64,000 nt of DNA. Origin: Peptostreptococcaceae bacterium pGA-8. Lineage in GTDB: Bacteria; Bacillota; Clostridia; Peptostreptococcales; Anaerovoracaceae. The position numbers were made by a program, and so were the translations under genes. Positions within the stretch are counted from its first letter, which is position 1, and every line of letters begins with the position of its first letter. Below the pieces are notes generated by a model. The model was given only the letters and a program-made list of their open reading frames with translations, was not told the DNA's origin and ran no database searches. This document shows positions 1 through 64,000 of the stretch, piece after piece. The stretch is from the NCBI GenBank assembly GCA_900112915.1, contig FONK01000004.1, positions 1-64,000 on the forward strand, given 5' to 3'.

Positions 1-331
1 GACGTTTTGGAAGTACTTGCGGTTCAAAGGAACTTTGGCGATCCTGAGGCACATCTACCTCAAATTCACCGTATTTACTACGCACAGTTTTAGCTTTCGT
101 GCCATTACGATAGTTTGCCTCGCCGGATCTTTCATAACGATTATAACCAAGATGGTCATCCATTTCCGTTTCAAGCATATCTTGAATTGTTCCGGAAAGT
201 AGAGCTTTTAAGGCATCTTGAATATCATCAGCAGACTGGATATCATACTCCTGAAGCAAGCCTTGGATAATATTTCTTTTTCCCTCAGTCATTGGTTTTG
301 GTTTGTAAACTTCTTTTTTTCTGTTTGCCAT
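1..331 (-). CDS. IS256-family (mutator-type) transposase, N-terminal 110 residues, cut by the window edge
   Basis: Reading the minus strand from ATG at 331 gives an open frame to the window start. A good ribosome binding site (AGGAGG, complement of 342-347) precedes it. The protein begins MANRKKEVYKPKPMTEGKR and contains the run EMDDHLGYNRYERSGEANYR, which is the N-terminal signature of the IS256/mutator transposases. The DDE catalytic residues of that family lie further on and are outside the window. No stop or frameshift is seen in the visible third, so the element may be intact. It lies at the left end of the element whose terminal repeat is at 388-414. Confidence 0.9.
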   Translation of the reverse strand, partial: MANRKKEVYKPKPMTEGKRNIIQGLLQEYDIQSADDIQDALKALLSGTIQDMLETEMDDHLGYNRYERSGEANYRNGTKAKTVRSKYGEFEVDVPQDRQSSFEPQVLPKR

Positions 332-387
332 AATAAAAGGCCTCCTATGATTTTAATATTTTATCATACAAGACCTTTGTATTGTTT

Positions 388-414
388 AATTTACAGAGAT
401 TTTTTCACAGGCTC
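388..414. repeat. Terminal inverted repeat of the IS256-family element
   Basis: Read from the outside on the minus strand, this starts GAGCCTGTGAAAAAATC and continues with tctgtaaatt, the usual form of IS256-family ends. It lies about 57 bases upstream of the transposase start. The element boundary is placed at 414 by similarity to that family; the partner repeat and the target-site duplication cannot be seen because the other end is outside the window. Confidence 0.7.
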
Positions 415-415
415 A

Positions 416-904
416 GATCCTGTTTGGAGAAGTCCTATAACAATGGCATTACTTTCATGGATGGGATTTTTCATTTCGTTGATAGGGATTTTTCCAATGT
501 ATAAAACATTCGAACCTGTAATTAATTTATTGACCAACAAGAGTAATCAAGTTGATACAAACAATAATATATATGTCGTAATTTTTGCTGTAACAATGCT
601 AGTTTTGGGGCTGATATTCTGGTTAAGGAGTATTACCCAAAAAGAGACCAGATACCCATTATTTTTTAATTATGCAATAAGTGGTCTTGGAAGAAAACTT
701 ACAATAGAAAAAATTCATATTGAAAAATGTCCTATATGTGGTGGAAAAATGAAATACTTTAACAAACCAGTAGAATGGGAAAATATACCAAACTCAGATG
801 GGAAAATAAAACGTGAGGTTATAAAAAAAGTGCCTGCCTTACAATGTAAGCGAAATTCGGATCATTGGTATGAAGTGGATCCGGCTGCAGATAAATTAAA
901 ATAG
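416..904 (+). pseudogene. Membrane protein with C-terminal zinc-ribbon-like region, 5' end cut by the IS element
   Basis: An open frame runs from the IS boundary to a TAA at 902-904. The first in-frame ATG inside it is at 443, giving a 153-residue product with two membrane segments (about residues 5-20 and 41-60). A soluble tail follows with CPICGGK and a later single Cys (ALQCKRN), resembling half of a zinc ribbon. No ribosome binding site precedes ATG 443, and the frame stays open back across the IS terminal repeat, so the real start was probably lost on the far side of the insertion. I do not recognise the family. Confidence 0.5.
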
Positions 905-1211
905 ATTTAGTAAAAATAAGTATATTGCTATTTTAAAGTTGCAACTATATGCAAATTAAAAAATGTCAGTTGATGCTGGACAGATATTTCGAGTGATAAA
1001 TCTCTGAAAAAGATTAATAATTTCTATAGTATGTAAAATAGCCTAATCAAAAATTATATGATTGAAACAATAGAAATGTTGTAGTTATTATAAAATCAAT
1101 GGGTTTTGCAGAGCTATTTAATTTTCCCAAATAGCCTAAAAATCTCACGTTGAGACTATATGTTTGATGTCAAGAGTGAAGGACTAAACAGTATAGAAAA
1201 GGCTTGAAATC
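905..1211. other. AT-rich stretch without a recognisable gene
   Basis: About 300 bases with frequent stops in all frames and no clear ribosome binding site followed by an open frame. It looks like decayed accessory DNA between the IS-cut gene and the recombinase remnant. Confidence 0.5.
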
Positions 1212-1255
1212 AAGGAATTCCTAGGAAATGAATAATTTGTGGGAATTCCTTTTTC
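1212..1255 (+). terminator. Candidate hairpin terminator
   Basis: AAGGAATTCC at 1212-1221 pairs perfectly with GGAATTCCTT at 1242-1251, with a 20-base loop, and the 3' arm runs into a short T stretch. The long loop and short T tract make it a modest candidate. Confidence 0.4.
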
Positions 1256-1534
1256 TGTGTTATGATAATAGTAATGACTACTGGGAAATAGGGGAGTGTA
1301 GAAATGGAACTACTTTTTTGGCTTGGTGTAACAAAAGAGCTATTGTCAAAATCGGGTTTTATGAGTGTGTGACTATAGAAATATTGTCAGTGATTTCGGA
1401 ATCTAAAACTAGGTTGTGCAACCATTTTTTGTAAAGAAATAGAAAAATCAAAAAAATTGATGTATATGTGGTGGTGTGTCTTATGACTGCACCGTTTTTT
1501 TGGTGAAATATGTACTTCTTAATTCTTTTTTTGA

Positions 1535-1726
1535 GAAATTAAGAGAAAGGGCGTAATACTAATTGCTATCAATAACAATGTAGACAGTTTTTACAGAGAA
1601 GCTGACTTTACCCATTTTAGAAATATTATGAATGAATGGTATGCAAGAAATACCTCAAGAAAAATTCAATCGGCTTTCAAATCAAAAGGAGAAAGTGGAA
1701 AGCATACGGCAAGCATGCAGCCTTAG
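1535..1726 (+). pseudogene. Fragment of a large serine recombinase (resolvase/TnpX-like)
   Basis: In the frame that contains 1562-1564, the translation reads GVILIAINNNVDSFYREADF and then NIMNEWYARNTSRKIQSAFK, KSKGESGKHTAS, ending at TAG 1724-1726. This is the region just after the catalytic resolvase domain of large serine recombinases (the 'EWYARDTSKKIR' segment). An upstream in-frame TGA at 1532-1534 and the lack of a start, of the N-terminal catalytic Ser domain and of the long C-terminal domain show that only a scrap of about 60 codons remains. It marks a former integrative element. Confidence 0.75.
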
Positions 1727-1845
1727 GATACATGCTATTATAAGAATAATAAGGTTTTGAATTTGTTATATAGAAAAAATACTGTATTTATGATATAACG
1801 ATAATGATATGGTAATAAACTCAGTTATAAGGAGAGGATATATAA

Positions 1846-2169
1846 GTGCGAATTCAATTTACAGTAAACGATGAAGAACTGAAAATTTTAACTAAAAAAG
1901 CAATAGAGGGTAATTACCCAAGTATTAGTGAATATTGTAAAAGCAGCAGTTTACAAGAAAATACAAGTTATGTTGACCTATATAATACCTTACTAAATAA
2001 AATAAGCTCCTTGCCGAAAGACAAAGAGTTTGTTTTAAGAGAGTTAATCGCATCACCGCCGGCTTTGATTGGCAGATAGTTCTATGAAAATGCAAATAAC
2101 GGACTGGTAAAAAATGTAGAACACATCGGAAAAGCTGAAGGTGGAGTAGAAAAATACAAAAGAATATGA
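1846..2169 (+). pseudogene. Small mobile-element-associated protein, broken by an in-frame TAG
   Basis: A GTG start at 1846 follows AAGGAGAGG by a normal distance. The frame gives MRIQFTVNDEELKILTKKA and ends early at TAG 2077-2079 after SPPALIGR. The same frame then continues without interruption (FYENANNGLVKNVEHIGKAE...) to TGA at 2167-2169. A single base change, probably TGG to TAG, explains the stop. The total would be about 107 residues. From memory, similar small proteins with an N-terminal beta strand followed by helices (ribbon-helix-helix-like) occur on Clostridial integrative elements; the function is not known to me. Confidence 0.6.
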
Positions 2170-2242
2170 GATTTATTTCAATCCGTCACGCAGCGCGTGG
2201 CAAATTGAAAAAGATATTTAGATAATTTTGAAGGTGCATTTC

Positions 2243-3143
2243 ATGGCAGAAGAAAACAAAGAGATAGTTATTGTAGATGATAAAACCATACAAGAAAAAA
2301 TATATTTCATTCGTGGACAAAAAGTAATGCTTGATGCAGATTTAGCTGAAATATATGGTTACGAAACTAAAAACTTTAATAGACAGGTAAAAAAATAATA
2401 TAGAGAAGTTTGAAGGCGAAGATTTTATGTTTTAACTGACCAGTGAAGAAATATTAGAACTTTCAAGGTGCAAAAATTTCACCTTGAACAGAGGAGCAGG
2501 AAGAGGAAGCAATATTAAATACAATCCTTATGCTTTTACAGAACAGGGAATACATATGCTGATGACTGTGTTAAGGGGAGAACTTGCTATTAAACAAAGT
2601 AGAGCCTTAATTAGAACATTCAAGCAGATGAAAGACTTTATTATTGAAAATCAAGATTTTATCGGTTCAAAAGAATTAGTACAAATAGCTATACAAACCA
2701 ATCGGAATACAAATTATATAGCAAAAATAAATGATAAAATTAGTACCTTAGCAACAAAAGAAGATTTGAAAAAAGTAATGGATAATTTTATAGATCCTGA
2801 CACCTATAAGCATTTCCTTTTGATGAATGGAGATAAGATTGAAGTTATCCTATTTAGCGACAATGTCAGAAATAAGGATATGCTTACAAAAAATATCCTA
2901 AACGATTTTAGAAGAGATTATCCCAATATTAACTTAAAAATGAAGATTGCAGGCAAAAGGTATCACGATAGGTATATTGCGATAGACTATGGGACAAAAA
3001 ATGAAGCCTTTTATCTTTGCGGAGCATCATCAAAGGATGCAGGAAATAAACTATCAAGTATTACCAAGATAGAAGAATCCTCTAAGGATATTTATCATAC
3101 AATGTTTGGTGGAATGTTAAACAATAATAATTTGAAAATTTAG
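2243..3143 (+). pseudogene. ORF6N-domain protein with a PLD-like C-terminal part, frameshifted and stopped
   Basis: ATG 2243 begins MAEENKEIVIVDDKTIQEKI, followed by YFIRGQKVMLDADLAEIYGY, the typical ORF6N (phage-type DNA-binding) N-terminus. An extra A in the seven-A run at 2389-2395 shifts the frame. The correct frame then carries a TAA at 2433-2435 where a codon such as CAA is expected, then runs open to TAG 3141-3143. The C-terminal part has RYHDRYIAID and LCGASSKDAGNK, resembling the HxD and GAS-KD motifs seen in ORF6N proteins with a phospholipase-D-like tail. With two independent lesions it cannot make a full protein; the 219-residue part from ATG 2484 could still be translated. Confidence 0.75.
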
Positions 3144-3290
3144 TATGCAAATAACGGATTAGCCAGTTATATGAGCTTTAACCAAGGCAGTAGAGGACAG
3201 AAAAATCCGAGAGTCACATCTTTATGTTGTTATTGTTCCAATGTAAAAGGATTCTTGCTTTATTTTCGTAAAGCCACTGTATATATTTAA

Positions 3291-3486
3291 GCTGGAGGTG
3301 AGAATCCGGCTGTGTAATCACGTAAATAGAAACGTCGATGCGTTAACAAACTGATTAACAGTAATAGTCGAAAAGCTGTGGTCTGAGTCACCTCCAACCA
3401 GTCAAAGCTGTATGAAAATAGATACAGATCCACAGCGCCTTATAAAATATATCAGATAGAGATTAGATTACCCAGTAGAAACTGGG
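3291..3486 (+). ncRNA. Candidate structured RNA or intron remnant, several interleaved stems
   Basis: This gene-free stretch is rich in perfect inverted repeats. GCTGGA 3291-3296 pairs with TCCGGC 3305-3310 (one G-U) around GGTGAGAA. GGAGGTGA 3294-3301 alternatively pairs with TCACCTCC 3388-3395. GCTGTGG 3375-3381 pairs with CCACAGC 3430-3436, interleaved with the previous pair. CTGTAT 3408-3413 pairs with ATACAG 3422-3427, and CCCAGT 3471-3476 with ACTGGG 3481-3486. Such alternative pairings resemble a riboswitch-type leader for the downstream regulator, but a decayed group II intron domain is also possible. I could not match it to a known riboswitch consensus; the flanking 3144-3290 shows no gene. 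Confidence 0.4.
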
Positions 3487-3497
3487 AGAAAGGAGAA

Positions 3498-3525
3498 AAT
3501 CCAATCATCAACTGATAATTGGATT
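3498..3525 (+). promoter_or_regulatory. Palindrome between ribosome binding site and start of the XRE gene
   Basis: AATCCAAT 3498-3505 and ATTGGATT 3518-3525 are perfect inverted repeats. The symmetry extends inward (ATCA/TGAT) with one mismatch. The only good Shine-Dalgarno sequence, AGGAG at 3491-3495, lies upstream of it and the GTG start at 3530 lies downstream. If the RNA folds, the effective spacing is about six bases; unfolded it is 34. It could also be a DNA operator for the XRE protein it precedes. Confidence 0.5.
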
Positions 3526-3529
3526 ATAC

Positions 3530-4357
3530 GTGATGATAATGACTTTAGGAAATAAGATACAAGAAATCAGAAAAAATAATAACTTAACTCAGGAAGAATT
3601 TGCACAAAAATTTTATGTTACAAGACAGACTGTCTCCAATTGGGAAAATAATAAGAACTATCCTGATATGTCTTCCTTGAAGATGATCAGTGATACATAT
3701 GGAATATCCTTTGACGAGCTGCTTAAAAAAGATGAACAATATATTCAATCTGTAGATTCTATTAAAAAGAAAATGTCGTCACTAAAGAAGGCTCTTATTA
3801 TCTTAACAGTATTGCCGCTTATTTTGATCATAAGCTTTCTATTTGTTTTGCATAATGCATTCCAACCAACACCGGATGGAAAAAGGATAAATAGCGATAC
3901 AGATATAAAGATGTTGATGAATTTACCAAATGCGACACCTTCACGGGCTATTACATATACTATAGCCAATACTGAGAAAGACTTCAGCAAAAAAATAGAA
4001 AAGTATAAGCGAGAGGTTTTAGGAAGGGTTGAAGGAGATATTCCCCATATAATCCTAAACGACAGCGCCTACTTGACACTTCATTTTCAGGACTTACAAT
4101 ATATTGATATTTCTCCAAATGAAATAAGAAGCGTGAGCTGTGAATTGGTCGATGTTACGAGTATTGATCAAAATGTAGTTACGCATAGTTTGGAACACAG
4201 CTATGAAGCCGGTAATATTTCTATTAAGCTCAAGCCTGAAATGTTTCCCGCGAATGACAGTGGAGAAGTGTGGTACAAGATGGTTATAACTACGGAATAT
4301 GGATATAAGGGGAAAGTATATACCGGCATTACAGCGGTTATAGTGCTTGATAAATAA
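3530..4357 (+). CDS. Membrane-anchored XRE-family (HTH_3) transcriptional regulator
   Basis: The N-terminal 65 residues are a Cro/C1-type helix-turn-helix (KIQEIRKNNNLTQEEFAQKF, then VTRQTVSNWENNKNYPD). A short linker, one hydrophobic segment at about residues 88-107 and an exported domain of about 165 residues follow. This is the usual plan of Firmicute regulators with an extracytoplasmic sensory tail; the tail itself is not recognised. Starts are possible at GTG 3530, ATG 3533 and ATG 3539. The ATG at 3539 gives the family-typical MTLGNKI, but GTG 3530 is best placed if the upstream hairpin folds. Base use is AT-rich like the surrounding accessory DNA. Confidence 0.8.
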   Translation: MMIMTLGNKIQEIRKNNNLTQEEFAQKFYVTRQTVSNWENNKNYPDMSSLKMISDTYGISFDELLKKDEQYIQSVDSIKKKMSSLKKALIILTVLPLILIISFLFVLHNAFQPTPDGKRINSDTDIKMLMNLPNATPSRAITYTIANTEKDFSKKIEKYKREVLGRVEGDIPHIILNDSAYLTLHFQDLQYIDISPNEIRSVSCELVDVTSIDQNVVTHSLEHSYEAGNISIKLKPEMFPANDSGEVWYKMVITTEYGYKGKVYTGITAVIVLDK

Positions 4358-4426
4358 TAGAAGAAGGACCGGATCAATGTTGCGAAAGTAATTGACAAAA
4401 TGGCTCATTCGAGTTAGGATAAAACC

Positions 4427-4437
4427 GAACCGAGTTC
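4427..4437. promoter_or_regulatory. Candidate TetR operator, copy 1 (GAAC-N3-GTTC)
   Basis: GAACCGAGTTCAATTT, containing the inverted repeat GAAC/GTTC, lies 35 bases upstream of the TetR-type start. Its partner is GAACAAAGTTCAAATT at 5119, in front of the next gene. Matching dyads at both promoters fit an autoregulated local repressor. Confidence 0.5.
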
Positions 4438-4471
4438 AATTTAAAATGCAAACATTTAGCGAGGTGATTTT

Positions 4472-5029
4472 TTGAATACTGCTGTAACTTCAAAAGAAGA
4501 TATTTTGAAAAGCTGCCGTAAATTGGTATCAGAGCATGGACTTTCAGCAGTTAATATGCGGAGCGTTGCTAAAGCCTGTGGAGTGGCATTAGGCTCCCTG
4601 TATTATTATTTCCCCTCAAAGAATGATTTGTTAATTGCAACCATTGAAAGTGTTTGGGAAGATATTTTTAAGCTGAAAAATACGGATATGGGCAAAACAT
4701 CCTTCTTGAAGTACATCGAGCTTTGTTTTAAGCACATCCAATCAGGTGTCGGAAAATACCCTAATTTTTTTACCATCCATTCAGTTAGTCTTTCAAGTGG
4801 AAATCAAGCAAAGGCACGGAATTCTATGAATCGTTATCTTGCTAGAATAAGAAAGAGGATGCTTGAAGCACTTGAGGCAGATGGAAGCATAAAAAAAGAT
4901 GCCTTCACATCGGAGTTTACTAAAGAAGAATTTGTGGAGTTTGTACTGTCAAATGTGGTTAATTTACTCATGCAAAAAAAGGATGACTGCAAAATTCTTT
5001 TGGAGATCATAAATCGAACAGTATACTGA
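4472..5029 (+). CDS. TetR/AcrR-family transcriptional regulator
   Basis: The 185-residue length and the N-terminal TetR helix-turn-helix (residues 10-57: VNMRSVAKACGVALGSLYYY, then FPSKNDLL) are typical of the family. The C-terminal ligand/dimer domain is divergent. TTG at 4472 is chosen because GAGGTGA ends six bases upstream and no ATG in frame precedes it. The gene is followed by a 7-TM protein gene in the same direction, and near-identical dyads sit before both genes, so it probably represses itself and that neighbour. The ligand is unknown. Confidence 0.9.
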   Translation: MNTAVTSKEDILKSCRKLVSEHGLSAVNMRSVAKACGVALGSLYYYFPSKNDLLIATIESVWEDIFKLKNTDMGKTSFLKYIELCFKHIQSGVGKYPNFFTIHSVSLSSGNQAKARNSMNRYLARIRKRMLEALEADGSIKKDAFTSEFTKEEFVEFVLSNVVNLLMQKKDDCKILLEIINRTVY

Positions 5030-5078
5030 ATTTTATGTTTGCAATGTACACAACGGTGTATAACTTAAGAGGTGCGTG

Positions 5079-5103
5079 AAATCCTGTCTAAGTGGCAGGA
5101 TTT
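5079..5103 (+). terminator. Weak hairpin after the TetR gene
   Basis: AAATCCTG 5079-5086 pairs with CAGGATTT 5096-5103 around a nine-base loop. There is little T tract after it, so it may be a weak terminator or a processing stem. Confidence 0.35.
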
Positions 5104-5116
5104 TAAAAGCGGCATA

Positions 5117-5131
5117 TTGAACAAAGTTCAA
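5117..5131. promoter_or_regulatory. Candidate TetR operator, copy 2 (TTGAAC-AAA-GTTCAA)
   Basis: A perfect 6-3-6 inverted repeat lies 17 bases upstream of the ATG at 5148. It shares GAAC-N2-AGTTCAA and the following A/T pattern with the site at 4427-4437 before the TetR gene. Confidence 0.55.
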
Positions 5132-5147
5132 ATTGAAAGGAGACATT

Positions 5148-5810
5148 ATGCAAGCTATTTTTGAAACGATTTTCGACATTATTTATTTATCAACAGTAGT
5201 TTTCCTTGGAGTAAAAATGATAATGGGAAGTAAAGGAAGGCGACAGTATTTTTTATTTGGAGTTATGGCAGTGGTATTAGGCTTTGGAGATGCTTTTCAT
5301 TTGGTGCCCAGAGCAATTGCTCTATGCACAACCGGACTTGAAGATTACACTACAGCTTTAGGCATAGGGAAGCTTATTACCTCTGTTACTATGACACTTT
5401 TTTATGTGCTTCTTTACTATGTTTGGCGCAGGCGTTATCAAATTCCGGGTGAGAGGGGCTTAACTGTAGCTGTTTGGGCTTTAGCAATTTCACGTATCCT
5501 TCTTTGCTTGATGCCTCAAAATCGGTGGCTAAGTGCAGCACCTCCACTGTCATGGGGAATATATAGAAATATTCCGTTTTTACTTCTAGGCTTGTTAATT
5601 ATATGGATATTTTATCAGTCGGCAAAACAAAAAGAAGATTACGAGTTTAGATTTCTGTGGCTTACAATAGTTCTTAGCTTTGGATTTTACATACCTGTAG
5701 TTTTATTTGCAGACACAATTCCTGCAATAGGAGCATTGATGGTTCCAAAGACCTGTGCCTATGTTTGGACCGTTCTCATCGGGTATCAAGCTATGCAAAG
5801 AGAGTGTTGA
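5148..5810 (+). CDS. Heptahelical integral membrane protein of unknown function
   Basis: The start is ATG 5148, preceded by AAAGGAG at ideal spacing; an in-frame TTG at 5133 lies upstream of that site and is unlikely. The 220-residue product is almost entirely hydrophobic, with seven predicted membrane helices. Polar loops carry YYVWRRRYQIPGERG and QSAKQKEDYEFR. I do not recognise a named family. The neighbouring TetR regulator and shared dyad suggest an inducible membrane function. Confidence 0.75.
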   Translation: MQAIFETIFDIIYLSTVVFLGVKMIMGSKGRRQYFLFGVMAVVLGFGDAFHLVPRAIALCTTGLEDYTTALGIGKLITSVTMTLFYVLLYYVWRRRYQIPGERGLTVAVWALAISRILLCLMPQNRWLSAAPPLSWGIYRNIPFLLLGLLIIWIFYQSAKQKEDYEFRFLWLTIVLSFGFYIPVVLFADTIPAIGALMVPKTCAYVWTVLIGYQAMQREC

Positions 5811-5917
5811 TCTGAGGTAATACTTTATAATTATATTTACATCCACATTTTATGGACTTAAAAAAAGCTATGATATATAATGCATAATATAAGCTTCGAC
5901 AATAGGAGGTTGATATT

Positions 5918-6856
5918 ATGTATAAACAAAACAGTATTATCCTTGGCTGTATATGTGCCTTAGGCTGTGAGGTAATCTATGGCTTAAGCTATATTTTTAC
6001 CAAGCATGCTACGGAAATTGCCGGTGCATTGGCGTTGCTGGGATGGCGTTTTTTTGTGGCGTTTATAGTTATGAGCTTTTGCGTACTGGCAGGCTTTATA
6101 AAAATAAACTTAAGGGGGAAATCCGTTAGCTCACTACTTGTTATAGCAATATTTACACCTTGCATTTACTTCCTGGTGGAGACTATAGGAATCGGCAATA
6201 CTACAGCATCTGAGAGCGGTACTTTTTTGGCGTGCATACCTGTTGCCTCTCTTTTGGCATCTACAATAATCCTAAAAAAGAAACCCTCAAAAACTCAGAT
6301 TCTTGGTATTTTTATTACACTGATTGGGGTGCTGATGACAGTATTCGCAGTAGGTGTTTCATCCCGTCTATCCATAATCGGATATATGTGCTTAATTACG
6401 GCAGTTGTTTCATATGCCCTATATAGTGTTTTTGTTGACAAAGCATCGGCATTTACCGGAGCAGAAATAACATACATTATGCTGGCATTGGGGGCTGCTT
6501 TTTTTGTTATACTTGCACTGGGCGAGGCGATGATTAAAAATGATATAGCTGGGCTGGTTCAGCTTCCGGTTGTAAATAGGGGATTTTTAATTACCATATT
6601 GTATCAAGGCATTGCAAGCTCTGTAGCCGCATTCTTCTTATCAAATATAGCAATTGCTAAGATTGGAGTGAATAGAACAGCTTCCTTTATCGGGGTTGCA
6701 ACAGTGGTTTCAATTGTTGCAGGAGCGGCTATATTAAAGGAAAAATTTTCCCTTTACCAAATTATGGGGGCAGTGGTGATATTAGTAGGAGTATATGTGG
6801 CAAATATGAGCTTCTTAGATAAAAAGTTTGCAGGGGGAATGATTAATGGGAAATAA
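5918..6856 (+). CDS. EamA/DMT-superfamily transporter
   Basis: The 312 residues form ten membrane helices in two repeated EamA halves (about 8-140 and 155-300). Hallmark segments include GWRFFVAFIVM in the first half and IGVATVVSIVAGAAILKEKF in the second. ATG 5918 follows AGGAGG at normal spacing. Members export metabolites or amino acids across the cytoplasmic membrane; the substrate cannot be read from sequence. The end overlaps the start of the next gene by 11 bases, so the two are translationally coupled. Confidence 0.9.
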   Translation: MYKQNSIILGCICALGCEVIYGLSYIFTKHATEIAGALALLGWRFFVAFIVMSFCVLAGFIKINLRGKSVSSLLVIAIFTPCIYFLVETIGIGNTTASESGTFLACIPVASLLASTIILKKKPSKTQILGIFITLIGVLMTVFAVGVSSRLSIIGYMCLITAVVSYALYSVFVDKASAFTGAEITYIMLALGAAFFVILALGEAMIKNDIAGLVQLPVVNRGFLITILYQGIASSVAAFFLSNIAIAKIGVNRTASFIGVATVVSIVAGAAILKEKFSLYQIMGAVVILVGVYVANMSFLDKKFAGGMINGK

Positions 6857-7331
6857 ATTTAAGAAAACTAATGCAATGAGAATTCTCGATCGTGGTAAGG
6901 TGGACTACAAAATTCATGAGTACAGTGATGAAGCTGCCATAAGTGGAGTGGAGGTTGCAGCCGTGCTAAATCAGCCGATTGAAAAGGTGTTCAAGACACT
7001 TGTAACCGTTGGAAAAAGCGGGGAACACTATGTTTTTATGATTCCTGTTGCAGCAGAGTTGGACTTAAAAAAGGCGGCTAAAGCCGTCGGTGAGAAGAAA
7101 ATAGAAATGATCAAAAGCAGGGAGCTTCAGGAGCTGACGGGATATATTCATGGAGGCTGCTCACCATTGGGAATGAAGAAGCAATTTCAAACCACTATTG
7201 ATATAAGCGCTGAGACTGTTGACAATATTTTTTTCAGTGGCGGCAAAATAGGAAAGCAGGTTGAAATGCCGTTTTCAGAGTTGAAAAAGGTTATAAAATA
7301 CAGGCTTTTTGACCTTTGCGAAATAGTATAA
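6846..7331 (+). CDS. ybaK: Cys-tRNA(Pro)/Cys-tRNA(Cys) deacylase YbaK
   Basis: This 161-residue YbaK/EbsC domain protein hydrolyses Cys-tRNA(Pro) made by mistake by prolyl-tRNA synthetase. The family signatures are visible: the EKVFKTLV segment near residues 46-53 with the conserved Lys, and GGCSPLGMKK near 109-118 (family GG.SPlG). Length is normal. ATG 6846 overlaps the transporter gene by 11 bases with GCAGGGGGAAT as ribosome binding site. Confidence 0.92.
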   Translation: MGNKFKKTNAMRILDRGKVDYKIHEYSDEAAISGVEVAAVLNQPIEKVFKTLVTVGKSGEHYVFMIPVAAELDLKKAAKAVGEKKIEMIKSRELQELTGYIHGGCSPLGMKKQFQTTIDISAETVDNIFFSGGKIGKQVEMPFSELKKVIKYRLFDLCEIV

Positions 7332-7478
7332 CTGATTTTATAAGCTGTAATGAAATTAACCAGGTCTATTATTGAGGTCTCGTAGCGACCACTTACGACC
7401 ATATGACAGCCACATAGCTATAAGCTATAGAAAAGATGATACCCATTGTGTATAATGTAACTAAAGTGGAGGCAGAAA

Positions 7479-7574
7479 GTGAAAGTTGAAGTAATCATTA
7501 AACCGGGCGAACCTACACCAAAGGTTACAATAGCAATAGCAAAACCTTCATATGCACTCCGGAGGCTGTTATGA
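7479..7574 (+). CDS. 31-residue leader-like ORF, possibly the fossil N-terminus of a LytTR regulator
   Basis: GTG 7479 lies eight bases after GTGGAGG. The frame encodes VKVEVIIKPGEPTPKVTIAI and ends at TGA 7572-7574, overlapping the ATG of the next gene (ATGA). A TATAAT sits at 7451-7456. DUF3021 membrane proteins usually follow a LytTR-domain gene, and LytTR proteins of that group start with a similar strand-rich segment. It may therefore be all that remains of that gene, or a coupling leader peptide. Existence as a translated ORF is inferred from the ribosome binding site and overlap only. Confidence 0.4.
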   Translation: MKVEVIIKPGEPTPKVTIAIAKPSYALRRLL

Positions 7575-8524
7575 ATAATTCTGAATTTGATATTGATAAA
7601 ATTACGGAAGAATATCGTGCAGATATAGAACGCAATACTTATAAAAGAATTGAAATCGGGCTTGTAGTGGGACTTGTAATAGCATTGATATTCCCTATGC
7701 TATATTCTCATTTTGCTCTGGCTGGAGCAAGCTATATGCCTGTGACTCTTGAGATGGCTAAGCAAATGGGCTCGCCAATTAGGGCGGCTTTTTTGCAATC
7801 GTTATTGATAGTTGTAACATCAGTGGTCTTCATTGGAGGGACAGCGGTTAAGTATCAGGATCAGTGGGGCATTTTGAAGCAATATGGCATATATTTTTGT
7901 ATGACATATGTTATGGCAATCATAACCGGAGTTACCTGCTTTTGGATGTCCCTCAATTTAGATTTGCTTTTAAAATATGGGTTTATTCATTTTATTTTAT
8001 GTGTTCTCTTGGCACTGTATCAGTATGTGGAAGTGACAAAGGATTTGGTGGCCATAAATGGAGAGTTGGCAGATACAAACAATTACCGGTTATTAGGGGA
8101 CAGTGCAGGCTATTATGCAGAAACCTTTGAACGATTAAAGCATCTAAAGTTTAAATTAAGCTGGAACTGGGGAGTCTTCTGGTTTGGATCACTCTGGCTC
8201 ATATATAGAAAAATGTGTTTTGTTGGAATAGTGATGATAGCTTTTGAAACTGCTATAAGCATTATAAGCTTTAATAATTATAGTGCTATGAATTTTTATG
8301 TTGGAAGGAGCCTATGCAGCTTTGCAATTTCAATAATATACGGGGCTTGTGGAAACTACATATACATGAAGCATATTGATAGAATTAAGGCCAAAGGTGA
8401 GTCCATGAGTGAAAGCGAAAGGTCTCTTTACTATCAGCGTAAAGCAGGGGCCAAGTGTGGAGTGGTGTTTTGGATTGCCATTTTCACCCTTATAGTTTTA
8501 CAGATATATATTGGTAAATGCTAA
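7571..8524 (+). CDS. Membrane protein joining DUF3021-like and DUF2628-like domains
   Basis: The first 40 residues are charged. Four membrane helices follow at about residues 26-155, in the arrangement of DUF3021. A cytoplasmic stretch (about 156-190) leads to a second membrane unit starting SWNWGVFWFGSLWLIYRKM, which is the DUF2628 signature, with further helices to residue 316. Such a fusion at 317 residues is longer than either domain alone. It may be co-translated with the small ORF at 7479. No enzymatic motif is visible and the function is unknown. Confidence 0.7.
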   Translation: MNNSEFDIDKITEEYRADIERNTYKRIEIGLVVGLVIALIFPMLYSHFALAGASYMPVTLEMAKQMGSPIRAAFLQSLLIVVTSVVFIGGTAVKYQDQWGILKQYGIYFCMTYVMAIITGVTCFWMSLNLDLLLKYGFIHFILCVLLALYQYVEVTKDLVAINGELADTNNYRLLGDSAGYYAETFERLKHLKFKLSWNWGVFWFGSLWLIYRKMCFVGIVMIAFETAISIISFNNYSAMNFYVGRSLCSFAISIIYGACGNYIYMKHIDRIKAKGESMSESERSLYYQRKAGAKCGVVFWIAIFTLIVLQIYIGKC

Positions 8525-8526
8525 CA

Positions 8527-8575
8527 GTGCTGTTGCAAAATAGAGTTTTCTATTCTGCAACAGCACCTTTATTCT
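8527..8575 (+). terminator. Rho-independent terminator
   Basis: GTGCTGTTGCA 8527-8537 pairs perfectly with TGCAACAGCAC 8556-8566, with extra pairing of AATAGA and TCTATT in the loop. A T-rich tail follows. Confidence 0.8.
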
Positions 8576-8619
8576 TTCCATATTAAATTGTTACAAGCTT
8601 ATATTTCGCACACGATTAT

Positions 8620-8859
8620 TCATTTTTTTCTATTTGTTTTTCGTTCTTGCCTTCTCTTATAGTCATAGATGAGTCCACTTACTACGGTCGGAATAGGCAG
8701 GGTCCATTGTAAGATTTTTGCTATTTTCAACAGTAACACTATGTTTGGAGTATCAATTTGCAGATAAGCTAATCTTAAGATTATAACCCAACAAATAATC
8801 CATATTATATTACATATAATAAATGTGCAAATAAATATTTTCTTCCATAGAGCTTCCAT
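8620..8859 (-). CDS. Small two-helix membrane protein, hypothetical
   Basis: The 79-residue frame starts at ATG 8859, preceded on its strand by AGAGGA at good spacing. It has two hydrophobic segments (about 6-31 and 40-65) and a very basic tail (YKRRQERKTNRKK), predicting a cytoplasmic C-terminus. No family is recognised. It is convergent with the DUF3021-like gene and shares its terminator region. Confidence 0.5.
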   Translation of the reverse strand: MEALWKKIFICTFIICNIIWIICWVIILRLAYLQIDTPNIVLLLKIAKILQWTLPIPTVVSGLIYDYKRRQERKTNRKK

Positions 8860-9149
8860 TGCTATATTCCTCTAAAATGTTCGTATAAATGTTAGTATTA
8901 TCTAATCATTATGATAAGGAAAATGGTGGACTGCTCATATTAACCGCCTTTTGTTTAGAAAATAACTATCCTTATTGTAATGATATTACAAAAATAGAAA
9001 TATGTCAATGTAAGCAATCACAACAATCAGACAATGATAAGCTTAGTTTGGTAAATATATTTCAAGATTTTAATTGGCAGTAAATAATCTTGAAATAAAT
9101 GGGTAAGTAGTAATTGACTTAATTGTAAAAAGGAGCTTTAAGAATTAAT

Positions 9150-9380
9150 ATGAAAAAACAAGTGCGAGAGGAAAATAATCAAGCAGCGGCAATGTTAATC
9201 GGTATGTGTTCGGGAATGATTGTTGGACTGATTGTCGGATATTTTACAGGAGAGATGCTTAAGTTTATGAGCCTGGGCTTCACTGTGGGACTTGCAATAG
9301 GAATTTCCATTGGAGCTTTAATTTACAAGAAGAATATGGCTAAACTGCAGAAAGACTTAAATGAGGAAAACGAAGAATAA
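9150..9380 (+). CDS. Small glycine-rich two-helix membrane protein
   Basis: ATG 9150 follows AAGGAGC. The 76 residues contain two Gly-rich membrane helices (about 14-34 and 41-59) and an acidic tail (LQKDLNEENEE). It ends three bases before the DXS-like gene, so both are probably on one transcript. The helices resemble generic small membrane proteins with GxxxG packing; no function is assigned. Confidence 0.65.
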   Translation: MKKQVREENNQAAAMLIGMCSGMIVGLIVGYFTGEMLKFMSLGFTVGLAIGISIGALIYKKNMAKLQKDLNEENEE

Positions 9381-9383
9381 TTT

Positions 9384-11150
9384 ATGTATATTGAAAACCT
9401 AAAAGGACCCGAGGATTTAAAGAACCTGGGCATAAAAGAACTTGAAAGTCTGGCGGAGGAAATGCGTCAGGCTTTAATAATAAGGGCGAGCAAGCATAAG
9501 GGGCATGTAGGACCGGATCTCGGATTTATTGAGGCAAGCATAGCACTGCATTACGTTTTTAACTCACCTTTGGATAAGATTGTTTATGATGTCTCACATC
9601 AGACCTACCCTCACAAGATGTTAACCGGCAGGCAGGATGCGTATTTGTATGAGGAAAAGTATGATGATGTTTCCGCATATAGCAATCCGAAAGAGAGCGA
9701 CCACGACTTTTTTGAAATCGGTCATACCTCCACATCCATTGACCTGGCTGCCGGCATGGCAAAGGCAAGGGATTTAAAAGGTGATAAATACAATGTAATT
9801 GCTGTAATTGGAGACGGTTCCCTTTCAGGTGGAGAAGCTTTGGAAGGTCTTAATATTGCCGGAGAATTTGATAGCAACTTTATAATTTTAGTAAATGACA
9901 ACCAAATGTCTATTGCTGAAAACCATGGTGGCTTATACAAAAACCTACAAGCACTGCGAGAAGGAAATGGAAAAGCATCCACCAATCTATTTACAGCCAT
10001 GGGTCTCGATTATTGTTATCTTGAAGATGGAAATAATATTGAAAAGTTAATAGAAGTGCTAACTAAGGTAAAGGATAGAGATAAGCCGGTTGTAGTTCAT
10101 ATAAATACCTTGAAGGGAAAAGGCTACAAGCCTGCAGAGGATAATAAGGAGCGATGGCACTGGTCATTGCCATTTGACCTACAGACCGGGGAAGTTAAGG
10201 CTGAATATAGGTCTGAGGGCGAGTCATATCAGCGAATTACAGCTCAATATCTACTTAAAAAAATGGAAGCCGATAAGAATGTCATTGCCATCGCGGCAGG
10301 AGTTCCTTCAGCTTTGGGCTTTACGAGATCTGTAAGAGAAAAGGCAGGAAAACAATATGTGGATGTCGGCATTGCAGAGCAATCGGCGGTAGCATTGGCT
10401 TCGGGAATTGCAGCCAACGGAGGCAAGCCTGTGTTTGGTACATCATCAACCTTTCTTCAGAGAGCCTACGACCAGCTGGCACAGGATGTGGCGATTAATA
10501 AAAGTCCGGTGACAATTTTAGCTACGGATGCGTCAATTTTCGGTATGAATGATGTGACCCACGTTGGATTTTATGACTTGGCAATGATTGCCAATATTCC
10601 TGAAATTGTATATTTAGCACCATCCGGCAAGGAAGAATATTTAGCTATGCTGGAATGGTCAATTGAGCAGCAGGATCATCCGGTTGTAATTAGAGTACCG
10701 GCCGCGGATGTTACTTACGCAGATTATGAAGTGAGAAAAAATTATGGTGACATAGGGAGATTCCAGGTTACAAAGGAGGGCAAAGCTGTAGCAATAATTG
10801 CACCGGGAACCTTCTATAATCTAGGAAAAAATGTGGCAGAGCTGTTGGAAAAGGAAGCAGATATTGCTCCAACTATTGTAAACCCGGGCTTTGTTTCTCA
10901 TATTGATAAGGCATTACTTGAAGACTTGGAAAGTAATCACGAGTTGGTTGTGGTTCTGGAAGACGGGGTTCTGGAAGGTGGATTCAGCTCAAAGATTTCC
11001 CAATTTTATAGCTTATCTAATATGAAGGTTAAAGCCTTTGGGCTCAATAAGAAGTTTTATGACAGGTATGACTATGATGAAATAATGGTTCAGCACAGCT
11101 TAACTCCAAGGCAAATCGTTGACGATATTAAAATAATTCTGAATGTGTAG
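9384..11150 (+). CDS. dxs: 1-deoxy-D-xylulose-5-phosphate synthase-like transketolase
   Basis: The 588-residue protein has the full DXS plan: a TPP-binding domain with VIGDGSLSGGEALEG (GDG at 143-145) and NDNQMSI near 171-177, a pyrimidine-binding domain with the catalytic Glu in VDVGIAEQSAV, and a C-terminal transketolase domain. The entry motif is YDVSHQTYPHKMLTGR, against WDVGHQSYPHKILTGR in classical enzymes, and GDGAITAGMA is replaced by GDGSLSGGEA. This looks like the divergent DXS-like branch found in some Firmicutes. DXS condenses pyruvate and glyceraldehyde 3-phosphate for isoprenoid, thiamine and pyridoxal synthesis; the exact reaction of this branch is less certain. Confidence 0.8.
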   Translation: MYIENLKGPEDLKNLGIKELESLAEEMRQALIIRASKHKGHVGPDLGFIEASIALHYVFNSPLDKIVYDVSHQTYPHKMLTGRQDAYLYEEKYDDVSAYSNPKESDHDFFEIGHTSTSIDLAAGMAKARDLKGDKYNVIAVIGDGSLSGGEALEGLNIAGEFDSNFIILVNDNQMSIAENHGGLYKNLQALREGNGKASTNLFTAMGLDYCYLEDGNNIEKLIEVLTKVKDRDKPVVVHINTLKGKGYKPAEDNKERWHWSLPFDLQTGEVKAEYRSEGESYQRITAQYLLKKMEADKNVIAIAAGVPSALGFTRSVREKAGKQYVDVGIAEQSAVALASGIAANGGKPVFGTSSTFLQRAYDQLAQDVAINKSPVTILATDASIFGMNDVTHVGFYDLAMIANIPEIVYLAPSGKEEYLAMLEWSIEQQDHPVVIRVPAADVTYADYEVRKNYGDIGRFQVTKEGKAVAIIAPGTFYNLGKNVAELLEKEADIAPTIVNPGFVSHIDKALLEDLESNHELVVVLEDGVLEGGFSSKISQFYSLSNMKVKAFGLNKKFYDRYDYDEIMVQHSLTPRQIVDDIKIILNV

Positions 11151-11190
11151 AAATTAGCCAATATATAATCGTATGGATGCTATAGCAATC

Positions 11191-11892
11191 TTAATCAAAA
11201 TGAACAGGATTCAGCTTGAACCTGTTTTTTTTGTACATTAAAAGTCCGTCTCTTTGCATTTTAGACAGCTCTTTGGATAGGGCGGACCTGTCTAAATTTA
11301 AGTAGTCTGCCATTTCCTGCCTGTTAAACGGTATTGAGAATTCATCACTTCCGGTTAGCAATTGCCGGCTTGAAAGGTATGAAGAAATTCTCATTCTCGC
11401 CGTTTTCGGTCTTGTGTGAAAGCTTCTGTTAGATAGCATAATGTTTTTCATCGATGAGGCTTTAAGCATATTCATCATAAACTTATTGAACCAAGACTTT
11501 TTTTCCGCCTCCGGCAACTTTAAGGCTTTAATATCAAAGAAAATAACCTTGCTATTGACGGCAGCCTTAACATCAACCATTAGAGGGATATTTTGTAAAT
11601 TCGCGTAGGTTTCGGCGAAAAAGTCTCCTGACTGATTTTCCCCAAGTATCATTTGATTGCCAAGAAAATCAGTATTTTCAATTAATATACGCCCCTCAAT
11701 CACGATGGCAAATACCGTAATGATGTCACCCATATGAAAAATATATTCCTTTGACTGATATTCCTTTAATTTGGCATTGAAGAACCTTGCAGCATCATCC
11801 AGCTCTTCTAAAGTGAAGCCATGAAAAGGGACTGTTTTTGTTAGGAAATCAAGGGGTAGGCTGTGATTTGAATATGTATTTTTTCCATTCAT
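11191..11892 (-). CDS. Crp/Fnr-family transcriptional regulator, probable HcpR-like regulator of the hcp operon
   Basis: The 233 residues show a cyclic-nucleotide-binding-type beta barrel (about 20-135), a dimer helix and a C-terminal Crp winged helix (about 165-228) with FNRQEMADYLNLDRSALSKE as the recognition region. It has no cysteine at all, so it cannot hold an Fnr-type iron-sulfur cluster by Cys; haem or another ligand would be needed. It is divergent from the DUF1858-hcp operon 159 bases away, the normal position of HcpR-type NO/nitrite-responsive regulators. The link to hcp is an inference from position. Confidence 0.85.
   Translation of the reverse strand: MNGKNTYSNHSLPLDFLTKTVPFHGFTLEELDDAARFFNAKLKEYQSKEYIFHMGDIITVFAIVIEGRILIENTDFLGNQMILGENQSGDFFAETYANLQNIPLMVDVKAAVNSKVIFFDIKALKLPEAEKKSWFNKFMMNMLKASSMKNIMLSNRSFHTRPKTARMRISSYLSSRQLLTGSDEFSIPFNRQEMADYLNLDRSALSKELSKMQRDGLLMYKKNRFKLNPVHFD
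11203..11232 (+). terminator. Terminator of the DXS-like gene, inside the 3' end of the convergent Crp/Fnr gene
   Basis: AACAGG 11203-11208 pairs with CCTGTT 11221-11226, followed by a run of T to 11232. The hairpin lies within the last codons of the convergent regulator gene, so the same bases serve both purposes. Confidence 0.65.
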
Positions 11893-12051
11893 TTTTTACT
11901 TCTCCAGGAATTTATAAATAAAAAGCATTTTCGTGGTTATAGCAACGGAATTGCAAAGAAAATTATATTATACTTTTCTCATAAAGGCAATGGAAGCTAT
12001 AAAAATAAGCTTTCCAATATAGTAAAACATATTAAAGAAAGAGGAAGAGAT
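11893..12051. promoter_or_regulatory. Divergent control region of the regulator and hcp operon
   Basis: An AT-rich spacer separates the two start codons. TTATATTATACT at about 11961-11972 is a plausible -10 region toward the hcp operon. GGAAGCT (from 11991) and AGCTTTCC form an imperfect hairpin in the expected leader. GGTTATAGCAAC near 11935 is a weak dyad that could bind the Crp/Fnr protein. No exact Fnr box is present. Confidence 0.4.
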
Positions 12052-12243
12052 ATGAAATATAGTAAAGAAATGACTTTAGCAGAAGTTTTAAGAGGAAATG
12101 AAAAGGCGGCAAGGGTTCTTATGTCCATGGGAATGCATTGCCTGGGTTGTCCGTCATCACAGATGGAAAGTCTTGAGGATGCAGCTATGGTACATGGAAT
12201 TAGTGTGGATGAAATACTAAATAAGCTGGAGGCTGAAGCATAA
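12052..12243 (+). CDS. DUF1858-domain protein (ScdA-type N-terminal domain)
   Basis: The 63-residue protein is a single DUF1858 domain: MTLAEVLRGNEKAARVLMSM, then MHCLGCPSSQMESLEDAAMV. The CxxCP motif (Cys30, Cys33) is the hallmark and may bind a metal or cluster. ATG 12052 follows AAAGAGGAAGAG. In iron-sulfur repair proteins (ScdA/YtfE) this domain precedes a hemerythrin-like domain; here the hemerythrin is a separate gene two positions downstream. The stop overlaps the next start (TAATG), so the genes are coupled. Confidence 0.9.
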   Translation: MKYSKEMTLAEVLRGNEKAARVLMSMGMHCLGCPSSQMESLEDAAMVHGISVDEILNKLEAEA

Positions 12244-12854
12244 TGAGTGCATTTTTAGGACCAATCCACCACATGCTGTTTGAAAAAATAAAGTTTCAAA
12301 ACACCTTTACAGACAAACTGTTAAATGCCTATGGCAATGGAAGAATTTACGAGGATGTGTTGAATAATACTGAAGATATCCCAAAAGGACAGTTGGAAGA
12401 TATTATTGACCAAAGCAATATTCACGGTTCACTTCAAGCGATGATTGCGAAGGTAGAGTATAGATTAGCATATGTTTTATGCATGCTGAAAAAAGAGAAA
12501 GGTTTTTCTTTGGATGAGGCTGTTGATTTGGCTAAAGAATATGGTATGAGAACGAGAGAAGCCGAATTAGGGGAAAACAAGTTTTACACTGCCATTGAAG
12601 CCTATACTATGGTTTCAGGCAAGCTTCTCAACGGTATGCCTTGTGATAGAATCCAAGAGATACTTGATAAGGACGAAGCTGCTGTTTTGTGGCAGGATAG
12701 ACTGGATATCCATAAGAAATATTGGGATGCAGCAAAAAGCGATGTAAGGGATTTTTATAAAATAAGAGGGGCAATGATTGCCGGCTTGATTGGTGAAAAT
12801 TTTAATTACAACGAAGTTGAACCATATAAGTTTCAAATTGTTAGAACTAATTAA
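12243..12854 (+). CDS. Conserved-looking helical protein of the hcp operon, function unknown
   Basis: The 203-residue protein overlaps the DUF1858 gene by one base and precedes the hemerythrin gene. It is strongly helical with no membrane segment. Possible metal or haem ligands are His9-His10 (FLGPIHHMLF), His61 in NIHGSLQAMIAKVEYRLAY, Glu72, Cys80, Cys134 and His157. From memory, similar proteins starting FLGPIH sit beside hcp in other Clostridia, but I know no characterised member. Position suggests a role in NO or hydroxylamine detoxification or cluster repair together with Hcp. Confidence 0.7.
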   Translation: MSAFLGPIHHMLFEKIKFQNTFTDKLLNAYGNGRIYEDVLNNTEDIPKGQLEDIIDQSNIHGSLQAMIAKVEYRLAYVLCMLKKEKGFSLDEAVDLAKEYGMRTREAELGENKFYTAIEAYTMVSGKLLNGMPCDRIQEILDKDEAAVLWQDRLDIHKKYWDAAKSDVRDFYKIRGAMIAGLIGENFNYNEVEPYKFQIVRTN

Positions 12855-12870
12855 CAGGAGGTTTAGGGTA

Positions 12871-13422
12871 ATGGATAATATTCAATTGCTGGTGTCAGAG
12901 CATGATAATATTTTGAAAATGATAAGCATTATGGAAAAAAAGGCGATAGCCTTGATGAATGATAGAAATGAGAGCGTTGAGGAGTTCTTTGAGTTTATAG
13001 ATTTTGCAAGAAATTATGCAGATAAGCATCATCATGGCAAAGAGGAACTGATACTTTTTAAATATATGGTAAGGGAGCTGGGACCTGCAGCTGAGAAGTT
13101 GGTCAACAACGGCATGCTCGTGGAACATGATTTGGGCAGATTATATGTGTCTAACCTGGAAGAGGCTGTGACACGGTACAGAGCAGAAAAAAGTGATGAA
13201 TTGCGGCTGGCTGTTTTAACCAACGCTATGGGCTATGGGGAACATTTGAGGCGACATATAGCTAAGGAAAATGATGTCGTGTACACATTTGCCCAGCGAA
13301 GCCTGTCAGATGAAGTTATGTGTAAAATTGAGGATGAAACCTTAGACTTTGAGGCGGCTAACAGCACTACGAAGTTGAAATATGAAAACTGGTTAAATGA
13401 TTTAGCCGGTAAGTATAATTAA
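12871..13422 (+). CDS. Hemerythrin-domain protein
   Basis: ATG 12871 follows CAGGAGG and gives 183 residues; the frame is open further upstream but that part overlaps the previous gene without a ribosome binding site. Ligand-type residues of a hemerythrin four-helix bundle are present: His11 (SEHDNIL), His53-55 with Glu58/59 (KHHHGKEE), His86 (VEHDLGR), His125 and His129 with Glu133 (EHLRRHIAKEND). The family holds a di-iron centre for O2 or NO binding. Together with the separate DUF1858 gene it reconstitutes the parts of a ScdA/RIC iron-sulfur repair protein. Confidence 0.92.
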   Translation: MDNIQLLVSEHDNILKMISIMEKKAIALMNDRNESVEEFFEFIDFARNYADKHHHGKEELILFKYMVRELGPAAEKLVNNGMLVEHDLGRLYVSNLEEAVTRYRAEKSDELRLAVLTNAMGYGEHLRRHIAKENDVVYTFAQRSLSDEVMCKIEDETLDFEAANSTTKLKYENWLNDLAGKYN

Positions 13423-13431
13423 AGGAGGAAA

Positions 13432-15090
13432 ATGAGCAGTAATATGGGAATGTTTTGTTATCAATGTCAAGAAACAGCCGGCGGCAAAGGCTGTACCAAA
13501 GTAGGTGTATGTGGGAAAAATGCTGATGTAGCAATATTGCAGGATTTGCTGATTTATGCAGTAAAGGGACTTTCGCAGGTTGTATATGACGGGAAAATAG
13601 ATGTTAAAGGAATTAACACTATTAATAAAGAAGCTGTTAAGGCCCTGTTTATGACAATTACCAATGCTAATTTTGATGACGCTGTGATTGAAGCTGAAAT
13701 TAAAACAATTATAGGATATAGAAATCAGTTGCTGAAACAGCTGGAGAAGTCGAATGACGGTAGCTGCCCAATTGAACTTTCTGATGCTGCAACCTTTGAT
13801 GCAGCAACTCGAGAGGACATGCTGGCTAAAGGAATAAGTGTAGGTGTTCTGTCTACAGAGAATGAAGATATTCGTTCTCTTAGAGAGCTGATTATATATG
13901 GGATAAAGGGATTGGCCGCCTATGATGAGCATGCAGCGAACTTGGGCTTTGAAGATGAAGAAATATATTCTTTTATTTACGAGGCCTTAAGAAAAACAAT
14001 GGATGATTCATTGGGCGTAGCGGAATTGATTGATCTCACTATGAGAACCGGTGAATTCGGTGTTAAAACTATGGCACTTTTAGATTCTGCAAATACTTCT
14101 GTATATGGTAATCCCGAAATTACGAAGGTAAATATAGGGACAGGAAAACGACCTGCAATTCTAATTTCAGGTCATGATCTGAAGGATTTGGAAATGCTTC
14201 TGGAACAAACAAAAAATTCCGGAGTAGACGTTTATACTCATGGAGAAATGCTACCTGCACATTATTATCCTCTGTTTAAAAAATATGATAATTTAGTTGG
14301 AAATTACGGTAATGCATGGTGGAAGCAGTTAACTGAATTTGAGAGCTTTAACGGCCCGATTCTGTTCACAACTAACTGTATAGTGCCGCCTAGAAGTGAA
14401 GCTGTTAAAAATAGAATTTTTACAACCGGAGCGGCAGGGTTCCCGGGATGCAGACATATTGAAGGCGATAGCAACGGCAATAAGGATTTTTCTGAAATAA
14501 TTGAGCTTGCTAAAAGGTTACCCGCTCCAACTCAGATTGAAAGTGGAGAAATTATCGGAGGATTCGCTCATAACCAGGTAATATCCTTGGCGGATAAGAT
14601 TGTTGAAGCAATTAAGAGTGGTGCAATTAAGAAATTTTTTGTAATGGGTGGATGCGACGGAAGAATGAAGAGCAGAGATTACTACGAAGATTTTGCTAAA
14701 AAATTGCCTGAAGACTGTATTATTCTAACCGCCGGTTGTGCTAAATACAGATACAATAAGCTGAATTTAGGCGACATTAATGGAATTCCAAGGGTGTTAG
14801 ATGCGGGGCAATGTAACGATTCATACTCTCTTGCTGTAATTGCACTAAAGCTTAAGGAAGTATTTGAAAAGGATGATATTAATGAGCTTCCAATTGCATA
14901 TAATATTGCGTGGTACGAGCAAAAGGCGGTAATAGTACTTTTGGCATTGCTATATTTAGGGGTCAAGAATATTCATCTCGGACCGACACTTCCGGGCTTT
15001 TTATCCCCAAATGTTGCTGCCGTTTTGGTCGAAAAATTTGGCATAGCAGGAATTACAGATGTTGATTCCGACATAGCGGCACTACTTTAA
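13432..15090 (+). CDS. hcp: Hydroxylamine reductase / hybrid cluster protein
   Basis: The 552-residue protein reduces hydroxylamine and acts as an NO reductase or S-nitrosylase. The N-terminal cluster motif is [14 protein letters not shown] with Cys9, Cys12, Cys21 and Cys27 (C-x2-C-x8-C-x5-C). Hybrid-cluster segments are visible as [30 protein letters not shown] and GQCNDSYS. Length is standard. ATG 13432 follows AAAGGAGG. It is the last gene of the DUF1858-unknown-hemerythrin-hcp operon, probably under the divergent Crp/Fnr regulator. Confidence 0.96.
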
Positions 15091-15177
15091 GATTTCTTTA
15101 AAGAAGGTGCAGACACTGGACTTTCATATGGTTTTAATGTAAAATATACAATATGTTTTAGATCAATGGGGGATTCA

Positions 15178-16254
15178 ATGAAAGAAAATAAAATAAGATT
15201 GAAGTTCAAAGGCTCAAAGCATCATAGGCTTTTAGCCTTTCTTCTTATTATACCTATGGCGTTTGCCTTATCAGCCTGCGGAAGCTCAACCAGCGAAAAA
15301 GACAGCAAGGAATCCACAATAGAGCTATATAATATGGATACCCATATGACAGTGACGGCCTATGGGGAAAATGCCGATAAGGCATTGGAAAAGGTTCGTG
15401 AAGAAGTAAATCGCATTGACAAGCTGCTATCTACAGGTCTTGAAGAAAGTGAAGTCTATAAGATAAACTCCGGGGCTGCCGATGCTTTGTCAGAGGATAC
15501 ATATAAATTGCTGGACAAATCCCTGCAGCTTTATAAGGATACGGATGGGGCATTTAACATTGCAGTTTATCCGATTATGGAGGCTTGGGGCTTTACAACG
15601 AAAAATTATAAGGTACCTGATGACGAGACCATTGCCAGGTTGCTGACTCTTGCCACTCCCGATGATATTTTGTTTAATCGTGATGAGCACAAAATAGCCT
15701 TTGCCAAGGAAGGTATGAAGATCGACTTTGGCGGCATAGCCAAGGGCTACACTTCAGCTAGAATTATGGAGATTTTCAAGGAGTGCGGAGTGAAATCAGG
15801 TAAGGTTAATCTTGGCGGCAATGTGCAAACCTTAGGAACAAAAACCGACGGCTCCAAGTGGCGAATTGCGATTCAGAGTCCGGATAAGGGAGATGAATAC
15901 GCAGGAGTTCTGGAAGTGGCCGACAAGGCGATTATTACTTCCGGAGGCTATGAAAGATTCTTTGAGGAGAACGGTGTTACCTATCACCACATCATAGACC
16001 CGAAGACAGGAAAGCCTGCTAAAAGCGGGCTTCAGTCCGTTACCATCGTAAGTGATGACGGAACATTGGCTGATGGGCTTTCCACCTCATTATTTATTAT
16101 GGGGAAGGATAAGTCCGTTGAATTTTGGAAAAAGCATAAGGATGAATTCCAATTTGTGCTTTTAACTGATGACAATAAGCTTGTGGCATCTGAAGGACTT
16201 AAGGGAAGCCTTACCTCAGATAGATACGAGGTGGAATTCGTCTCCGCCAAGTAG
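15178..16254 (+). CDS. apbE: FAD:protein FMN transferase, lipoprotein
   Basis: ApbE attaches FMN to threonine of exported flavoproteins such as RnfG or NqrC subunits. ATG 15178 is chosen because GGGGGA lies five bases upstream; ATG 15166 overlaps that site. The start has a signal peptide and lipobox (FALSACGSS), placing the enzyme outside the membrane. The Mg/FAD motifs KIDFGGIAKGYTSAR and YHHIIDPKTGKPAKSG are intact. At 358 residues it is complete. No flavoprotein target gene is adjacent. Confidence 0.93.
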   Translation: MKENKIRLKFKGSKHHRLLAFLLIIPMAFALSACGSSTSEKDSKESTIELYNMDTHMTVTAYGENADKALEKVREEVNRIDKLLSTGLEESEVYKINSGAADALSEDTYKLLDKSLQLYKDTDGAFNIAVYPIMEAWGFTTKNYKVPDDETIARLLTLATPDDILFNRDEHKIAFAKEGMKIDFGGIAKGYTSARIMEIFKECGVKSGKVNLGGNVQTLGTKTDGSKWRIAIQSPDKGDEYAGVLEVADKAIITSGGYERFFEENGVTYHHIIDPKTGKPAKSGLQSVTIVSDDGTLADGLSTSLFIMGKDKSVEFWKKHKDEFQFVLLTDDNKLVASEGLKGSLTSDRYEVEFVSAK

Positions 16255-16293
16255 GTTTTCACAAATTACAGCAGTAAAATTAAATTGTTTTGT

Positions 16294-16321
16294 TTGACAT
16301 TTACCTCAAAGGGTATATAAT
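16294..16321 (+). promoter_or_regulatory. Promoter of the SAM riboswitch-metK transcript
   Basis: TTGACA at 16294-16299 and TATAAT at 16316-16321 with a 16-base spacer, just upstream of the riboswitch aptamer. Confidence 0.8.
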
Positions 16322-16337
16322 GGTCATATAAATATGC

Positions 16338-16453
16338 CTTATCAAGAGCGGCTGAGGGAATAGGCCCTGTGAAGCCCGGCAACCTATAAGTTGGTTATAT
16401 CAACAAGTAAGGTGCTAAATCCTACAACTCATTGGCATGGGTTGGAAGATGAG
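16338..16453 (+). ncRNA. SAM-I (S-box) riboswitch aptamer
   Basis: All conserved blocks occur in order: CTTATCAAGAGCGGCTGAGG, GGCCCTGTGAAGCCCGGCAA, CAAGTAAGGTGCTAAATCC, and the closing GAAGATGAG. The ends pair to form P1. It senses S-adenosylmethionine and is followed by a terminator and then metK, so high SAM should switch off metK transcription. Confidence 0.97.
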
Positions 16454-16469
16454 GAAGATAAACGACATC

Positions 16470-16503
16470 AACCTCTTCTTTCCTGTGATTGAAGAGGTTT
16501 TCT
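16470..16503 (+). terminator. Riboswitch-controlled terminator before metK
   Basis: AACCTCTTC 16470-16478 pairs with GAAGAGGTT 16491-16499, then TTCT. Its 5' arm can compete with the 3' side of the S-box P1 region, the usual switch. Confidence 0.85.
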
Positions 16504-16645
16504 GTTATATGGGCATATTTGCCGAGCCAGTGCTTATTTTTATTAAAGGGTTGTAGAAATTCCCGGACATCTTTAGCCATATATGGAACTATATATCAAA
16601 AGATATTCGGGCGTTTTAAGACCTATCGAAGAAAGGATTTTTAAA

Positions 16646-17830
16646 TTGAAAAGATTATTTACATCAGAGTCCGTTACAGAAGGACATCCGGACAAGGTTT
16701 GTGACCAAATATCAGACGCAGTTCTTGACGCTATAATGGCTCAAGACCCTAATGGTAGAGTTGCCTGCGAGACAACCGCCAACACGGGCTATGCAATGTT
16801 AATGGGGGAAATCAGTACAGAATGCTACATTGACATTCCAAAAATTGTTAGAAAGGTTATAACCGATATAGGATATGACAGAGCGAAATATGGATTTGAC
16901 GGAAACACTTGTGCAGTGCTGACAGCTATTGATGAGCAGTCCGGCGACATTGCCATGGGTGTTGACAAGGCTCTTGAATACAAGGAAGGTCAGCTAAATG
17001 ACGAAATTGAAACTATAGGTGCCGGAGATCAGGGCATAATGTTCGGATATGCTTGTAATGAAACTCCGGAGCTTATGCCGCTGCCTATTGCTTTGGCTCA
17101 TAAGCTGGCTTTAAGGTTGACAAAGGTAAGAAAGGACGGGCTTCTTACTTATCTGAGACCTGACGGAAAAACTCAGGTAACCGTTGAGTATGACGGAGAC
17201 AAACCGATTCGTGTTGATACTGTTTTGATCAGTACGCAGCACGATCCTGAAGCTACACAGGAGCAGATTAAAAAGGATCTGATTGAGCATGTAATCATTC
17301 CTACCGTTCCGGCTGAGCTTCTTGATGAAGATACCAAGTACTATGTTAATCCGACAGGAAGATTTGTAATCGGCGGACCTAATGGAGATTCAGGATTAAC
17401 AGGCAGGAAGATTATCGTGGATACATATGGCGGATACGCAAGACACGGCGGCGGGGCATTCTCCGGTAAGGATCCTACAAAGGTTGACCGTTCAGCTTCC
17501 TACGCAGCAAGATATGTGGCGAAAAATATTGTGGCGGCAGGTCTTGCTGACAAGTGTGAAATTCAGCTTGCATATGCAATAGGTGTCGCAAAGCCGGTGA
17601 GCGTCCTGGTTGACTGCTTTGGCACTGCTAAAGTTGATGAGGAAAAGATTAGCCGACTTGTGGACAAGCACTTTGACTTAAGACCGGCAGCAATTATCAG
17701 AGACCTGGATTTGAGAAGACCTATTTATCAGCAGACAGCGGCTTACGGTCACTTTGGAAGAACTGACATTGATTTGCCTTGGGAGCACACGGACAAGGCA
17801 GAAATTCTCAGAGAAGAATCAGGCATGTAA
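16646..17830 (+). CDS. metK: S-adenosylmethionine synthetase
   Basis: MetK makes SAM from methionine and ATP. TTG 16646 is preferred: it gives the family-typical [20 protein letters not shown] and 394 residues, and GAAAGGA lies about nine bases upstream. The frame is open to an ATG at 16583, but that 21-residue extension is unlike the family. Motifs [12 protein letters not shown] and [17 protein letters not shown] (the ATP/phosphate loop) are complete. It is regulated by the upstream SAM-I riboswitch. Confidence 0.96.
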
Positions 17831-17867
17831 AAGTATTTGTAAAATTTATGTAAACAGATTTTTCCCC

Positions 17868-17896
17868 TTGAAAAAGTCTTGTCGGAGGAGTACAAT
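17868..17896 (+). promoter_or_regulatory. Promoter upstream of the NhaD-type gene
   Basis: TTGAAA 17868-17873 and TACAAT 17891-17896 with a 17-base spacer; the start codon at 17934 follows AGGAGGTGATG. Confidence 0.6.
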
Positions 17897-17933
17897 TCAT
17901 AGCATGTTATTTAAATTTAGGAGGTGATGTGCT

Positions 17934-19193
17934 ATGGAACAAACTCTTTCAATAATTATATTTTTGATTGTAATCGTAGCTATAATATCAGAAAAAATCC
18001 ATAGAACTGCAGCAGCCCTGGCAGGTACTGTTATGCTTATGCTGACTCACATTTTAAATGTAGAGAAGGCAATTCATTATATAGATTTCAATACCATAGG
18101 CGTGCTTATAGGAATGATGATTTTCGTATCAATTGTCAAAAGGTCCGGGCTATTTGAATATGTTGCTATTAAATCAGCTAAAATGGCTCACGGAGATCCT
18201 TGGCGAATAATGGTTGCATTTATGTTTTTGACGGCTATATTGTCGGCATTTTTGGACAATGTAACCACAGTTTTGCTAATCGGGCCTATGACAATAACCA
18301 TTTGTCAGATGCTGAAAATAAATCCGGTACCAATGCTGCTGACTCAGATTTTTGCTTCTAATATAGGTGGTACAGCAACCCTAATCGGTGACCCTCCTAA
18401 TATTATGATAGGCAGTGCAGCCGGTCTGGATTTCTTAGACTTTATGATGAATACAGGTGTAATAGTTGTCATAATTATGATTCTATTGGTTTTCATTATG
18501 AAGTTTGTCTATGGAAAGGCAATGAAGGCTGACATGACTGCTATTAGCGATATAATGAAGCTGGATGAGAACAAAGCAATTTCAGATTCCGTGCTTTTGA
18601 AAAAGAGTCTGGTTATGATGGTTTTCGTAGTTGCCGGCTTCGTGCTTCATGGGCAGCTTAACGTCGAATCATCTGTTGTTGCTCTTACGGCAGCCGTTGT
18701 GATGCTTATTATTGGCAAACAGAACAACGAACATATTATTATGGAAACAGAATGGACTACAATTTTATTTTTCATAGGACTGTTTGTAGTTGTAGGCGGT
18801 ATGGTAGAAACGGGTGTGATTCAACACTTTGCTGATATTCTGGTAAGCGTAACCAAGGGCAACCAGATACTCACTATGATGGTGTTACTGTGGGGTGCAG
18901 CTATTTTGTCCTCAATCTTGGACAATATTCCATTTGTGGCTACTCTAATTCCGCTTATTATGGCCATGGGTCAGAGCGGTGTGAACATTGAACCATTTTG
19001 GTGGGCAATTTCTCTTGGAGCTTGTCTGGGCGGTAATGGTACGCTTATTGGTGCATCTGCCAATGTTGTGCTTACAGGAATCAGTAATAAACATGGACAC
19101 CCGATTTCGTTCAAAGAGTACACGAAGGTTGGATTTCCGATTATGCTGTTTAGCGTTGCAGTAGCTACAGTATATCTTCTTGTTAGATATTAA
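17934..19193 (+). CDS. ArsB/NhaD-family ion transporter (IT superfamily permease)
   Basis: The 419-residue protein has about eleven membrane helices. The paired re-entrant motifs are SAFLDNVTTVLLIGPMT with GGTATLIGDPPNIMIG in the first half, and SSILDNIPFVATLIPL with GGNGTLIGASANVV in the second. This twofold pattern is that of ArsB/NhaD/CitM permeases. Substrate could be Na+/H+, arsenite or an organic anion; the DNVTT/GDPPN pair fits the NhaD/ArsB side. The start follows a strong AGGAGGTG. Confidence 0.88.
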   Translation: MEQTLSIIIFLIVIVAIISEKIHRTAAALAGTVMLMLTHILNVEKAIHYIDFNTIGVLIGMMIFVSIVKRSGLFEYVAIKSAKMAHGDPWRIMVAFMFLTAILSAFLDNVTTVLLIGPMTITICQMLKINPVPMLLTQIFASNIGGTATLIGDPPNIMIGSAAGLDFLDFMMNTGVIVVIIMILLVFIMKFVYGKAMKADMTAISDIMKLDENKAISDSVLLKKSLVMMVFVVAGFVLHGQLNVESSVVALTAAVVMLIIGKQNNEHIIMETEWTTILFFIGLFVVVGGMVETGVIQHFADILVSVTKGNQILTMMVLLWGAAILSSILDNIPFVATLIPLIMAMGQSGVNIEPFWWAISLGACLGGNGTLIGASANVVLTGISNKHGHPISFKEYTKVGFPIMLFSVAVATVYLLVRY

Positions 19194-19223
19194 AGGTCCG
19201 ATTAGGGTCTGAGGAGGTTTGAA

Positions 19224-19685
19224 ATGATTAAAGATACGATTTCCGACGATATGATAAATTTAAGACTTAGACAGCTGGGAGCCAAGTCAATTAAAACTAC
19301 ACCGGCTCATGTTAATATTGTAAAGTTTGCAATTTCTGATGAAGTGAACATCACTTATCTGTACGAAATCAAAGAGACCGGAGAAATTTATCTCCAGAGA
19401 GTAAGTCCATATCTTATGATGATGGGAAGGCTATATACGGATCGGAGCCTGATCAACATGATGATAAAGGATGTGGAGCTTTTTAGAAATGCCTATAACA
19501 GCCGAAACTATGATAAATTCATTCAGCTGGTTAACAGTCACTTGAGGTTCGGCAAGGATCTGGAAAGTCTCTTCATCGGTCATAATGTGAGTCCTGAGGA
19601 CTTGGATGAAATTTTAAATCGCATTGAAGAGGGAAAGCAGTTATTAGAGGACATTAGAGATAGATCTAAATCTGTTTTGGATTAG
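19224..19685 (+). CDS. Hypothetical cytoplasmic protein
   Basis: ATG 19224 follows GAGGAGG. The 153 residues are mixed alpha/beta at the N-terminus (KFAISDEVNITYLYEIKETG) and helical afterwards, ending with a charged helix. No catalytic motif, signal or membrane segment is visible and I do not recognise a family. It sits 30 bases after the NhaD-type gene and 30 bases before aspartokinase, in the same direction, so it is probably co-transcribed with both. Confidence 0.7.
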   Translation: MIKDTISDDMINLRLRQLGAKSIKTTPAHVNIVKFAISDEVNITYLYEIKETGEIYLQRVSPYLMMMGRLYTDRSLINMMIKDVELFRNAYNSRNYDKFIQLVNSHLRFGKDLESLFIGHNVSPEDLDEILNRIEEGKQLLEDIRDRSKSVLD

Positions 19686-19715
19686 ATGATGTAAGTGTAA
19701 AGGATATTCGAAGAA

Positions 19716-21029
19716 ATGGGAATTAAGGTTGCAAAGTTTGGCGGATCATCAGTTGCAGATGCTATTCAGCTTAGAAAAACAAGAGAGATTATTGAAAAAG
19801 ACAGCGAAAGAAATTACATAATTGTTTCAGCACCCGGGAAAAGGTATTCAGGGGATAACAAAATAACAGACCTTCTTTATCTCTGTAAGACCCATGTGGA
19901 GCATAATTTGCCTTGGGAGCAGCTTTTCGATGTTGTTGTGGATAGATTTGTAGCTGTAGAGCATAAACTTGGCATAGAGGGCCATTTGGACAAATATCTT
20001 AAGGAAATAAAGGCAAATCTTGTATCAGGCTGCTCGGCAGATTATATTGCCAGCAGAGGTGAGTACTTAAATGCTATTTTGGTGGCAAAATACCTTGGCT
20101 ACGATTTTGTAGACACTCAAGGGCTAATTCTATTTGATGACAGAGGCAGACTTATGATGGATGAGACGGACAAAGCACTTGCATCCGAGCTTGTTAAACA
20201 TGAAAGGGCTGTGTTGCCCGGTTTTTATGGGTCTACTGCTTCAAGCGGAGATGTTAAGACCTTTTCAAGAGGTGGCTCTGATATTACAGGCTCTCTGGTT
20301 GCCAGAGCCATTAAGGCTCAGGTATATGAGAACTGGACGGATGTTTCAGGCTTTCTGATGGCAGATCCAAGAATTGTTGAAAACCCGAAGCCGATTCACT
20401 CTATTTCATATAAGGAGCTTAGGGAGCTTTCTTATATGGGAGCATCGGTTCTTCATGAGGATGCAATTTATCCGGCTCGTATTGCGGATATTCCAATCAA
20501 TATAAGAAATACAAATGCTCCTGATGACGAAGGAACATATATTACCGCCCATCATGACCCTGATTCTACAGCTGTTGTAACGGGAATTGCAGGCTCTAAG
20601 GACTTCACTGTAATTGCAATCTATAAGAATATGATGAGCACGGGAAGAGGATTTGTAAGACGATTGCTTACTATTCTTGAGGACTTCGATGTGAATTTTG
20701 AGCACCTTCCAAGTGGAATAGATACATTATCCGTGGTAGTGTCGACAGCATCCATTGAAGGTGTTTTAGATGAAGTTTTGGAAGCAATTTCTGCTCAGCT
20801 TGAGCCTGACCACGTAGAGGTAATTCACGATGTGGCTCTTATTGCTACCGTTGGACAGGGAATGACACGAAAGCCCGGTGTTTCGGCAAAGCTGTTTACA
20901 GCCCTTGCCGATGCAGAGGTGAACATTAGGATGATTGACCAAGGCTCCAGCGAAATGAATATTATCGTAGGAGTGGAAAATCAAGATTTTGAGAAGGCGA
21001 TTAAGTCGATTTACAAGGCCTTTGAGTAA
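19716..21029 (+). CDS. lysC: Aspartate kinase
   Basis: The enzyme phosphorylates aspartate, the first step to lysine, threonine and methionine. Visible motifs are VAKFGGSSVADA at the N-terminus, ADYIASRGEYLNA, and FSRGGSDITGSLVA, followed by two ACT domains (about 300-437) for feedback control. At 437 residues it is a monofunctional kinase. The ribosome binding site is weak (AAAGGA 16-17 bases upstream). Several paralogues exist in this phylum, so the symbol is tentative. Confidence 0.9.
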   Translation: MGIKVAKFGGSSVADAIQLRKTREIIEKDSERNYIIVSAPGKRYSGDNKITDLLYLCKTHVEHNLPWEQLFDVVVDRFVAVEHKLGIEGHLDKYLKEIKANLVSGCSADYIASRGEYLNAILVAKYLGYDFVDTQGLILFDDRGRLMMDETDKALASELVKHERAVLPGFYGSTASSGDVKTFSRGGSDITGSLVARAIKAQVYENWTDVSGFLMADPRIVENPKPIHSISYKELRELSYMGASVLHEDAIYPARIADIPINIRNTNAPDDEGTYITAHHDPDSTAVVTGIAGSKDFTVIAIYKNMMSTGRGFVRRLLTILEDFDVNFEHLPSGIDTLSVVVSTASIEGVLDEVLEAISAQLEPDHVEVIHDVALIATVGQGMTRKPGVSAKLFTALADAEVNIRMIDQGSSEMNIIVGVENQDFEKAIKSIYKAFE

Positions 21030-21120
21030 TAACAATTTTAAATAAACGAAGTTATAAAAATACATTATTATTTTTATTTCAACAGAAAATTAACAAATTA
21101 TTAAGAAAAACATATAAATA

Positions 21121-21149
21121 TTGACAAAGTTAATTTATTAACATACCAT
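21121..21149 (+). promoter_or_regulatory. Promoter with Rex-like palindrome in the spacer
   Basis: TTGACA 21121-21126 and TACCAT 21144-21149 are 17 bases apart. The spacer contains GTTAATTTATTAAC (21129-21142), a perfect palindrome that fits the GTTAA-N4-TTAAC core of Clostridial Rex sites. A rex gene lies at 51491. Confidence 0.5.
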
Positions 21150-21211
21150 TGAAACAGCAGCTATACTAAATGCTATAAATTATTTACAGACAAGGGAGAA
21201 AGGAAAGCAAG

Positions 21212-23254
21212 ATGAAAAAAACTAAAAGAACGGTTGCTGTTTTATTCGCCATTATTTTTGTGTTTTCGACGACTTTAAGCTCATTTGGGTGTACAGGACT
21301 TTATGTGGGCTCTGATTACAGCCAAAACGGAAGCACATATTATGGAAGGTCCGAGGATTCAAAAATTGATTCATGTAAAATCTTCGGTATTGCAGAAGCA
21401 AGAGATTGGCCGGCAGGCTCAATGTATACAAGCCAGGAAAACAAGTTTACGATGCCGATGCCGTCACACACCCACAGGTATACCTATTGTAAGGATACTC
21501 CTCAGAACCAAGAAGGATTCCGTGCATGTGAAGCCTATGGAGAGGTTGGTGTAAATGAATTCGGGGTATCCATAAGTGCGACTGTAAGTACTGATTACAA
21601 TAAGGCGGCGGAGGAAGCTGATCCTTTAAAAGAGGAAGACGGAATTTGTGAATTTAACCTCCCAAGTGTAATTCTAGGTAAGGCTACTACAGCAAGGGAT
21701 GCAGTTGAATATTTAGCAAAAATTATAGATGAATATGGCTCAGGAGAATGCAACTCACTTATGATTGGTGATGCCAATGAAGTTTGGTATTTTGAAATAG
21801 TGTCGGGCCATCAGTATGCAGCTGTTAAACTACCGTCAAATAAGGTATCGGTACAGCCAAACATAACACTCCTTAGAAGTATTGATGTAAACGATACGGA
21901 AAATGTAATCGTATCAAAGAATTTAGTGAAGCTGGCTGAGGATCACGGATTTTTGCAAAAAGATGAGCAGGGGAGAATCGATGTAGCTAAGACATATGCA
22001 CCGGTACATGTTTCTGCAGGCTGTGAATCAAGATTTTGGCAGGGAACTCATTATCTAAATGCTGCATACGCAGATACATTAAGCGACAAAACAACCTCTG
22101 ATGAACGTCAGCTGCTATTTGATGCAGACAGAAAATTAAGCACCTTGGAAGTACTTAGACTTCTGGCATATAGGGGTGAAGGGACAAAGTATGACTCCAA
22201 CAAGACCGGATGCTATGCTATTGGAAATAACAGACAGGAAGAGGTCCATGTAATGGAGGTTCGAAAGGGCATGCCCAATGATTTGGCAACATTGCAGTGG
22301 CTGGGAATGGCTGACGGAGAATTTACCATATACCTTCCTTACTACACAACTCTTTTGACGGAAGTTAACCCTAGATATAACGAAGAATCAAGAACCTATG
22401 TTGAAGGTTCTATAAACTGGGCATTCAGCAGGATTAACAAGCTTTGCTATGATACCAGAAAAAAAGAAAAGAAGGATATTGGAGAAAATATCAGAAAATA
22501 CTTTGAAGCATACCAGCAGAGTCTAATTGAGCAACAACCTGCCATGGATCAGGCTATGCTTGCTTATTTAGGAGAAAGCAAGGAATTAGCTACACAGAAG
22601 GCAAATGAAATCGGCAAGAAGATTTCAGAGCAGACTTTCCATGTAGCTGACGGTGTCCTTAAGGAGCTGAAAGCATATATCGAAAAAGGCAATTTTGATA
22701 AGCCGTTTATGCCAAGCAGCTATGAAAAGAATGTAATGCCTGATTACACTTTTCCAACCGCAGAGACTAAATTAAATTTGGAATATCGTCCGGATATGAA
22801 TGAAGGAATGGCTATTAAAGAGATTAAGGGAATGCCTACTTACATAAGAGGCGAATCCAAGGGCATGAGCTTTAAGTTGGTGGATGGAGACTTTAACTCA
22901 TTCTTAGCTGTTTTCGTAGATGGAACTGAAGTAGATGAGAAATACTATGAAAAGTCCGAAGGCAGTATCAACATTAAATTTAAGAAGGATTTCCTTGATA
23001 CACTTTCTGTCGGCGAGCATGTAGTAAAAATTACTACTACAAAGGGCTATGGAGAAATGACCTTTGCAGTTGCAGATAAATCGGCTGAAAAGCCTCAAGC
23101 AAAGTCTACCAAAGTTACCAAGGTAACAAAGGTAACAAAGGAAACGTCTGCCAAGACGGGAGACGGACAGATGGTTGAGCTTTATATGGGGCTTGCAATT
23201 GTTGCAGCTGCGGCAATCTGTATGATTGGATATAGAAGAAGACAAAACCGATAA
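21212..23254 (+). CDS. C69-family dipeptidase with signal peptide and sortase-type anchor
   Basis: After a signal peptide (about 1-26) comes CTGLYVGSDYSQNG; Cys27 is the N-terminal nucleophile of the Ntn-type C69 peptidases (PF03577). The catalytic domain fills roughly residues 27-450. A Lys/Thr-rich linker (TKVTKVTKVTKETS) leads to SAKTGD at 646-651, a membrane helix at about 654-674 and a basic tail, which is the order of a Clostridial sortase signal of the (S/P)xxTG type. The enzyme would be wall-attached and release dipeptides outside the cell. ATG 21212 follows AGAAAGGAAAG. Confidence 0.88.
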   Translation: MKKTKRTVAVLFAIIFVFSTTLSSFGCTGLYVGSDYSQNGSTYYGRSEDSKIDSCKIFGIAEARDWPAGSMYTSQENKFTMPMPSHTHRYTYCKDTPQNQEGFRACEAYGEVGVNEFGVSISATVSTDYNKAAEEADPLKEEDGICEFNLPSVILGKATTARDAVEYLAKIIDEYGSGECNSLMIGDANEVWYFEIVSGHQYAAVKLPSNKVSVQPNITLLRSIDVNDTENVIVSKNLVKLAEDHGFLQKDEQGRIDVAKTYAPVHVSAGCESRFWQGTHYLNAAYADTLSDKTTSDERQLLFDADRKLSTLEVLRLLAYRGEGTKYDSNKTGCYAIGNNRQEEVHVMEVRKGMPNDLATLQWLGMADGEFTIYLPYYTTLLTEVNPRYNEESRTYVEGSINWAFSRINKLCYDTRKKEKKDIGENIRKYFEAYQQSLIEQQPAMDQAMLAYLGESKELATQKANEIGKKISEQTFHVADGVLKELKAYIEKGNFDKPFMPSSYEKNVMPDYTFPTAETKLNLEYRPDMNEGMAIKEIKGMPTYIRGESKGMSFKLVDGDFNSFLAVFVDGTEVDEKYYEKSEGSINIKFKKDFLDTLSVGEHVVKITTTKGYGEMTFAVADKSAEKPQAKSTKVTKVTKVTKETSAKTGDGQMVELYMGLAIVAAAAICMIGYRRRQNR

Positions 23255-23271
23255 TAGCATATATACAGAAA

Positions 23272-23297
23272 AACGGGCATTGCGCCCGTTTTTATTT
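23272..23297. terminator. Bidirectional terminator between convergent genes
   Basis: AACGGGC 23272-23278 pairs with GCCCGTT 23284-23290, with A-rich sequence before and T5 after, so it can stop both the dipeptidase and the radical SAM transcripts. Confidence 0.8.
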
Positions 23298-23312
23298 TAA
23301 ACTTATATATTT

Positions 23313-23936
23313 CTAGTCTTCCCAAGGTCGAATTCTATATTTCACCCCGAGCTTTTCGCATATTTTCAAACATTCCGCTTCCTCATCCTCGCTTATTGTA
23401 GTAGCAACCGTCGTTAAGATAACATTCGGTATGAAGTCGGTACATTCCTTTGCGAATTTAAGCATCTCATCAAAAGACTCTCTGCCAAATTTAGGACGCA
23501 CCAGCTTAAAATAGTCATCCGGATTAGGTGTGTTTAAGCTGATGGAGATGCTGTCAATAAGCCCTTTAAATTCACCTGCAATTGACCGTTTATTGACTAA
23601 ATTGCCTAGACCGTTGGTGTTGATTCTAATTGGCACATTGCACTTTTCTTTAATCAGCCTGGCTACCCGACACAGCACATCAAGCCGTTCAGTAGGTTCT
23701 CCAAAGCCACAAAATACTATTTCAGTGTACTTACTTAAATCTATCTTAGCTAAAGCAGCTTCTATTTCAGCGATGCTCGGCTCGTGGTCCAACCATAGCC
23801 TACCGGAATTGCCAACTGTGTCCATTGTTTGCCTTAGGCAAAAGGTACATGCGCAGGGACATTTATTGGTTATATTGACATAAAGACCATTATGAACTTC
23901 ATAAAATATTGTCATTTCCTTTTTAATTTCTGCCAC
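23313..23936 (-). CDS. TatD-linked radical SAM protein
   Basis: The N-terminal cluster motif is CPCACTFC (Cys26, Cys30, Cys33; C-x3-C-x2-C), followed by EIVFCGFGEPTERLD, the SAM-binding GGEP-like strand, and RINTNGLGN. The 207-residue size matches the TIGR04038 group named for its co-occurrence with TatD nucleases. GTG 23936 directly follows the stop of the kinase gene; ATG 23912 (MTIFYEVHNGLYVNIT) is closer to the family start and may be the real one. The substrate is unknown. A TatD gene lies 7.6 kb away at 31537. Confidence 0.85.
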   Translation of the reverse strand: MAEIKKEMTIFYEVHNGLYVNITNKCPCACTFCLRQTMDTVGNSGRLWLDHEPSIAEIEAALAKIDLSKYTEIVFCGFGEPTERLDVLCRVARLIKEKCNVPIRINTNGLGNLVNKRSIAGEFKGLIDSISISLNTPNPDDYFKLVRPKFGRESFDEMLKFAKECTDFIPNVILTTVATTISEDEEAECLKICEKLGVKYRIRPWED

Positions 23937-24854
23937 CTACCTTAATTTTGTCAGGATTTCTTCGAAGCAAAGGCCGTCGGTTTTGGGAATATTCATTTCT
24001 TCTGTGATTACCAGGCAATTTTGAACAAACTTAGATGCCTTTTTAACAGATTCAAAAAGAGGAACTCCATTTACAACATCGGCAGCAATAATTGCCGAAA
24101 AAATATCTCCGGTTCCGGACCTATCTATTCCTACACGCTTTGTTTTAACATACCGTATTTCCGATGCCTGTGAGGAATTTCCCGGATTTTCAGGGCCTTT
24201 CGTATATAGCAAATTGGCGATATAGCCCTTCTGCCGGATGCCTGTAATGATGACATTTTTTGTGCCGAAATCATCGAACCTATGTGCCAACTCTTTTAGT
24301 TCAGCAAGACTCCAGGATCCGTCGTGATATTTATGACCTGTAATAATACAACTTTCAGTTAGATTAGGAGTGATTATATCTGCACAATCAACTAAATCTC
24401 TCATCATGCTGCACATCTCGTCGGTGTAAATAGTATATCTTTCGCCATAATCTCCCATAACCGGGTCTACGATTATCTTAGTCTTTTCAGTTCTAAAAAG
24501 GGAAATAAAGTTTTTAACAACTTCAATTTGTCCCTTGGATCCCAGAAATCCACTGGCTATACCTTCGAATTCCAGGTCCAGCTTTTTCCAATTGCTCATA
24601 TATTCCGGCATATATTCTGTATAATCATGGAAGAAAAATTCATCAAAGCCGGTATGATTTGAAAAAATAGATGTAGGCAGTGGGCAACACTGAACCTTCA
24701 TGGCTGATATGATAGGTAAAGCAACTGCTATTGAGCATCTGCCGAAACCCGAAAAATCATTGATAACAGCAATCTTTTTTTGATTATTGTGATTTTCTTT
24801 ATCGCCTGCATTTCTGCTAGAATTTACAATTATTGTTTTAGTGTTTTTTGTCAT
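23937..24854 (-). CDS. Pyridoxal/pyridoxamine kinase (PfkB/ThiD-like)
   Basis: The kinase core starts at residue 28 (KIAVINDFSGFGRCSIAVAL) and ends with the anion-hole motif DRSGTGDIFSAI. KIIVDPVMGDYGERYTIY and DIITPNLTESCIITG are typical of PdxK/PdxY kinases that phosphorylate B6 vitamers with ATP. The first 27 residues are a polar extension not usual in the family; a later start is possible, but no ATG lies nearer. It abuts the radical SAM gene without a gap and follows the ABC exporter genes in the same direction. Confidence 0.88.
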   Translation of the reverse strand: MTKNTKTIIVNSSRNAGDKENHNNQKKIAVINDFSGFGRCSIAVALPIISAMKVQCCPLPTSIFSNHTGFDEFFFHDYTEYMPEYMSNWKKLDLEFEGIASGFLGSKGQIEVVKNFISLFRTEKTKIIVDPVMGDYGERYTIYTDEMCSMMRDLVDCADIITPNLTESCIITGHKYHDGSWSLAELKELAHRFDDFGTKNVIITGIRQKGYIANLLYTKGPENPGNSSQASEIRYVKTKRVGIDRSGTGDIFSAIIAADVVNGVPLFESVKKASKFVQNCLVITEEMNIPKTDGLCFEEILTKLR

Positions 24855-24935
24855 AAATTATACCTCATTGAAGATAGTATAACAAAAATTGAAATTAAAA
24901 AATATGCAATTTTAAAGAAAATGACCATAACAATT

Positions 24936-26831
24936 TTAAAATTGACTGTTGTAAAGGTTGGCATAAAAGCCCCCCTTTTTCATTAATTCCTTGTGATTTC
25001 CCTGCTCTACAATATCACCATTGTCAATTACAAGAATCTTATCAGCTGATTTAATGGTCGAAAGCCTGTGGGCAATTACAAGGCTGGTTTTTCCGTGAGC
25101 AAGTCTGTCCATGGCAATTTGAATGAGCAGTTCGGTTCTTGTATCTACAGAGCTTGTCGCTTCATCAAGTATCAAAATAGGGGCGTCCTCCAGAACGGCT
25201 CTTGCAATGGTCAAAAGCTGTTTCTGCCCTTGAGAAATGGAGCTGCCCTCGCCGGAAAGCTCAGTGTCATATCCATGAGGCAGTGCAGAAATGAATTTAT
25301 CTGCGTAAGCTATATATGAAGCTTTTCTGATATCCTCCATACTTGCATTTTCTTTGCCATAGCTTATGTTTTCGGCTATCGTGCCGGTAAAGAGCCAAGC
25401 GTCCTGAAGAACCATTGAAATATTCCCTCGCAAGGTATTTCTGTCCATATTGGCGATGTCTTTACCATCAATGAGTATTCTGCCGCTTTTTAAGGGGTAA
25501 AAGCCCATCAGCAGCTTCACAAGGGTAGTCTTACCGGCTCCGGTTGGACCGACTATGGCAATTTTGTCTCCGGGATTTATTTCACAATTGAAGTTTTTTA
25601 TAACCAAATCCTCCCCATAGCCGAAGCTGACATCTTCAAAGGTTATTTTGCCTTTAAAAGTTTCATCTCCGTGGGCATCCTCCCGGTCTGCCTTTGAGAG
25701 CTGTTCAGGTTTAATCGAAGCAGCTTTCTCAGCTTGTAAGAGAGAAGGGTCTTCATCCTCCTCCAGAAACTGGAAAATACGCTCTGCGGCAGCAGCGGTT
25801 GACTGAAGCACATTTGCCACATTGGCAACTACAGACAGTGGTCGTGTGAAGGATCTGATGTATTGAATAAAGGCTTGAACACTTCCTATAGTAATCCTTC
25901 TTCCGATAATCATATAGCCCCCAACTATGCAAACTATTACATATGTTATGTTGCTGACAAAAGAGGAAAGGGGCATCATAATTGATGAGAGAAACTGGGA
26001 TTTCCAGCCGGCCTCTTTAAGATTACCGTTAATTTCGGAGAATTTCTCTTTTGCCTCCTCCTCGCCGTTAAAGGCCTTAACAATAAGGTGACCGCTATAT
26101 ATTTCCTCTATATGGCTATTTGCTTTTCCAAGCAATGCTTGTTGAGCGGAGAAGTGCCCTTGAGACAGCTTGACGACTACTCTAATCAAAATAATCGATA
26201 GAGGCATGGAAAGAAATACTATTAAGGTCAACAAAGGATTAATTGAAACCATCATTATGATAACGCCCATCAGTGTCACTATGCTGGATAAAGCCTGAGA
26301 CATGCTCTCGGAGAGTGTCTGACTTACAGTTTCAACATCATTTATGAATCTGCTCTGGATTTCACCCTTGGTTTCTTTATCGAAATAGGAAAGGGGAAGT
26401 CTGTTCATCTTTTCGGACATTGCCTCACGAAGATTGTAGGTTACGTTCATGGAAATGCCGGCCAACAGCCATCCTTCAATAACACTTGCCAGCAGCTCAA
26501 GGAGATAAAGCACCAGAAGGAGTATTCCCAATTGGGCGATTCCTGAAAAGTCCACACCTGTGCCCTTTGTGACACCCTTAATAACCAGGTCGGTTGTATC
26601 GCCTAAAAGCTTTGGTGAAATTATTCCAAAAATATTAGCGGCAATACACATAATTGTTGCTAAGATAATTCTCCCCATAAAAGGTCTTAAATATTTAAGT
26701 CCCTTTTTCAAGGTGCCGGAGAAATCACAGGCCTTTTCTCCCACAAAAAAGGCGTTGGGTCCGCGCCTTGGCGGATGCCCTGAATTTGGTGAGCGTTCAG
26801 GGGATTTTTTGTTGTCATTATATTTCTTCAC
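24936..26831 (-). CDS. ABC exporter half, permease-ATPase, second subunit of a heterodimer
   Basis: The 631-residue half-transporter has an N-terminal exporter membrane domain (six helices, about 55-340) and an ATPase domain with GPTGAGKTT (Walker A), a divergent signature ISQGQKQ, and LILDEATSSVD, which keeps the catalytic Glu. It overlaps the upstream partner gene by 14 bases. Drug, peptide or lipid export is possible; the substrate is not determinable. Confidence 0.92.
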   Translation of the reverse strand: MKKYNDNKKSPERSPNSGHPPRRGPNAFFVGEKACDFSGTLKKGLKYLRPFMGRIILATIMCIAANIFGIISPKLLGDTTDLVIKGVTKGTGVDFSGIAQLGILLLVLYLLELLASVIEGWLLAGISMNVTYNLREAMSEKMNRLPLSYFDKETKGEIQSRFINDVETVSQTLSESMSQALSSIVTLMGVIIMMVSINPLLTLIVFLSMPLSIILIRVVVKLSQGHFSAQQALLGKANSHIEEIYSGHLIVKAFNGEEEAKEKFSEINGNLKEAGWKSQFLSSIMMPLSSFVSNITYVIVCIVGGYMIIGRRITIGSVQAFIQYIRSFTRPLSVVANVANVLQSTAAAAERIFQFLEEDEDPSLLQAEKAASIKPEQLSKADREDAHGDETFKGKITFEDVSFGYGEDLVIKNFNCEINPGDKIAIVGPTGAGKTTLVKLLMGFYPLKSGRILIDGKDIANMDRNTLRGNISMVLQDAWLFTGTIAENISYGKENASMEDIRKASYIAYADKFISALPHGYDTELSGEGSSISQGQKQLLTIARAVLEDAPILILDEATSSVDTRTELLIQIAMDRLAHGKTSLVIAHRLSTIKSADKILVIDNGDIVEQGNHKELMKKGGFYANLYNSQF

Positions 26832-28611
26832 TTTTTTCTTCCTCCCCTAAATCCAGCTGTGAGATGGCAATTTCTTTGTATACCCGGCAGCTTTCAAGCA
26901 GCTCTGAATGTGTTCCTGAGCCCACTATCTTTCCTTCTTCCAAAACTAAAATTTTATCAGCATCCATAATGCCGGATATTCTTTGTCCTACTAAGAGTAC
27001 AGCTTTATCTCTATAGTTTTCCTTTATGGCATGGCGCAGTTTCTTGTCCGTATTAAAATCAAGAGCACTGAAGCAATCGTCAAGAAGTAAAATTCTTGAA
27101 TTTTTAAGAAGAGCACGGGCAATGGACAGCCTTTGTCTTTGACCTCCGGAAAGATCGCTTCCTCCCTGGGATATAGTGCTTTCTGCTTTATTCTCTCTTT
27201 CATCTACGAAGTCCTTTGCCATGGCTGCCCTTAAGGCTTTATTTATGTCGGACTCTGATTTCTTATCTTTTTGTCCCAGAGTTAAATTCTCACGAATGGA
27301 GCCGCTAAAAAGGCTGCTGCTTTGAGGGACAAGAGATATTTCCTCCCTAAGCTTATAGAGAGACATTTCTTTTATATTTGTTCCATTTACAAAAATATCG
27401 CCTGAGCTTGGGTCGTAAAATCTGGGAATAAGGTTTATAATAGAAGTCTTTCCGCTACCGGTAGAGCCTATAATTGCCACAGTTTCCCCGGGCTTTATTG
27501 AAAAACTGATGTTAGAAAGAGCCTTGCCCGATGCCTTCGGATAAGTGAAGTCTACAGCCCTAAATTCGAGGGCAGGCTTATTGCTCCCTCTGCCTGAAGC
27601 TTGAATAGCTTCGCTTAAATCCCTTGATTCAGCGTCAGAGCTGTTATCCTCAATTATGGTTTCGGTTTCCAACACCTGACCTATTCTCTTCATGGAGACC
27701 ATGGCTCTTGGTACCAAAATAAAAATTACCGTTAAAAAAACAAAGCTCATGATAACCAAGGTTGTGTACTGGATAAATGCGGGAATCTGCCCGACCTTAA
27801 GTGAGCCGGAAATAACGAATTTTGAGCCTACCCAAACTACAGCTAAGGTTGTAACCTCCATTATAAAAAACAGTATCGGCATCATTGTGCTCATGGCTCT
27901 GCTTATGAAGAGATTAATACTCCTGTATTCATCATTCACCCTGCCGAAACGCTTTTCTTCTCGCTTCTCGGTTCTAAAGGCTCTTACAACCTGGTTTCCG
28001 GAAAGCCTTTCGCCTATTATTAAATTTAGCTTGTCAAGAATTTTTTGCACCCTCTCGAATTTGGAAATTGTGGTTACAAAAATAACGGCAATAACTCCGA
28101 ATATTGCTATCAAGGAAAGCAAAATTACACTACCGAGACCCACATTAGTTCTGATGGCTTGAAGCAAAGCCCCTACACCCATAAGTGGAGCAAAGGCCGC
28201 CATCCTCATAAACATTACGGTAGTCTGCTGAATTTGCTGTATATCGCCCGTTGTCCGGGTAATTAGGCTCGGCGCACCGAAGCTGCCCATTTCATAAGGG
28301 CCGAAGGATGTGACCTTGGTAAAAATTCCTTCCCGCAAGTCAGCGGCAACATAGGCGGATACCTTTGCAGCAAAAAAGCCGCATGTCACGGCGGATAGAC
28401 TTGCCAGGGCTGTAATTATAATCATGACTGCCCCTGTTTTGTATATGTATCCTATGTTTTCTTCTAATATGCCGTTGTCGATAATGTCTGCCATTAAGGC
28501 AGGTAGTGCCAGCTCACCGGCAACTCTCCCTATTAGAAATATCATGGCAAGAATAATCCATTTCCTATAGGGCTTATAAAATTGTAATACTGTTCTTATT
28601 TCTTTTTCCAT
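26818..28611 (-). CDS. ABC exporter half with degenerate ATP site, first subunit of the heterodimer
   Basis: This 597-residue half-transporter has six membrane helices (about 15-300) and an ATPase domain with GSTGSGKTS, a consensus signature LSGGQRQRLS, and LLLDDCFSALD, where Asp replaces the catalytic Glu. With the partner's consensus Walker B and divergent signature, this gives one active and one degenerate site, as in TM287/288 and BmrCD exporters. It is the first gene of the minus-strand set and diverges from the cytidylate-kinase-like gene. Confidence 0.92.
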   Translation of the reverse strand: MEKEIRTVLQFYKPYRKWIILAMIFLIGRVAGELALPALMADIIDNGILEENIGYIYKTGAVMIIITALASLSAVTCGFFAAKVSAYVAADLREGIFTKVTSFGPYEMGSFGAPSLITRTTGDIQQIQQTTVMFMRMAAFAPLMGVGALLQAIRTNVGLGSVILLSLIAIFGVIAVIFVTTISKFERVQKILDKLNLIIGERLSGNQVVRAFRTEKREEKRFGRVNDEYRSINLFISRAMSTMMPILFFIMEVTTLAVVWVGSKFVISGSLKVGQIPAFIQYTTLVIMSFVFLTVIFILVPRAMVSMKRIGQVLETETIIEDNSSDAESRDLSEAIQASGRGSNKPALEFRAVDFTYPKASGKALSNISFSIKPGETVAIIGSTGSGKTSIINLIPRFYDPSSGDIFVNGTNIKEMSLYKLREEISLVPQSSSLFSGSIRENLTLGQKDKKSESDINKALRAAMAKDFVDERENKAESTISQGGSDLSGGQRQRLSIARALLKNSRILLLDDCFSALDFNTDKKLRHAIKENYRDKAVLLVGQRISGIMDADKILVLEEGKIVGSGTHSELLESCRVYKEIAISQLDLGEEEKSEEI

Positions 28612-28713
28612 GGTGAATATATACCCCGAATAAGTGAGAAATAATTAAGTAAATAATGGAGTTTTTTCTCTATTTAGTGTATAATATATAAAATATATTT
28701 ATGGGAGGTAATC

Positions 28714-29325
28714 ATGAAGAATTTAGTCACCATCAGCAGACAGTTTGGAAGCGGTGGAAGAATTATCGGAAAGCTGGTTGCTGAACGCCTTAATGTTGAT
28801 TTCTACGATAAGGAAATCATAAATATGGCAGCTGAGGAGAGTGGACTTGCTGTGAAGATGCTGGAAGGTGAAGAGCTTAGAGCGAAAAACAGTTTCACCT
28901 ACGGTCTTGCTTCGGCCATTACTATGGCAGACTCCCTTACTTTAGAACCCCTTAGCATTAATGAGAAGGCTTTTCTTGCCCAATATAAAGTCATTGAAGA
29001 AATCGGCAGGAAGGGCAGCGGCGTAATTGTAGGTCGTTGTGCAGATTTTGTGCTGAGAGATGTTCCGGGAGTAACAAATATATTTATCTGCGGTGAAAAG
29101 GAAGACCGAATTAGAAGATGTATTGAAGAATATGGCGAAGACTCAGGAAAAATTGAAGCATTGGTTGCTTCCTATGATAAGGCAAGAGAGCATTATTATA
29201 ATTATCATACGGACTTTAAATGGGGAGCAATTCAAAATTACAATATGGCACTGAATTCAAGCTATATCAGCTATGATGAAGCAGCAAACCTGATAGTGGA
29301 ATATGTAAAAAACAGGAGGTATTAG
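28714..29325 (+). CDS. Cytidylate-kinase-like protein
   Basis: The 203-residue P-loop protein has FGSGGRIIGK at residues 11-20 and YDKEIINMAAEESGL, matching the cytidylate kinase-like family (PF13189) rather than classical Cmk. VIVGRCADFVLRD and the Arg-rich lid region EDRIRRCIEEYGED are also visible. Phosphotransfer to a nucleotide or related molecule is likely, the substrate unproven. ATG 28714 follows GGGAGG. It is followed after two bases by a small membrane protein and then metG. Confidence 0.88.
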   Translation: MKNLVTISRQFGSGGRIIGKLVAERLNVDFYDKEIINMAAEESGLAVKMLEGEELRAKNSFTYGLASAITMADSLTLEPLSINEKAFLAQYKVIEEIGRKGSGVIVGRCADFVLRDVPGVTNIFICGEKEDRIRRCIEEYGEDSGKIEALVASYDKAREHYYNYHTDFKWGAIQNYNMALNSSYISYDEAANLIVEYVKNRRY

Positions 29326-29327
29326 AA

Positions 29328-29561
29328 ATGTTATTTAGAAAAGCAAAGGTTAAGGAAGCAAACGAAGCTGAGGTAATCAAAAAGAGTGATTTAAAGAAGG
29401 CCGGTAAGGTTGCGCTTGGAATTCTGGGTGTCGGCATTCTGGCAGGATCAGCTTTAGTTATCGGTATGAACAGTGTTATGAAGAAGGTCTTCATCAATGA
29501 AGAATGGCCGGATGAGGAATGGTCAGGTGAGGACTGGACTGATGAGGATATTGAGGGCTAA
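29328..29561 (+). CDS. Small single-helix membrane protein with acidic tryptophan-repeat tail
   Basis: ATG 29328 follows ACAGGAGG at the end of the kinase-like gene. The 77 residues have a basic N-terminus, one Gly-rich membrane helix (about 27-48) and the tail NEEWPDEEWSGEDWTDEDIE, in which Trp60, Trp65 and Trp70 recur every five residues among acidic ones. No family is recognised. It is probably co-transcribed with its neighbours. Confidence 0.7.
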   Translation: MLFRKAKVKEANEAEVIKKSDLKKAGKVALGILGVGILAGSALVIGMNSVMKKVFINEEWPDEEWSGEDWTDEDIEG

Positions 29562-29598
29562 AAATTAAGCCTTGTTACTTTGGAAAGGAATGGAAGGA

Positions 29599-31518
29599 AT
29601 GACAGAAAAAAAGGGAACTTATTATATAACTACGCCGATTTATTATCCTAGCAGCAATCTGCATATCGGGCATACATATTGTACTGTAATGGCCGATGCG
29701 ATGGCGAGATTTAAGAGGCTTACAGGCTATGATGTAAGATTCCTTACCGGGACTGACGAACATGGACAGAAGATTCAGACCATTGCTCAGGAAAAGGGAA
29801 AAACACCTCAGGAATATGTAGATGGAGTTGTTGACGGTATTAAGAAGCTATGGGAAACTATGGAAATTTCCTATGACGACTTCATTAGAACAACAGAAGA
29901 GCGCCATGTTAAACGTGTTCAGGATATCTTTATGAAGCTTTATGAAAAGGGTGATATCTATAGGGGTGAATACGAAGGCTTGTACTGCACACCATGCGAA
30001 AGCTTTTGGACTGAAAGTCAGCTTGTAGACGGAAAATGCCCTGACTGTGGAAGAGAAGTACATAAGGCTAAGGAGGATGCATATTTCTTCAGATTATCCA
30101 AGTACGGTGACAGACTGATTGACCTGTTTGAGAATAATCCGGAGTTTTTACAGCCGGACACAAGAAGAAATGAGATGATTGCATTTGTAAAACAGGGGCT
30201 TGATGACCTCTGTATTTCAAGGACATCCTTTGACTGGGGAATTAAGGTGCCTCTTGATGAAAAGCATGTAATTTATGTATGGCTTGACGCTCTTACAAAC
30301 TATATTACGGCATTAGGCTATCCTGAATCCTCAGAACTTTATGATAGATATTGGCCTGCAAATGTTCATTTAGTCGGAAAGGAAATAGTTAGATTTCATT
30401 CTGTTATTTGGCCTGCAATTTTAATGTCTCTTGACATCCCGTTGCCAAAGCAGGTTTTAGGCCACGGCTGGCTTCTTCTTGAGGGCGGGAAAATGTCAAA
30501 GTCAAAGGGGAATGTTGTTGATCCTGTAACTTTAATTGACAGATACGGAATTGATGCTCTTAAGTATTTCTTGCTCAGAGAGTATACATTCGGTCAGGAT
30601 GGAGTCTTCACCAATGAAGTGATGCTTAAGAGAATGAATTATGACTTGGCAAATGACTTAGGCAATCTTGTTTCAAGAACTATTTCCATGATTGAAAAAT
30701 ATAATGGCGGCATTGTTCCTGACAGCAAGCTTTCCGATGCCTTTGATGATGATTTAAAGAGTGTTGCCCTTGGTGCTGCCGGTAAGGTCGAAGCACACAT
30801 GGATAAATTTGCATTTCACATGGCGCTTGAAGAAATTTGGATCCTGGTAAGGCGTGCAAATAAATATATTGACGAAAAAATGCCTTGGGCATTGGCAAAG
30901 GATCCTGAGCAGAAGGATAATTTAGATACATGTCTGCACAATTTATCTGAATCAATCAGAATCATATCGATACTAATATATCCATTTATGCATTCAACAT
31001 CTGATGCAATTAGAAAGCAGATGGGACTTTGGTATGCCGATGTTGTTTGGGAAGATGCATCAACCTTTGAAATGATGTACCAAGAGAAGGTAAAGAAGGG
31101 AAATCCTATATTCCCGAGGTTGGACATTGCAAAGGAAATTGAAGAGCTGGAAGCATTGAATAATGCACCTAAAGAAGAGAATATACCGCTTGAGCTTAAG
31201 CCGGCAATTGAGTATGACGATTTTGACAAAATTGACTTTAGAGTCGGAACTGTTTTGTCAGCAGAAAAACATCCAAAGGCAGATAGATTGTTGGTTTTCC
31301 GGATTAAGATGGGAACTGAGCGACGCCAGGTCATCTCAGGTGTCGCCGATGACTTCACCCCTGAAGAAATGGTCGGAAAGAAGGTAATTGTTGTTGCCAA
31401 CCTGAAACCGAGAAAGCTAAGAGGTCTTGAATCAAAAGGAATGCTTCTATTTGCAGATAATGGTAAAAGGTGTGAAATCGTTACAACTGTTGCCGAAGAT
31501 GGCAATGTAGTAAGCTAG
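29599..31518 (+). CDS. metG: Methionyl-tRNA synthetase with C-terminal tRNA-binding domain
   Basis: ATG 29599 gives [18 protein letters not shown], the usual start, with GGAAAGGA about nine bases upstream. HIGH is present as [14 protein letters not shown] as [10 protein letters not shown], and the zinc knuckle as CTPCESFW with CPDCGRE. The last 110 residues are an EMAP/Trbp111-type domain ([20 protein letters not shown]). At 639 residues it is the full long form. The earlier TTG at 29572 would add nine atypical residues. Confidence 0.96.
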
Positions 31519-31536
31519 AAAGAGTCGGAATAAATT

Positions 31537-32367
31537 ATGCTGTTTGATTCACATGCACATATAAATTATGAAAGCTATACCGATGAAGAACGAGCTGCCT
31601 TGGCGGAAGAGATATCACAATCTGATGTTAAATATGTAATGGACATCGGATGTGATTTAGGCAGCTCTCTTCAGGCTGTAAAGGATGCAGGGGAATATCC
31701 TTGGTGCTATGCCGTTGTCGGATGCCACCCCCATGAAGTAAAGTATATGGACGATATGACCTTGGAGCTCATTTCCGGTCTGACAAAAAAGCCGAAGGTC
31801 AAGGCAATTGGCGAAATTGGCTTGGACTATCACTATGACTTCAGTCCGAGGGAAGAACAGAGAGAATGGTTTAGAAAACAAATCAGGCTTGCCAATGAGC
31901 TCAGACTTCCTATTGTAATTCACTCAAGGGAAGCTTCCATGGATACCATGGATATTTTAAAGGAGGAGAGGGCCTTTTCCGAGGAAAGAAAAAGCTGGTT
32001 TCCAAAGAGACCCGGGCTTAATGGAGAAATGGTGGACGATGCCAGAGTTTTATTGCACTGCTACTCGGGAAGCGCTGAAGAGGCCTGGCAATATGTAAAG
32101 CTGGGCGGAACTATTTCTATGGCAGGACCGTTGACTTTTAAGAACAATAAAAAGGGAGTTCTTGTTGCAACTAAAATTCCTATTGAATTTTTACTCGTGG
32201 AGACAGATTCTCCTTATTTGGCACCGGAGCCCCACCGGGGAAAAAAGAATAAGTCGGTTTATGTGGAGTATACAGCAAGGAGACTAGCTGCAATAAAAGG
32301 GCTGACTTATGAAGAGGTCTGTGCTGAAACCACTGCAAATGCAAAGAGATTTTTCAATATAGACTAG
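31537..32367 (+). CDS. tatD: TatD-family metal-dependent DNase
   Basis: The TIM-barrel hydrolase motifs are all visible: DSHAHINYES at the N-terminus, AIGEIGLDYHYD, IVIHSREA, VLLHCYSGS and ETDSPYLAPEPHRGKKN. The protein has 276 residues; a short insertion (EERKSWFPKRPGLNGEMVD) separates the Ser/Arg helix from the HCYSG strand. It follows metG by 18 bases, a common Firmicute pair. Nuclease activity on DNA ends is known for the family. Confidence 0.94.
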   Translation: MLFDSHAHINYESYTDEERAALAEEISQSDVKYVMDIGCDLGSSLQAVKDAGEYPWCYAVVGCHPHEVKYMDDMTLELISGLTKKPKVKAIGEIGLDYHYDFSPREEQREWFRKQIRLANELRLPIVIHSREASMDTMDILKEERAFSEERKSWFPKRPGLNGEMVDDARVLLHCYSGSAEEAWQYVKLGGTISMAGPLTFKNNKKGVLVATKIPIEFLLVETDSPYLAPEPHRGKKNKSVYVEYTARRLAAIKGLTYEEVCAETTANAKRFFNID

Positions 32368-32393
32368 AACGGCAAAATAAAAGAAGGCAGAAT

Positions 32394-33494
32394 ATGAGAT
32401 TGAACGAGGCAAATGAGAGTTTAAGTATGAATAGAAGGTCAACTCTACTAAAAAAGGTTTGGATAATATCAGTTATTGCAGTCTTAATTATTTCAAGCCT
32501 ATCTGCTTGTGCTGCTAAAAAATCAGAAGATAAGACCGCAGCTGAAAAGGAAGATATAAGCAGGGAGGCTGAGGAGGATGCAGCTCATATTACAGTAGGC
32601 GTGAAGGGCAGCGAGATAACCATAGTAAAAGAAGGGGAGCCCTATATTGAATCCGGAGCCTATGGTATTGATGACAGAACAGGTGCAATCAAGACATATG
32701 AAACCTCAGGAAAGGTTAATTCACAAAAGCCCGGAGAGTATACGGTGGAATATAAGTTTAAGTCAGGCAAGGGCGAAAAATCTATAAAGAGGACTGTAAA
32801 GGTTGTAAAAGCAAATGAGTATAAGGCAAATACCGGTGGAATTCCTGTTTTGATGTACCATTTCGTATATACCGATAATGATGTGCCTGCAAACCTAAAC
32901 TCCAACTATATTAAAGATACTGATTTAGATGCACATCTCAATTATCTAAAGTCTGAGGACTACTACTTTCCAAGCTATAAGGAGCTGAGGGCATATGTTG
33001 ATGGGAAAATTTCTCTTCCTGAAAAAAGCGTTATTTTAAGCTTTGATGACGGACAGGCGGGATTTTTAGCCTATGGAATACCTCTTCTGGAAAAACATAA
33101 GATACCCGCTACATCATTTTTTATCGGTGTAAGAGACGGTGAGGGTGTAATGAGAAGCAACGCTTCAAGATATCTTTCATATCAGTCTCACTCATATGAC
33201 ATGCATAGAGCGGGTGGAAATATCGGTCATGGTGGAAGAATAAGCGCTATGCAAATGACGGAGATTAGAGATGACCTTAAAGCCGCAGCTGATTTGGTTG
33301 CCAATAATGAGGCCTTTGCGTATCCTTTTGGAGATGTGACTGATGATGCAAGAGAGGCTGTAAGGCAGTGTGAAATAGACTGTGCCTTTACGACTGAGTA
33401 TGGCAAGGTGCATCCGGGTATGGATTTCACTATATTGCCTAGAATTAGGGTACAAGGGACAAACAGTCTGGAAGCCTTTATCGGAAGTCTCTAG
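32394..33494 (+). CDS. Lipoprotein polysaccharide deacetylase with Ig-like domain
   Basis: A signal peptide with lipobox LSACAAK (Cys about 40) is followed by a linker, an Ig-like domain of the DUF5011 type (about 62-140, GVKGSEITIVKEGEPYIESG) and a NodB deacetylase domain (about 145-366). The metal motif is SFDDGQ, with SHSYDMH supplying the His pair. The enzyme acts outside the membrane on peptidoglycan or another polysaccharide. ATG 32394 follows AGAAGG; ATG 32427 (MNRRSTLLKK) is an equally good signal-peptide start. Confidence 0.9.
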   Translation: MRLNEANESLSMNRRSTLLKKVWIISVIAVLIISSLSACAAKKSEDKTAAEKEDISREAEEDAAHITVGVKGSEITIVKEGEPYIESGAYGIDDRTGAIKTYETSGKVNSQKPGEYTVEYKFKSGKGEKSIKRTVKVVKANEYKANTGGIPVLMYHFVYTDNDVPANLNSNYIKDTDLDAHLNYLKSEDYYFPSYKELRAYVDGKISLPEKSVILSFDDGQAGFLAYGIPLLEKHKIPATSFFIGVRDGEGVMRSNASRYLSYQSHSYDMHRAGGNIGHGGRISAMQMTEIRDDLKAAADLVANNEAFAYPFGDVTDDAREAVRQCEIDCAFTTEYGKVHPGMDFTILPRIRVQGTNSLEAFIGSL

Positions 33495-33544
33495 TGTTAG
33501 ATAGAGTGAATAAAAAGTTAGCTTGCGTTAACAAATTCAACATA

Positions 33545-33573
33545 TTGACAAAATTATGTTCAACATATAGAAT
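33545..33573 (+). promoter_or_regulatory. Consensus promoter flanked by repeats, upstream of cbiM
   Basis: TTGACA 33545-33550 and TAGAAT 33568-33573 have a 17-base spacer. TTCAACATAT occurs at 33536-33545 and again at 33559-33568, covering the -35 edge and the spacer end. AACATA 33539-33544 and TATGTT 33555-33560 form an inverted repeat around the -35 box, a plausible repressor site. Confidence 0.6.
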
Positions 33574-33629
33574 GAGTTTGTGGGTGTAGGCAATATAATT
33601 TAAGGACTAATTAAGAGTTAGTAAAGTTG

Positions 33630-33657
33630 AACGCCCGGATCATACCGGGCGTTTTTT
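33630..33657 (+). terminator. Rho-independent terminator in the cbiM leader
   Basis: AACGCCCGG 33630-33638 pairs perfectly with CCGGGCGTT 33645-33653, followed by six T. It lies about 50 bases after the expected transcription start and 72 bases before the cbiM start codon. It acts either as an attenuator or as the end of a short RNA. Confidence 0.85.
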
Positions 33658-33728
33658 GCATAATTTTGCAAGTACACCTAAGTTATCTATTTATTTAAAG
33701 TATCTATTTATTTTTAAGGAGGTCAAAC

Positions 33729-33809
33729 ATGACTAAAAGATAAAAACTGATTTTCTCACTGAGTTGTGTCTTTGCGCTGGCTTTTGGTATTGTACCGACT
33801 GCAAGTGCA
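33729..33809 (+). other. cbiM: CbiM signal-peptide coding segment interrupted by TAA
   Basis: ATG 33729 has the ideal AAGGAGG at 33716-33722. It reads MTKR, then TAA at 33741-33743, then in the same frame [20 protein letters not shown] and SA directly into MHVMEGYLP at 33810. The remainder is a perfect signal peptide with an AxA-type end, so one base (AAA to TAA) would restore a normal CbiM precursor. Confidence 0.8.
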
Positions 33810-34475
33810 ATGCACGTAATGGAAGGCTATCTTCCGGTGGGACACTGTATCGCATGGGGAGCTGTAAGCATTCCTTTTGTAGTAGCAGGTTTTATTAAAA
33901 TCAAGAGAATTATTGCAGAAGACAGAAAGGCTATGACAATTCTAGCTATGGCAGGAGCCTTCGTATTCGTTTTATCATCGCTTAAGATTCCTTCAGTAAC
34001 AGGAAGCTGTTCACATATGACAGGAACAGGTCTTGGCGCTATTTTATTCGGCGCTGCACCGGTAAGTGTTCTTGGTCTAATCGTACTGATTTTCCAGACA
34101 CTTCTTCTTGCTCACGGTGGACTGACTACCTTGGGAGCAAATACCTTCTCCATGGCAATTGCAGGTCCGTTCCTGACTGCCGGAATTTATGCAATTTGCA
34201 AAAAAGCCAATATGAATAAGTCAGTATCTGTATTCCTTGCAGCAGCTTTGGGTGACCTGTTCACATACTGCATTACAAGCGTACAGCTTGCTGTTGCTTA
34301 TCCATCAGAAGCAGGTGGAGTAATGGCATCATTCGGAAAGTTCTTAGGCTTATTCGCAACTACTCAGGTACCTCTGGCAATTATTGAAGGTATTCTTTCA
34401 GTATTAATTGTTATGGCTCTTGAAACATATGCAAAACCAGAGTTAAGAGCTATCGGTTTTAATAAGGAGGCATAA
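33810..34475 (+). CDS. cbiM: CbiM, substrate-capture component of the cobalt/nickel ECF importer
   Basis: The 221 residues from ATG 33810 start [13 protein letters not shown], exactly the mature CbiM N-terminus whose Met1-His2 loop binds the metal. [12 protein letters not shown] and [16 protein letters not shown] are the other conserved loops, with about six membrane helices. Upstream, the signal peptide is interrupted by a stop (see 33729-33809). The product would come from internal initiation at 33810, which has no ribosome binding site, or from readthrough. The cbiN, cbiQ and cbiO genes follow and look intact. Confidence 0.85.
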
Positions 34476-34477
34476 TA

Positions 34478-34792
34478 ATGGAAAAGAAGAGCAATAAGAA
34501 ATTAGTTATTTTCCTCATCATACTTTGTGTTCTAATTGCAATAGTTCCTTTATTTGCATTGAAGGGTGCTGAGTTCGGAGGATCTGATGATGGTGCCGGA
34601 GAAATTGTAGGAACAATAGTTGAAGGATATGAACCGTGGGCAACTCCTCTGCTTGAGAACATTCTGGGCGGAGAGCTTCCGGGAGAAGTTGAATCACTTA
34701 TCTTCTGCACACAGACAGGAATAGGCGTAGGTATCGTTGCTTTCTTCTTGGGAAGATTTGTTCAGAGAAAGAAAGACGGTAAGGATCAGTAG
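34478..34792 (+). CDS. cbiN: CbiN, accessory membrane subunit of the cobalt importer
   Basis: The 104-residue protein has two membrane helices (about 8-27 and 74-92) joined by an outside loop with GSDDGAGEIVGTIVEGYEPW and LENILGGELPGEVESL. This is the CbiN pattern, in which the loop contacts CbiM to load Co2+. It starts two bases after cbiM. Confidence 0.9.
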   Translation: MEKKSNKKLVIFLIILCVLIAIVPLFALKGAEFGGSDDGAGEIVGTIVEGYEPWATPLLENILGGELPGEVESLIFCTQTGIGVGIVAFFLGRFVQRKKDGKDQ

Positions 34793-34794
34793 TC

Positions 34795-35583
34795 ATGCTA
34801 ACAATAGACAAGTTATGCTACTTGTCAAAACTGAGATATGAAAATCCCACCGAAAAATTTCTATATGCCATATTGACCTTATTATTCTGCATTATAAGCA
34901 GGTCGGTGGCAATGGGAATTATTGTGATGGCGGTCAATAGATATTTGACCGTCCACAAAGGTGGGATTTCCTCTAAGCGATATTTTCATCTTATGATGAT
35001 ACCGTTTACATTTTTGGTTTTGAGCACACTGGCAATAGTAGTGAACATCTCAAAAACACCTTTAGACGCTTATGCAATTCCTGTGGGTGACTATTTTGTC
35101 ACCGGAAGCTATGCCGGGGTTTGGAAGGGAGTTCAGCTTTGTGTAACAGCCTTGGCTTCGGTGTCATGCCTTTATTTTCTATCCTTAAACACCACGATGA
35201 CGGATATTTTTTCCGTAATGAGGAAATTTAAGGTTCCAAACCTTTTTATCGAGCTGATGCTGCTTATTTACAGGTACATATTCATATTGCTCGATGTGGC
35301 CATGAGAATTGGAATTTCGCAGGACTCTAGGCTGGGAAATAAAAATTACAGGACTGCTATCAAGTCTTTTTCCGGATTGCTTTCAGCATTGTTCGTAAGG
35401 GCTATGCACAGGTCCAGATACCTTTTTGACTCGATGGAGGCAAGGGGCTATGATGGAGAAATTAAGGTCCTGGAGGAGCATTATCCGGTCAACAAAAAAG
35501 CTGCAGGCGTAATGTGTCTGTTTCACTTGGTTCTTTTAGCAGTCACGGTTTACATAAAGGTGCAAGGAGTTGTTTTCATATGA
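34795..35583 (+). CDS. cbiQ: CbiQ, transmembrane (T) component of the cobalt ECF importer
   Basis: The 262-residue membrane protein has five to six helices. The cytoplasmic coupling helices carry SMEARGYDGE, the ARG motif that docks into the ATPase groove. It starts two bases after cbiN and its stop overlaps the cbiO start (ATGA). Confidence 0.92.
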   Translation: MLTIDKLCYLSKLRYENPTEKFLYAILTLLFCIISRSVAMGIIVMAVNRYLTVHKGGISSKRYFHLMMIPFTFLVLSTLAIVVNISKTPLDAYAIPVGDYFVTGSYAGVWKGVQLCVTALASVSCLYFLSLNTTMTDIFSVMRKFKVPNLFIELMLLIYRYIFILLDVAMRIGISQDSRLGNKNYRTAIKSFSGLLSALFVRAMHRSRYLFDSMEARGYDGEIKVLEEHYPVNKKAAGVMCLFHLVLLAVTVYIKVQGVVFI

Positions 35584-36422
35584 CAAAAGATATAATTTTA
35601 AAAGCAGAGGATTTATACTATTCCTATGACGATAATAACACCTATTCCCTTAAAGGGTTGAGTTTAGAAATTGAAAGAGGCAAAAAAGTTGCATTTATGG
35701 GGGCTAACGGTGCAGGCAAATCCACATTTTTCCTGACACTAAATGGTATTAATAGAATCAGCAAGGGTAAGCTGTCCATAGACGGGAAAGAATTAGGATA
35801 CTCCAAGAAGGAGCTTATTGATATAAGGTCAAAGGTGGGCATTGTATTCCAGGACCCTGATAACCAACTGTTTTCAGCCAGTGTTAGACAGGAAATCTCC
35901 TTTGGCGCTTTAAATATGGGCATGACTGAAGAGGAAGCTGCCGAGGCTGTTGATGAAATGATTGAAACCCTTGAAATAACGCCTTTTAAAGACAGACCGA
36001 CCCACGCTCTTTCAGGCGGCCAGAAGAAGCAGGTTTCCATTGCCGATGTAATGGTAATGAACCCTGAAATCGTCATTTTAGACGAGCCGGCTGCAGCCCT
36101 TGACCCTAAGCATACGGTCATTGTAAACAAAATCATCAATATGATGGTTGACAAAGGGATAACTGTTTTAATTTCTACCCACGATGTAAATTTTGCATAC
36201 GAGTGGGCTGATGAAGTGGTGGTAATTCACGATGGAAGGACATTGAGACATGGTAAACCTGATGAGGTTTTTAGTGACAAGGAGATGTTGGAAATGACCA
36301 ATTTAGCTCAGCCGGCAGTTCTCGAAATGTTCAACAGTCTTGTGAAAAAGGGACTTTTAGCAAAGGATTTAACACCACCGAAGAACTTGAAAATTCTCGA
36401 GGAATATATATCCTTAATATAA
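35580..36422 (+). CDS. cbiO: CbiO, ATPase of the cobalt ECF importer
   Basis: ATG 35580 overlaps the cbiQ stop and follows AAGGAG. It gives 280 residues with GANGAGKST (Walker A), FQDPDNQLF (Q loop), LSGGQKKQVS (signature), VILDEPAAALDP (Walker B) and STHD (switch His). An open frame extends upstream but lies inside cbiQ. It powers the CbiMNQO complex at the inner face of the membrane, probably as a homodimer. Confidence 0.95.
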   Translation: MTKDIILKAEDLYYSYDDNNTYSLKGLSLEIERGKKVAFMGANGAGKSTFFLTLNGINRISKGKLSIDGKELGYSKKELIDIRSKVGIVFQDPDNQLFSASVRQEISFGALNMGMTEEEAAEAVDEMIETLEITPFKDRPTHALSGGQKKQVSIADVMVMNPEIVILDEPAAALDPKHTVIVNKIINMMVDKGITVLISTHDVNFAYEWADEVVVIHDGRTLRHGKPDEVFSDKEMLEMTNLAQPAVLEMFNSLVKKGLLAKDLTPPKNLKILEEYISLI

Positions 36423-36478
36423 TGAACACTAGGTAATTTTCAGGTGTTTTAAGGAAGTATTTGTGGTATAATCACAAT

Positions 36479-37924
36479 ATGGATTTTAAAAGTATTGGAA
36501 ATTATATAAAAAAGCATAATATTATCAACAAAGGAGACCACATTGTACTGGGCCTTTCAGGAGGGCCTGATTCAGTGTGTCTTTTTTTTGTCCTGAATTC
36601 TTTGGCAAAGGAGCTGGACTTGAAAATATATCCTGTTCACATTAATCATAAATTTCGACCCGGTGCTGCTGAAAAGGATGCGGAATTTTCCAAGAGCTTA
36701 TCCGCAAAGCTGGGCTGGGAATGCAGAGCTTATGAAGTGGATTGTAACGCACTGGCCAAGACGGAAGGGCTTTCACCTGAGGAAGCAGGCAGAAAGGCTA
36801 GATATGAGGCATTTAGGGAAGTTTACAATCAAGTCATTGCAGAGCATAAGGGTGATGAGGTTAAGCTGGCTGTGGCACAGAATAAGGATGACCAGGTGGA
36901 GACGGTTCTCTTTAGAATAATAAGGGGAACAGGCCTTGAAGGCATCGGTGCCATGCGAGAGGATTCAAAAGGAATTGGGGAAATGGAAATAATAAGGCCG
37001 CTTCTAACCTATACCAAAAAAGAGATATTAGATTTTCTCCACGACAATGAAATAGAATATTGTACCGATAAAACCAATGAAGCCGAGATTTATACACGAA
37101 ATAAAATAAGACTTTCACTTATTCCGGACTTGGAGAGGGAATATAACCCAAATTTAAAGGACACCATATTCAGAATGAGCAAAACAGCCGCCGAAGATGC
37201 AGATTTCATATCTGAGCTTGCAAGGGAGCTTTACGATAAGGCTTACGGGCTGGCGGAAGAGGCGGTGGACAATAATGCCGGATCGGATAGTGATCCGGGT
37301 GAAAGACGGATAATTCTATTAGATAGAAGGACAATAGGAGATGCTCACCCGGCTATAGGGAAAAGAGCTATCGGAATTGCTCTTAAAGAAATGGGAATAT
37401 CAAGGGATATTGCTTATTCGCACCTGGAGGAGGCCTACGGGGCAGCCAAGCGATATGGACCGTCTATCCTAATTGAATTCCCAATGGGATACCGCATGGA
37501 GGCAGCTTATAACCTCCTAAGATTTTTTAGGTTAAATCATTGCAAGAAAGAGCAGCAGCCGGACGTAAAAATTGTAATATATCATAATAAAGAAGCCGAG
37601 GACTTTATCGAAAATAAGGCTAAAGGCAAAAATTATATTATACTTTCAGAGGACAAGCTGAATGGGGAGTACCCCAACGGATATAAAATTAATTTAAGAA
37701 CCAGGGAGCCAGGGGATGTGTTGACCATAACAGGTGGCAAGCACAAGAAACTAAAGGATATATTAGTGGATGAAAAGGTGCCAAAATCCCTAAGGGAATC
37801 ATTGCCGGTGGTGGCAATAGGAAAAAGAATTCTGTGGATTCCCGCACTCAAAAGGGTAACCAAGGACTTTATATATGAAAGTCATAAGGACGACTCTTTT
37901 GTTATAGTAGAATTTGTGGTATAA
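36479..37924 (+). CDS. tilS: tRNA(Ile)-lysidine synthetase
   Basis: TilS converts C34 of tRNA(Ile)CAU to lysidine. The PP-loop is VLGLSGGPDSVCL near residues 24-36, and the C-terminal TilS_C domain contains LRTREPGDVLTITGGKHKKL. ATG 36479 gives MDFKSIGNYIKKHN, typical for the family. TTG 36461 is in frame and follows AAGGAAG closely. An extended -10 (TGGTATAAT, 36464-36472) ends seven bases before the ATG, which raises the possibility of a leaderless mRNA. Confidence 0.92.
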   Translation: MDFKSIGNYIKKHNIINKGDHIVLGLSGGPDSVCLFFVLNSLAKELDLKIYPVHINHKFRPGAAEKDAEFSKSLSAKLGWECRAYEVDCNALAKTEGLSPEEAGRKARYEAFREVYNQVIAEHKGDEVKLAVAQNKDDQVETVLFRIIRGTGLEGIGAMREDSKGIGEMEIIRPLLTYTKKEILDFLHDNEIEYCTDKTNEAEIYTRNKIRLSLIPDLEREYNPNLKDTIFRMSKTAAEDADFISELARELYDKAYGLAEEAVDNNAGSDSDPGERRIILLDRRTIGDAHPAIGKRAIGIALKEMGISRDIAYSHLEEAYGAAKRYGPSILIEFPMGYRMEAAYNLLRFFRLNHCKKEQQPDVKIVIYHNKEAEDFIENKAKGKNYIILSEDKLNGEYPNGYKINLRTREPGDVLTITGGKHKKLKDILVDEKVPKSLRESLPVVAIGKRILWIPALKRVTKDFIYESHKDDSFVIVEFVV

Positions 37925-37937
37925 AGACAAATATTAG

Positions 37938-37966
37938 TTGATTAGATTGTTATAGACGGGTATAAT
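37938..37966 (+). promoter_or_regulatory. Promoter of ftsH
   Basis: TTGATT 37938-37943 and TATAAT 37961-37966 with a 17-base spacer. Confidence 0.65.
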
Positions 37967-38033
37967 ATAATCTGTATCTTTTGGGCCGGAATAGGGCTTT
38001 AGGTGCGATTTTCAAAATGGAGGTAGACATACA

Positions 38034-40223
38034 TTGAAAAAGTTTGGCAAGAATATAACCATATACATTCTGGTATTTGCTCTAATTCTAGGAGTTGCCG
38101 CTTTCTATAGAGGTGGCTCCGGAGAGAAGAAGCAGGTCGCTTTTTCCGAAGTAGTATCATATTTGGAAAAAGGACAGGTAGCAGAAATTGAAATTACAGA
38201 CAGAAAGATAACAGCCAGAATTGTCACTGATGCGGAGAGAAAATCTGAAGAAAAGGCTAAGGCTGAAGCGGAAAAGAAGCTTGAAGAGGCTAAAAAGGAC
38301 ATTAAAAACAACAAGGCAGATTCAGCAGAGCAGGCTAAAAACGCTCTTCAGAGCCTCTTAACATCAAATGACGGTCCACGCAAAAAATATATAGTTGCTT
38401 ATGCACCATACTTTACCGAAATTGATTGGTTGGAGAAGGAATATGTGTATCCACAGATGAAGGAAGGGAAGATAACTAAACTTTCAACACAACCGCCTTC
38501 AATGGGTTCAGCTATTCTGGAGCTGCTTCCCACTCTTGTGATGATTGGTATCGCAGGTCTGATTTTATATATGATGATGAATCAGGGGGGACAGGGTAAG
38601 GCATTTAACTTCGGTAAGAGCAAGGCAAAGATGTATCGTGGCGACGGAAAGAGAATTTCCTTTAAAGATGTTGCCGGTTTACAGGAAGAAAAGGAGGAAT
38701 TGCGAGAAATCGTAGATTTCTTAAAGGATCCCAGAAAGTATCAGCAGGTTGGAGCCAGAATACCCAAGGGCGTTTTGCTTGTAGGTCCTCCGGGTACAGG
38801 TAAGACTTATGTTTCAAGGGCTACGGCAGGTGAAGCGGCAGTGCCGTTCTTTACGATAAGCGGTTCTGACTTCGTTGAAATGTTCGTAGGTGTCGGTGCC
38901 TCAAGAGTTAGAGATTTATTTGATCAGGCAAAGAAAAATGCTCCTTGTATTGTATTTATAGATGAAATAGATGCTGTAGGCAGAAAAAGAGGCGCAGGTC
39001 TTGGCGGCGGTAATGATGAAAGAGAACAGACTCTGAACCAGCTCCTTGTTGAGATGGACGGCTTTGGAGAAAACTCCGGCGTGATAATCATGGCAGCAAC
39101 CAACAGACCTGATGTTCTTGACCCGGCTATATTGAGACCGGGAAGATTTGACAGACAGATTGTCATCGGCATTCCTGATGTTAAAGGCAGAGAGGAAATC
39201 ATTAAGGTCCACTCTAAAAACAAGCCTTTGGCAGAGGAGGTTTCACCGCAGATATTGGCGAGAAGAACTCCCGGATTTACACCGGCTGACATTGAGAATC
39301 TGTTAAATGAAGCTGCTCTTTTGACAGCCAGAAGAAATGGCACAAACATTAGGATGGCTGAAATTGAAGAGGCTACAACAAAGGTTATGGCAGGACCTGC
39401 AAAGAAGAGCAGAGTCATCAGTCAGGAAGAAAAGAAGCTTACAGCTTATCATGAAGCAGGACATGCGATTGTTATGAGAAGCTTGCCGGATTCTGACCCT
39501 GTTCATCAGGTAACAATTATTCCAAGAGGTAGTGCAGGAGGCTTTACCATGTTCCTACCGAAGGAGGATAAATACTTCCAAACAAGGAAGGGCATGTTTA
39601 ACAGCATTTTACACCTTCTTGGCGGCAGAGTTGCAGAGCATCTGACTCTGGAAGACATCAGTACAGGTGCCAGCAATGATATTGAAAGAGCTACAGATAT
39701 TGCAAGAGCAATGGTTACCAAGTATGGCTTTAGTGAAAAGCTTGGACCGGTGAACTATAGTAATTCTGATGAAGTATTTCTTGGAAAGGATTTCTCTACA
39801 AGACAGAATCATTCTGAGGCTGTTTCTGCTGAAATTGATAATGAAGTTAGAAATATCATTGAAAGAGCCTTTGAGGAAACTAAGAAAATCCTTGAGGATA
39901 ACATGGATAAGCTGGAAAATGTGGCTCAAGCCTTGCTCAGAGTTGAGACAATTGACGGAAATCAATTTGAAGCCTTATATACAGGTGAAGTGACTCCGGA
40001 AGAATTAGAGCAGCAGATTTTTGAGAAGGAAGAAGAAATCAAAAAAGCTAATGAGGCTGAGTCTCTTGAAATGGAGAGAAGAAAGGCTGAGGAAGAGGCG
40101 GCAATAAAAGCTTTAGCTGAAGGTAAACTGGACGAGTTTGCCAATGGACAGGTTAAGCATATTGATGCCGGCAAGCATCGTTTTATCGATTTGGATGACG
40201 ACGATATGAACAAGCCTGAATAG
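38034..40223 (+). CDS. ftsH: ATP-dependent zinc metalloprotease FtsH
   Basis: The membrane protease has two N-terminal helices (about 7-22 and 158-182) flanking an external domain that carries a charged Lys/Glu/Ala-rich insertion (about 65-105). The AAA module has GPPGTGKTY (Walker A), [10 protein letters not shown] (Walker B) and [19 protein letters not shown]. The zinc site is [10 protein letters not shown] with the third ligand in [14 protein letters not shown] 38034 follows GGAGG by nine bases. The C-terminus is an acidic/coiled extension. In many Firmicutes hpt lies between tilS and ftsH; here it does not. Confidence 0.95.
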
Positions 40224-40233
40224 GAGAAATAGA

Positions 40234-41820
40234 ATGAAAATTACAGTTGAAGATTGCCTGAAGCTGGATGCCTTCAATCCGAGCATTTTAGCAGCGGGGA
40301 AACGCAATCTGGGAAATAGAGTAAGGTCTGTTTCGGTTCTTGATGCTACAGATCTTGAAACAGCTGTCAGGCACAATGGAGTGAGTGAGCAGGTTGTTTT
40401 GACATCATTTTACGGGCTTCACGGAAAGGGTAAAATTCAAGGTCAAATTGTTAAGGCTCTGGCAAAGGAAGGAATTTCCGCCCTGGTAATTTTTCACATT
40501 GCGAACCGACCTGTGGATGTTGAACAATCCGTTATTGACGCTGCTGAAAGAGCGGGACTTCCCTTGATAATTATGCCAAAGGAAAACAAGGCGGAATATG
40601 CTGTTGTAATTGAGCAGGTAATGGATCATTTGTTATATGGGGATAATTTCAGAAATAGCCTAATTAATAATACTATTTTCCATTTGCTTAACTTTGAGCG
40701 TCACAGAAATTTCCAAAATGCTCTTAGGGAAGCCGCTGTGAACAATGACTTTCAGGTAATTCTCCTCAGCAGGGATTTTAACCCGATTTTATCGATTGAG
40801 ACCAGACACCAGACTACCATTGCTGAAGCCATCAGGCTGGGCAAAGAAAAGGACGTTGAGAAGGATGGAGTATATACCTTTATAGATGTTAACGGTGTTC
40901 TCACATACTGGGGGCCCATTACAATATCCGGCGAAAAGTTTTTCATCTTCATTGTAGATAACGAAGATAACTATTCTGCCGGGGAAATAACCAAGCTGGC
41001 AGAGATAATAGAGCTGGCCATGGGAATGTGGAAGTATACTCCTGAAAGAGATGCCAAGGCTGAGCTTATCAAGGCTCTAATCAGAGGAAATAAGAGCCTG
41101 GCATATTCGTTAAAGGATGAGATAGAGCTAAATGGTGAAGGCGTTATAAGCACCTTTTATGCGAGGGGTGTTGAAAACGGTAAAGGTAACAGTATATTCA
41201 GCACCTTTGAAGATGAGACTGACATGGATATTATCATGATTAACGAGGATGATGAAATCTATGGAATGATTTATAGGAATGTCTCAGGTAACAAAAAAGA
41301 TGACGAGTTATCGGATAAGGCTCTTGTGAACAAGCTTTTCGGAGACTTAAAGGAAGGTAACAAGTCAGTTAGAATTTTCCACACCACAGGTATTGACGGT
41401 ATTGAAGGCGCAGCAGACGGATTTCGACTCATAAGCGAGACTTGGTCCTTTGTTGAGAGTGTATTCCCTTACAAGCGAGTTTTTACCAAATATGAATTGG
41501 CTTTAGTAAGCAATTGCATCGCTATTCAGATGCAAGGCGGCTATTTAAGAAAAACATATATGGACTTATTGGAACCATTTAAAAAAGAAATGGGAGAAAA
41601 CAAGGCAAGGCAGCTTCTTGAAACCTTGGAAACCTTTGTTCTGGATGCGGGCATGAACAGTGGTAAAACCTCTGAATTCATGGGTATTCACACTAATACT
41701 GTTCAATATAGGCTAAAGCGAATTAATGATGTTCTGGGCGTAGAAATTACAGGTAACAGAGTTATTCCTGGCCTTACAATGGCAGTGGCTCTAAAGCGAC
41801 TGGAGAATATGGGTAAATAA
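40234..41820 (+). CDS. PucR-family transcriptional regulator
   Basis: The 528-residue protein has an N-terminal PucR sensor domain (about 8-125, TSFYGLHGKGKIQGQIVKAL), a GGDEF-like middle region and a C-terminal PucR helix-turn-helix (about 460-525) with FMGIHTNTVQYRLKRINDVL. Such regulators control purine or other catabolic genes; no target is adjacent. ATG 40234 follows TAGGAGA, eleven bases after ftsH, in the same direction as coaX. Confidence 0.88.
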   Translation: MKITVEDCLKLDAFNPSILAAGKRNLGNRVRSVSVLDATDLETAVRHNGVSEQVVLTSFYGLHGKGKIQGQIVKALAKEGISALVIFHIANRPVDVEQSVIDAAERAGLPLIIMPKENKAEYAVVIEQVMDHLLYGDNFRNSLINNTIFHLLNFERHRNFQNALREAAVNNDFQVILLSRDFNPILSIETRHQTTIAEAIRLGKEKDVEKDGVYTFIDVNGVLTYWGPITISGEKFFIFIVDNEDNYSAGEITKLAEIIELAMGMWKYTPERDAKAELIKALIRGNKSLAYSLKDEIELNGEGVISTFYARGVENGKGNSIFSTFEDETDMDIIMINEDDEIYGMIYRNVSGNKKDDELSDKALVNKLFGDLKEGNKSVRIFHTTGIDGIEGAADGFRLISETWSFVESVFPYKRVFTKYELALVSNCIAIQMQGGYLRKTYMDLLEPFKKEMGENKARQLLETLETFVLDAGMNSGKTSEFMGIHTNTVQYRLKRINDVLGVEITGNRVIPGLTMAVALKRLENMGK

Positions 41821-41837
41821 GGGAGGCAGCAAATAAT

Positions 41838-42659
41838 ATGCTACTAGCGTTTGATATTGGAAATACAAACATTGTTCTCGGTGTTTTCGAGGGCAGCGAA
41901 CTATTAACAAGCTGGAGAATTGAAACTGACAGCAGAAAAAGCACAGATGAGTACGGAATGATTGTAAGTCAGCTTTTCAAGTATGAAAATCTGAGCATGA
42001 AGGATATTGATGATATAATCATTTCAACTGTAGTGCCGTCTGTTTTGTTCACTATACAGCACCTTTCTCAGAAGTATTTCAACAAGCAAGCAATCATTGT
42101 TGCTTCAGGAGTTAAAACCGGTTTAATCGTTAAGTATGATAATCCTAAGCAGGTTGGTGCAGATAGGATAGTAAATGCCGTTGCCGCATATAAAAAATAT
42201 AATGGACCTTTGATTATAATTGACTTCGGTACTGCTACAACCTTTTGTGCAGTTACCGAAAAGGCGGAATATCTTGGGGGAACCATTGCACCGGGGATTA
42301 AGATTGCAGCAGAATCCTTATTTGAGAAAACCTCTAAGCTTCCAAAGGTTGAATTGGAAGACCCGGGACATGCAATATGCAGAAATACAATTCAGAGCAT
42401 GCAGTCAGGACTTGTTTATGGTCACATGGGAATTGTCGAGTTCATAGTTAAGAAGATGAAGGAAGAGCTGAAGGCTATGTATCCGGACTCAAAAGAGGCG
42501 AAGGTCGTAGCTACCGGCGGTCTTGCCTCTATGATTGAAACCGGTGTGGACTGCATCGACTATGTAGACAAGATGCTCACCCTTGAAGGTCTGCAGCTAA
42601 TATACGAGAAAAATAAGAAGCATATTAGAAATCAGAAGGAGTGTTCTTTTGATAAATAA
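41838..42659 (+). CDS. coaX: Type III pantothenate kinase
   Basis: CoaX phosphorylates pantothenate in CoA synthesis. Motifs are LLAFDIGNTNIVLGVF (phosphate 1), VGADRIVNAVAAYKKY, and IIDFGTATTFCAV (phosphate 2), and LGGTIAPGIKIA. Length 273 is standard, allowing for a C-terminal tail of about 20 residues. ATG 41838 follows GGGAGG, and the gene overlaps dusB by 11 bases. Confidence 0.94.
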   Translation: MLLAFDIGNTNIVLGVFEGSELLTSWRIETDSRKSTDEYGMIVSQLFKYENLSMKDIDDIIISTVVPSVLFTIQHLSQKYFNKQAIIVASGVKTGLIVKYDNPKQVGADRIVNAVAAYKKYNGPLIIIDFGTATTFCAVTEKAEYLGGTIAPGIKIAAESLFEKTSKLPKVELEDPGHAICRNTIQSMQSGLVYGHMGIVEFIVKKMKEELKAMYPDSKEAKVVATGGLASMIETGVDCIDYVDKMLTLEGLQLIYEKNKKHIRNQKECSFDK

Positions 42660-43668
42660 GCTAAACCTTTGCAAGAATAAAATAGGAGGCCTGGAATTTG
42701 AAAATCCGTTTTTTATGGCACCCTTAGCAGGAATTACAGATGCACCCACCCGCTTAATCTATAAGCAGATGGGTGCTGCTTTAGTATATTCGGAAATGGT
42801 TAGCGCCAAGGGAATGTATTACGGAGACCGCAAAAGTGATGAGCTGCTTACAATTCTCTCGGAAGAAGGACAGGTAGCATTTCAAATTTTTGGAAGAGAG
42901 CCGGAAACTATGGCATATGCAGCCGATAAATTATCTGAAAGGACGAATTGTCTTTTGGATATTAATATGGGATGTCCGGTACCTAAGGTTTTTAAAAATG
43001 GCGAGGGGTCAGCTCTTATGGCTGAGCCGAATCAAGTATATAAAATTCTAAAGGCTGTTACCGAGGCGACGGATAAGCCTGTAACTGTAAAGCTTAGAAC
43101 AGGTATAAGCAGCAAAAGCGTAAACTGTGTAGAAGTGGCATTGGCGGCACAGGAGGGTGGCGCTGCTGCAGTTGCTGTCCACGGAAGAACCAGAGAGCAA
43201 TATTATTCAGGCGAGGCGGATTGGAATGAAATCGCTAAGGTGAAGGATGCTTTAAAAATTCCTGTAATCGGAAATGGCGATATTGTATCTTGGGAAAGCG
43301 CAAAAAGTATGGCGTTGGAAACCGGTTGTGACTACCTAATGATTGGAAGAGCAGCACTGGGGAATCCATGGATTTTTGCTCAGCTTAAATTGGCATATGA
43401 AATGTATAATGCAGGAGAAACCTCTGAATATATTGAGAGACATCTGCTTGAAGAAGCGGTTCCGACAATGGATGAGAAAAAGCGGATGATGATTCATCAT
43501 CTGAATATGCTATGCCGATATAAAGGAGAGCGAATTGCCGTTAGAGAGATGAGAAAGCATTTAGGCTGGTACACTAAAGGGATGCCGGGAGGCAGCAGCT
43601 TCAGAGGCATGGTAAACGGCTTGGAATACAGGAATGACATAATTAAAGCCATAGAAAAGCTGCACTAA
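42649..43668 (+). CDS. dusB: tRNA-dihydrouridine synthase (DusB-like)
   Basis: This FMN enzyme reduces uridines in the tRNA D-loop. The barrel starts FFMAPLAGITDAPTR; the catalytic Cys is in INMGCPVPKVFKNGEGSAL; HGRTREQYYSG and GNGDIVSWESA bind FMN. TTG 42649 follows AAGGAG by six bases and overlaps coaX. The hairpin at 43657-43685 includes its stop. Confidence 0.94.
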   Translation: MINKLNLCKNKIGGLEFENPFFMAPLAGITDAPTRLIYKQMGAALVYSEMVSAKGMYYGDRKSDELLTILSEEGQVAFQIFGREPETMAYAADKLSERTNCLLDINMGCPVPKVFKNGEGSALMAEPNQVYKILKAVTEATDKPVTVKLRTGISSKSVNCVEVALAAQEGGAAAVAVHGRTREQYYSGEADWNEIAKVKDALKIPVIGNGDIVSWESAKSMALETGCDYLMIGRAALGNPWIFAQLKLAYEMYNAGETSEYIERHLLEEAVPTMDEKKRMMIHHLNMLCRYKGERIAVREMRKHLGWYTKGMPGGSSFRGMVNGLEYRNDIIKAIEKLH

Positions 43669-43685
43669 ATAATTCAGTGCAGCTT
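43657..43685 (+). terminator. Strong hairpin at the end of dusB
   Basis: AAGCTGCACT 43657-43666 pairs perfectly with AGTGCAGCTT 43676-43685; the dusB stop codon lies in the structure. There is no clean T run, so termination may be inefficient. It separates dusB from the convergent L,D-transpeptidase gene. Confidence 0.55.
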
Positions 43686-43726
43686 AAAGTATTTCATCAA
43701 CTTTATATAAGTATTATCTGTTTTCA

Positions 43727-44326
43727 CTAATAAATTTTAACAGGAATACCTGCAGGGATATGAGTATAGAACCAATATGAATCTGCCACACTCATACGAA
43801 CGCAACCATGAGATGCCGGTGTGCCCAGCTTGTTTCCTTCTTCAATAATATAGTTTCCATTGGCGTCAATGGGCACACTGTGAAATAGGTAGGAACCATA
43901 AAAGGCAACCCAGTATTTTCCACCGCCAAACTGTTCTCCATAGAAGGCTTCTCCACGTCTGCTTTCAGTGTAGAAATCGCCTGTAACAGTAGGCGTCTCA
44001 GGTTTTCCCGTAGACACTGTCATGGTGCATAGCCTTGTCCCGTTTTTCAGTAAATATAACTTTTGCTTTGCTATAGAAACTTCAATTGCCAGCCCGTCGG
44101 TATCGTTTAAATCCGGATAGGCAGTAGTAGGTTTTTCCCAAAAGTATTCACCATTGTCCGGTGTTACAGAGCTAGCCGGATTGTTTTGTTCAGAGATGTT
44201 TGCTTTTGACTCAGCCTTCTCTTTATGGGACGCATTGTAATTATAAAATGAATAGCAAGCAACAGATATGACAGCAATGGCAAGGATGAATATAGTTAAC
44301 TTTTTTTGTTTATTCATTTTTCTCAC
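43727..44326 (-). CDS. L,D-transpeptidase (YkuD domain)
   Basis: The 199-residue protein has an N-terminal anchor helix (about 9-28), a short linker and a YkuD domain (about 75-199). The catalytic motif is HSVPIDANG followed by ASHGCVRMSVADS, with the active-site Cys in SHGCVRM. It forms 3-3 cross-links in, or attaches ligands to, peptidoglycan outside the membrane. The gene runs against its neighbours. Confidence 0.92.
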   Translation of the reverse strand: MRKMNKQKKLTIFILAIAVISVACYSFYNYNASHKEKAESKANISEQNNPASSVTPDNGEYFWEKPTTAYPDLNDTDGLAIEVSIAKQKLYLLKNGTRLCTMTVSTGKPETPTVTGDFYTESRRGEAFYGEQFGGGKYWVAFYGSYLFHSVPIDANGNYIIEEGNKLGTPASHGCVRMSVADSYWFYTHIPAGIPVKIY

Positions 44327-44503
44327 CGTTATTCACCTCGATTATTGAATGGTTTCATACCTCATCATAATATGGTTTGACTAAAATTTCAATCAATAGG
44401 TTTACTTTTTTTGATAAAATATATATAATTAGTTAGTCATGGGTACATAATTCATGAGAAAATAGTAAATATAATGAGGCCGAGAGCCTGGAAAGGAATA
44501 AAT

Positions 44504-44731
44504 ATGGAAGATAAAATTAAGGCTGCCTTAGAGCAGATTAGACCTTTTTTACAGAGAGATGGAGGCGATATTGAATTCGTTGAATATACTGAGGACAATA
44601 TTGTAAAGGTTAAGCTTCAGGGACACTGTGCAGGCTGTCCCGGTGCAAGAATGACTCTTCAGGGTGTTGTAGGAAGAATTCTAATGGAAAGCTACCCTGA
44701 AATAAAGGGAGTTGAGTCCGTTGACTTCTAA
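44504..44731 (+). CDS. NifU-like C-terminal-domain protein (iron-sulfur carrier)
   Basis: ATG 44504 follows GGAAAGGA and gives MEDKIKAALEQIRPFLQRDG, the classic start of single-domain Nfu proteins. CAGCPGARMTL carries the CxxC that holds a [4Fe-4S] cluster shared between two subunits. The product has 75 residues. The upstream ATG 44474 would add ten atypical residues. The end overlaps the pepV start. Confidence 0.92.
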   Translation: MEDKIKAALEQIRPFLQRDGGDIEFVEYTEDNIVKVKLQGHCAGCPGARMTLQGVVGRILMESYPEIKGVESVDF

Positions 44732-46163
44732 AATTAAAGAGACGGCACATAGACTGATTATCGAAAATCAGGAAGAACAAATTGAAGCGCTGAAAGAGGT
44801 CATCAGACTGAAGAGCGTCGGAGACAAAACGGTCGTAAGAGATGGTAAAACCTATCCCTTCGGTCTTGATGTCGATGCCTGCTATAGAGATTTTATGGCG
44901 AGAGGCGAAGAGATGGGCTTTACATCTCAGGACTTCGACGGATATGGCGGTCATATTGAATGGGGTAAGGGCGAAGAAATTGTAGGCATTTTAGGACATC
45001 TTGATGTGGTGCCTGAGGGAGACGGATGGACATTTCCGCCTTATGATGCCCATGAAGAGGATGGCTATATCTATGGTCGAGGTACAACTGATGATAAGGG
45101 GCCGATGGTGGCGTGTCTTTATGCGATGAAAGCCCTTAAGGATGCCGGCTTGGAACCGACCAAAAGGCTTAGACTCATTCTTGGCCTTGACGAAGAAACC
45201 GAATGGAAGGGGACTGAGTACTATCTTTCCAAGACTCAAAAGCCCGACTATGGCTTCACGCCTGATGCAGAATTTCCTGTAATCAATGGGGAAATGGGAA
45301 TGCTCTTTTTCAATATAGCAAAAAAGCTGTCCTCAAATAAGGCAAAGGGTCTAAAGCTGTCGGCTTTATCAGGTGGTAATGCTCCAAATATGGTGGCTGA
45401 CTTTGCCAGAGCTGTTGTAAATCACCCTGAAAAAGAATATTATGATGGCATAAGGGAAAAGGCGGAAAGATTTAGAGAAGAGACCGGATATAAGTTGAAG
45501 CTAAAGGGCATAGGAAAGTCTCTTGAAATTACCGCTGAAGGAGTTTCTGCCCATGGAGCCCATCCATATCTGGGACTGAACGCCATTTCTATAATTATGA
45601 AGTTCCTTGGTGAATTAACCTTTGCCAATGAGGGCATCAATGAGTTTATAAGCTTTTACAATACCAATATAGGCTTTGAGCTGAACGGCAGCAGCATGGG
45701 CTGCTTCATGGAAGATGAGCAGTCAGGAGAGCTGGTATTCAATGTTGGAATGGTATCCTTAGAAAAAGAAGCTGTTTCACTGGTTATAAATATCAGATAT
45801 CCGGTTACCTGTGAGGCGGAGAAGGTTTACGAAAGCATGCAGCCCGTACTGGAGCGGTATGACTTAGGGCTTATTAAAAACCTTAATAAGGATCCGATCT
45901 TTAAAGAAGTAACCAGTCCCTTGGTTAAGACAATGATGGATGCTTATGTTGAGAATACCGGAGATGTGGAAACAAAGCCTGTAGTAACCGGTGGAGGCAC
46001 CTATGCGAGGGCAACTTCAAATATCATAGCCTTTGGGGGAGCATTTCCCGGTGAAGAGGACAGAATGCATCAAAGGGATGAAAGAATCAGCATTGAAAGC
46101 TTCATGAAAATGACTCATATCTATGCGGATGCAATACATAACCTATTAGAAGGAGAGCTTTGA
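44721..46163 (+). CDS. pepV: Dipeptidase PepV-like (M20 family)
   Basis: The zinc-dependent M20 peptidase has the metal motifs GHLDVVPEGDGW and GTTDDKGP and the catalytic Glu pair in DEETEWKG. The Sapep/PepV-type lid domain sits in the middle. TTG 44721 is chosen because AAAGGGA lies ten bases upstream; TTG 44712 is too close to it. It overlaps the Nfu-like gene by 11 bases, and its TGA overlaps the next ATG. It cleaves dipeptides in the cytoplasm. Confidence 0.9.
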   Translation: MTSKIKETAHRLIIENQEEQIEALKEVIRLKSVGDKTVVRDGKTYPFGLDVDACYRDFMARGEEMGFTSQDFDGYGGHIEWGKGEEIVGILGHLDVVPEGDGWTFPPYDAHEEDGYIYGRGTTDDKGPMVACLYAMKALKDAGLEPTKRLRLILGLDEETEWKGTEYYLSKTQKPDYGFTPDAEFPVINGEMGMLFFNIAKKLSSNKAKGLKLSALSGGNAPNMVADFARAVVNHPEKEYYDGIREKAERFREETGYKLKLKGIGKSLEITAEGVSAHGAHPYLGLNAISIIMKFLGELTFANEGINEFISFYNTNIGFELNGSSMGCFMEDEQSGELVFNVGMVSLEKEAVSLVINIRYPVTCEAEKVYESMQPVLERYDLGLIKNLNKDPIFKEVTSPLVKTMMDAYVENTGDVETKPVVTGGGTYARATSNIIAFGGAFPGEEDRMHQRDERISIESFMKMTHIYADAIHNLLEGEL

Positions 46164-46708
46164 TGGGAAATAAATATAGCACAAAAAATTTAGCAAAATT
46201 AGCAATGCTGACTGCAATTTCATGTGTTCTTGTTTTGTTAATCAGGATTCCATATCCACCGCTGCCCTTTTTAAAGTATGATCCGGCCGACATCCCGATT
46301 TTCATTACAGCATTTGCCTTCGGACCTGTTGCCGGGCTTGTAGTAACAGTTATTGTGAGCGTTTTACAGGCATTTGTTCTAGGTGATGACGGTATATATG
46401 GATGCCTTATGCACATTCTTGCAACAGGAATGTTTGTAATTGTAGCGGGAAATATTTATGCACGTCATAAGGACAAGAAGCATGCAATTTCAGCCATTAT
46501 CATTGGGGTAGTCGCTTTGACCCTTACCATGTGCATAGCGAACTATTTTGTAACTCCTATATTTACAGGAATGCCGACGGAAGCTGTGGCTAAAATGATT
46601 TTGCCTTTTATAGTACCATTTAATCTTCTAAAGGGTGGTATTAATGGTTTTATCACATTCCTCGTATATAAGAGAATTTCAGGATTTCTGCATAAGGACA
46701 GATTATAA
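46163..46708 (+). CDS. ECF transporter S component, RibU-like
   Basis: The 181-residue membrane protein has six helices. FLKYDPADIPIFITAFAFGP and LLKGGINGFITFLVYKR match the RibU group of S components, which capture riboflavin and share a common ECF module. ATG 46163 follows AAGGAGAG. No riboswitch precedes it; it is transcribed with pepV. Another vitamin substrate cannot be excluded. Confidence 0.75.
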   Translation: MGNKYSTKNLAKLAMLTAISCVLVLLIRIPYPPLPFLKYDPADIPIFITAFAFGPVAGLVVTVIVSVLQAFVLGDDGIYGCLMHILATGMFVIVAGNIYARHKDKKHAISAIIIGVVALTLTMCIANYFVTPIFTGMPTEAVAKMILPFIVPFNLLKGGINGFITFLVYKRISGFLHKDRL

Positions 46709-46712
46709 TATT

Positions 46713-47132
46713 ATGAACGAATTCTTAGTTAAAAACGAAGAGGATACCAGAGCCTTTGGTATAACCTTAGCTGAGTCTCTTAAGGCGTCTGATGTAATAG
46801 GTCTCATCGGTGATCTTGGTACAGGAAAAACGACCTTAACTAAGTATATTGCAGAAGGGCTTGGGATTGATGAAACAATTACAAGCCCTACTTTTACCGT
46901 TGTGAAGGAATATAATTCCGGCAGACTTCCACTTTACCATTTCGATGTTTACAGACTGACTTCAGGAAATGACCTATGGGAAATTGGAGCTGATGATTAC
47001 CTATATGGAAAAGGTGTGTCAATTGTTGAGTGGGCTGATTTAGTCAAAGATGGTCTCCCTGAAAACACCAAGTTTATTTACTTGGAATATGGAAAAGGGC
47101 AAAATGAAAGGATATATAAATGGGACTTTTAG
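46713..47132 (+). CDS. tsaE: tRNA threonylcarbamoyladenosine biosynthesis ATPase
   Basis: ATG 46713 gives 139 residues starting MNEFLVKNEEDTRAFG. GDLGTGKTTL is the Walker A motif, and SPTFTVVKEY and HFDVYRL are family signatures. TsaE drives t6A37 tRNA modification with TsaB and TsaD, both encoded just downstream. The gene overlaps tsaB by 13 bases. Confidence 0.94.
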   Translation: MNEFLVKNEEDTRAFGITLAESLKASDVIGLIGDLGTGKTTLTKYIAEGLGIDETITSPTFTVVKEYNSGRLPLYHFDVYRLTSGNDLWEIGADDYLYGKGVSIVEWADLVKDGLPENTKFIYLEYGKGQNERIYKWDF

Positions 47133-47848
47133 CAATTGAAACCACAGGGCCTATTGGTTCTGTGGCTCTTTATAATAATGAAAAGTTTTCCGAAATGGCA
47201 ACTGAAACAGAAATGAGCCATCTGAAGGAAATAGTGCCGCTATGCAATAAACTGCTTCTCCGGGAGGCTGTAGCTACAAAAGAGCTTGAAGCCATAGCTG
47301 TCGATGTCGGTCCCGGGTCCTTTACAGGCATAAGAATAGGTGTTGTCACAGTAAAGACCATGGCACAACTTTTAAATATACCGGTTATTCCTGTGAACTC
47401 CATTGAAGTATGGAGAGAAAAGGCACTAGATATCACAGAGGATTTTGAAGCCGTAGCTGTTATATATAACGCCAGGCGAGGTCAGGTATATGGCGGTATT
47501 TACGGAAAAAATGAAGAAGAAATTATGCCTGCAGGGGCATATATGCTCACTGACATTATAGATAAGCTTAAGGAAAAAAACATTCAAAAAGTAAGGTTTT
47601 TCGGCGACGGCATAGATGCTTATGAGGAAGATATAGCCGGAGCTGAAAAATTAAATGGTGTTGAAATCTCTTTTGCTTGTGTAGAGGATAGGTATCAAGG
47701 GGCGGAGATGCTGCTGAGATATGTGATGAGAAGGAAGGCTGATTTAAAAGCCCTGTCGTATGAACAGGTGGAGCCTTGCTATATGAGGGAAGCCGAGGCG
47801 ATGGTCAGGCTCAGAGAAGGTACCATGGGAAAAAGCAATGGTAAATAA
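47120..47848 (+). CDS. tsaB: t6A modification scaffold protein
   Basis: The 242-residue ASKHA-fold protein begins LLAIETTGPIGSVALY and has VDVGPGSFTGIRIGVVTVK, the TsaB signature. It dimerises with TsaD. It overlaps tsaE upstream and the rimI-like gene downstream by 11 bases. Confidence 0.94.
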   Translation: MGLLAIETTGPIGSVALYNNEKFSEMATETEMSHLKEIVPLCNKLLLREAVATKELEAIAVDVGPGSFTGIRIGVVTVKTMAQLLNIPVIPVNSIEVWREKALDITEDFEAVAVIYNARRGQVYGGIYGKNEEEIMPAGAYMLTDIIDKLKEKNIQKVRFFGDGIDAYEEDIAGAEKLNGVEISFACVEDRYQGAEMLLRYVMRRKADLKALSYEQVEPCYMREAEAMVRLREGTMGKSNGK

Positions 47849-48290
47849 TATGAAGGATATAGCGATTAGATTGGCAGATATTCAAGATGCCCGTGAGATT
47901 GCGGAAATTGAGAAAAGCTGTTTTCGAGTACCCTGGACCTATGAAAGCCTTACCCGAGACTTGAAAGAAAATTCAAGTGCCCGCTATTTTGTTGCCGAGA
48001 CCGATAGGGTGGTTGGCTATATGAGCTTTTGGAAGGTTGTCGATGAAGGACAGATAAACAATATCGCTGTCCTGCCTGACTACAGAAATCGAGGAATAGG
48101 CGGCAGGCTTTTGGATTTTGCCATTGAAACGGGGAACTCCATGGGTGTTAACAGCTTTACCTTGGAAGTGAGAAGCAGCAACATAGGGGCTGTTAAGCTT
48201 TATGAAAAACACGGCTTTGAAGCTGATGGCATTAGAAGAGGTTATTATCAGGATAACGGTGAGGATGCCTTAATCATGTGGTATAAATGA
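47838..48290 (+). CDS. rimI: Ribosomal-protein-alanine N-acetyltransferase-like GNAT protein
   Basis: The GNAT core shows INNIAVLPDYRNRGIGGRLL, the acetyl-CoA pyrophosphate loop, and LEVRSSNIGAVKLYEKHGF near the end. The position between tsaB and tsaD is the normal place of rimI. ATG 47838 overlaps tsaB; ATG 47850 is an alternative start. Targets may be bS18 or others. Confidence 0.9.
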   Translation: MVNNMKDIAIRLADIQDAREIAEIEKSCFRVPWTYESLTRDLKENSSARYFVAETDRVVGYMSFWKVVDEGQINNIAVLPDYRNRGIGGRLLDFAIETGNSMGVNSFTLEVRSSNIGAVKLYEKHGFEADGIRRGYYQDNGEDALIMWYK

Positions 48291-48318
48291 TTTTAATCAA
48301 GATGACTTTGGAGATAAA

Positions 48319-49335
48319 ATGAAGGATAATGAATTTATAACATTGGGAATAGAATCAAGCTGCGATGAGACCTCGGTTGCAGTCCTATCGGGAGAAAGAA
48401 CGGTATTAAGCAATATAATATCATCACAGATACCGGTTCACCGGCTCTTTGGCGGAGTTGTTCCTGAGATTGCTTCCAGGCATCATTTAGAGAACATAAA
48501 TCCTGTTATTAAGGAAGCTCTTGAAAAAGCCAATGTTACTTGGGATGATATTGATTTAATATCAGTGACAAAGGGCCCCGGTTTAGTTGGCGCCCTGGTT
48601 ATCGGCATAGCTGTGGCTAAAGCATTGGCATTTGCAAAAGACCTGCCTGTTGTGGGGGTAAATCATATGCATGGCCATATTGATGCGGCATATCTGAATT
48701 TCCGGGAGCTTAAACCGCCATTTATGTCTCTTGTAGTTTCCGGCGGGCATACCAACATTGTAAGGGTAACCGATTATAATTCCTTTACCGTTTTGGGCGG
48801 TACCAGGGACGACGCTGTAGGTGAGGCATATGATAAGGTGGCGAGGGTAATCGGTTTAGGTTATCCGGGAGGACCGAAGATAGATAAGCTGGCAAAAGAG
48901 GGAAACCCGCAGGCTGTTAATTTTAAGAGAGTATGGCTGGAAAAGGGCAGTTTGGACTTCAGCTTTAGCGGCTTGAAAACGGCTGTTTTGAACTACGTCA
49001 ATTCTGAAAAGCAAAAGGGAAATGAAATAAATCCGGCCGATATTGCGGCAGCCTTTCAGGAGGCGGTTGTTGAGGTTATAGTAGGAAAAACTATGGATGC
49101 TATGGCAGAAACCGGCGAGAAAAAGTTAGTTCTGGCAGGAGGCGTTGCATCCAACAGCAGACTTAGACAGGCGATTGAAGATGAAGCTGTGAAGAGAAGC
49201 ATCGAAGTGTACATACCGGATGCGATTTTGTGTACCGATAATGGAGCTATGATTGCTGCGGCGGGATATTTGAAATATAAGGAATTTGGGGGAGACGATT
49301 TGGATATTGATGCTTATCCGAATCTGGATATATGA
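48319..49335 (+). CDS. tsaD: tRNA N6-threonylcarbamoyltransferase
   Basis: The 338-residue enzyme transfers threonylcarbamoyl to A37. It has GIESSCDETSVAVL at the N-terminus, the metal-binding NHMHGHIDAAYL, VSGGHTNIVRV and ALVLAGG-type GGVASNSRLR. ATG 48319 follows GGAGATAAA. It overlaps the ABC-F gene by four bases (ATGA). Confidence 0.95.
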   Translation: MKDNEFITLGIESSCDETSVAVLSGERTVLSNIISSQIPVHRLFGGVVPEIASRHHLENINPVIKEALEKANVTWDDIDLISVTKGPGLVGALVIGIAVAKALAFAKDLPVVGVNHMHGHIDAAYLNFRELKPPFMSLVVSGGHTNIVRVTDYNSFTVLGGTRDDAVGEAYDKVARVIGLGYPGGPKIDKLAKEGNPQAVNFKRVWLEKGSLDFSFSGLKTAVLNYVNSEKQKGNEINPADIAAAFQEAVVEVIVGKTMDAMAETGEKKLVLAGGVASNSRLRQAIEDEAVKRSIEVYIPDAILCTDNGAMIAAAGYLKYKEFGGDDLDIDAYPNLDI

Positions 49336-51080
49336 TTGTACTTTCAGCAAAGGATATAACCAAGGTATATGGCACCGATGTAATAATAGGCGGCATTTCT
49401 TTTCATGTGAATAAGGGAGACTGTCTGGGAATAGTTGGCGTTAACGGTGCAGGCAAAACAACCCTTCTCAACATTCTCTCCGGAGACATCGAAGCTGATG
49501 AAGGGGAGTTTTTTGTTGCAAAAGAATTGTCCCTGGGGTACCTGAAGCAGCGAGAAAATTTCAAAGGAAATAATACGGTTATTGAAGCAATTTCCAAGGT
49601 GGAGGGCTACGATTATGAAAGCGAAGTTACAGGAATGCTAAAGGTTATGTCCTTTTCCGGGGACATGTTCCACAGGCCTGTAAGCAGCCTTTCAGGGGGA
49701 GAACAGGAACGACTCGCCCTTGCATGTCTTTTGTTGTCAAAGCCGGACATACTGCTTTTAGACGAGCCTACCAACCATTTGGATGTAGATACAATCAGGT
49801 GGCTTGAGCAATACATCAGAGCATATAAGGGAACTGTAATACTGGTTTCCCATGACAGATACTTTCTTGATAAAACAGTCAACAAAATAATGGAAATTTC
49901 TCATCACAAGGGAAAGGTGTACTTGGGAAACTATTCTGATTATGCGATTAAGCGGAGAGCTGTGAGAGAGGCTGAGATGAATGCCTACGACAGACAGCAG
50001 CGTGAGATTGCCAGACAGGAAGAAATGATAAGGCGATTCAAGGAAAGAGGAACCTCTAAGCTGGCAAAAAGAGCGGCTTCAAGAGAAAAAAGATTGGCTC
50101 ATATGAGCGGGGCCTTGGTGGAAAAGCCGGAGTCGCCGGAAGGAAGAATGAAGCTGACATTTAAAGAAGCCTTTCCCACAGGAAAGGATGTTGCCATCGG
50201 ATATGGAAGGGAACCACTTTTTTCAGGCTTCAATTTTGACATTAAGCGAGGGGAGCGTATTGCCATTTCAGGCCCGAACGGAATTGGCAAAACTACCTTC
50301 TTAAAGGTAATTGTCGGGCAAATGAGGCAGATGTCAGGGGTAATAAAGGTCGGTCACAATGTAGTGTTCGGATATTATGATCAGGGACAAAGACTTCTAA
50401 ATGATGGAAACACGGTGCTTGAGGAGGTTCATGGCCAGTATAGATTGTATAAAGAAAGTGAGATAAGAGGGCTTTTGGGTAGGTTTCTCTTCAAAGGCGA
50501 GGATGTTTTTCTCCGTGTAGGAGACCTGAGCGGTGGCGAGAAGGCACGATTGTCTCTTCTAAAGCTTATGATGAGCGGGGCAAATGTTTTGGTCCTTGAC
50601 GAGCCGACAAATCACCTGGATATCGACTCGAAGGAAGCCTTTGAGGATGCCTTGCTTGAGTTTCCCGGAACCATCCTGGTCGTAAGCCACGACAGATATT
50701 TTTTAGATAAGGTTCCTACAAGAGAGCTTCACTTGGGACAATTTACAGATGAACCGGAGAAGGAAGGCCTAGGACTTCTGACATCTTCAGGGGCAATTAA
50801 AATGACAGGTGCAAAAGAGCCGGAGTCATCAATATCAAGGTCTGCTGAGGAGCGGGCGGCAAAGAAGGAACAGCAGGCTGAAGAAAGACGAAGAGCCAGA
50901 GAAAAGGATAGGCTTGAGAAAGAAATTCATAAGATGGAGAAAGAAATTAAAGCCTTGAGGGAAGAAATGTGTCTTCCGGAGAATCTAACAGACTTTGTCA
51001 AATTGAGAAAGTTAGATGAAAAAGTCAATGAAACACAGCTCAGGCTGGATGAGTTTTATGAGAAATGGTTGGAATATTAA
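49332..51080 (+). CDS. ABC-F family ATPase (ribosome-associated type)
   Basis: There are two ABC domains without membrane segments. The first has GVNGAGKTT, LSGGEQERLA and LLLDEPTNHLD; the second has GPNGIGKTT, LSGGEKARLS and LVLDEPTNHLD. A linker with an Arg/Lys-rich coil (PtIM-like, about 215-255) lies between, and a C-terminal coiled coil follows. This is the housekeeping YdiF/YfmR type rather than an obvious antibiotic-resistance type. It would act on the ribosomal E site. Confidence 0.92.
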   Translation: MIVLSAKDITKVYGTDVIIGGISFHVNKGDCLGIVGVNGAGKTTLLNILSGDIEADEGEFFVAKELSLGYLKQRENFKGNNTVIEAISKVEGYDYESEVTGMLKVMSFSGDMFHRPVSSLSGGEQERLALACLLLSKPDILLLDEPTNHLDVDTIRWLEQYIRAYKGTVILVSHDRYFLDKTVNKIMEISHHKGKVYLGNYSDYAIKRRAVREAEMNAYDRQQREIARQEEMIRRFKERGTSKLAKRAASREKRLAHMSGALVEKPESPEGRMKLTFKEAFPTGKDVAIGYGREPLFSGFNFDIKRGERIAISGPNGIGKTTFLKVIVGQMRQMSGVIKVGHNVVFGYYDQGQRLLNDGNTVLEEVHGQYRLYKESEIRGLLGRFLFKGEDVFLRVGDLSGGEKARLSLLKLMMSGANVLVLDEPTNHLDIDSKEAFEDALLEFPGTILVVSHDRYFLDKVPTRELHLGQFTDEPEKEGLGLLTSSGAIKMTGAKEPESSISRSAEERAAKKEQQAEERRRAREKDRLEKEIHKMEKEIKALREEMCLPENLTDFVKLRKLDEKVNETQLRLDEFYEKWLEY

Positions 51081-51116
51081 GGATTTTGCAATGGAAACAT
51101 TCATTTGAAATTTTCC

Positions 51117-51145
51117 TTGCATTACTCTAGCCTGTACACTATAAT
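51117..51145 (+). promoter_or_regulatory. Promoter of acpP
   Basis: TTGCAT 51117-51122 and TATAAT 51140-51145 with a 17-base spacer; GGAGG precedes the ATG at 51181. Confidence 0.65.
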
Positions 51146-51180
51146 GTATGTGTTAATAAAAAGGAAGATGGAGGTTAATT

Positions 51181-51408
51181 ATGACTTTTGAAAAAATAAG
51201 AGAGATTATCGTAGAGCAGCTGAATGTGGAGGAATCCGCAGTAACAATGGACACAAACCTGATGAAGGACCTGGAAGCGGACTCATTGGATGCAGTGGAA
51301 ATCATCATGGGAATTGAAGAAGAATTCGATATTGAAATTCCTGATGAAGAAGCTGAAAAGTTCACTTTAGTAGGGGACCTTGTAAGATACGTAGAAGATA
51401 ATTGCTAG
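51181..51408 (+). CDS. acpP: Acyl carrier protein
   Basis: The 75-residue acidic protein has the phosphopantetheine site [20 protein letters not shown], with the attachment Ser in DSLD. It carries acyl chains for fatty acid synthesis. It stands alone here, with its own promoter and a hairpin after it, away from fab genes. Confidence 0.93.
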
Positions 51409-51416
51409 AAATTGAA

Positions 51417-51447
51417 AGGGCCGTTTATTGATGGCTCTATTATTTTT
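51417..51447 (+). terminator. Terminator after acpP
   Basis: AGGGCC 51417-51422 pairs with GGCTCT 51433-51438 (one G-U), followed by ATTATTTTTT. Confidence 0.55.
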
Positions 51448-51490
51448 TAGAACGTGAAGCCTTTAGGAAGATGTATTAGGAGCTGATAAA

Positions 51491-52165
51491 ATGAAGAAGA
51501 ACACAAAAATATCAAGTGCAGTAATTAAGAGATTGCCCAGGTATAGAAGATATCTATACGAGCTTAAAAAGAAAGGTATTGAAAAGATTTCCTCTAAGGA
51601 GTTTTCAAGTCTTATAGGTTATACTGCCAGCCAGATCAGGCAGGATTTAAATAACTTTGGAGGCTTCGGACAGCAGGGATACGGATATAGCGTTGAAGGC
51701 TTATATAACGAAATAAGTGCCATTTTAGGCCTCGATAAGGACTATAAGATGGTAATAGTAGGTGCCGGAAATCTTGGCTCCGCAATTGCTAAATATACCC
51801 ACACATATAAAGGTGAGTTCAAGCTGTGCGCTGCCTTCGATGTAAAGAAAGCTTTAATCGGACAGGAATTAGATGGCTTCCCGATTATGGATTACGAGAA
51901 CATCGTTGAATATGTAGAAGAAAATGACATCAGCATCGGCATCATCTGCGTGAACAAAGAATCTGCTCAGGAGGTTGCTGACAAGTTAACCTTTGCGGGG
52001 GTAAACGGCATATGGAACTTCGCACCGGTAGATATTGAAGTGCCTTCTTGGGTTGCAATTGAAAATGTACATCTGAGCGATAGCCTTCATTCTCTTGCTT
52101 ACCATATGAACGATATTGAAAAGCTGGAAAATGAAAAAAGCAAGAAGGCTAAGGCCGGAAAATAA
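51491..52165 (+). CDS. rex: Redox-sensing transcriptional repressor
   Basis: The winged-helix N-terminus reads RLPRYRRYLYELKKKGIEKI and SLIGYTASQIRQDLNNFGGF, followed by the Rossmann NAD(H) site VIVGAGNLGSAIAKY. At 224 residues it is complete. Rex senses the NADH/NAD+ ratio and represses fermentation genes. ATG 51491 follows TTAGGAGCTG. A Rex-like palindrome occurs at 21129 in this window. Confidence 0.95.
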   Translation: MKKNTKISSAVIKRLPRYRRYLYELKKKGIEKISSKEFSSLIGYTASQIRQDLNNFGGFGQQGYGYSVEGLYNEISAILGLDKDYKMVIVGAGNLGSAIAKYTHTYKGEFKLCAAFDVKKALIGQELDGFPIMDYENIVEYVEENDISIGIICVNKESAQEVADKLTFAGVNGIWNFAPVDIEVPSWVAIENVHLSDSLHSLAYHMNDIEKLENEKSKKAKAGK

Positions 52166-52257
52166 GATATAATATAAATAACAAAAGAGTAGCATTTATG
52201 AAATTTGCTGATCTGACATTTCTAAAAATATTTGTTATGCTTCTAGTGAATAAAGAG

Positions 52258-52334
52258 GGTGTCCCACTACTGTTAAAGGTGGAGCATTAAAGAAGGTGTC
52301 TCACTACCTATATCCCAAAGGTGAAGCATTAAAG
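52258..52334 (+). repeat. Two imperfect tandem repeats after rex
   Basis: GGTGTCCCACTAC...AAAGGTGGAGCATTAAAG (52258-52292) is followed by GGTGTCTCACTAC...AAAGGTGAAGCATTAAAG (52295-52334), the second with a few extra bases in the middle. They lie directly before a terminator and the start of decayed mobile DNA. Confidence 0.6.
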
Positions 52335-52338
52335 CGAG

Positions 52339-52367
52339 CAGAGAGGATAAAACCTCTCTGTTTTTTT
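52339..52367 (+). terminator. Strong rho-independent terminator
   Basis: CAGAGAGG 52339-52346 pairs perfectly with CCTCTCTG 52353-52360, followed by seven T. Confidence 0.9.
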
Positions 52368-52569
52368 AGAAAGAATTGAATTTGATGAGCTCGAGGACAT
52401 CAGATACAAAGACTTATTTGAAAAAGAATATGCTTTTTGCCTTAAGATAAAAACAAAGCTTTTGAAAAAGGTAGAAAAATTATACCAAAAGCAAAAGGAA
52501 ACAGGAGTTATCAGAAGAGCAAATTGTAATTTTTCAGAGTTAGAAAGAGCAATGCTGGACTGGAAGTAA
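52366..52569 (+). pseudogene. C-terminal fragment of an unrecognised protein
   Basis: An open frame of 67 codons without a start reads LERIEFDELEDIRYKDLFEK and on to SELERAMLDWK, ending at TAA 52567-52569. It is charged and helical. It begins at the T run of a terminator, so it is a displaced gene end rather than an expressed gene. The family is unknown to me. Confidence 0.45.
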
Positions 52570-52709
52570 AAAACTAAACTATTTATAGTTGATTGGAGAA
52601 GTGGAGTAATATCTGCTTCTCTTTCTTATGTAAGAGGAAGATTTATAAGCATGATACAAAGCAGTGGAAAGGCATTTATAGAGCGTTAAACTTAAAATAG
52701 GTATAACAG

Positions 52710-53081
52710 TATGGCTCAGGAATAAGGCGTGCAAAAGATGCACTATTAGAAAATGGTTCTCCTAGGCTTAAGCTTTATCCGGACAATGAAGAAGATAACT
52801 ATACTAATGCAGTTATGGGTGTGAATGAAGAATTTTTGAAAGACTTTAATAGTAGTAATTATGAAAAAACTACCATGAAAACTACTACTAAAACTACCAT
52901 GAAACAGGAAGAGATTATTAAAATAATTGCTGAAAATCCTCATATAAGTGCGAAAGAAATGGCAGAGAAACTAAATCTTACCATTGACGGTGTGCGTTAT
53001 CATTTAACTAAAATGAGGAAAGCTGGACTTATTTGATATGAAGGTTCAACAAAATTAGGTCAGTGGATAATTATGAAGTAG
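52710..53081 (+). pseudogene. C-terminal end of an AlbA_2/RecG-like ATP-binding protein, with internal TGA
   Basis: The frame starts with YGSGIRRAKDALLENGSPRL, the GSGI motif near the end of AlbA_2-domain (Schlafen-like) 'putative DNA binding/ATP-binding' proteins. It continues through a Thr-rich linker to a winged helix (KEMAEKLNLTIDGVRYHLTK). TGA at 53034-53036 interrupts it, where CGA/Arg is likely, and the same frame then gives YEGSTKLGQWIIMK and stop at 53079-53081. The N-terminal two thirds are missing. The 73-residue part from ATG 52815 could still be translated as a small HTH protein. Confidence 0.65.
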
Positions 53082-53371
53082 TGGTGGTGATTATAAAGAC
53101 TTGAATATAGTCTTCTTTCCAAAATATATTGTTTTTGCCACATAATGCTAAGTAGATAAATATTGACCGGAAAAATTTTTATTCTGAAATATGGATACGT
53201 CGGAGTATCAAGTGAAGAATAAACGACAGATAAACTTTGAAGAAATTACTACTTTATTATCAAAGAATGAAAAATGCCAAATAAAAAAATGAAACAGTTA
53301 CTAGAAAATGATCGCTATATTTTTGTATTTATCAATATTTGAAGAACTTTGTTGACAAATAGCGACCTACA

Positions 53372-53479
53372 TTAGGACATTCCACCTGTTCAACCATAGT
53401 GAATATCTATGCTCACAACATTGATGAAAAGCAAAAGGAAGTAGCAGAGATAAATGAGTTTTTGCGATTGGACACATAA
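53372..53479 (+). pseudogene. C-terminal fragment of a tyrosine recombinase (phage-type integrase)
   Basis: The frame reads LGHSTCSTIVNIYAHNIDEK and then QKEVAEINEFL to TAA 53477-53479. The LGHS...Y spacing is the end of the integrase catalytic domain with the nucleophilic Tyr in NIYAH. Upstream bases do not continue in frame, so only about 35 codons survive. The stretch 53082-53371 holds no gene beyond a 33-codon frame at 53191 without a ribosome binding site. Confidence 0.65.
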
Positions 53480-53525
53480 GTAATTGAGAGCCAGAAGAGA
53501 AAATCAAAAGGCTCTCATTTTGTCA

Positions 53526-53705
53526 TTATTCATCTTTCACCTCCATGTGGTCCAAGGCGTATTTTAAAGCCATACTGATAAGTTCGTTACGGGAACGATT
53601 TGTTTTTACTGCTAAATTGTTATACTCCTCTTGTAAGGATCTATCTATGCGTATCGTCATTGTGACAGATTTATCTTCTTTAGGTGTTACTATAAATTTC
53701 TCCAT
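53526..53705 (-). CDS. Ribbon-helix-helix (Arc/CopG-type) DNA-binding protein
   Basis: ATG 53705 on the minus strand follows TGGAGG and encodes 59 residues: a beta strand (SVTMTIRIDRSL) and two helices (QEEYNNLAVKTNRSRNELIS and MALKYALDHM), the classic RHH fold. The gene is intact, unlike its neighbours. A perfect 10-base inverted repeat lies upstream at 53765-53806, a likely binding site. It may be an antitoxin-like or mobile-element regulator; no toxin-like gene is recognisable beside it. Confidence 0.75.
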   Translation of the reverse strand: MEKFIVTPKEDKSVTMTIRIDRSLQEEYNNLAVKTNRSRNELISMALKYALDHMEVKDE

Positions 53706-53764
53706 AATGCAAGTCCTCCATTGATTTTGATTACATTATAGTATTAGCAAGCATTTTAAAACTA

Positions 53765-53806
53765 TAACACAAAAGTGATTTGGATTTATACTATCTTTTT
53801 GTGTTA
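53765..53806. promoter_or_regulatory. Inverted repeat in the divergent promoter region
   Basis: TAACACAAAA 53765-53774 and TTTTGTGTTA 53797-53806 are perfect inverted repeats with a 22-base centre. TATAAT at 53815-53820 faces the plus-strand gene and TATAAT (complement of 53736-53741) faces the RHH gene. The RHH protein could bind here and control both. Confidence 0.55.
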
Positions 53807-53853
53807 CATTATGCTATAATGCTAATATCAATCAAATTTGGAGGTATGGAATT

Positions 53854-54378
53854 ATGAAAGATAAAGCAACCAAAGATAATGGCAAGAAAACTATTTTCAA
53901 GAAGTGGTGGTTTTGGCTAATAATTGCGGTTATTCTGATCACTATAATTTCAAAAACAGGAGCAAATGACGGCGTTGAGAACGAAGCAAAGAACGCAACC
54001 AGTTCAGTGGAACAGCATAAAGAAAAAACACAGGGCGATAGTACAACCAAAGACGATATTTCATTTATGGTTAGCAATGTTCGTAATGATGTGACAGGAA
54101 ATTGGAGAATTGCTACCATTGCAGAAAATATTGAAATGCAAGACTATGCATTGGATTATTACAAAGAATATTTCAAGAGCGATGATGAAATCCATGCAAT
54201 AGTTAACTTCAATTACAAGACAACAACCAGAATCGCTGTTATGGGAAATCTACTAGATGTATCTGTACATGAATATGTTAAAAAAGAAGAGCATGACGCA
54301 AAACTGCTTTTCAGCGGTATGCTTCTTAAAGAATACCATATAAACATGGATACTGGCGAAATAGAAGAAATACAGTAA
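53854..54378 (+). CDS. Membrane-anchored extracytoplasmic protein, hypothetical
   Basis: ATG 53854 follows TTGGAGG. The 174-residue protein has a basic start, one membrane helix (about 18-34, WWFWLIIAVILITII), a polar linker and an outside domain of about 110 residues (DDISFMVSNVRNDVTGNWRI ... LLKEYHINMDTGEIEEIQ). The plan resembles exported cargo proteins of mobile elements; no family is named. It is divergent from the RHH gene and ends in a good terminator. Confidence 0.7.
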   Translation: MKDKATKDNGKKTIFKKWWFWLIIAVILITIISKTGANDGVENEAKNATSSVEQHKEKTQGDSTTKDDISFMVSNVRNDVTGNWRIATIAENIEMQDYALDYYKEYFKSDDEIHAIVNFNYKTTTRIAVMGNLLDVSVHEYVKKEEHDAKLLFSGMLLKEYHINMDTGEIEEIQ

Positions 54379-54387
54379 AAGGGAAAG

Positions 54388-54425
54388 CCTTGATCACGAA
54401 AACAGATGGTCAAGGTTTTTATTTT
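54388..54425 (+). terminator. Rho-independent terminator
   Basis: CCTTGATC 54388-54395 pairs with GGTCAAGG 54408-54415 (one G-U), followed by TTTTTATTTTT. Confidence 0.8.
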
Positions 54426-54435
54426 TACTATTGTA

Positions 54436-54516
54436 ATGCTAAACTTGCGAAAGTTTAATAATGGCACAACATATACAGATATTGTAAGAGAATACGGTAT
54501 CTCCCCACAAACGTAA
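54436..54516 (+). pseudogene. Remnant of a transposase helix-turn-helix (IS3-type OrfA-like)
   Basis: The 26-codon frame reads MLNLRKFNNGTTYTDIVREY and GISPQT before TAA. The TYTDIVREYGIS segment resembles the N-terminal HTH of IS3-family OrfA proteins. It is too short to identify firmly. Confidence 0.4.
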
Positions 54517-54663
54517 TTAGCCAGGTAGCTTTAGAATGAAAGAGGACATGTAAAATGTGCAGTTTACTCGTGATGAAATTTCGCATATTATGAATACAAT
54601 TGTGGTATAATGTACATACAGAATTTTAACTAAGAACAAGGCTATATGGGTTAAGGCAATAAA

Positions 54664-54691
54664 ATAACCGCATCCCTGGGGAAGCGGTTAT
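54664..54691 (-). terminator. Terminator of the ferredoxin gene
   Basis: ATAACCGC 54664-54671 and GCGGTTAT 54684-54691 form a perfect stem. Read on the minus strand it is followed by TTTTATTG, downstream of the ferredoxin stop. Confidence 0.65.
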
Positions 54692-54728
54692 GATATTCCC
54701 TGCTTCTGCAAGCGGCGACCTTATAAGA

Positions 54729-54896
54729 CTATGCCTCGTTAGGTGCGCCTACTGGACAGACACCAGCACATGCTCCACAGTCGATGCAAAGATCAGCATT
54801 GATTGTGTAGATGCCACCTTCTGAGATTGCTTCTACCGGACATTCAGGTAGGCAAGCTCCGCAAGCGATACAGCTATCATTAATTTGGTAAGCCAT
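54729..54896 (-). CDS. 2[4Fe-4S] ferredoxin
   Basis: ATG 54896 (minus strand) follows AAGGAGGAT and gives 55 residues starting MAYQINDSCIACGACLPECP. The two cluster motifs, CIACGACLPECP and CIDCGACAGVCP, are intact, as in Clostridial ferredoxin. The frame is open further upstream, but that part lacks a ribosome binding site and is not ferredoxin-like. It carries low-potential electrons in the cytoplasm. Confidence 0.95.
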   Translation of the reverse strand: MAYQINDSCIACGACLPECPVEAISEGGIYTINADLCIDCGACAGVCPVGAPNEA

Positions 54897-54964
54897 TTCT
54901 ATATCCTCCTTGTTCAAAGTTATAACTTTCATATATTATAACAGAAGGGACTAAAATAGTAAAG

Positions 54965-55789
54965 ATGAAAGTTTATACACTAGTTGGTAAGAGTGGTACA
55001 GGAAAAAGCTATCATGCCCTTTCTCTTTGTAAGGAACTAAACATCGAAGCCATTATCGATGATGGTCTGCTCATATACCGAGACCAAGTGATTGCAGGCG
55101 TTTCAGCAAAACGACAGGCAACCACAGTGGGAGCCATTAAGACTGCTTTGTTCACAAAGAACGAGCATAGAGATGTTGTTGTATCGGCTTTGGCAAGAAT
55201 TAACCCTGAGTCGATTCTGGTTCTGGGCACCTCTGACAGAATGGTTTTGAAGATTATAGGCAGGCTTAGCATTCCATTTCCAATAAGGCAGATTAACATT
55301 GAGGACATTACCACAGAAGAAGAACGTGCTGCTGCAAACAAGCAGAGACATGTTTTGGGAAAGCATGTAATTCCGGTGCCTTCACCTCAGATAAAGCGTG
55401 ACTTTGCCGGATATTTTGTTGACCCCTTAAGAGTCATAAGAGATTTGGGGATAGTTGGCGGAAAGGCGCAAAAAAGGGGCAATGCAAGGGATTTGTCTGT
55501 AGTCAGACCTACCTTCAGCTATCTGGGAGAATTTTTCATATCTACCAGGGTTCTTCGGGATATCGTAATGTGTGTAGGGCGCAATACTATTGGAATCAGG
55601 CGAGTTGCTAAGATTATTGATAATATGGAGATAGATTCGCTTATAGTTGATGTGCAGGTAGTCATGGATCATAGTGTCCGGCTTTATGCCGGTGCTTTGG
55701 AGTTTCAGATGGAAATATCAAGGGCTATTGAAACTATGACTGCTTTTAATGTGCTTGAGGTTAATGTGGAAGTTATAGGAGTGGTTTAA
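54965..55789 (+). CDS. P-loop ATPase fused to an Asp23/Gls24-like domain, function unknown
   Basis: The 274-residue protein starts with a Walker A, VGKSGTGKSYHALSL (GKSGTGKS at 8-15), in a small nucleotide-binding domain (about 1-125). The C-terminal 100 residues (about 165-274, from RPTFSYLGEFFISTRVLRDI to VMDHSVRLYAGALEFQMEIS and MTAFNVLEVNVEVIGV) follow the strand-helix pattern of the Asp23/Gls24 (DUF322) envelope-stress family. No Walker B Asp-Glu is obvious. It is divergent from ferredoxin and ends one base before the glycosylase gene, so the two are probably co-transcribed. Confidence 0.7.
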   Translation: MKVYTLVGKSGTGKSYHALSLCKELNIEAIIDDGLLIYRDQVIAGVSAKRQATTVGAIKTALFTKNEHRDVVVSALARINPESILVLGTSDRMVLKIIGRLSIPFPIRQINIEDITTEEERAAANKQRHVLGKHVIPVPSPQIKRDFAGYFVDPLRVIRDLGIVGGKAQKRGNARDLSVVRPTFSYLGEFFISTRVLRDIVMCVGRNTIGIRRVAKIIDNMEIDSLIVDVQVVMDHSVRLYAGALEFQMEISRAIETMTAFNVLEVNVEVIGVV

Positions 55790-55790
55790 A

Positions 55791-56600
55791 ATGAAGTATA
55801 TTGTAGAAAATGTTAAAGATTTTAATGTGGATCATATCTTTGATTGCGGACAGTGTTTTAGATGGAAGAAGCAGGAGAACGGCTCCTACACAGGAGTTGC
55901 CAAAGGAAAGATTGCCAATATGGCAGTTCTCGATGGTAATTTGATAATTGATAACTGCACGGAAGATGATTATGAGGAAGTTTGGAAAGACTATCTGGAT
56001 ATGGACACGGATTATGGTGAAATTAAGCGTAGGCTAATGAAGAATGACCCGATTATCAAAGGAGCCATAGAGCATGGAACCGGAATTCGAATTTTAAAAC
56101 AGGACTTATGGGAATCCATAGTTTCATTCATAATTTCACAAAACAATCATATCCCAAGAATCAAAAGGTGTATTGCATCAGTGGCTGACGGATTCGGTGA
56201 GAAGGTCGGCACATATATGGGTGAAGATTTTTACAGCCTTCCCGATCCCGAAAAGCTGGGCTCCCTTTCAGTAAGTGATCTTTCTGAGATTAAACTGGGA
56301 TACAGAGCAAAGTATCTGATTGATATGAGTCGACAGGTTCAGAAATACGGATTGCCGAAGGACTACGACGAGCTGGTTGAGTTAACCGGTGTCGGACCTA
56401 AGGTTGCAAACTGTGTCTGCCTCTTTGGACTTGGACAGACCGGCAGCTTCCCAATTGATATTTGGGTTAAGAGAGTAATGAGCAATCTTTACGGACTTCC
56501 GGAAAACGATATGAAGCTGATTAAGCAATTTGCAGAAGCTAAGTTTGGGAACTTAGGTGGATATGCACAGCAATATTTATTCTATTCTGTCAGATTTTAG
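55791..56600 (+). CDS. ogg: 8-oxoguanine DNA glycosylase (OGG1 type)
   Basis: The enzyme removes oxidised guanine and nicks the site. The helix-hairpin-helix motif is LTGVGPKVANCVCLFGLGQT with the catalytic Lys204, followed by Asp223 in PIDIWVKRVM. The N-terminal OGG domain starts FDCGQCFRWKK. Length 269 is normal. ATG 55791 follows TAGGAGTGG. Confidence 0.92.
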   Translation: MKYIVENVKDFNVDHIFDCGQCFRWKKQENGSYTGVAKGKIANMAVLDGNLIIDNCTEDDYEEVWKDYLDMDTDYGEIKRRLMKNDPIIKGAIEHGTGIRILKQDLWESIVSFIISQNNHIPRIKRCIASVADGFGEKVGTYMGEDFYSLPDPEKLGSLSVSDLSEIKLGYRAKYLIDMSRQVQKYGLPKDYDELVELTGVGPKVANCVCLFGLGQTGSFPIDIWVKRVMSNLYGLPENDMKLIKQFAEAKFGNLGGYAQQYLFYSVRF

Positions 56601-56609
56601 AAAATGCTA

Positions 56610-56637
56610 TTGACATTTATTGTTCTGGTGGTAAAAT
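56610..56637 (+). promoter_or_regulatory. Promoter of groES-groEL
   Basis: TTGACA 56610-56615 and TAAAAT 56632-56637 with a 16-base spacer, just upstream of the CIRCE operator. Confidence 0.75.
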
Positions 56638-56649
56638 AGTAAATGTAGT

Positions 56650-56676
56650 TTAGCACTCGATACGATTGAGTGCTAA
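56650..56676. promoter_or_regulatory. CIRCE element (HrcA operator)
   Basis: TTAGCACTC-N9-GAGTGCTAA is the perfect consensus. It lies directly downstream of the groES promoter, so HrcA should repress the operon until heat stress. Confidence 0.98.
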
Positions 56677-56744
56677 CAAAAATAAATTAATAATTATGTC
56701 TTAGAATTTCAGAAGATTCTAACACTTGAAAATGGAGGTATATT

Positions 56745-57023
56745 ATGAGCATAGGAATCAAACCGCTCGGTAACAGGGTTGTAATTAAGAAATTAGAGGC
56801 TGAAGAGAAAACTCAGGGTGGAATTATCCTTACAAGCTCCGCTAAGGAAGCGCCACAGGTTGCAGAGGTTGTTGCAGTCGGACCGGGAACAAAGGATGAG
56901 AAAATGGAGCTGAAAGAAGGCGACAGAGTTATTTTTGCTAAATATGCAGGCACTGAAGTTAAGTTCGAAGGCGAAGAATACACAATTATGAATCAGTCAG
57001 ATATTCTGGCAACTGTTAAATAA
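56745..57023 (+). CDS. groES: Co-chaperonin GroES
   Basis: The 92-residue protein shows [20 protein letters not shown], the mobile loop [14 protein letters not shown], and [13 protein letters not shown] at the end. It forms the lid on GroEL. ATG 56745 follows ATGGAGG. It is first in the HrcA-controlled operon, 30 bases before groEL. Confidence 0.98.
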
Positions 57024-58688
<1,665 letters not shown>

Positions 58689-58732
58689 TTATCAGCCCCT
58701 GTTCACACTGTATGTATATATGAAATCAAAAG

Positions 58733-58795
58733 GCTCAAGATATGCCAAAATGAAGGCTGTTGAATAGGATTCATTTGGTTTTATCTTGAGCTTTT
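58733..58795 (+). terminator. Long hairpin terminator after groEL
   Basis: GCTCAAGATA 58733-58742 pairs perfectly with TATCTTGAGC 58782-58791 and TTTT follows. An inner stem (CCAAAATGAA 58745-58754 with TTCATTTGG 58770-58778) extends it. Confidence 0.75.
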
Positions 58796-58854
58796 ACTAT
58801 TGAAAAAAACACTGAAATAAGTATAATAATAGTAGTATGATTTTGGAGGAATAA

Positions 58855-60126
58855 ATGGCAAAATTTTTAGTACAGAAAAGTGACCCTTTAAATGGGGAAG
58901 TATATATAAGTGGGGCTAAAAATGCTGTACTGCCTTTGATGGCTGCTGCACTTTTGGCGGAAGAAAAGTGCGTTATTGATGATGTTCCGGCTCTCAGGGA
59001 TGTGGAGGTTATGAAGGACATTCTTGCTTCCCTGGGCTCTGAAATTAAGGAGCTTATGCCCGGCAAATTGGAGGTTTATACTCCTGTAATCAAGGACACC
59101 GAAGCCAGATATGAGCTTGTTAGCAAAATGAGAGCATCATTTTTAGTTATGGGGCCTCTTCTTGCCAGAAATGGTCATGGCAAGGTACATATGCCGGGTG
59201 GCTGTACAATTGGGGCAAGACCTATAGATTTACATTTGAAAGGCTTTGAGGCTCTTGGAGCAGAGGTTGTCTTAAAGGACAGCTATGTGGAGTGTATAGC
59301 GCCTGAGGACGGTCTTGTAGGCGCCAGCATATATTTGGACTTCCCGAGCGTTGGGGCTACAGAAAATATAATGACAGCAGCTGTTTTGGCAAAGGGTACA
59401 ACTTATATTATCAATGCTGCAGAAGAGCCTGAAATCGTCGATTTAGCTAATTTCCTGAATAAAATGGGAGCTAAAATAAAGGGTGCGGGAACGGACACAA
59501 TTAAAATAGAGGGGGTACCTAATTTGCACGGTGCTCAGCATACTGTAATTCCAGATAGAATTGAAACTGCAACCTATATGCTGGCAGCGGCAATTACCCA
59601 TGGTTCACTTTTGATAAAAAATGTAGTGCCGGATCACGTTAAGCCTATTACCGCAAAGCTTAGAGAGTGTGGAGTTCAGGTGGAGTTCGGTGATGATGGC
59701 ATGTATGTCATTGCAGACAACCCTGATGTTAAGCTTACCGCTACGGACATTAAAACCTTGCCATATCCAGGATTTCCAACTGATATACAATCACCGTTTA
59801 TGGCTTTTTTGACCACTGTAGATGGAGCAAGTGCCGTAATTGAAACTGTTTTTGAGAACAGATTTATGCATGTGGCCGAGCTTAACAGAATGGGTGCCAA
59901 CATAAAGACTGACGGAAACAAGGCACAAATCCAAGGCGGAAAAAAACTGGAGGGTGCCAAGGTAATCGCCACCGACCTCAGAGCCGGTGCAGCGCTGGTA
60001 TTGGCGGGCCTTGTAGCTGATGGAACTACTGAAATTTCCGAAATCTATCATATCGAAAGAGGATATGAAAAATTTGTGGATAAATTCAAAGCCATTGGTG
60101 CTGACATTTTCAGAATGGATGAATAG
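58855..60126 (+). CDS. murA: UDP-N-acetylglucosamine 1-carboxyvinyltransferase
   Basis: MurA transfers enolpyruvate from PEP to UDP-GlcNAc, the first committed peptidoglycan step. SGAKNAVLPLMAAALL at the N-terminus and PGGCTIGARPIDLH, with the fosfomycin-target Cys, are both present. The 423 residues cover both domains. ATG 58855 follows TTGGAGGAA. The genome may hold a second copy, as is common in Firmicutes. Confidence 0.96.
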   Translation: MAKFLVQKSDPLNGEVYISGAKNAVLPLMAAALLAEEKCVIDDVPALRDVEVMKDILASLGSEIKELMPGKLEVYTPVIKDTEARYELVSKMRASFLVMGPLLARNGHGKVHMPGGCTIGARPIDLHLKGFEALGAEVVLKDSYVECIAPEDGLVGASIYLDFPSVGATENIMTAAVLAKGTTYIINAAEEPEIVDLANFLNKMGAKIKGAGTDTIKIEGVPNLHGAQHTVIPDRIETATYMLAAAITHGSLLIKNVVPDHVKPITAKLRECGVQVEFGDDGMYVIADNPDVKLTATDIKTLPYPGFPTDIQSPFMAFLTTVDGASAVIETVFENRFMHVAELNRMGANIKTDGNKAQIQGGKKLEGAKVIATDLRAGAALVLAGLVADGTTEISEIYHIERGYEKFVDKFKAIGADIFRMDE

Positions 60127-60146
60127 TATTAGCTATAGGTGAAATA

Positions 60147-61346
60147 ATGTTTAAAAAGGAAGACGTTACTGGGCTTATAAAAAGCTTGGTTGAAATAGAA
60201 AGTCCATATTTTCAGGAAGACAATGTGATGGATTTTGCGTTTAAGTGGCTTAAGGACAAGGACTTGGATGCGAGACTGCACAGCTATAGTGAGCGTAAGG
60301 CCCTGAACTATGACGGAAAAAATGTAATTTTGGAATTGCAGGGAAAGAGGCAAGGTAAGCATGTTTGCTTAAATGGGCATCTTGATACGGTTCCTCTATG
60401 TGAAGGCTGGACAAAGGATCCGTACGCAGGGAGTATTGAAGGCGACAGGCTTTATGGGTTAGGCGCACTGGATATGAAGGCTGGATGTGCTGCCAATATG
60501 ATTGCAGTGGAGCAATTCATAAGAGACTACGGCGATGACTTTGCAGGAAAAATTTCATTGTCGCTGGTTTCGGATGAAGAGGGACCTTTTGGGCTGGGGA
60601 CCAATGCCATTTTGGAAGAGGGCTTGCTTGAGGATGTGGATGTTGCGCTGGTAACAGAGCCGACAGCAGGCTTTAGTGCTACTGAGGAATTTCCCCTTGT
60701 TTGCTTAGGAGCAAGAGGTTGTTTTAAATATTATATTGACTTTTTCGGTAAATCCGCTCATGCTTCAACACCTGAAAAGGGTTTGAATGCGGCAGTGGAG
60801 GCGGCTAAATTTATTTTAGAGAGCAGAAATGTTGAATTGAAAGATGTTCCGCCGCTGGGCAAGGGCAGCTTTGTTATATTAAAAATGGAAGCAGATGGCG
60901 GAGCATGCAGTGTTCCTGATCGTGCTCGTGTTTATGTCCATAGACATTGCACAGTCGGAGAAACTGAAGCTATGATAATAGCTGAAGCTGATGCTCTTTG
61001 CCGGGGGGCAGGCGTGGAATGTAAATATGAAATAGGATTTGACAGCTATCCTACAGAGGGCAGTAAATCTTATGTTCCTTATTATGTAGAGGAGACAAAT
61101 CCTTATGTCGGTGTACTTTCTAATGCTGTTGAAGCAGCATCGGGCAAGACTCCGGCCTTAGGCTATTTTGCCAGCATTGGAGATTTTAACTATTTGGGAA
61201 CCAGACTTGGCGGCACGCCCACCTTTGTTTTTGGCCCTGATGGAGATAATTTCCATGGAGCAGATGAATATGTTGAGTTGGAAACAGCCTATTTGACGGC
61301 TGTAACCGTATATGAGTTTTTGAAAAATATATTGCTAGACAGATAA
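60147..61346 (+). CDS. M20-family metallopeptidase (ArgE/DapE/CPG2-like)
   Basis: The 399-residue zinc enzyme has CLNGHLDTVPLCEGW and GLGALDMKAGCAANM as the first metal motifs and SDEEGPFGLGT with the catalytic Glu. A dimerisation domain with GKSAHASTPEKGLNA follows. Deacylation of an N-acyl amino acid or peptide is likely; the exact substrate is not clear. ATG 60147 follows AGGTGA and lies 20 bases after murA. Confidence 0.9.
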   Translation: MFKKEDVTGLIKSLVEIESPYFQEDNVMDFAFKWLKDKDLDARLHSYSERKALNYDGKNVILELQGKRQGKHVCLNGHLDTVPLCEGWTKDPYAGSIEGDRLYGLGALDMKAGCAANMIAVEQFIRDYGDDFAGKISLSLVSDEEGPFGLGTNAILEEGLLEDVDVALVTEPTAGFSATEEFPLVCLGARGCFKYYIDFFGKSAHASTPEKGLNAAVEAAKFILESRNVELKDVPPLGKGSFVILKMEADGGACSVPDRARVYVHRHCTVGETEAMIIAEADALCRGAGVECKYEIGFDSYPTEGSKSYVPYYVEETNPYVGVLSNAVEAASGKTPALGYFASIGDFNYLGTRLGGTPTFVFGPDGDNFHGADEYVELETAYLTAVTVYEFLKNILLDR

Positions 61347-61390
61347 AAGCTGTCCGGCAATATTGTTTTTTACAGAAAGGTAGGAAATGT

Positions 61391-63337
61391 ATGGCAGATA
61401 TTAAGTTCTTAAAAAGGCTTGCGAAGGATTATCCTAATGCAATGGCAGCTTCGGCTGAGATTGTAAACCTGAGCGCTATATTGGCTTTACCAAAGGGAAC
61501 TGAGTATTTTTTAAGTGACCTGCATGGTGAGCATGAGGCATTTATACATATGCTGAAGAGTGCATCGGGTACTGTAAAAGCAAAAATTGACGAGCACTAT
61601 GGCGGGGTTTTATCCGAGCAGGATAGAGATGATTTAGCTGCTCTGATTTATAATCCTGAAGCAGAGCTTAAAAGGAGACGAGCATCAGAAACTGATTTTG
61701 ACAAATGGGCGATGACAATGATTTATCGACTCGTTACAATTTGTAAATCTGTTTCGACAAAGTATACTCGTTCTAAGGTTAGAAGACGTTTACCCAAGTA
61801 TGCCGATTATGCCATTGATGAGCTTTTAAATGCTGATGATGAGGAAAATCGCGCACATTATTATAATGCCATTATAACTACTGTCGTAGAATGCGGCATG
61901 GCAGAGCCGTTTATTAAGTCTATGGCAGCGGCTATAAGCGATTTGGCGGTAGATTATCTGCACATTATTGGAGACATTTTTGACAGAGGTGCTCACCCTG
62001 ACTACATTATGGATTATCTTATGGATTACCACGATGTGGACTTCCAGTGGGGAAACCACGACATCGTTTGGATGGGAGCCGCAACAGGCCATTGGGCAAG
62101 CATTGCCAATGTTTTGAGGATGAATATAAGCTATAACAACTTTGATATGTTGGAAGTTGGATATGGAATAAATTTAAGACCTCTATCCAGCTTTGCTGCA
62201 AGAATGTATGCTGATGATGATTGTGAGGCGTTTGCACCACATATCCTTGAGAGAAATGAGTTTGACCAGGTCGATGAAAAGCTGGCTGCAAAAATGCACA
62301 AGGCTATTGCAATCATCCAATTTAAGGTTGAGGGTCAAAGAATTATGGCTCACCCTGAGTACAATTTGGAGCACAGACTGTTGTTGGATAAGATTAATTT
62401 TGAAGAGGGAACAGTGACTGCCTATGGGGAGGTTTATAAGATGAAGGATACAAACCTGCCTACAGTTGATCCTGAAAATCCTTATGAATTAACAGCAGAG
62501 GAAGAGTTTGTAATGAACTCATTATCGGCATCAATGCTTAACTCGGAAAAGCTTCAAAGGCATATAAGATTTCTCTTCAGTCACGGTGCTCTGTATACAA
62601 AATATAACGGAAATCTCCTTTATCACGGCTGCATTCCGATGGATGAGCAGGGAGAGTTTATACCTGTTCGCTTAGGCGACAAAGAATACAAGGGCAAGGC
62701 TTTAATGGATCAGCTTGACACTCTTGTTAGACGGGCATTTTTCCAGCCTGCAAAATCTACAGATCAGTATAGCGGCGATATTATGTGGTATATGTGGCTT
62801 GGTGGAGATTCTCCGCTGTTCGGAAAGGAAAAGATGACTACCTTTGAAAGGCTTTTCATTGCTGATAAGAAAGCCCACAAGGAGCCGACAAGGCCTTATT
62901 ACAAGCTGATAAAGGATCGTGAGCCTTGTGAAAAGATAATAAGAGAATTCGGTCTTGACCCATCGAGAGGAAAAATCCTTAATGGACATGTTCCCGTTAA
63001 GATTAAAGATGGGGAGTCACCAATAAAGGGTGGCGGACTTCTATATGTAATAGACGGTGGAATTTCTAAAGCATATCAGAAAAAGACAGGAATAGCCGGA
63101 TATACATTTATATTCAATTCAAGATTTATGGCTTTGGCAGAGCACAAGCCTTATGAACCTTTGAAGGAAGATGGAACACAGGAGTTCTTCTCGCCGATTG
63201 TAAAAACCGTTGCAACTTTACCTGAAAGAATGATGGTAATTGATACGGATCAGGGAGCGGAGCTTGTAAGTCAGATTGAAGACTTAAAACAGCTTATGGA
63301 AGCATTTGCTGAGGGTTCACTTAAAGAAAAGTTTTGA
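61391..63337 (+). CDS. fbp: Fructose-1,6-bisphosphatase, class III
   Basis: The 648-residue Firmicute-type FBPase has the metallophosphatase motifs FLSDLHGEHEAF, HIIGDIFDRGAHPD and FQWGNHDIVWMGA, with a later GHVPVK. It is needed for gluconeogenesis. ATG 61391 follows GAAAGGTAGG. Its stop codon overlaps the -35 box of the tRNA promoter. Confidence 0.96.
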   Translation: MADIKFLKRLAKDYPNAMAASAEIVNLSAILALPKGTEYFLSDLHGEHEAFIHMLKSASGTVKAKIDEHYGGVLSEQDRDDLAALIYNPEAELKRRRASETDFDKWAMTMIYRLVTICKSVSTKYTRSKVRRRLPKYADYAIDELLNADDEENRAHYYNAIITTVVECGMAEPFIKSMAAAISDLAVDYLHIIGDIFDRGAHPDYIMDYLMDYHDVDFQWGNHDIVWMGAATGHWASIANVLRMNISYNNFDMLEVGYGINLRPLSSFAARMYADDDCEAFAPHILERNEFDQVDEKLAAKMHKAIAIIQFKVEGQRIMAHPEYNLEHRLLLDKINFEEGTVTAYGEVYKMKDTNLPTVDPENPYELTAEEEFVMNSLSASMLNSEKLQRHIRFLFSHGALYTKYNGNLLYHGCIPMDEQGEFIPVRLGDKEYKGKALMDQLDTLVRRAFFQPAKSTDQYSGDIMWYMWLGGDSPLFGKEKMTTFERLFIADKKAHKEPTRPYYKLIKDREPCEKIIREFGLDPSRGKILNGHVPVKIKDGESPIKGGGLLYVIDGGISKAYQKKTGIAGYTFIFNSRFMALAEHKPYEPLKEDGTQEFFSPIVKTVATLPERMMVIDTDQGAELVSQIEDLKQLMEAFAEGSLKEKF

Positions 63338-63362
63338 CAATCACTCAATTTTTGAGTATAAT
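63334..63362 (+). promoter_or_regulatory. Consensus promoter of the tRNA gene, overlapping the fbp stop codon
   Basis: TTGACA 63334-63339 and TATAAT 63357-63362 have exactly 17 bases between them. The TGA stop of fbp is part of the -35 box. Confidence 0.88.
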
Positions 63363-63399
63363 GTTGTGGTATAGCCGAGCCGTATGGCAGGCTAAACAC

Positions 63400-63476
63400 G
63401 CGCTATTAGCTCAATTGGATAGAGTCGCGCACTACGAATGCGAAGGTTGGGGGTTCGAGTCCCTCATGGCGCACCA
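63400..63476 (+). tRNA. tRNA-Arg, anticodon ACG
   Basis: The acceptor arms GCGCTAT and ATGGCGC pair (one G-U), CCA is encoded, the D arm is GCTC...GAGT, the T arm is GGGGG-TTCGAGT-CCCTC, and the anticodon loop is CTACGAA. A34 should be edited to inosine. The anticodon stem GCGCA/TGCGA has a G-A mismatch at 27-43, and position 26 is C, which is unusual. Confidence 0.96.
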
Positions 63477-63485
63477 AATGGGATG

Positions 63486-63519
63486 TACCCGAACTGCTAT
63501 TAAAAGTTCGGGTATTTTT
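63486..63519 (+). terminator. Terminator after the tRNA
   Basis: TACCCGAACT 63486-63495 pairs perfectly with AGTTCGGGTA 63505-63514, followed by TTTTT. Confidence 0.88.
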
Positions 63520-63562
63520 ATTGTTTGTTGTATTGTAGAGAATTGCAATCTCAGTCATCCCG

Positions 63563-63958
63563 TTACCAGTGCCGTACAAATAAATAAGCCGCAAATACAG
63601 AAAATATGAAGCCAACGCAGTAATACAAGCTGGTGTAGAAAACGGGTATCCTAAGGAATGCTACTATAAGAATTAATCCTGTTGTAACACCTATAATTGA
63701 CAGAATAAAAGCAGGACTCAAATACTTATTACTATTAAAATCAAAAACTTTTTTGATAAATAACTCAATGAACAATATAGCAAATATGGGTACGATAATC
63801 AAAACCATAATATCAGATATATAAACAGGTATTGAGTCGGTTAAAGGTTTGTATGCGATAACATCTTTGACGCTTTGGATGAATTCTTTTTTAACGCAGC
63901 AGGTAATGAAGGCAAGCAACAAAAGAGAAGAAAGCCAAGGAAAAACATAGTCCTTCAT
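63563..63958 (-). CDS. Small four-helix membrane protein, hypothetical
   Basis: The 131 residues from ATG 63958 form four membrane helices (about 5-20, 45-67, 80-101, 105-127). AAAGG lies upstream on its strand. It reads toward the tRNA and ends inside the intergenic region. No family is recognised; more of its transcription unit may lie beyond the window. Confidence 0.6.
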   Translation of the reverse strand: MKDYVFPWLSSLLLLAFITCCVKKEFIQSVKDVIAYKPLTDSIPVYISDIMVLIIVPIFAILFIELFIKKVFDFNSNKYLSPAFILSIIGVTTGLILIVAFLRIPVFYTSLYYCVGFIFSVFAAYLFVRHW

Positions 63959-64000
63959 TATGGAGCCTTTTTGGTCTGCATAATTTTCTAAAATTGAATC

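Follow-up and report, generated by a model that had tools for sequence, protein, structure and literature searches.

The window analysed in this study, i.e., the whole 64 kb stretch of DNA, contains a minus-strand gene for a Crp/Fnr-family regulator, which is divergent from a plus-strand run of four genes in the order DUF1858, X, hemerythrin, and hcp (Table 1). The regulator is probably HcpR-like, as judged from the position of its gene and from the operator-like palindrome next to it. An ORF of 203 codons had been pointed out within the DUF1858-hemerythrin-hcp operon in a previous sequence-only reading of this DNA and is indeed present there, upstream of hcp; its product is here referred to as X. 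X is a genuine protein and not a chance frame, with 557 relatives found in a scan of GTDB species. The same reading described X as overlapping its neighbours, which holds on the DUF1858 side, where one base is shared (TAATG), but not on the hemerythrin side, where a gap of 16 bases is found: the mechanically called hemerythrin frame opens at TTG 12790, and the most likely start is the ATG at 12871, which is preceded by AGGAGG and lies 16 bases past the end of X.

Table 1. Genes and features of the X operon in the window, with their positions and the evidence for them
Feature	Position	Strand	Evidence or remark
Crp/Fnr-family regulator, probably HcpR-like	11191..11892	-	cNMP_binding E 1.6e-9, HTH_Crp_2 E 1.2e-8
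Operator-like palindrome GTGGTTATAGCAAC	11933..11946	.	divergent promoter; fits GTNGYNNNNRCNAC
DUF1858 / TIGR03980 hybrid-cluster-protein-associated redox disulfide protein, 63 aa	12052..12243	+	TIGR03980 E 6.1e-26 (over cut-off), PF08984 E 1.9e-20
X, 203 aa, undescribed family, predicted H-NOX/V4R/TRAPP-like fold	12243..12854	+	conserved His9, His61, Cys134-Asp135, His157
Single-domain hemerythrin, 183 aa, subfamily tied to X	12871..13422	+	PF01814 E 2.2e-12
hcp, hybrid cluster protein / hydroxylamine reductase, full length	13432..15090	+	NF003658 E 2.9e-251

The operon had also been read as one in which the ScdA/RIC domains are split into separate genes, and the family models speak against this. 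The DUF1858 protein matches ScdA_N only at E 0.017 (15.2 bits, below the cut-off of 32.5), and the RIC model TIGR03652 does not match the hemerythrin of the window; a fused X-hemerythrin protein (L177) matches that model weakly, with 23.3 bits against a cut-off of 204.7. The operon resembles the RIC/ScdA/YtfE di-iron repair proteins in the kind of stress concerned and in having a hemerythrin-type di-iron partner; it differs from them in that DUF1858 takes the place of ScdA_N, the hemerythrin falls outside TIGR03652, and RIC has no counterpart of X. When ten window proteins were compared by tblastn with the 16.5 kb around metK in a sister species (G083), only metK and its neighbour matched, i.e., dxs, the regulator, DUF1858, X, hemerythrin, hcp, and apbE gave no match in that region.

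Extent of the X family and its conserved residues

X is a member of a real, widespread, and so far undescribed family. It gave no match to NCBIfam up to E 1, a single meaningless match to Pfam (E 0.096), no match to PHROGs, and nothing significant by sequence in the PDB, where the best E-values were 0.19 for X itself and 0.39 for its profile. A Pfam listing for 46 members of the family at E up to 10 comprised 23 families, none of which occurred in more than two members; the lowest E-value was 0.0052, from a single one of them. Viral contigs yielded 25 pattern matches, none of which was a relative, and no paper in the open-licence literature was recognised as describing it. The 557 relatives were found in 84,980 GTDB species genomes; the best-scoring 80 of them, which were used here and are biased towards near relatives of X, belong mostly to Clostridia according to their record titles. 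X is present in 9/99 genomes from the GTDB family of the host and in 28/291 from its class, and profile searches found it in 17/299 genomes of the phylum and in 124/393 of the order, the latter count including degenerate paralogues and fragments. It is also carried by six plasmid or second-replicon records, two of them from Cetobacterium (Fusobacteriota); on five of the six it is annotated as "hypothetical protein" and on one not at all.

H9, H61, E72, C134, and D135 show no variation among 46 dereplicated X sequences, and H157 is conserved in at least 90% of them. An alignment of 133 rows, of which 5 are duplicates and 3 derive from fragments, retains H9 in 126, H61 in 123, E72 in 130, C134 in 126, D135 in 128, and H157 in 127 rows, and has at position 10 a His in 40 and a Tyr in 45. 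All five residues named in the sequence-only reading (His9, His10, His61, Glu72, and His157) are thus present in X, Glu72 is conserved, and the His conservation on which that reading had made its case depend is found for every His except His10; Cys134 and Asp135, which are as conserved as these, had been left out of its list. Single exceptions were L038 (H61 and C134 lost), one copy at L150 (H61 to Q), L041 (H157 to R), and L064 (E72 to D), all located outside a clade of paralogues in genus g93. In those paralogues, H9, H61, C134, and H157 are all replaced in 9/9 loci and D135 is a Glu, while E72, W161, and R175 are retained in all nine. Joint loss is the pattern expected of one shared site, and we infer that H9, H61, C134, and H157 meet in space as such a site; E72 is kept in the paralogues and is therefore placed outside it. 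Since the joint loss is confined to one clade, it probably represents a single event. At L033 and L034, a His/Cys-rich insert follows H157.

Genomic companions of X and the operator-like palindrome

In the best 80 of the 557 loci, with flanks of up to 6 kb, X is accompanied by hemerythrin in 71, DUF1858 in 52, Crp/Fnr in 50, and any Hcp in 33 (21 full length and 12 short). Dereplication of these left 45 loci, in which hemerythrin was found in 36, DUF1858 in 24, Crp/Fnr in 24, full-length Hcp within 6 kb in 18, and short Hcp in 4; a same-strand hemerythrin gene lies within 300 bp of X in 36/45. A strict dependence of X on hcp was rejected on these counts, with full-length Hcp within 6 kb in only 21/80 and 18/45 loci. 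Hcp had been regarded as the main companion of X, and the case for X had been made to depend on homologues lying near hcp; formally this fails, as the 18/45 count means that most homologues are away from hcp, and the place of closest partner falls instead to a single-domain hemerythrin dedicated to X. The link of X to the wider system survives via hemerythrin (36/45), DUF1858 and Crp/Fnr (24/45 each), and the operator-like palindrome.

A more even sample was drawn from the X loci in genomes of the host's family and class. In these 37 loci, with flanks of 1.5 kb, hemerythrin was found in 19, DUF1858 in 14, either one in 21, and Hcp in 5, one of them short; the first DUF1858 profile also matched some Hcp frames (L002, L006), which were left out of the 14/37. 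None of 23 control loci with H-NOX or V4R genes had any of the X neighbour genes within a flank of about 1.5 kb. The X-hemerythrin link is strong near the branch of the window and weaker in remote branches, where several members stand alone and some are located beside cupin, ferredoxin, flavodiiron-like, Suf, or sulfite-reductase genes (names read from the sequences). Across the 99 genomes of the host family, hemerythrin of the window type occurs in four, in all four adjoining X, and is absent from five of the nine X-positive genomes (Fisher p 3.3e-5 for co-occurrence, uncorrected for relatedness). Matches over the cut-off were obtained for TIGR03980 in 40/99 and for Hcp in 38/99 of these genomes, and both sets include all nine that carry X (p 1.6e-4 and 9.4e-5, respectively, for co-occurrence with X).

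Two further arrangements bear on the partnership. In G807, a member of the host family, one frame of 421 codons located downstream of full-length Hcp comprises both X (residues 27-220) and hemerythrin (231-415); this fusion comes from a single draft genome and may reflect a frameshift or an assembly error. The g93 paralogues that have lost the His/Cys set lie directly behind Hcp in 6/9 loci. This link is therefore independent of the site, and it suggests that the bare X fold has a docking role in addition. Overall, X appears to work with its own dedicated hemerythrin, presumably in physical contact with it.

The palindrome pattern GTNGYNNNNRCNAC was read by eye from four loci (L060, L082, L093, and L100) and then tested. 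The dereplicated set contains 20 stretches located upstream of a Crp/Fnr gene on the minus strand, and the pattern is present in 11 of them, against an expectation of 0.04 for first-order random sequences; two of the 20 are short ends of 47 and 55 bp. Three of the source loci (L060, L093, and L100) are among the 20, and 8 of the other 17 match. Of four further stretches, those of the window and L175 match and those of L179 and L173 do not, and the whole window contains only 2 matches. The window palindrome resembles the HcpR2 consensus, given as GTAACnnnnGTTAC in PMC1274295, and differs from it in the half-sites. Both features of an HcpR-type operon, namely, a divergent Crp/Fnr gene and a putative palindromic operator, can thus be read from the sequence. 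At L046 and L083, the palindrome is present ahead of DUF1858-X-hemerythrin with no Hcp in the available stretch, so that X operons seem to belong to an HcpR-type regulon in their own right. The hcp operons described in PMC1274295 combine hcp with hcr or frdX under HcpR; the window shares with them the Crp/Fnr regulator, the palindrome, and hcp, and differs by the set of X, hemerythrin, and DUF1858, which often occurs without hcp.

Predicted fold of X

X and a relative from Clostridium cadaveris that is 34% identical to it were modelled with AF2 (models 1 and 2, mean pLDDT 95.9 and 95.1, respectively). X had been described as a helical protein, and the model does consist mostly of helices, but four C-terminal strands are also present (138-143, 147-152, 187-193, and 196-201, around a helix at 168-183), in the same order in model 2. 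Both models show the arrangement by which the H-NOX/V4R/TRAPP superfamily is recognised, i.e., a helical part followed by an alpha/beta half of hairpin, helix, and hairpin. This superfamily had been guessed from the secondary structure before the results of the fold searches were read. Foldseek placed H-NOX on top for model 1 (E 0.036, prob 0.92), followed by TRAPP subunits in a list also mixed with designed proteins and ribosome recycling factors, and again on top for model 2 (E 0.0044, prob 0.99), followed by more H-NOX and TRAPP and likewise mixed with designed proteins. Neither model had a match at E <=0.001, and the superfamily matches had TM-scores of about 0.3-0.5. When model 1 was aligned to 746 chains with VIA-align 2, the best 50 of the 746 rows (Z 8.3 to 6.4) were all H-NOX/sGC, TRAPP, or V4R, 46 of them assigned by title and 4 that we take to be such; H-NOX aligned with Z 7.9 over 152 residues at 4.1 A, and a Z near 8 can reflect merely a common arrangement. 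Profile comparison with hhalign gave X a prob of 0.6 with H-NOX and 0.4 with V4R, and the three unrelated controls had 0.2, 0.5, and 0.08; H-NOX against V4R itself reached only 1.2, which makes the null result for X uninformative. The 15 H-NOX sequences used for this were picked by their YxSxR motif. The models suggest that X probably has an H-NOX/V4R/TRAPP-like fold, with modest scores.

H-NOX domains (HNOB, PF07700) are heme-containing NO/O2 sensors, the best-known NO sensors, and YxSxR is their signature motif. X resembles them in its predicted fold over model residues 15-203 and in its NO-related setting, and differs by its conserved His/His/Cys/His set and by having a hemerythrin as companion. 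HNOB is absent from the 23 Pfam families listed for the 46 members at E up to 10 and has no match in the host genome, and YxSxR is absent from the consensus of the 46 sequences. The proximal heme His is absolutely conserved among the H-NOX sequences compared in PMC7108781; X has no conserved His in helix 117-127, and its only conserved His residues are 9, 61, and 157. To V4R (PF02830; DmpR, MopR, PoxR) and TRAPP Bet3, the likeness lies in the predicted fold, mostly of the C-terminal two thirds, and His157 comes after the second strand, at roughly the position of the first zinc Cys in V4R proteins, as read from the sequences and not from a computed alignment. X differs from V4R by an extra N-terminal helical part with His9. 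PF02830 is likewise absent from the 23 listed families. The zinc set of DmpR consists of Cys151, Glu172, Cys177, and Cys185 according to PMC7264223; the 46 X sequences have no conserved Cys after residue 134 and no C-terminal CxxxGDxxC. As it fails the sequence signatures of both H-NOX and V4R, X is placed in the superfamily by its predicted fold and in neither family.

Putative function of X

Links to nitrosative and redox stress in anaerobes are known for Hcp, hemerythrins, and DUF1858 proteins, and to our knowledge their joint working is poorly understood. The proposal that X is a new partner of the other proteins of a nitric-oxide/redox operon is supported, and its conserved His residues behave like one site. 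The reading preferred here, to which we give an even chance, is that X is a putative metal-binding partner of hemerythrin with an H-NOX-like fold in an HcpR-type nitric-oxide/redox defence. X would then be a cytosolic partner of its dedicated hemerythrin, and the site formed by His9, His61, Cys134 (with Asp135), and His157 would bind a metal. The superfamily fold is able to hold heme, aromatic ligands, or zinc, and oxidation of a Cys at the zinc site can switch an H-NOX (PMC7108781 and PMC7264223); as X keeps three His and a Cys, iron or zinc would be most likely. NO or oxidation may act on the site, or metal or NO may pass between the site and the di-iron hemerythrin, and the change would be relayed by X to the hemerythrin and to the DUF1858 redox-disulfide protein. 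A more specific form of this reading is possible at a tentative level: X may be a non-heme, metal-based member of the H-NOX superfamily in which a His3-Cys centre replaces the heme, and this centre would either communicate NO or a redox change to the dedicated di-iron hemerythrin or exchange it with this protein.

The nearest folds include TRAPP/Bet3 subunits and V4R domains, and the paralogues without the His/Cys set are still found behind Hcp in 6/9 loci, both of which are consistent with X being a scaffold or adaptor that docks hemerythrin, DUF1858, and Hcp in the manner of V4R sensory domains and TRAPP subunits, possibly with a structural zinc. Zinc sites do exist in H-NOX and DmpR, in the same superfamily (PMC7108781 and PMC7264223), but the ligand set of X is unlike the published ones, and the fact that three His and one Cys are so strictly conserved points beyond a mere scaffold; this explanation is rather doubtful. 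That X is a heme-binding sensor of NO or O2, with an H-NOX pocket and another axial ligand (Cys134 or a His), would agree with the H-NOX structures heading both Foldseek lists and with the NO-defence context; it is unlikely given that no conserved His is found in the helix before the strands (117-127) and that the alignment lacks YxSxR.

An electron-carrier role, which the sequence-only reading had also proposed, received no specific support, and the predicted fold is more in keeping with the binding of a ligand or metal. In G011 and G095, X has a ferredoxin-like gene next to it (read from the sequences), and a Paraclostridium plasmid island contains an annotated ferredoxin; both could still point to X being an enzyme or an electron carrier that feeds Hcp or hemerythrin, yet no enzyme family was found for X in Pfam or NCBIfam and the superfamily of the predicted fold consists of ligand-binding and scaffold domains, which makes this very improbable. 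The superfamily TM-scores of about 0.3-0.5, with no E <=0.001, leave a small chance that X has a new alpha/beta fold merely resembling the superfamily. Against this, the models of two proteins only 34% identical agree in ranking this superfamily first, and the best 50 of the 746 VIA-align 2 rows for model 1 contain no unrelated one.

For the biology of these anaerobes, the X family provides a concrete and testable missing part, being widespread, unannotated, and accompanied by a dedicated hemerythrin, and having what seems to be the fold of an NO sensor. Iron binding at the site of X, if confirmed, would reveal a way in which heme-poor anaerobes could respond to NO; and if the non-heme His3-Cys reading is true, X and its hemerythrin partner would represent a heme-free gas-response module of anaerobes.

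Hcp proteins beside X

The paralogous clade of the 203-residue protein X in genus g93 is degenerate and lacks the His/Cys set; in six of its nine loci (L153, L180, L181, L184, L185, and L186), the paralogue directly follows a full-length Hcp. Hcp was not found in the examined stretch of the other three (L154, L182, and L183). Among the best 80 of 557 X relatives, the Hcp match was only short in 12 loci. The short Hcp-like protein of one X-relative locus, L093, matches Prismane with an E-value of 7.9e-9, covering profile positions 32-179 of 513.

Variant proteins and neighbourhoods

The X proteins of two further loci, L033 and L034, contain a Cys/His-rich insert immediately after His157. The annotation of a Paraclostridium bifermentans plasmid (L158) shows an island with cupin, hemerythrin, ferredoxin, and hcp genes, which lies next to X, hemerythrin, nifU, DUF1858, and a further hcp.

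Features in the window and in loci of X relatives
Feature	Coordinates	Placement
ApbE-type FAD:protein FMN transferase	window 15166-16254	3' of hcp
Short Hcp-like protein, N-terminal helical part only	L093:5070-5783	precedes DUF1858-X-hemerythrin
X and hemerythrin in one 421-aa open frame	L177:2389-3651	Hcp upstream
DUF2249 protein	L047:3109-3810	between divergent regulator and DUF1858-X-hemerythrin
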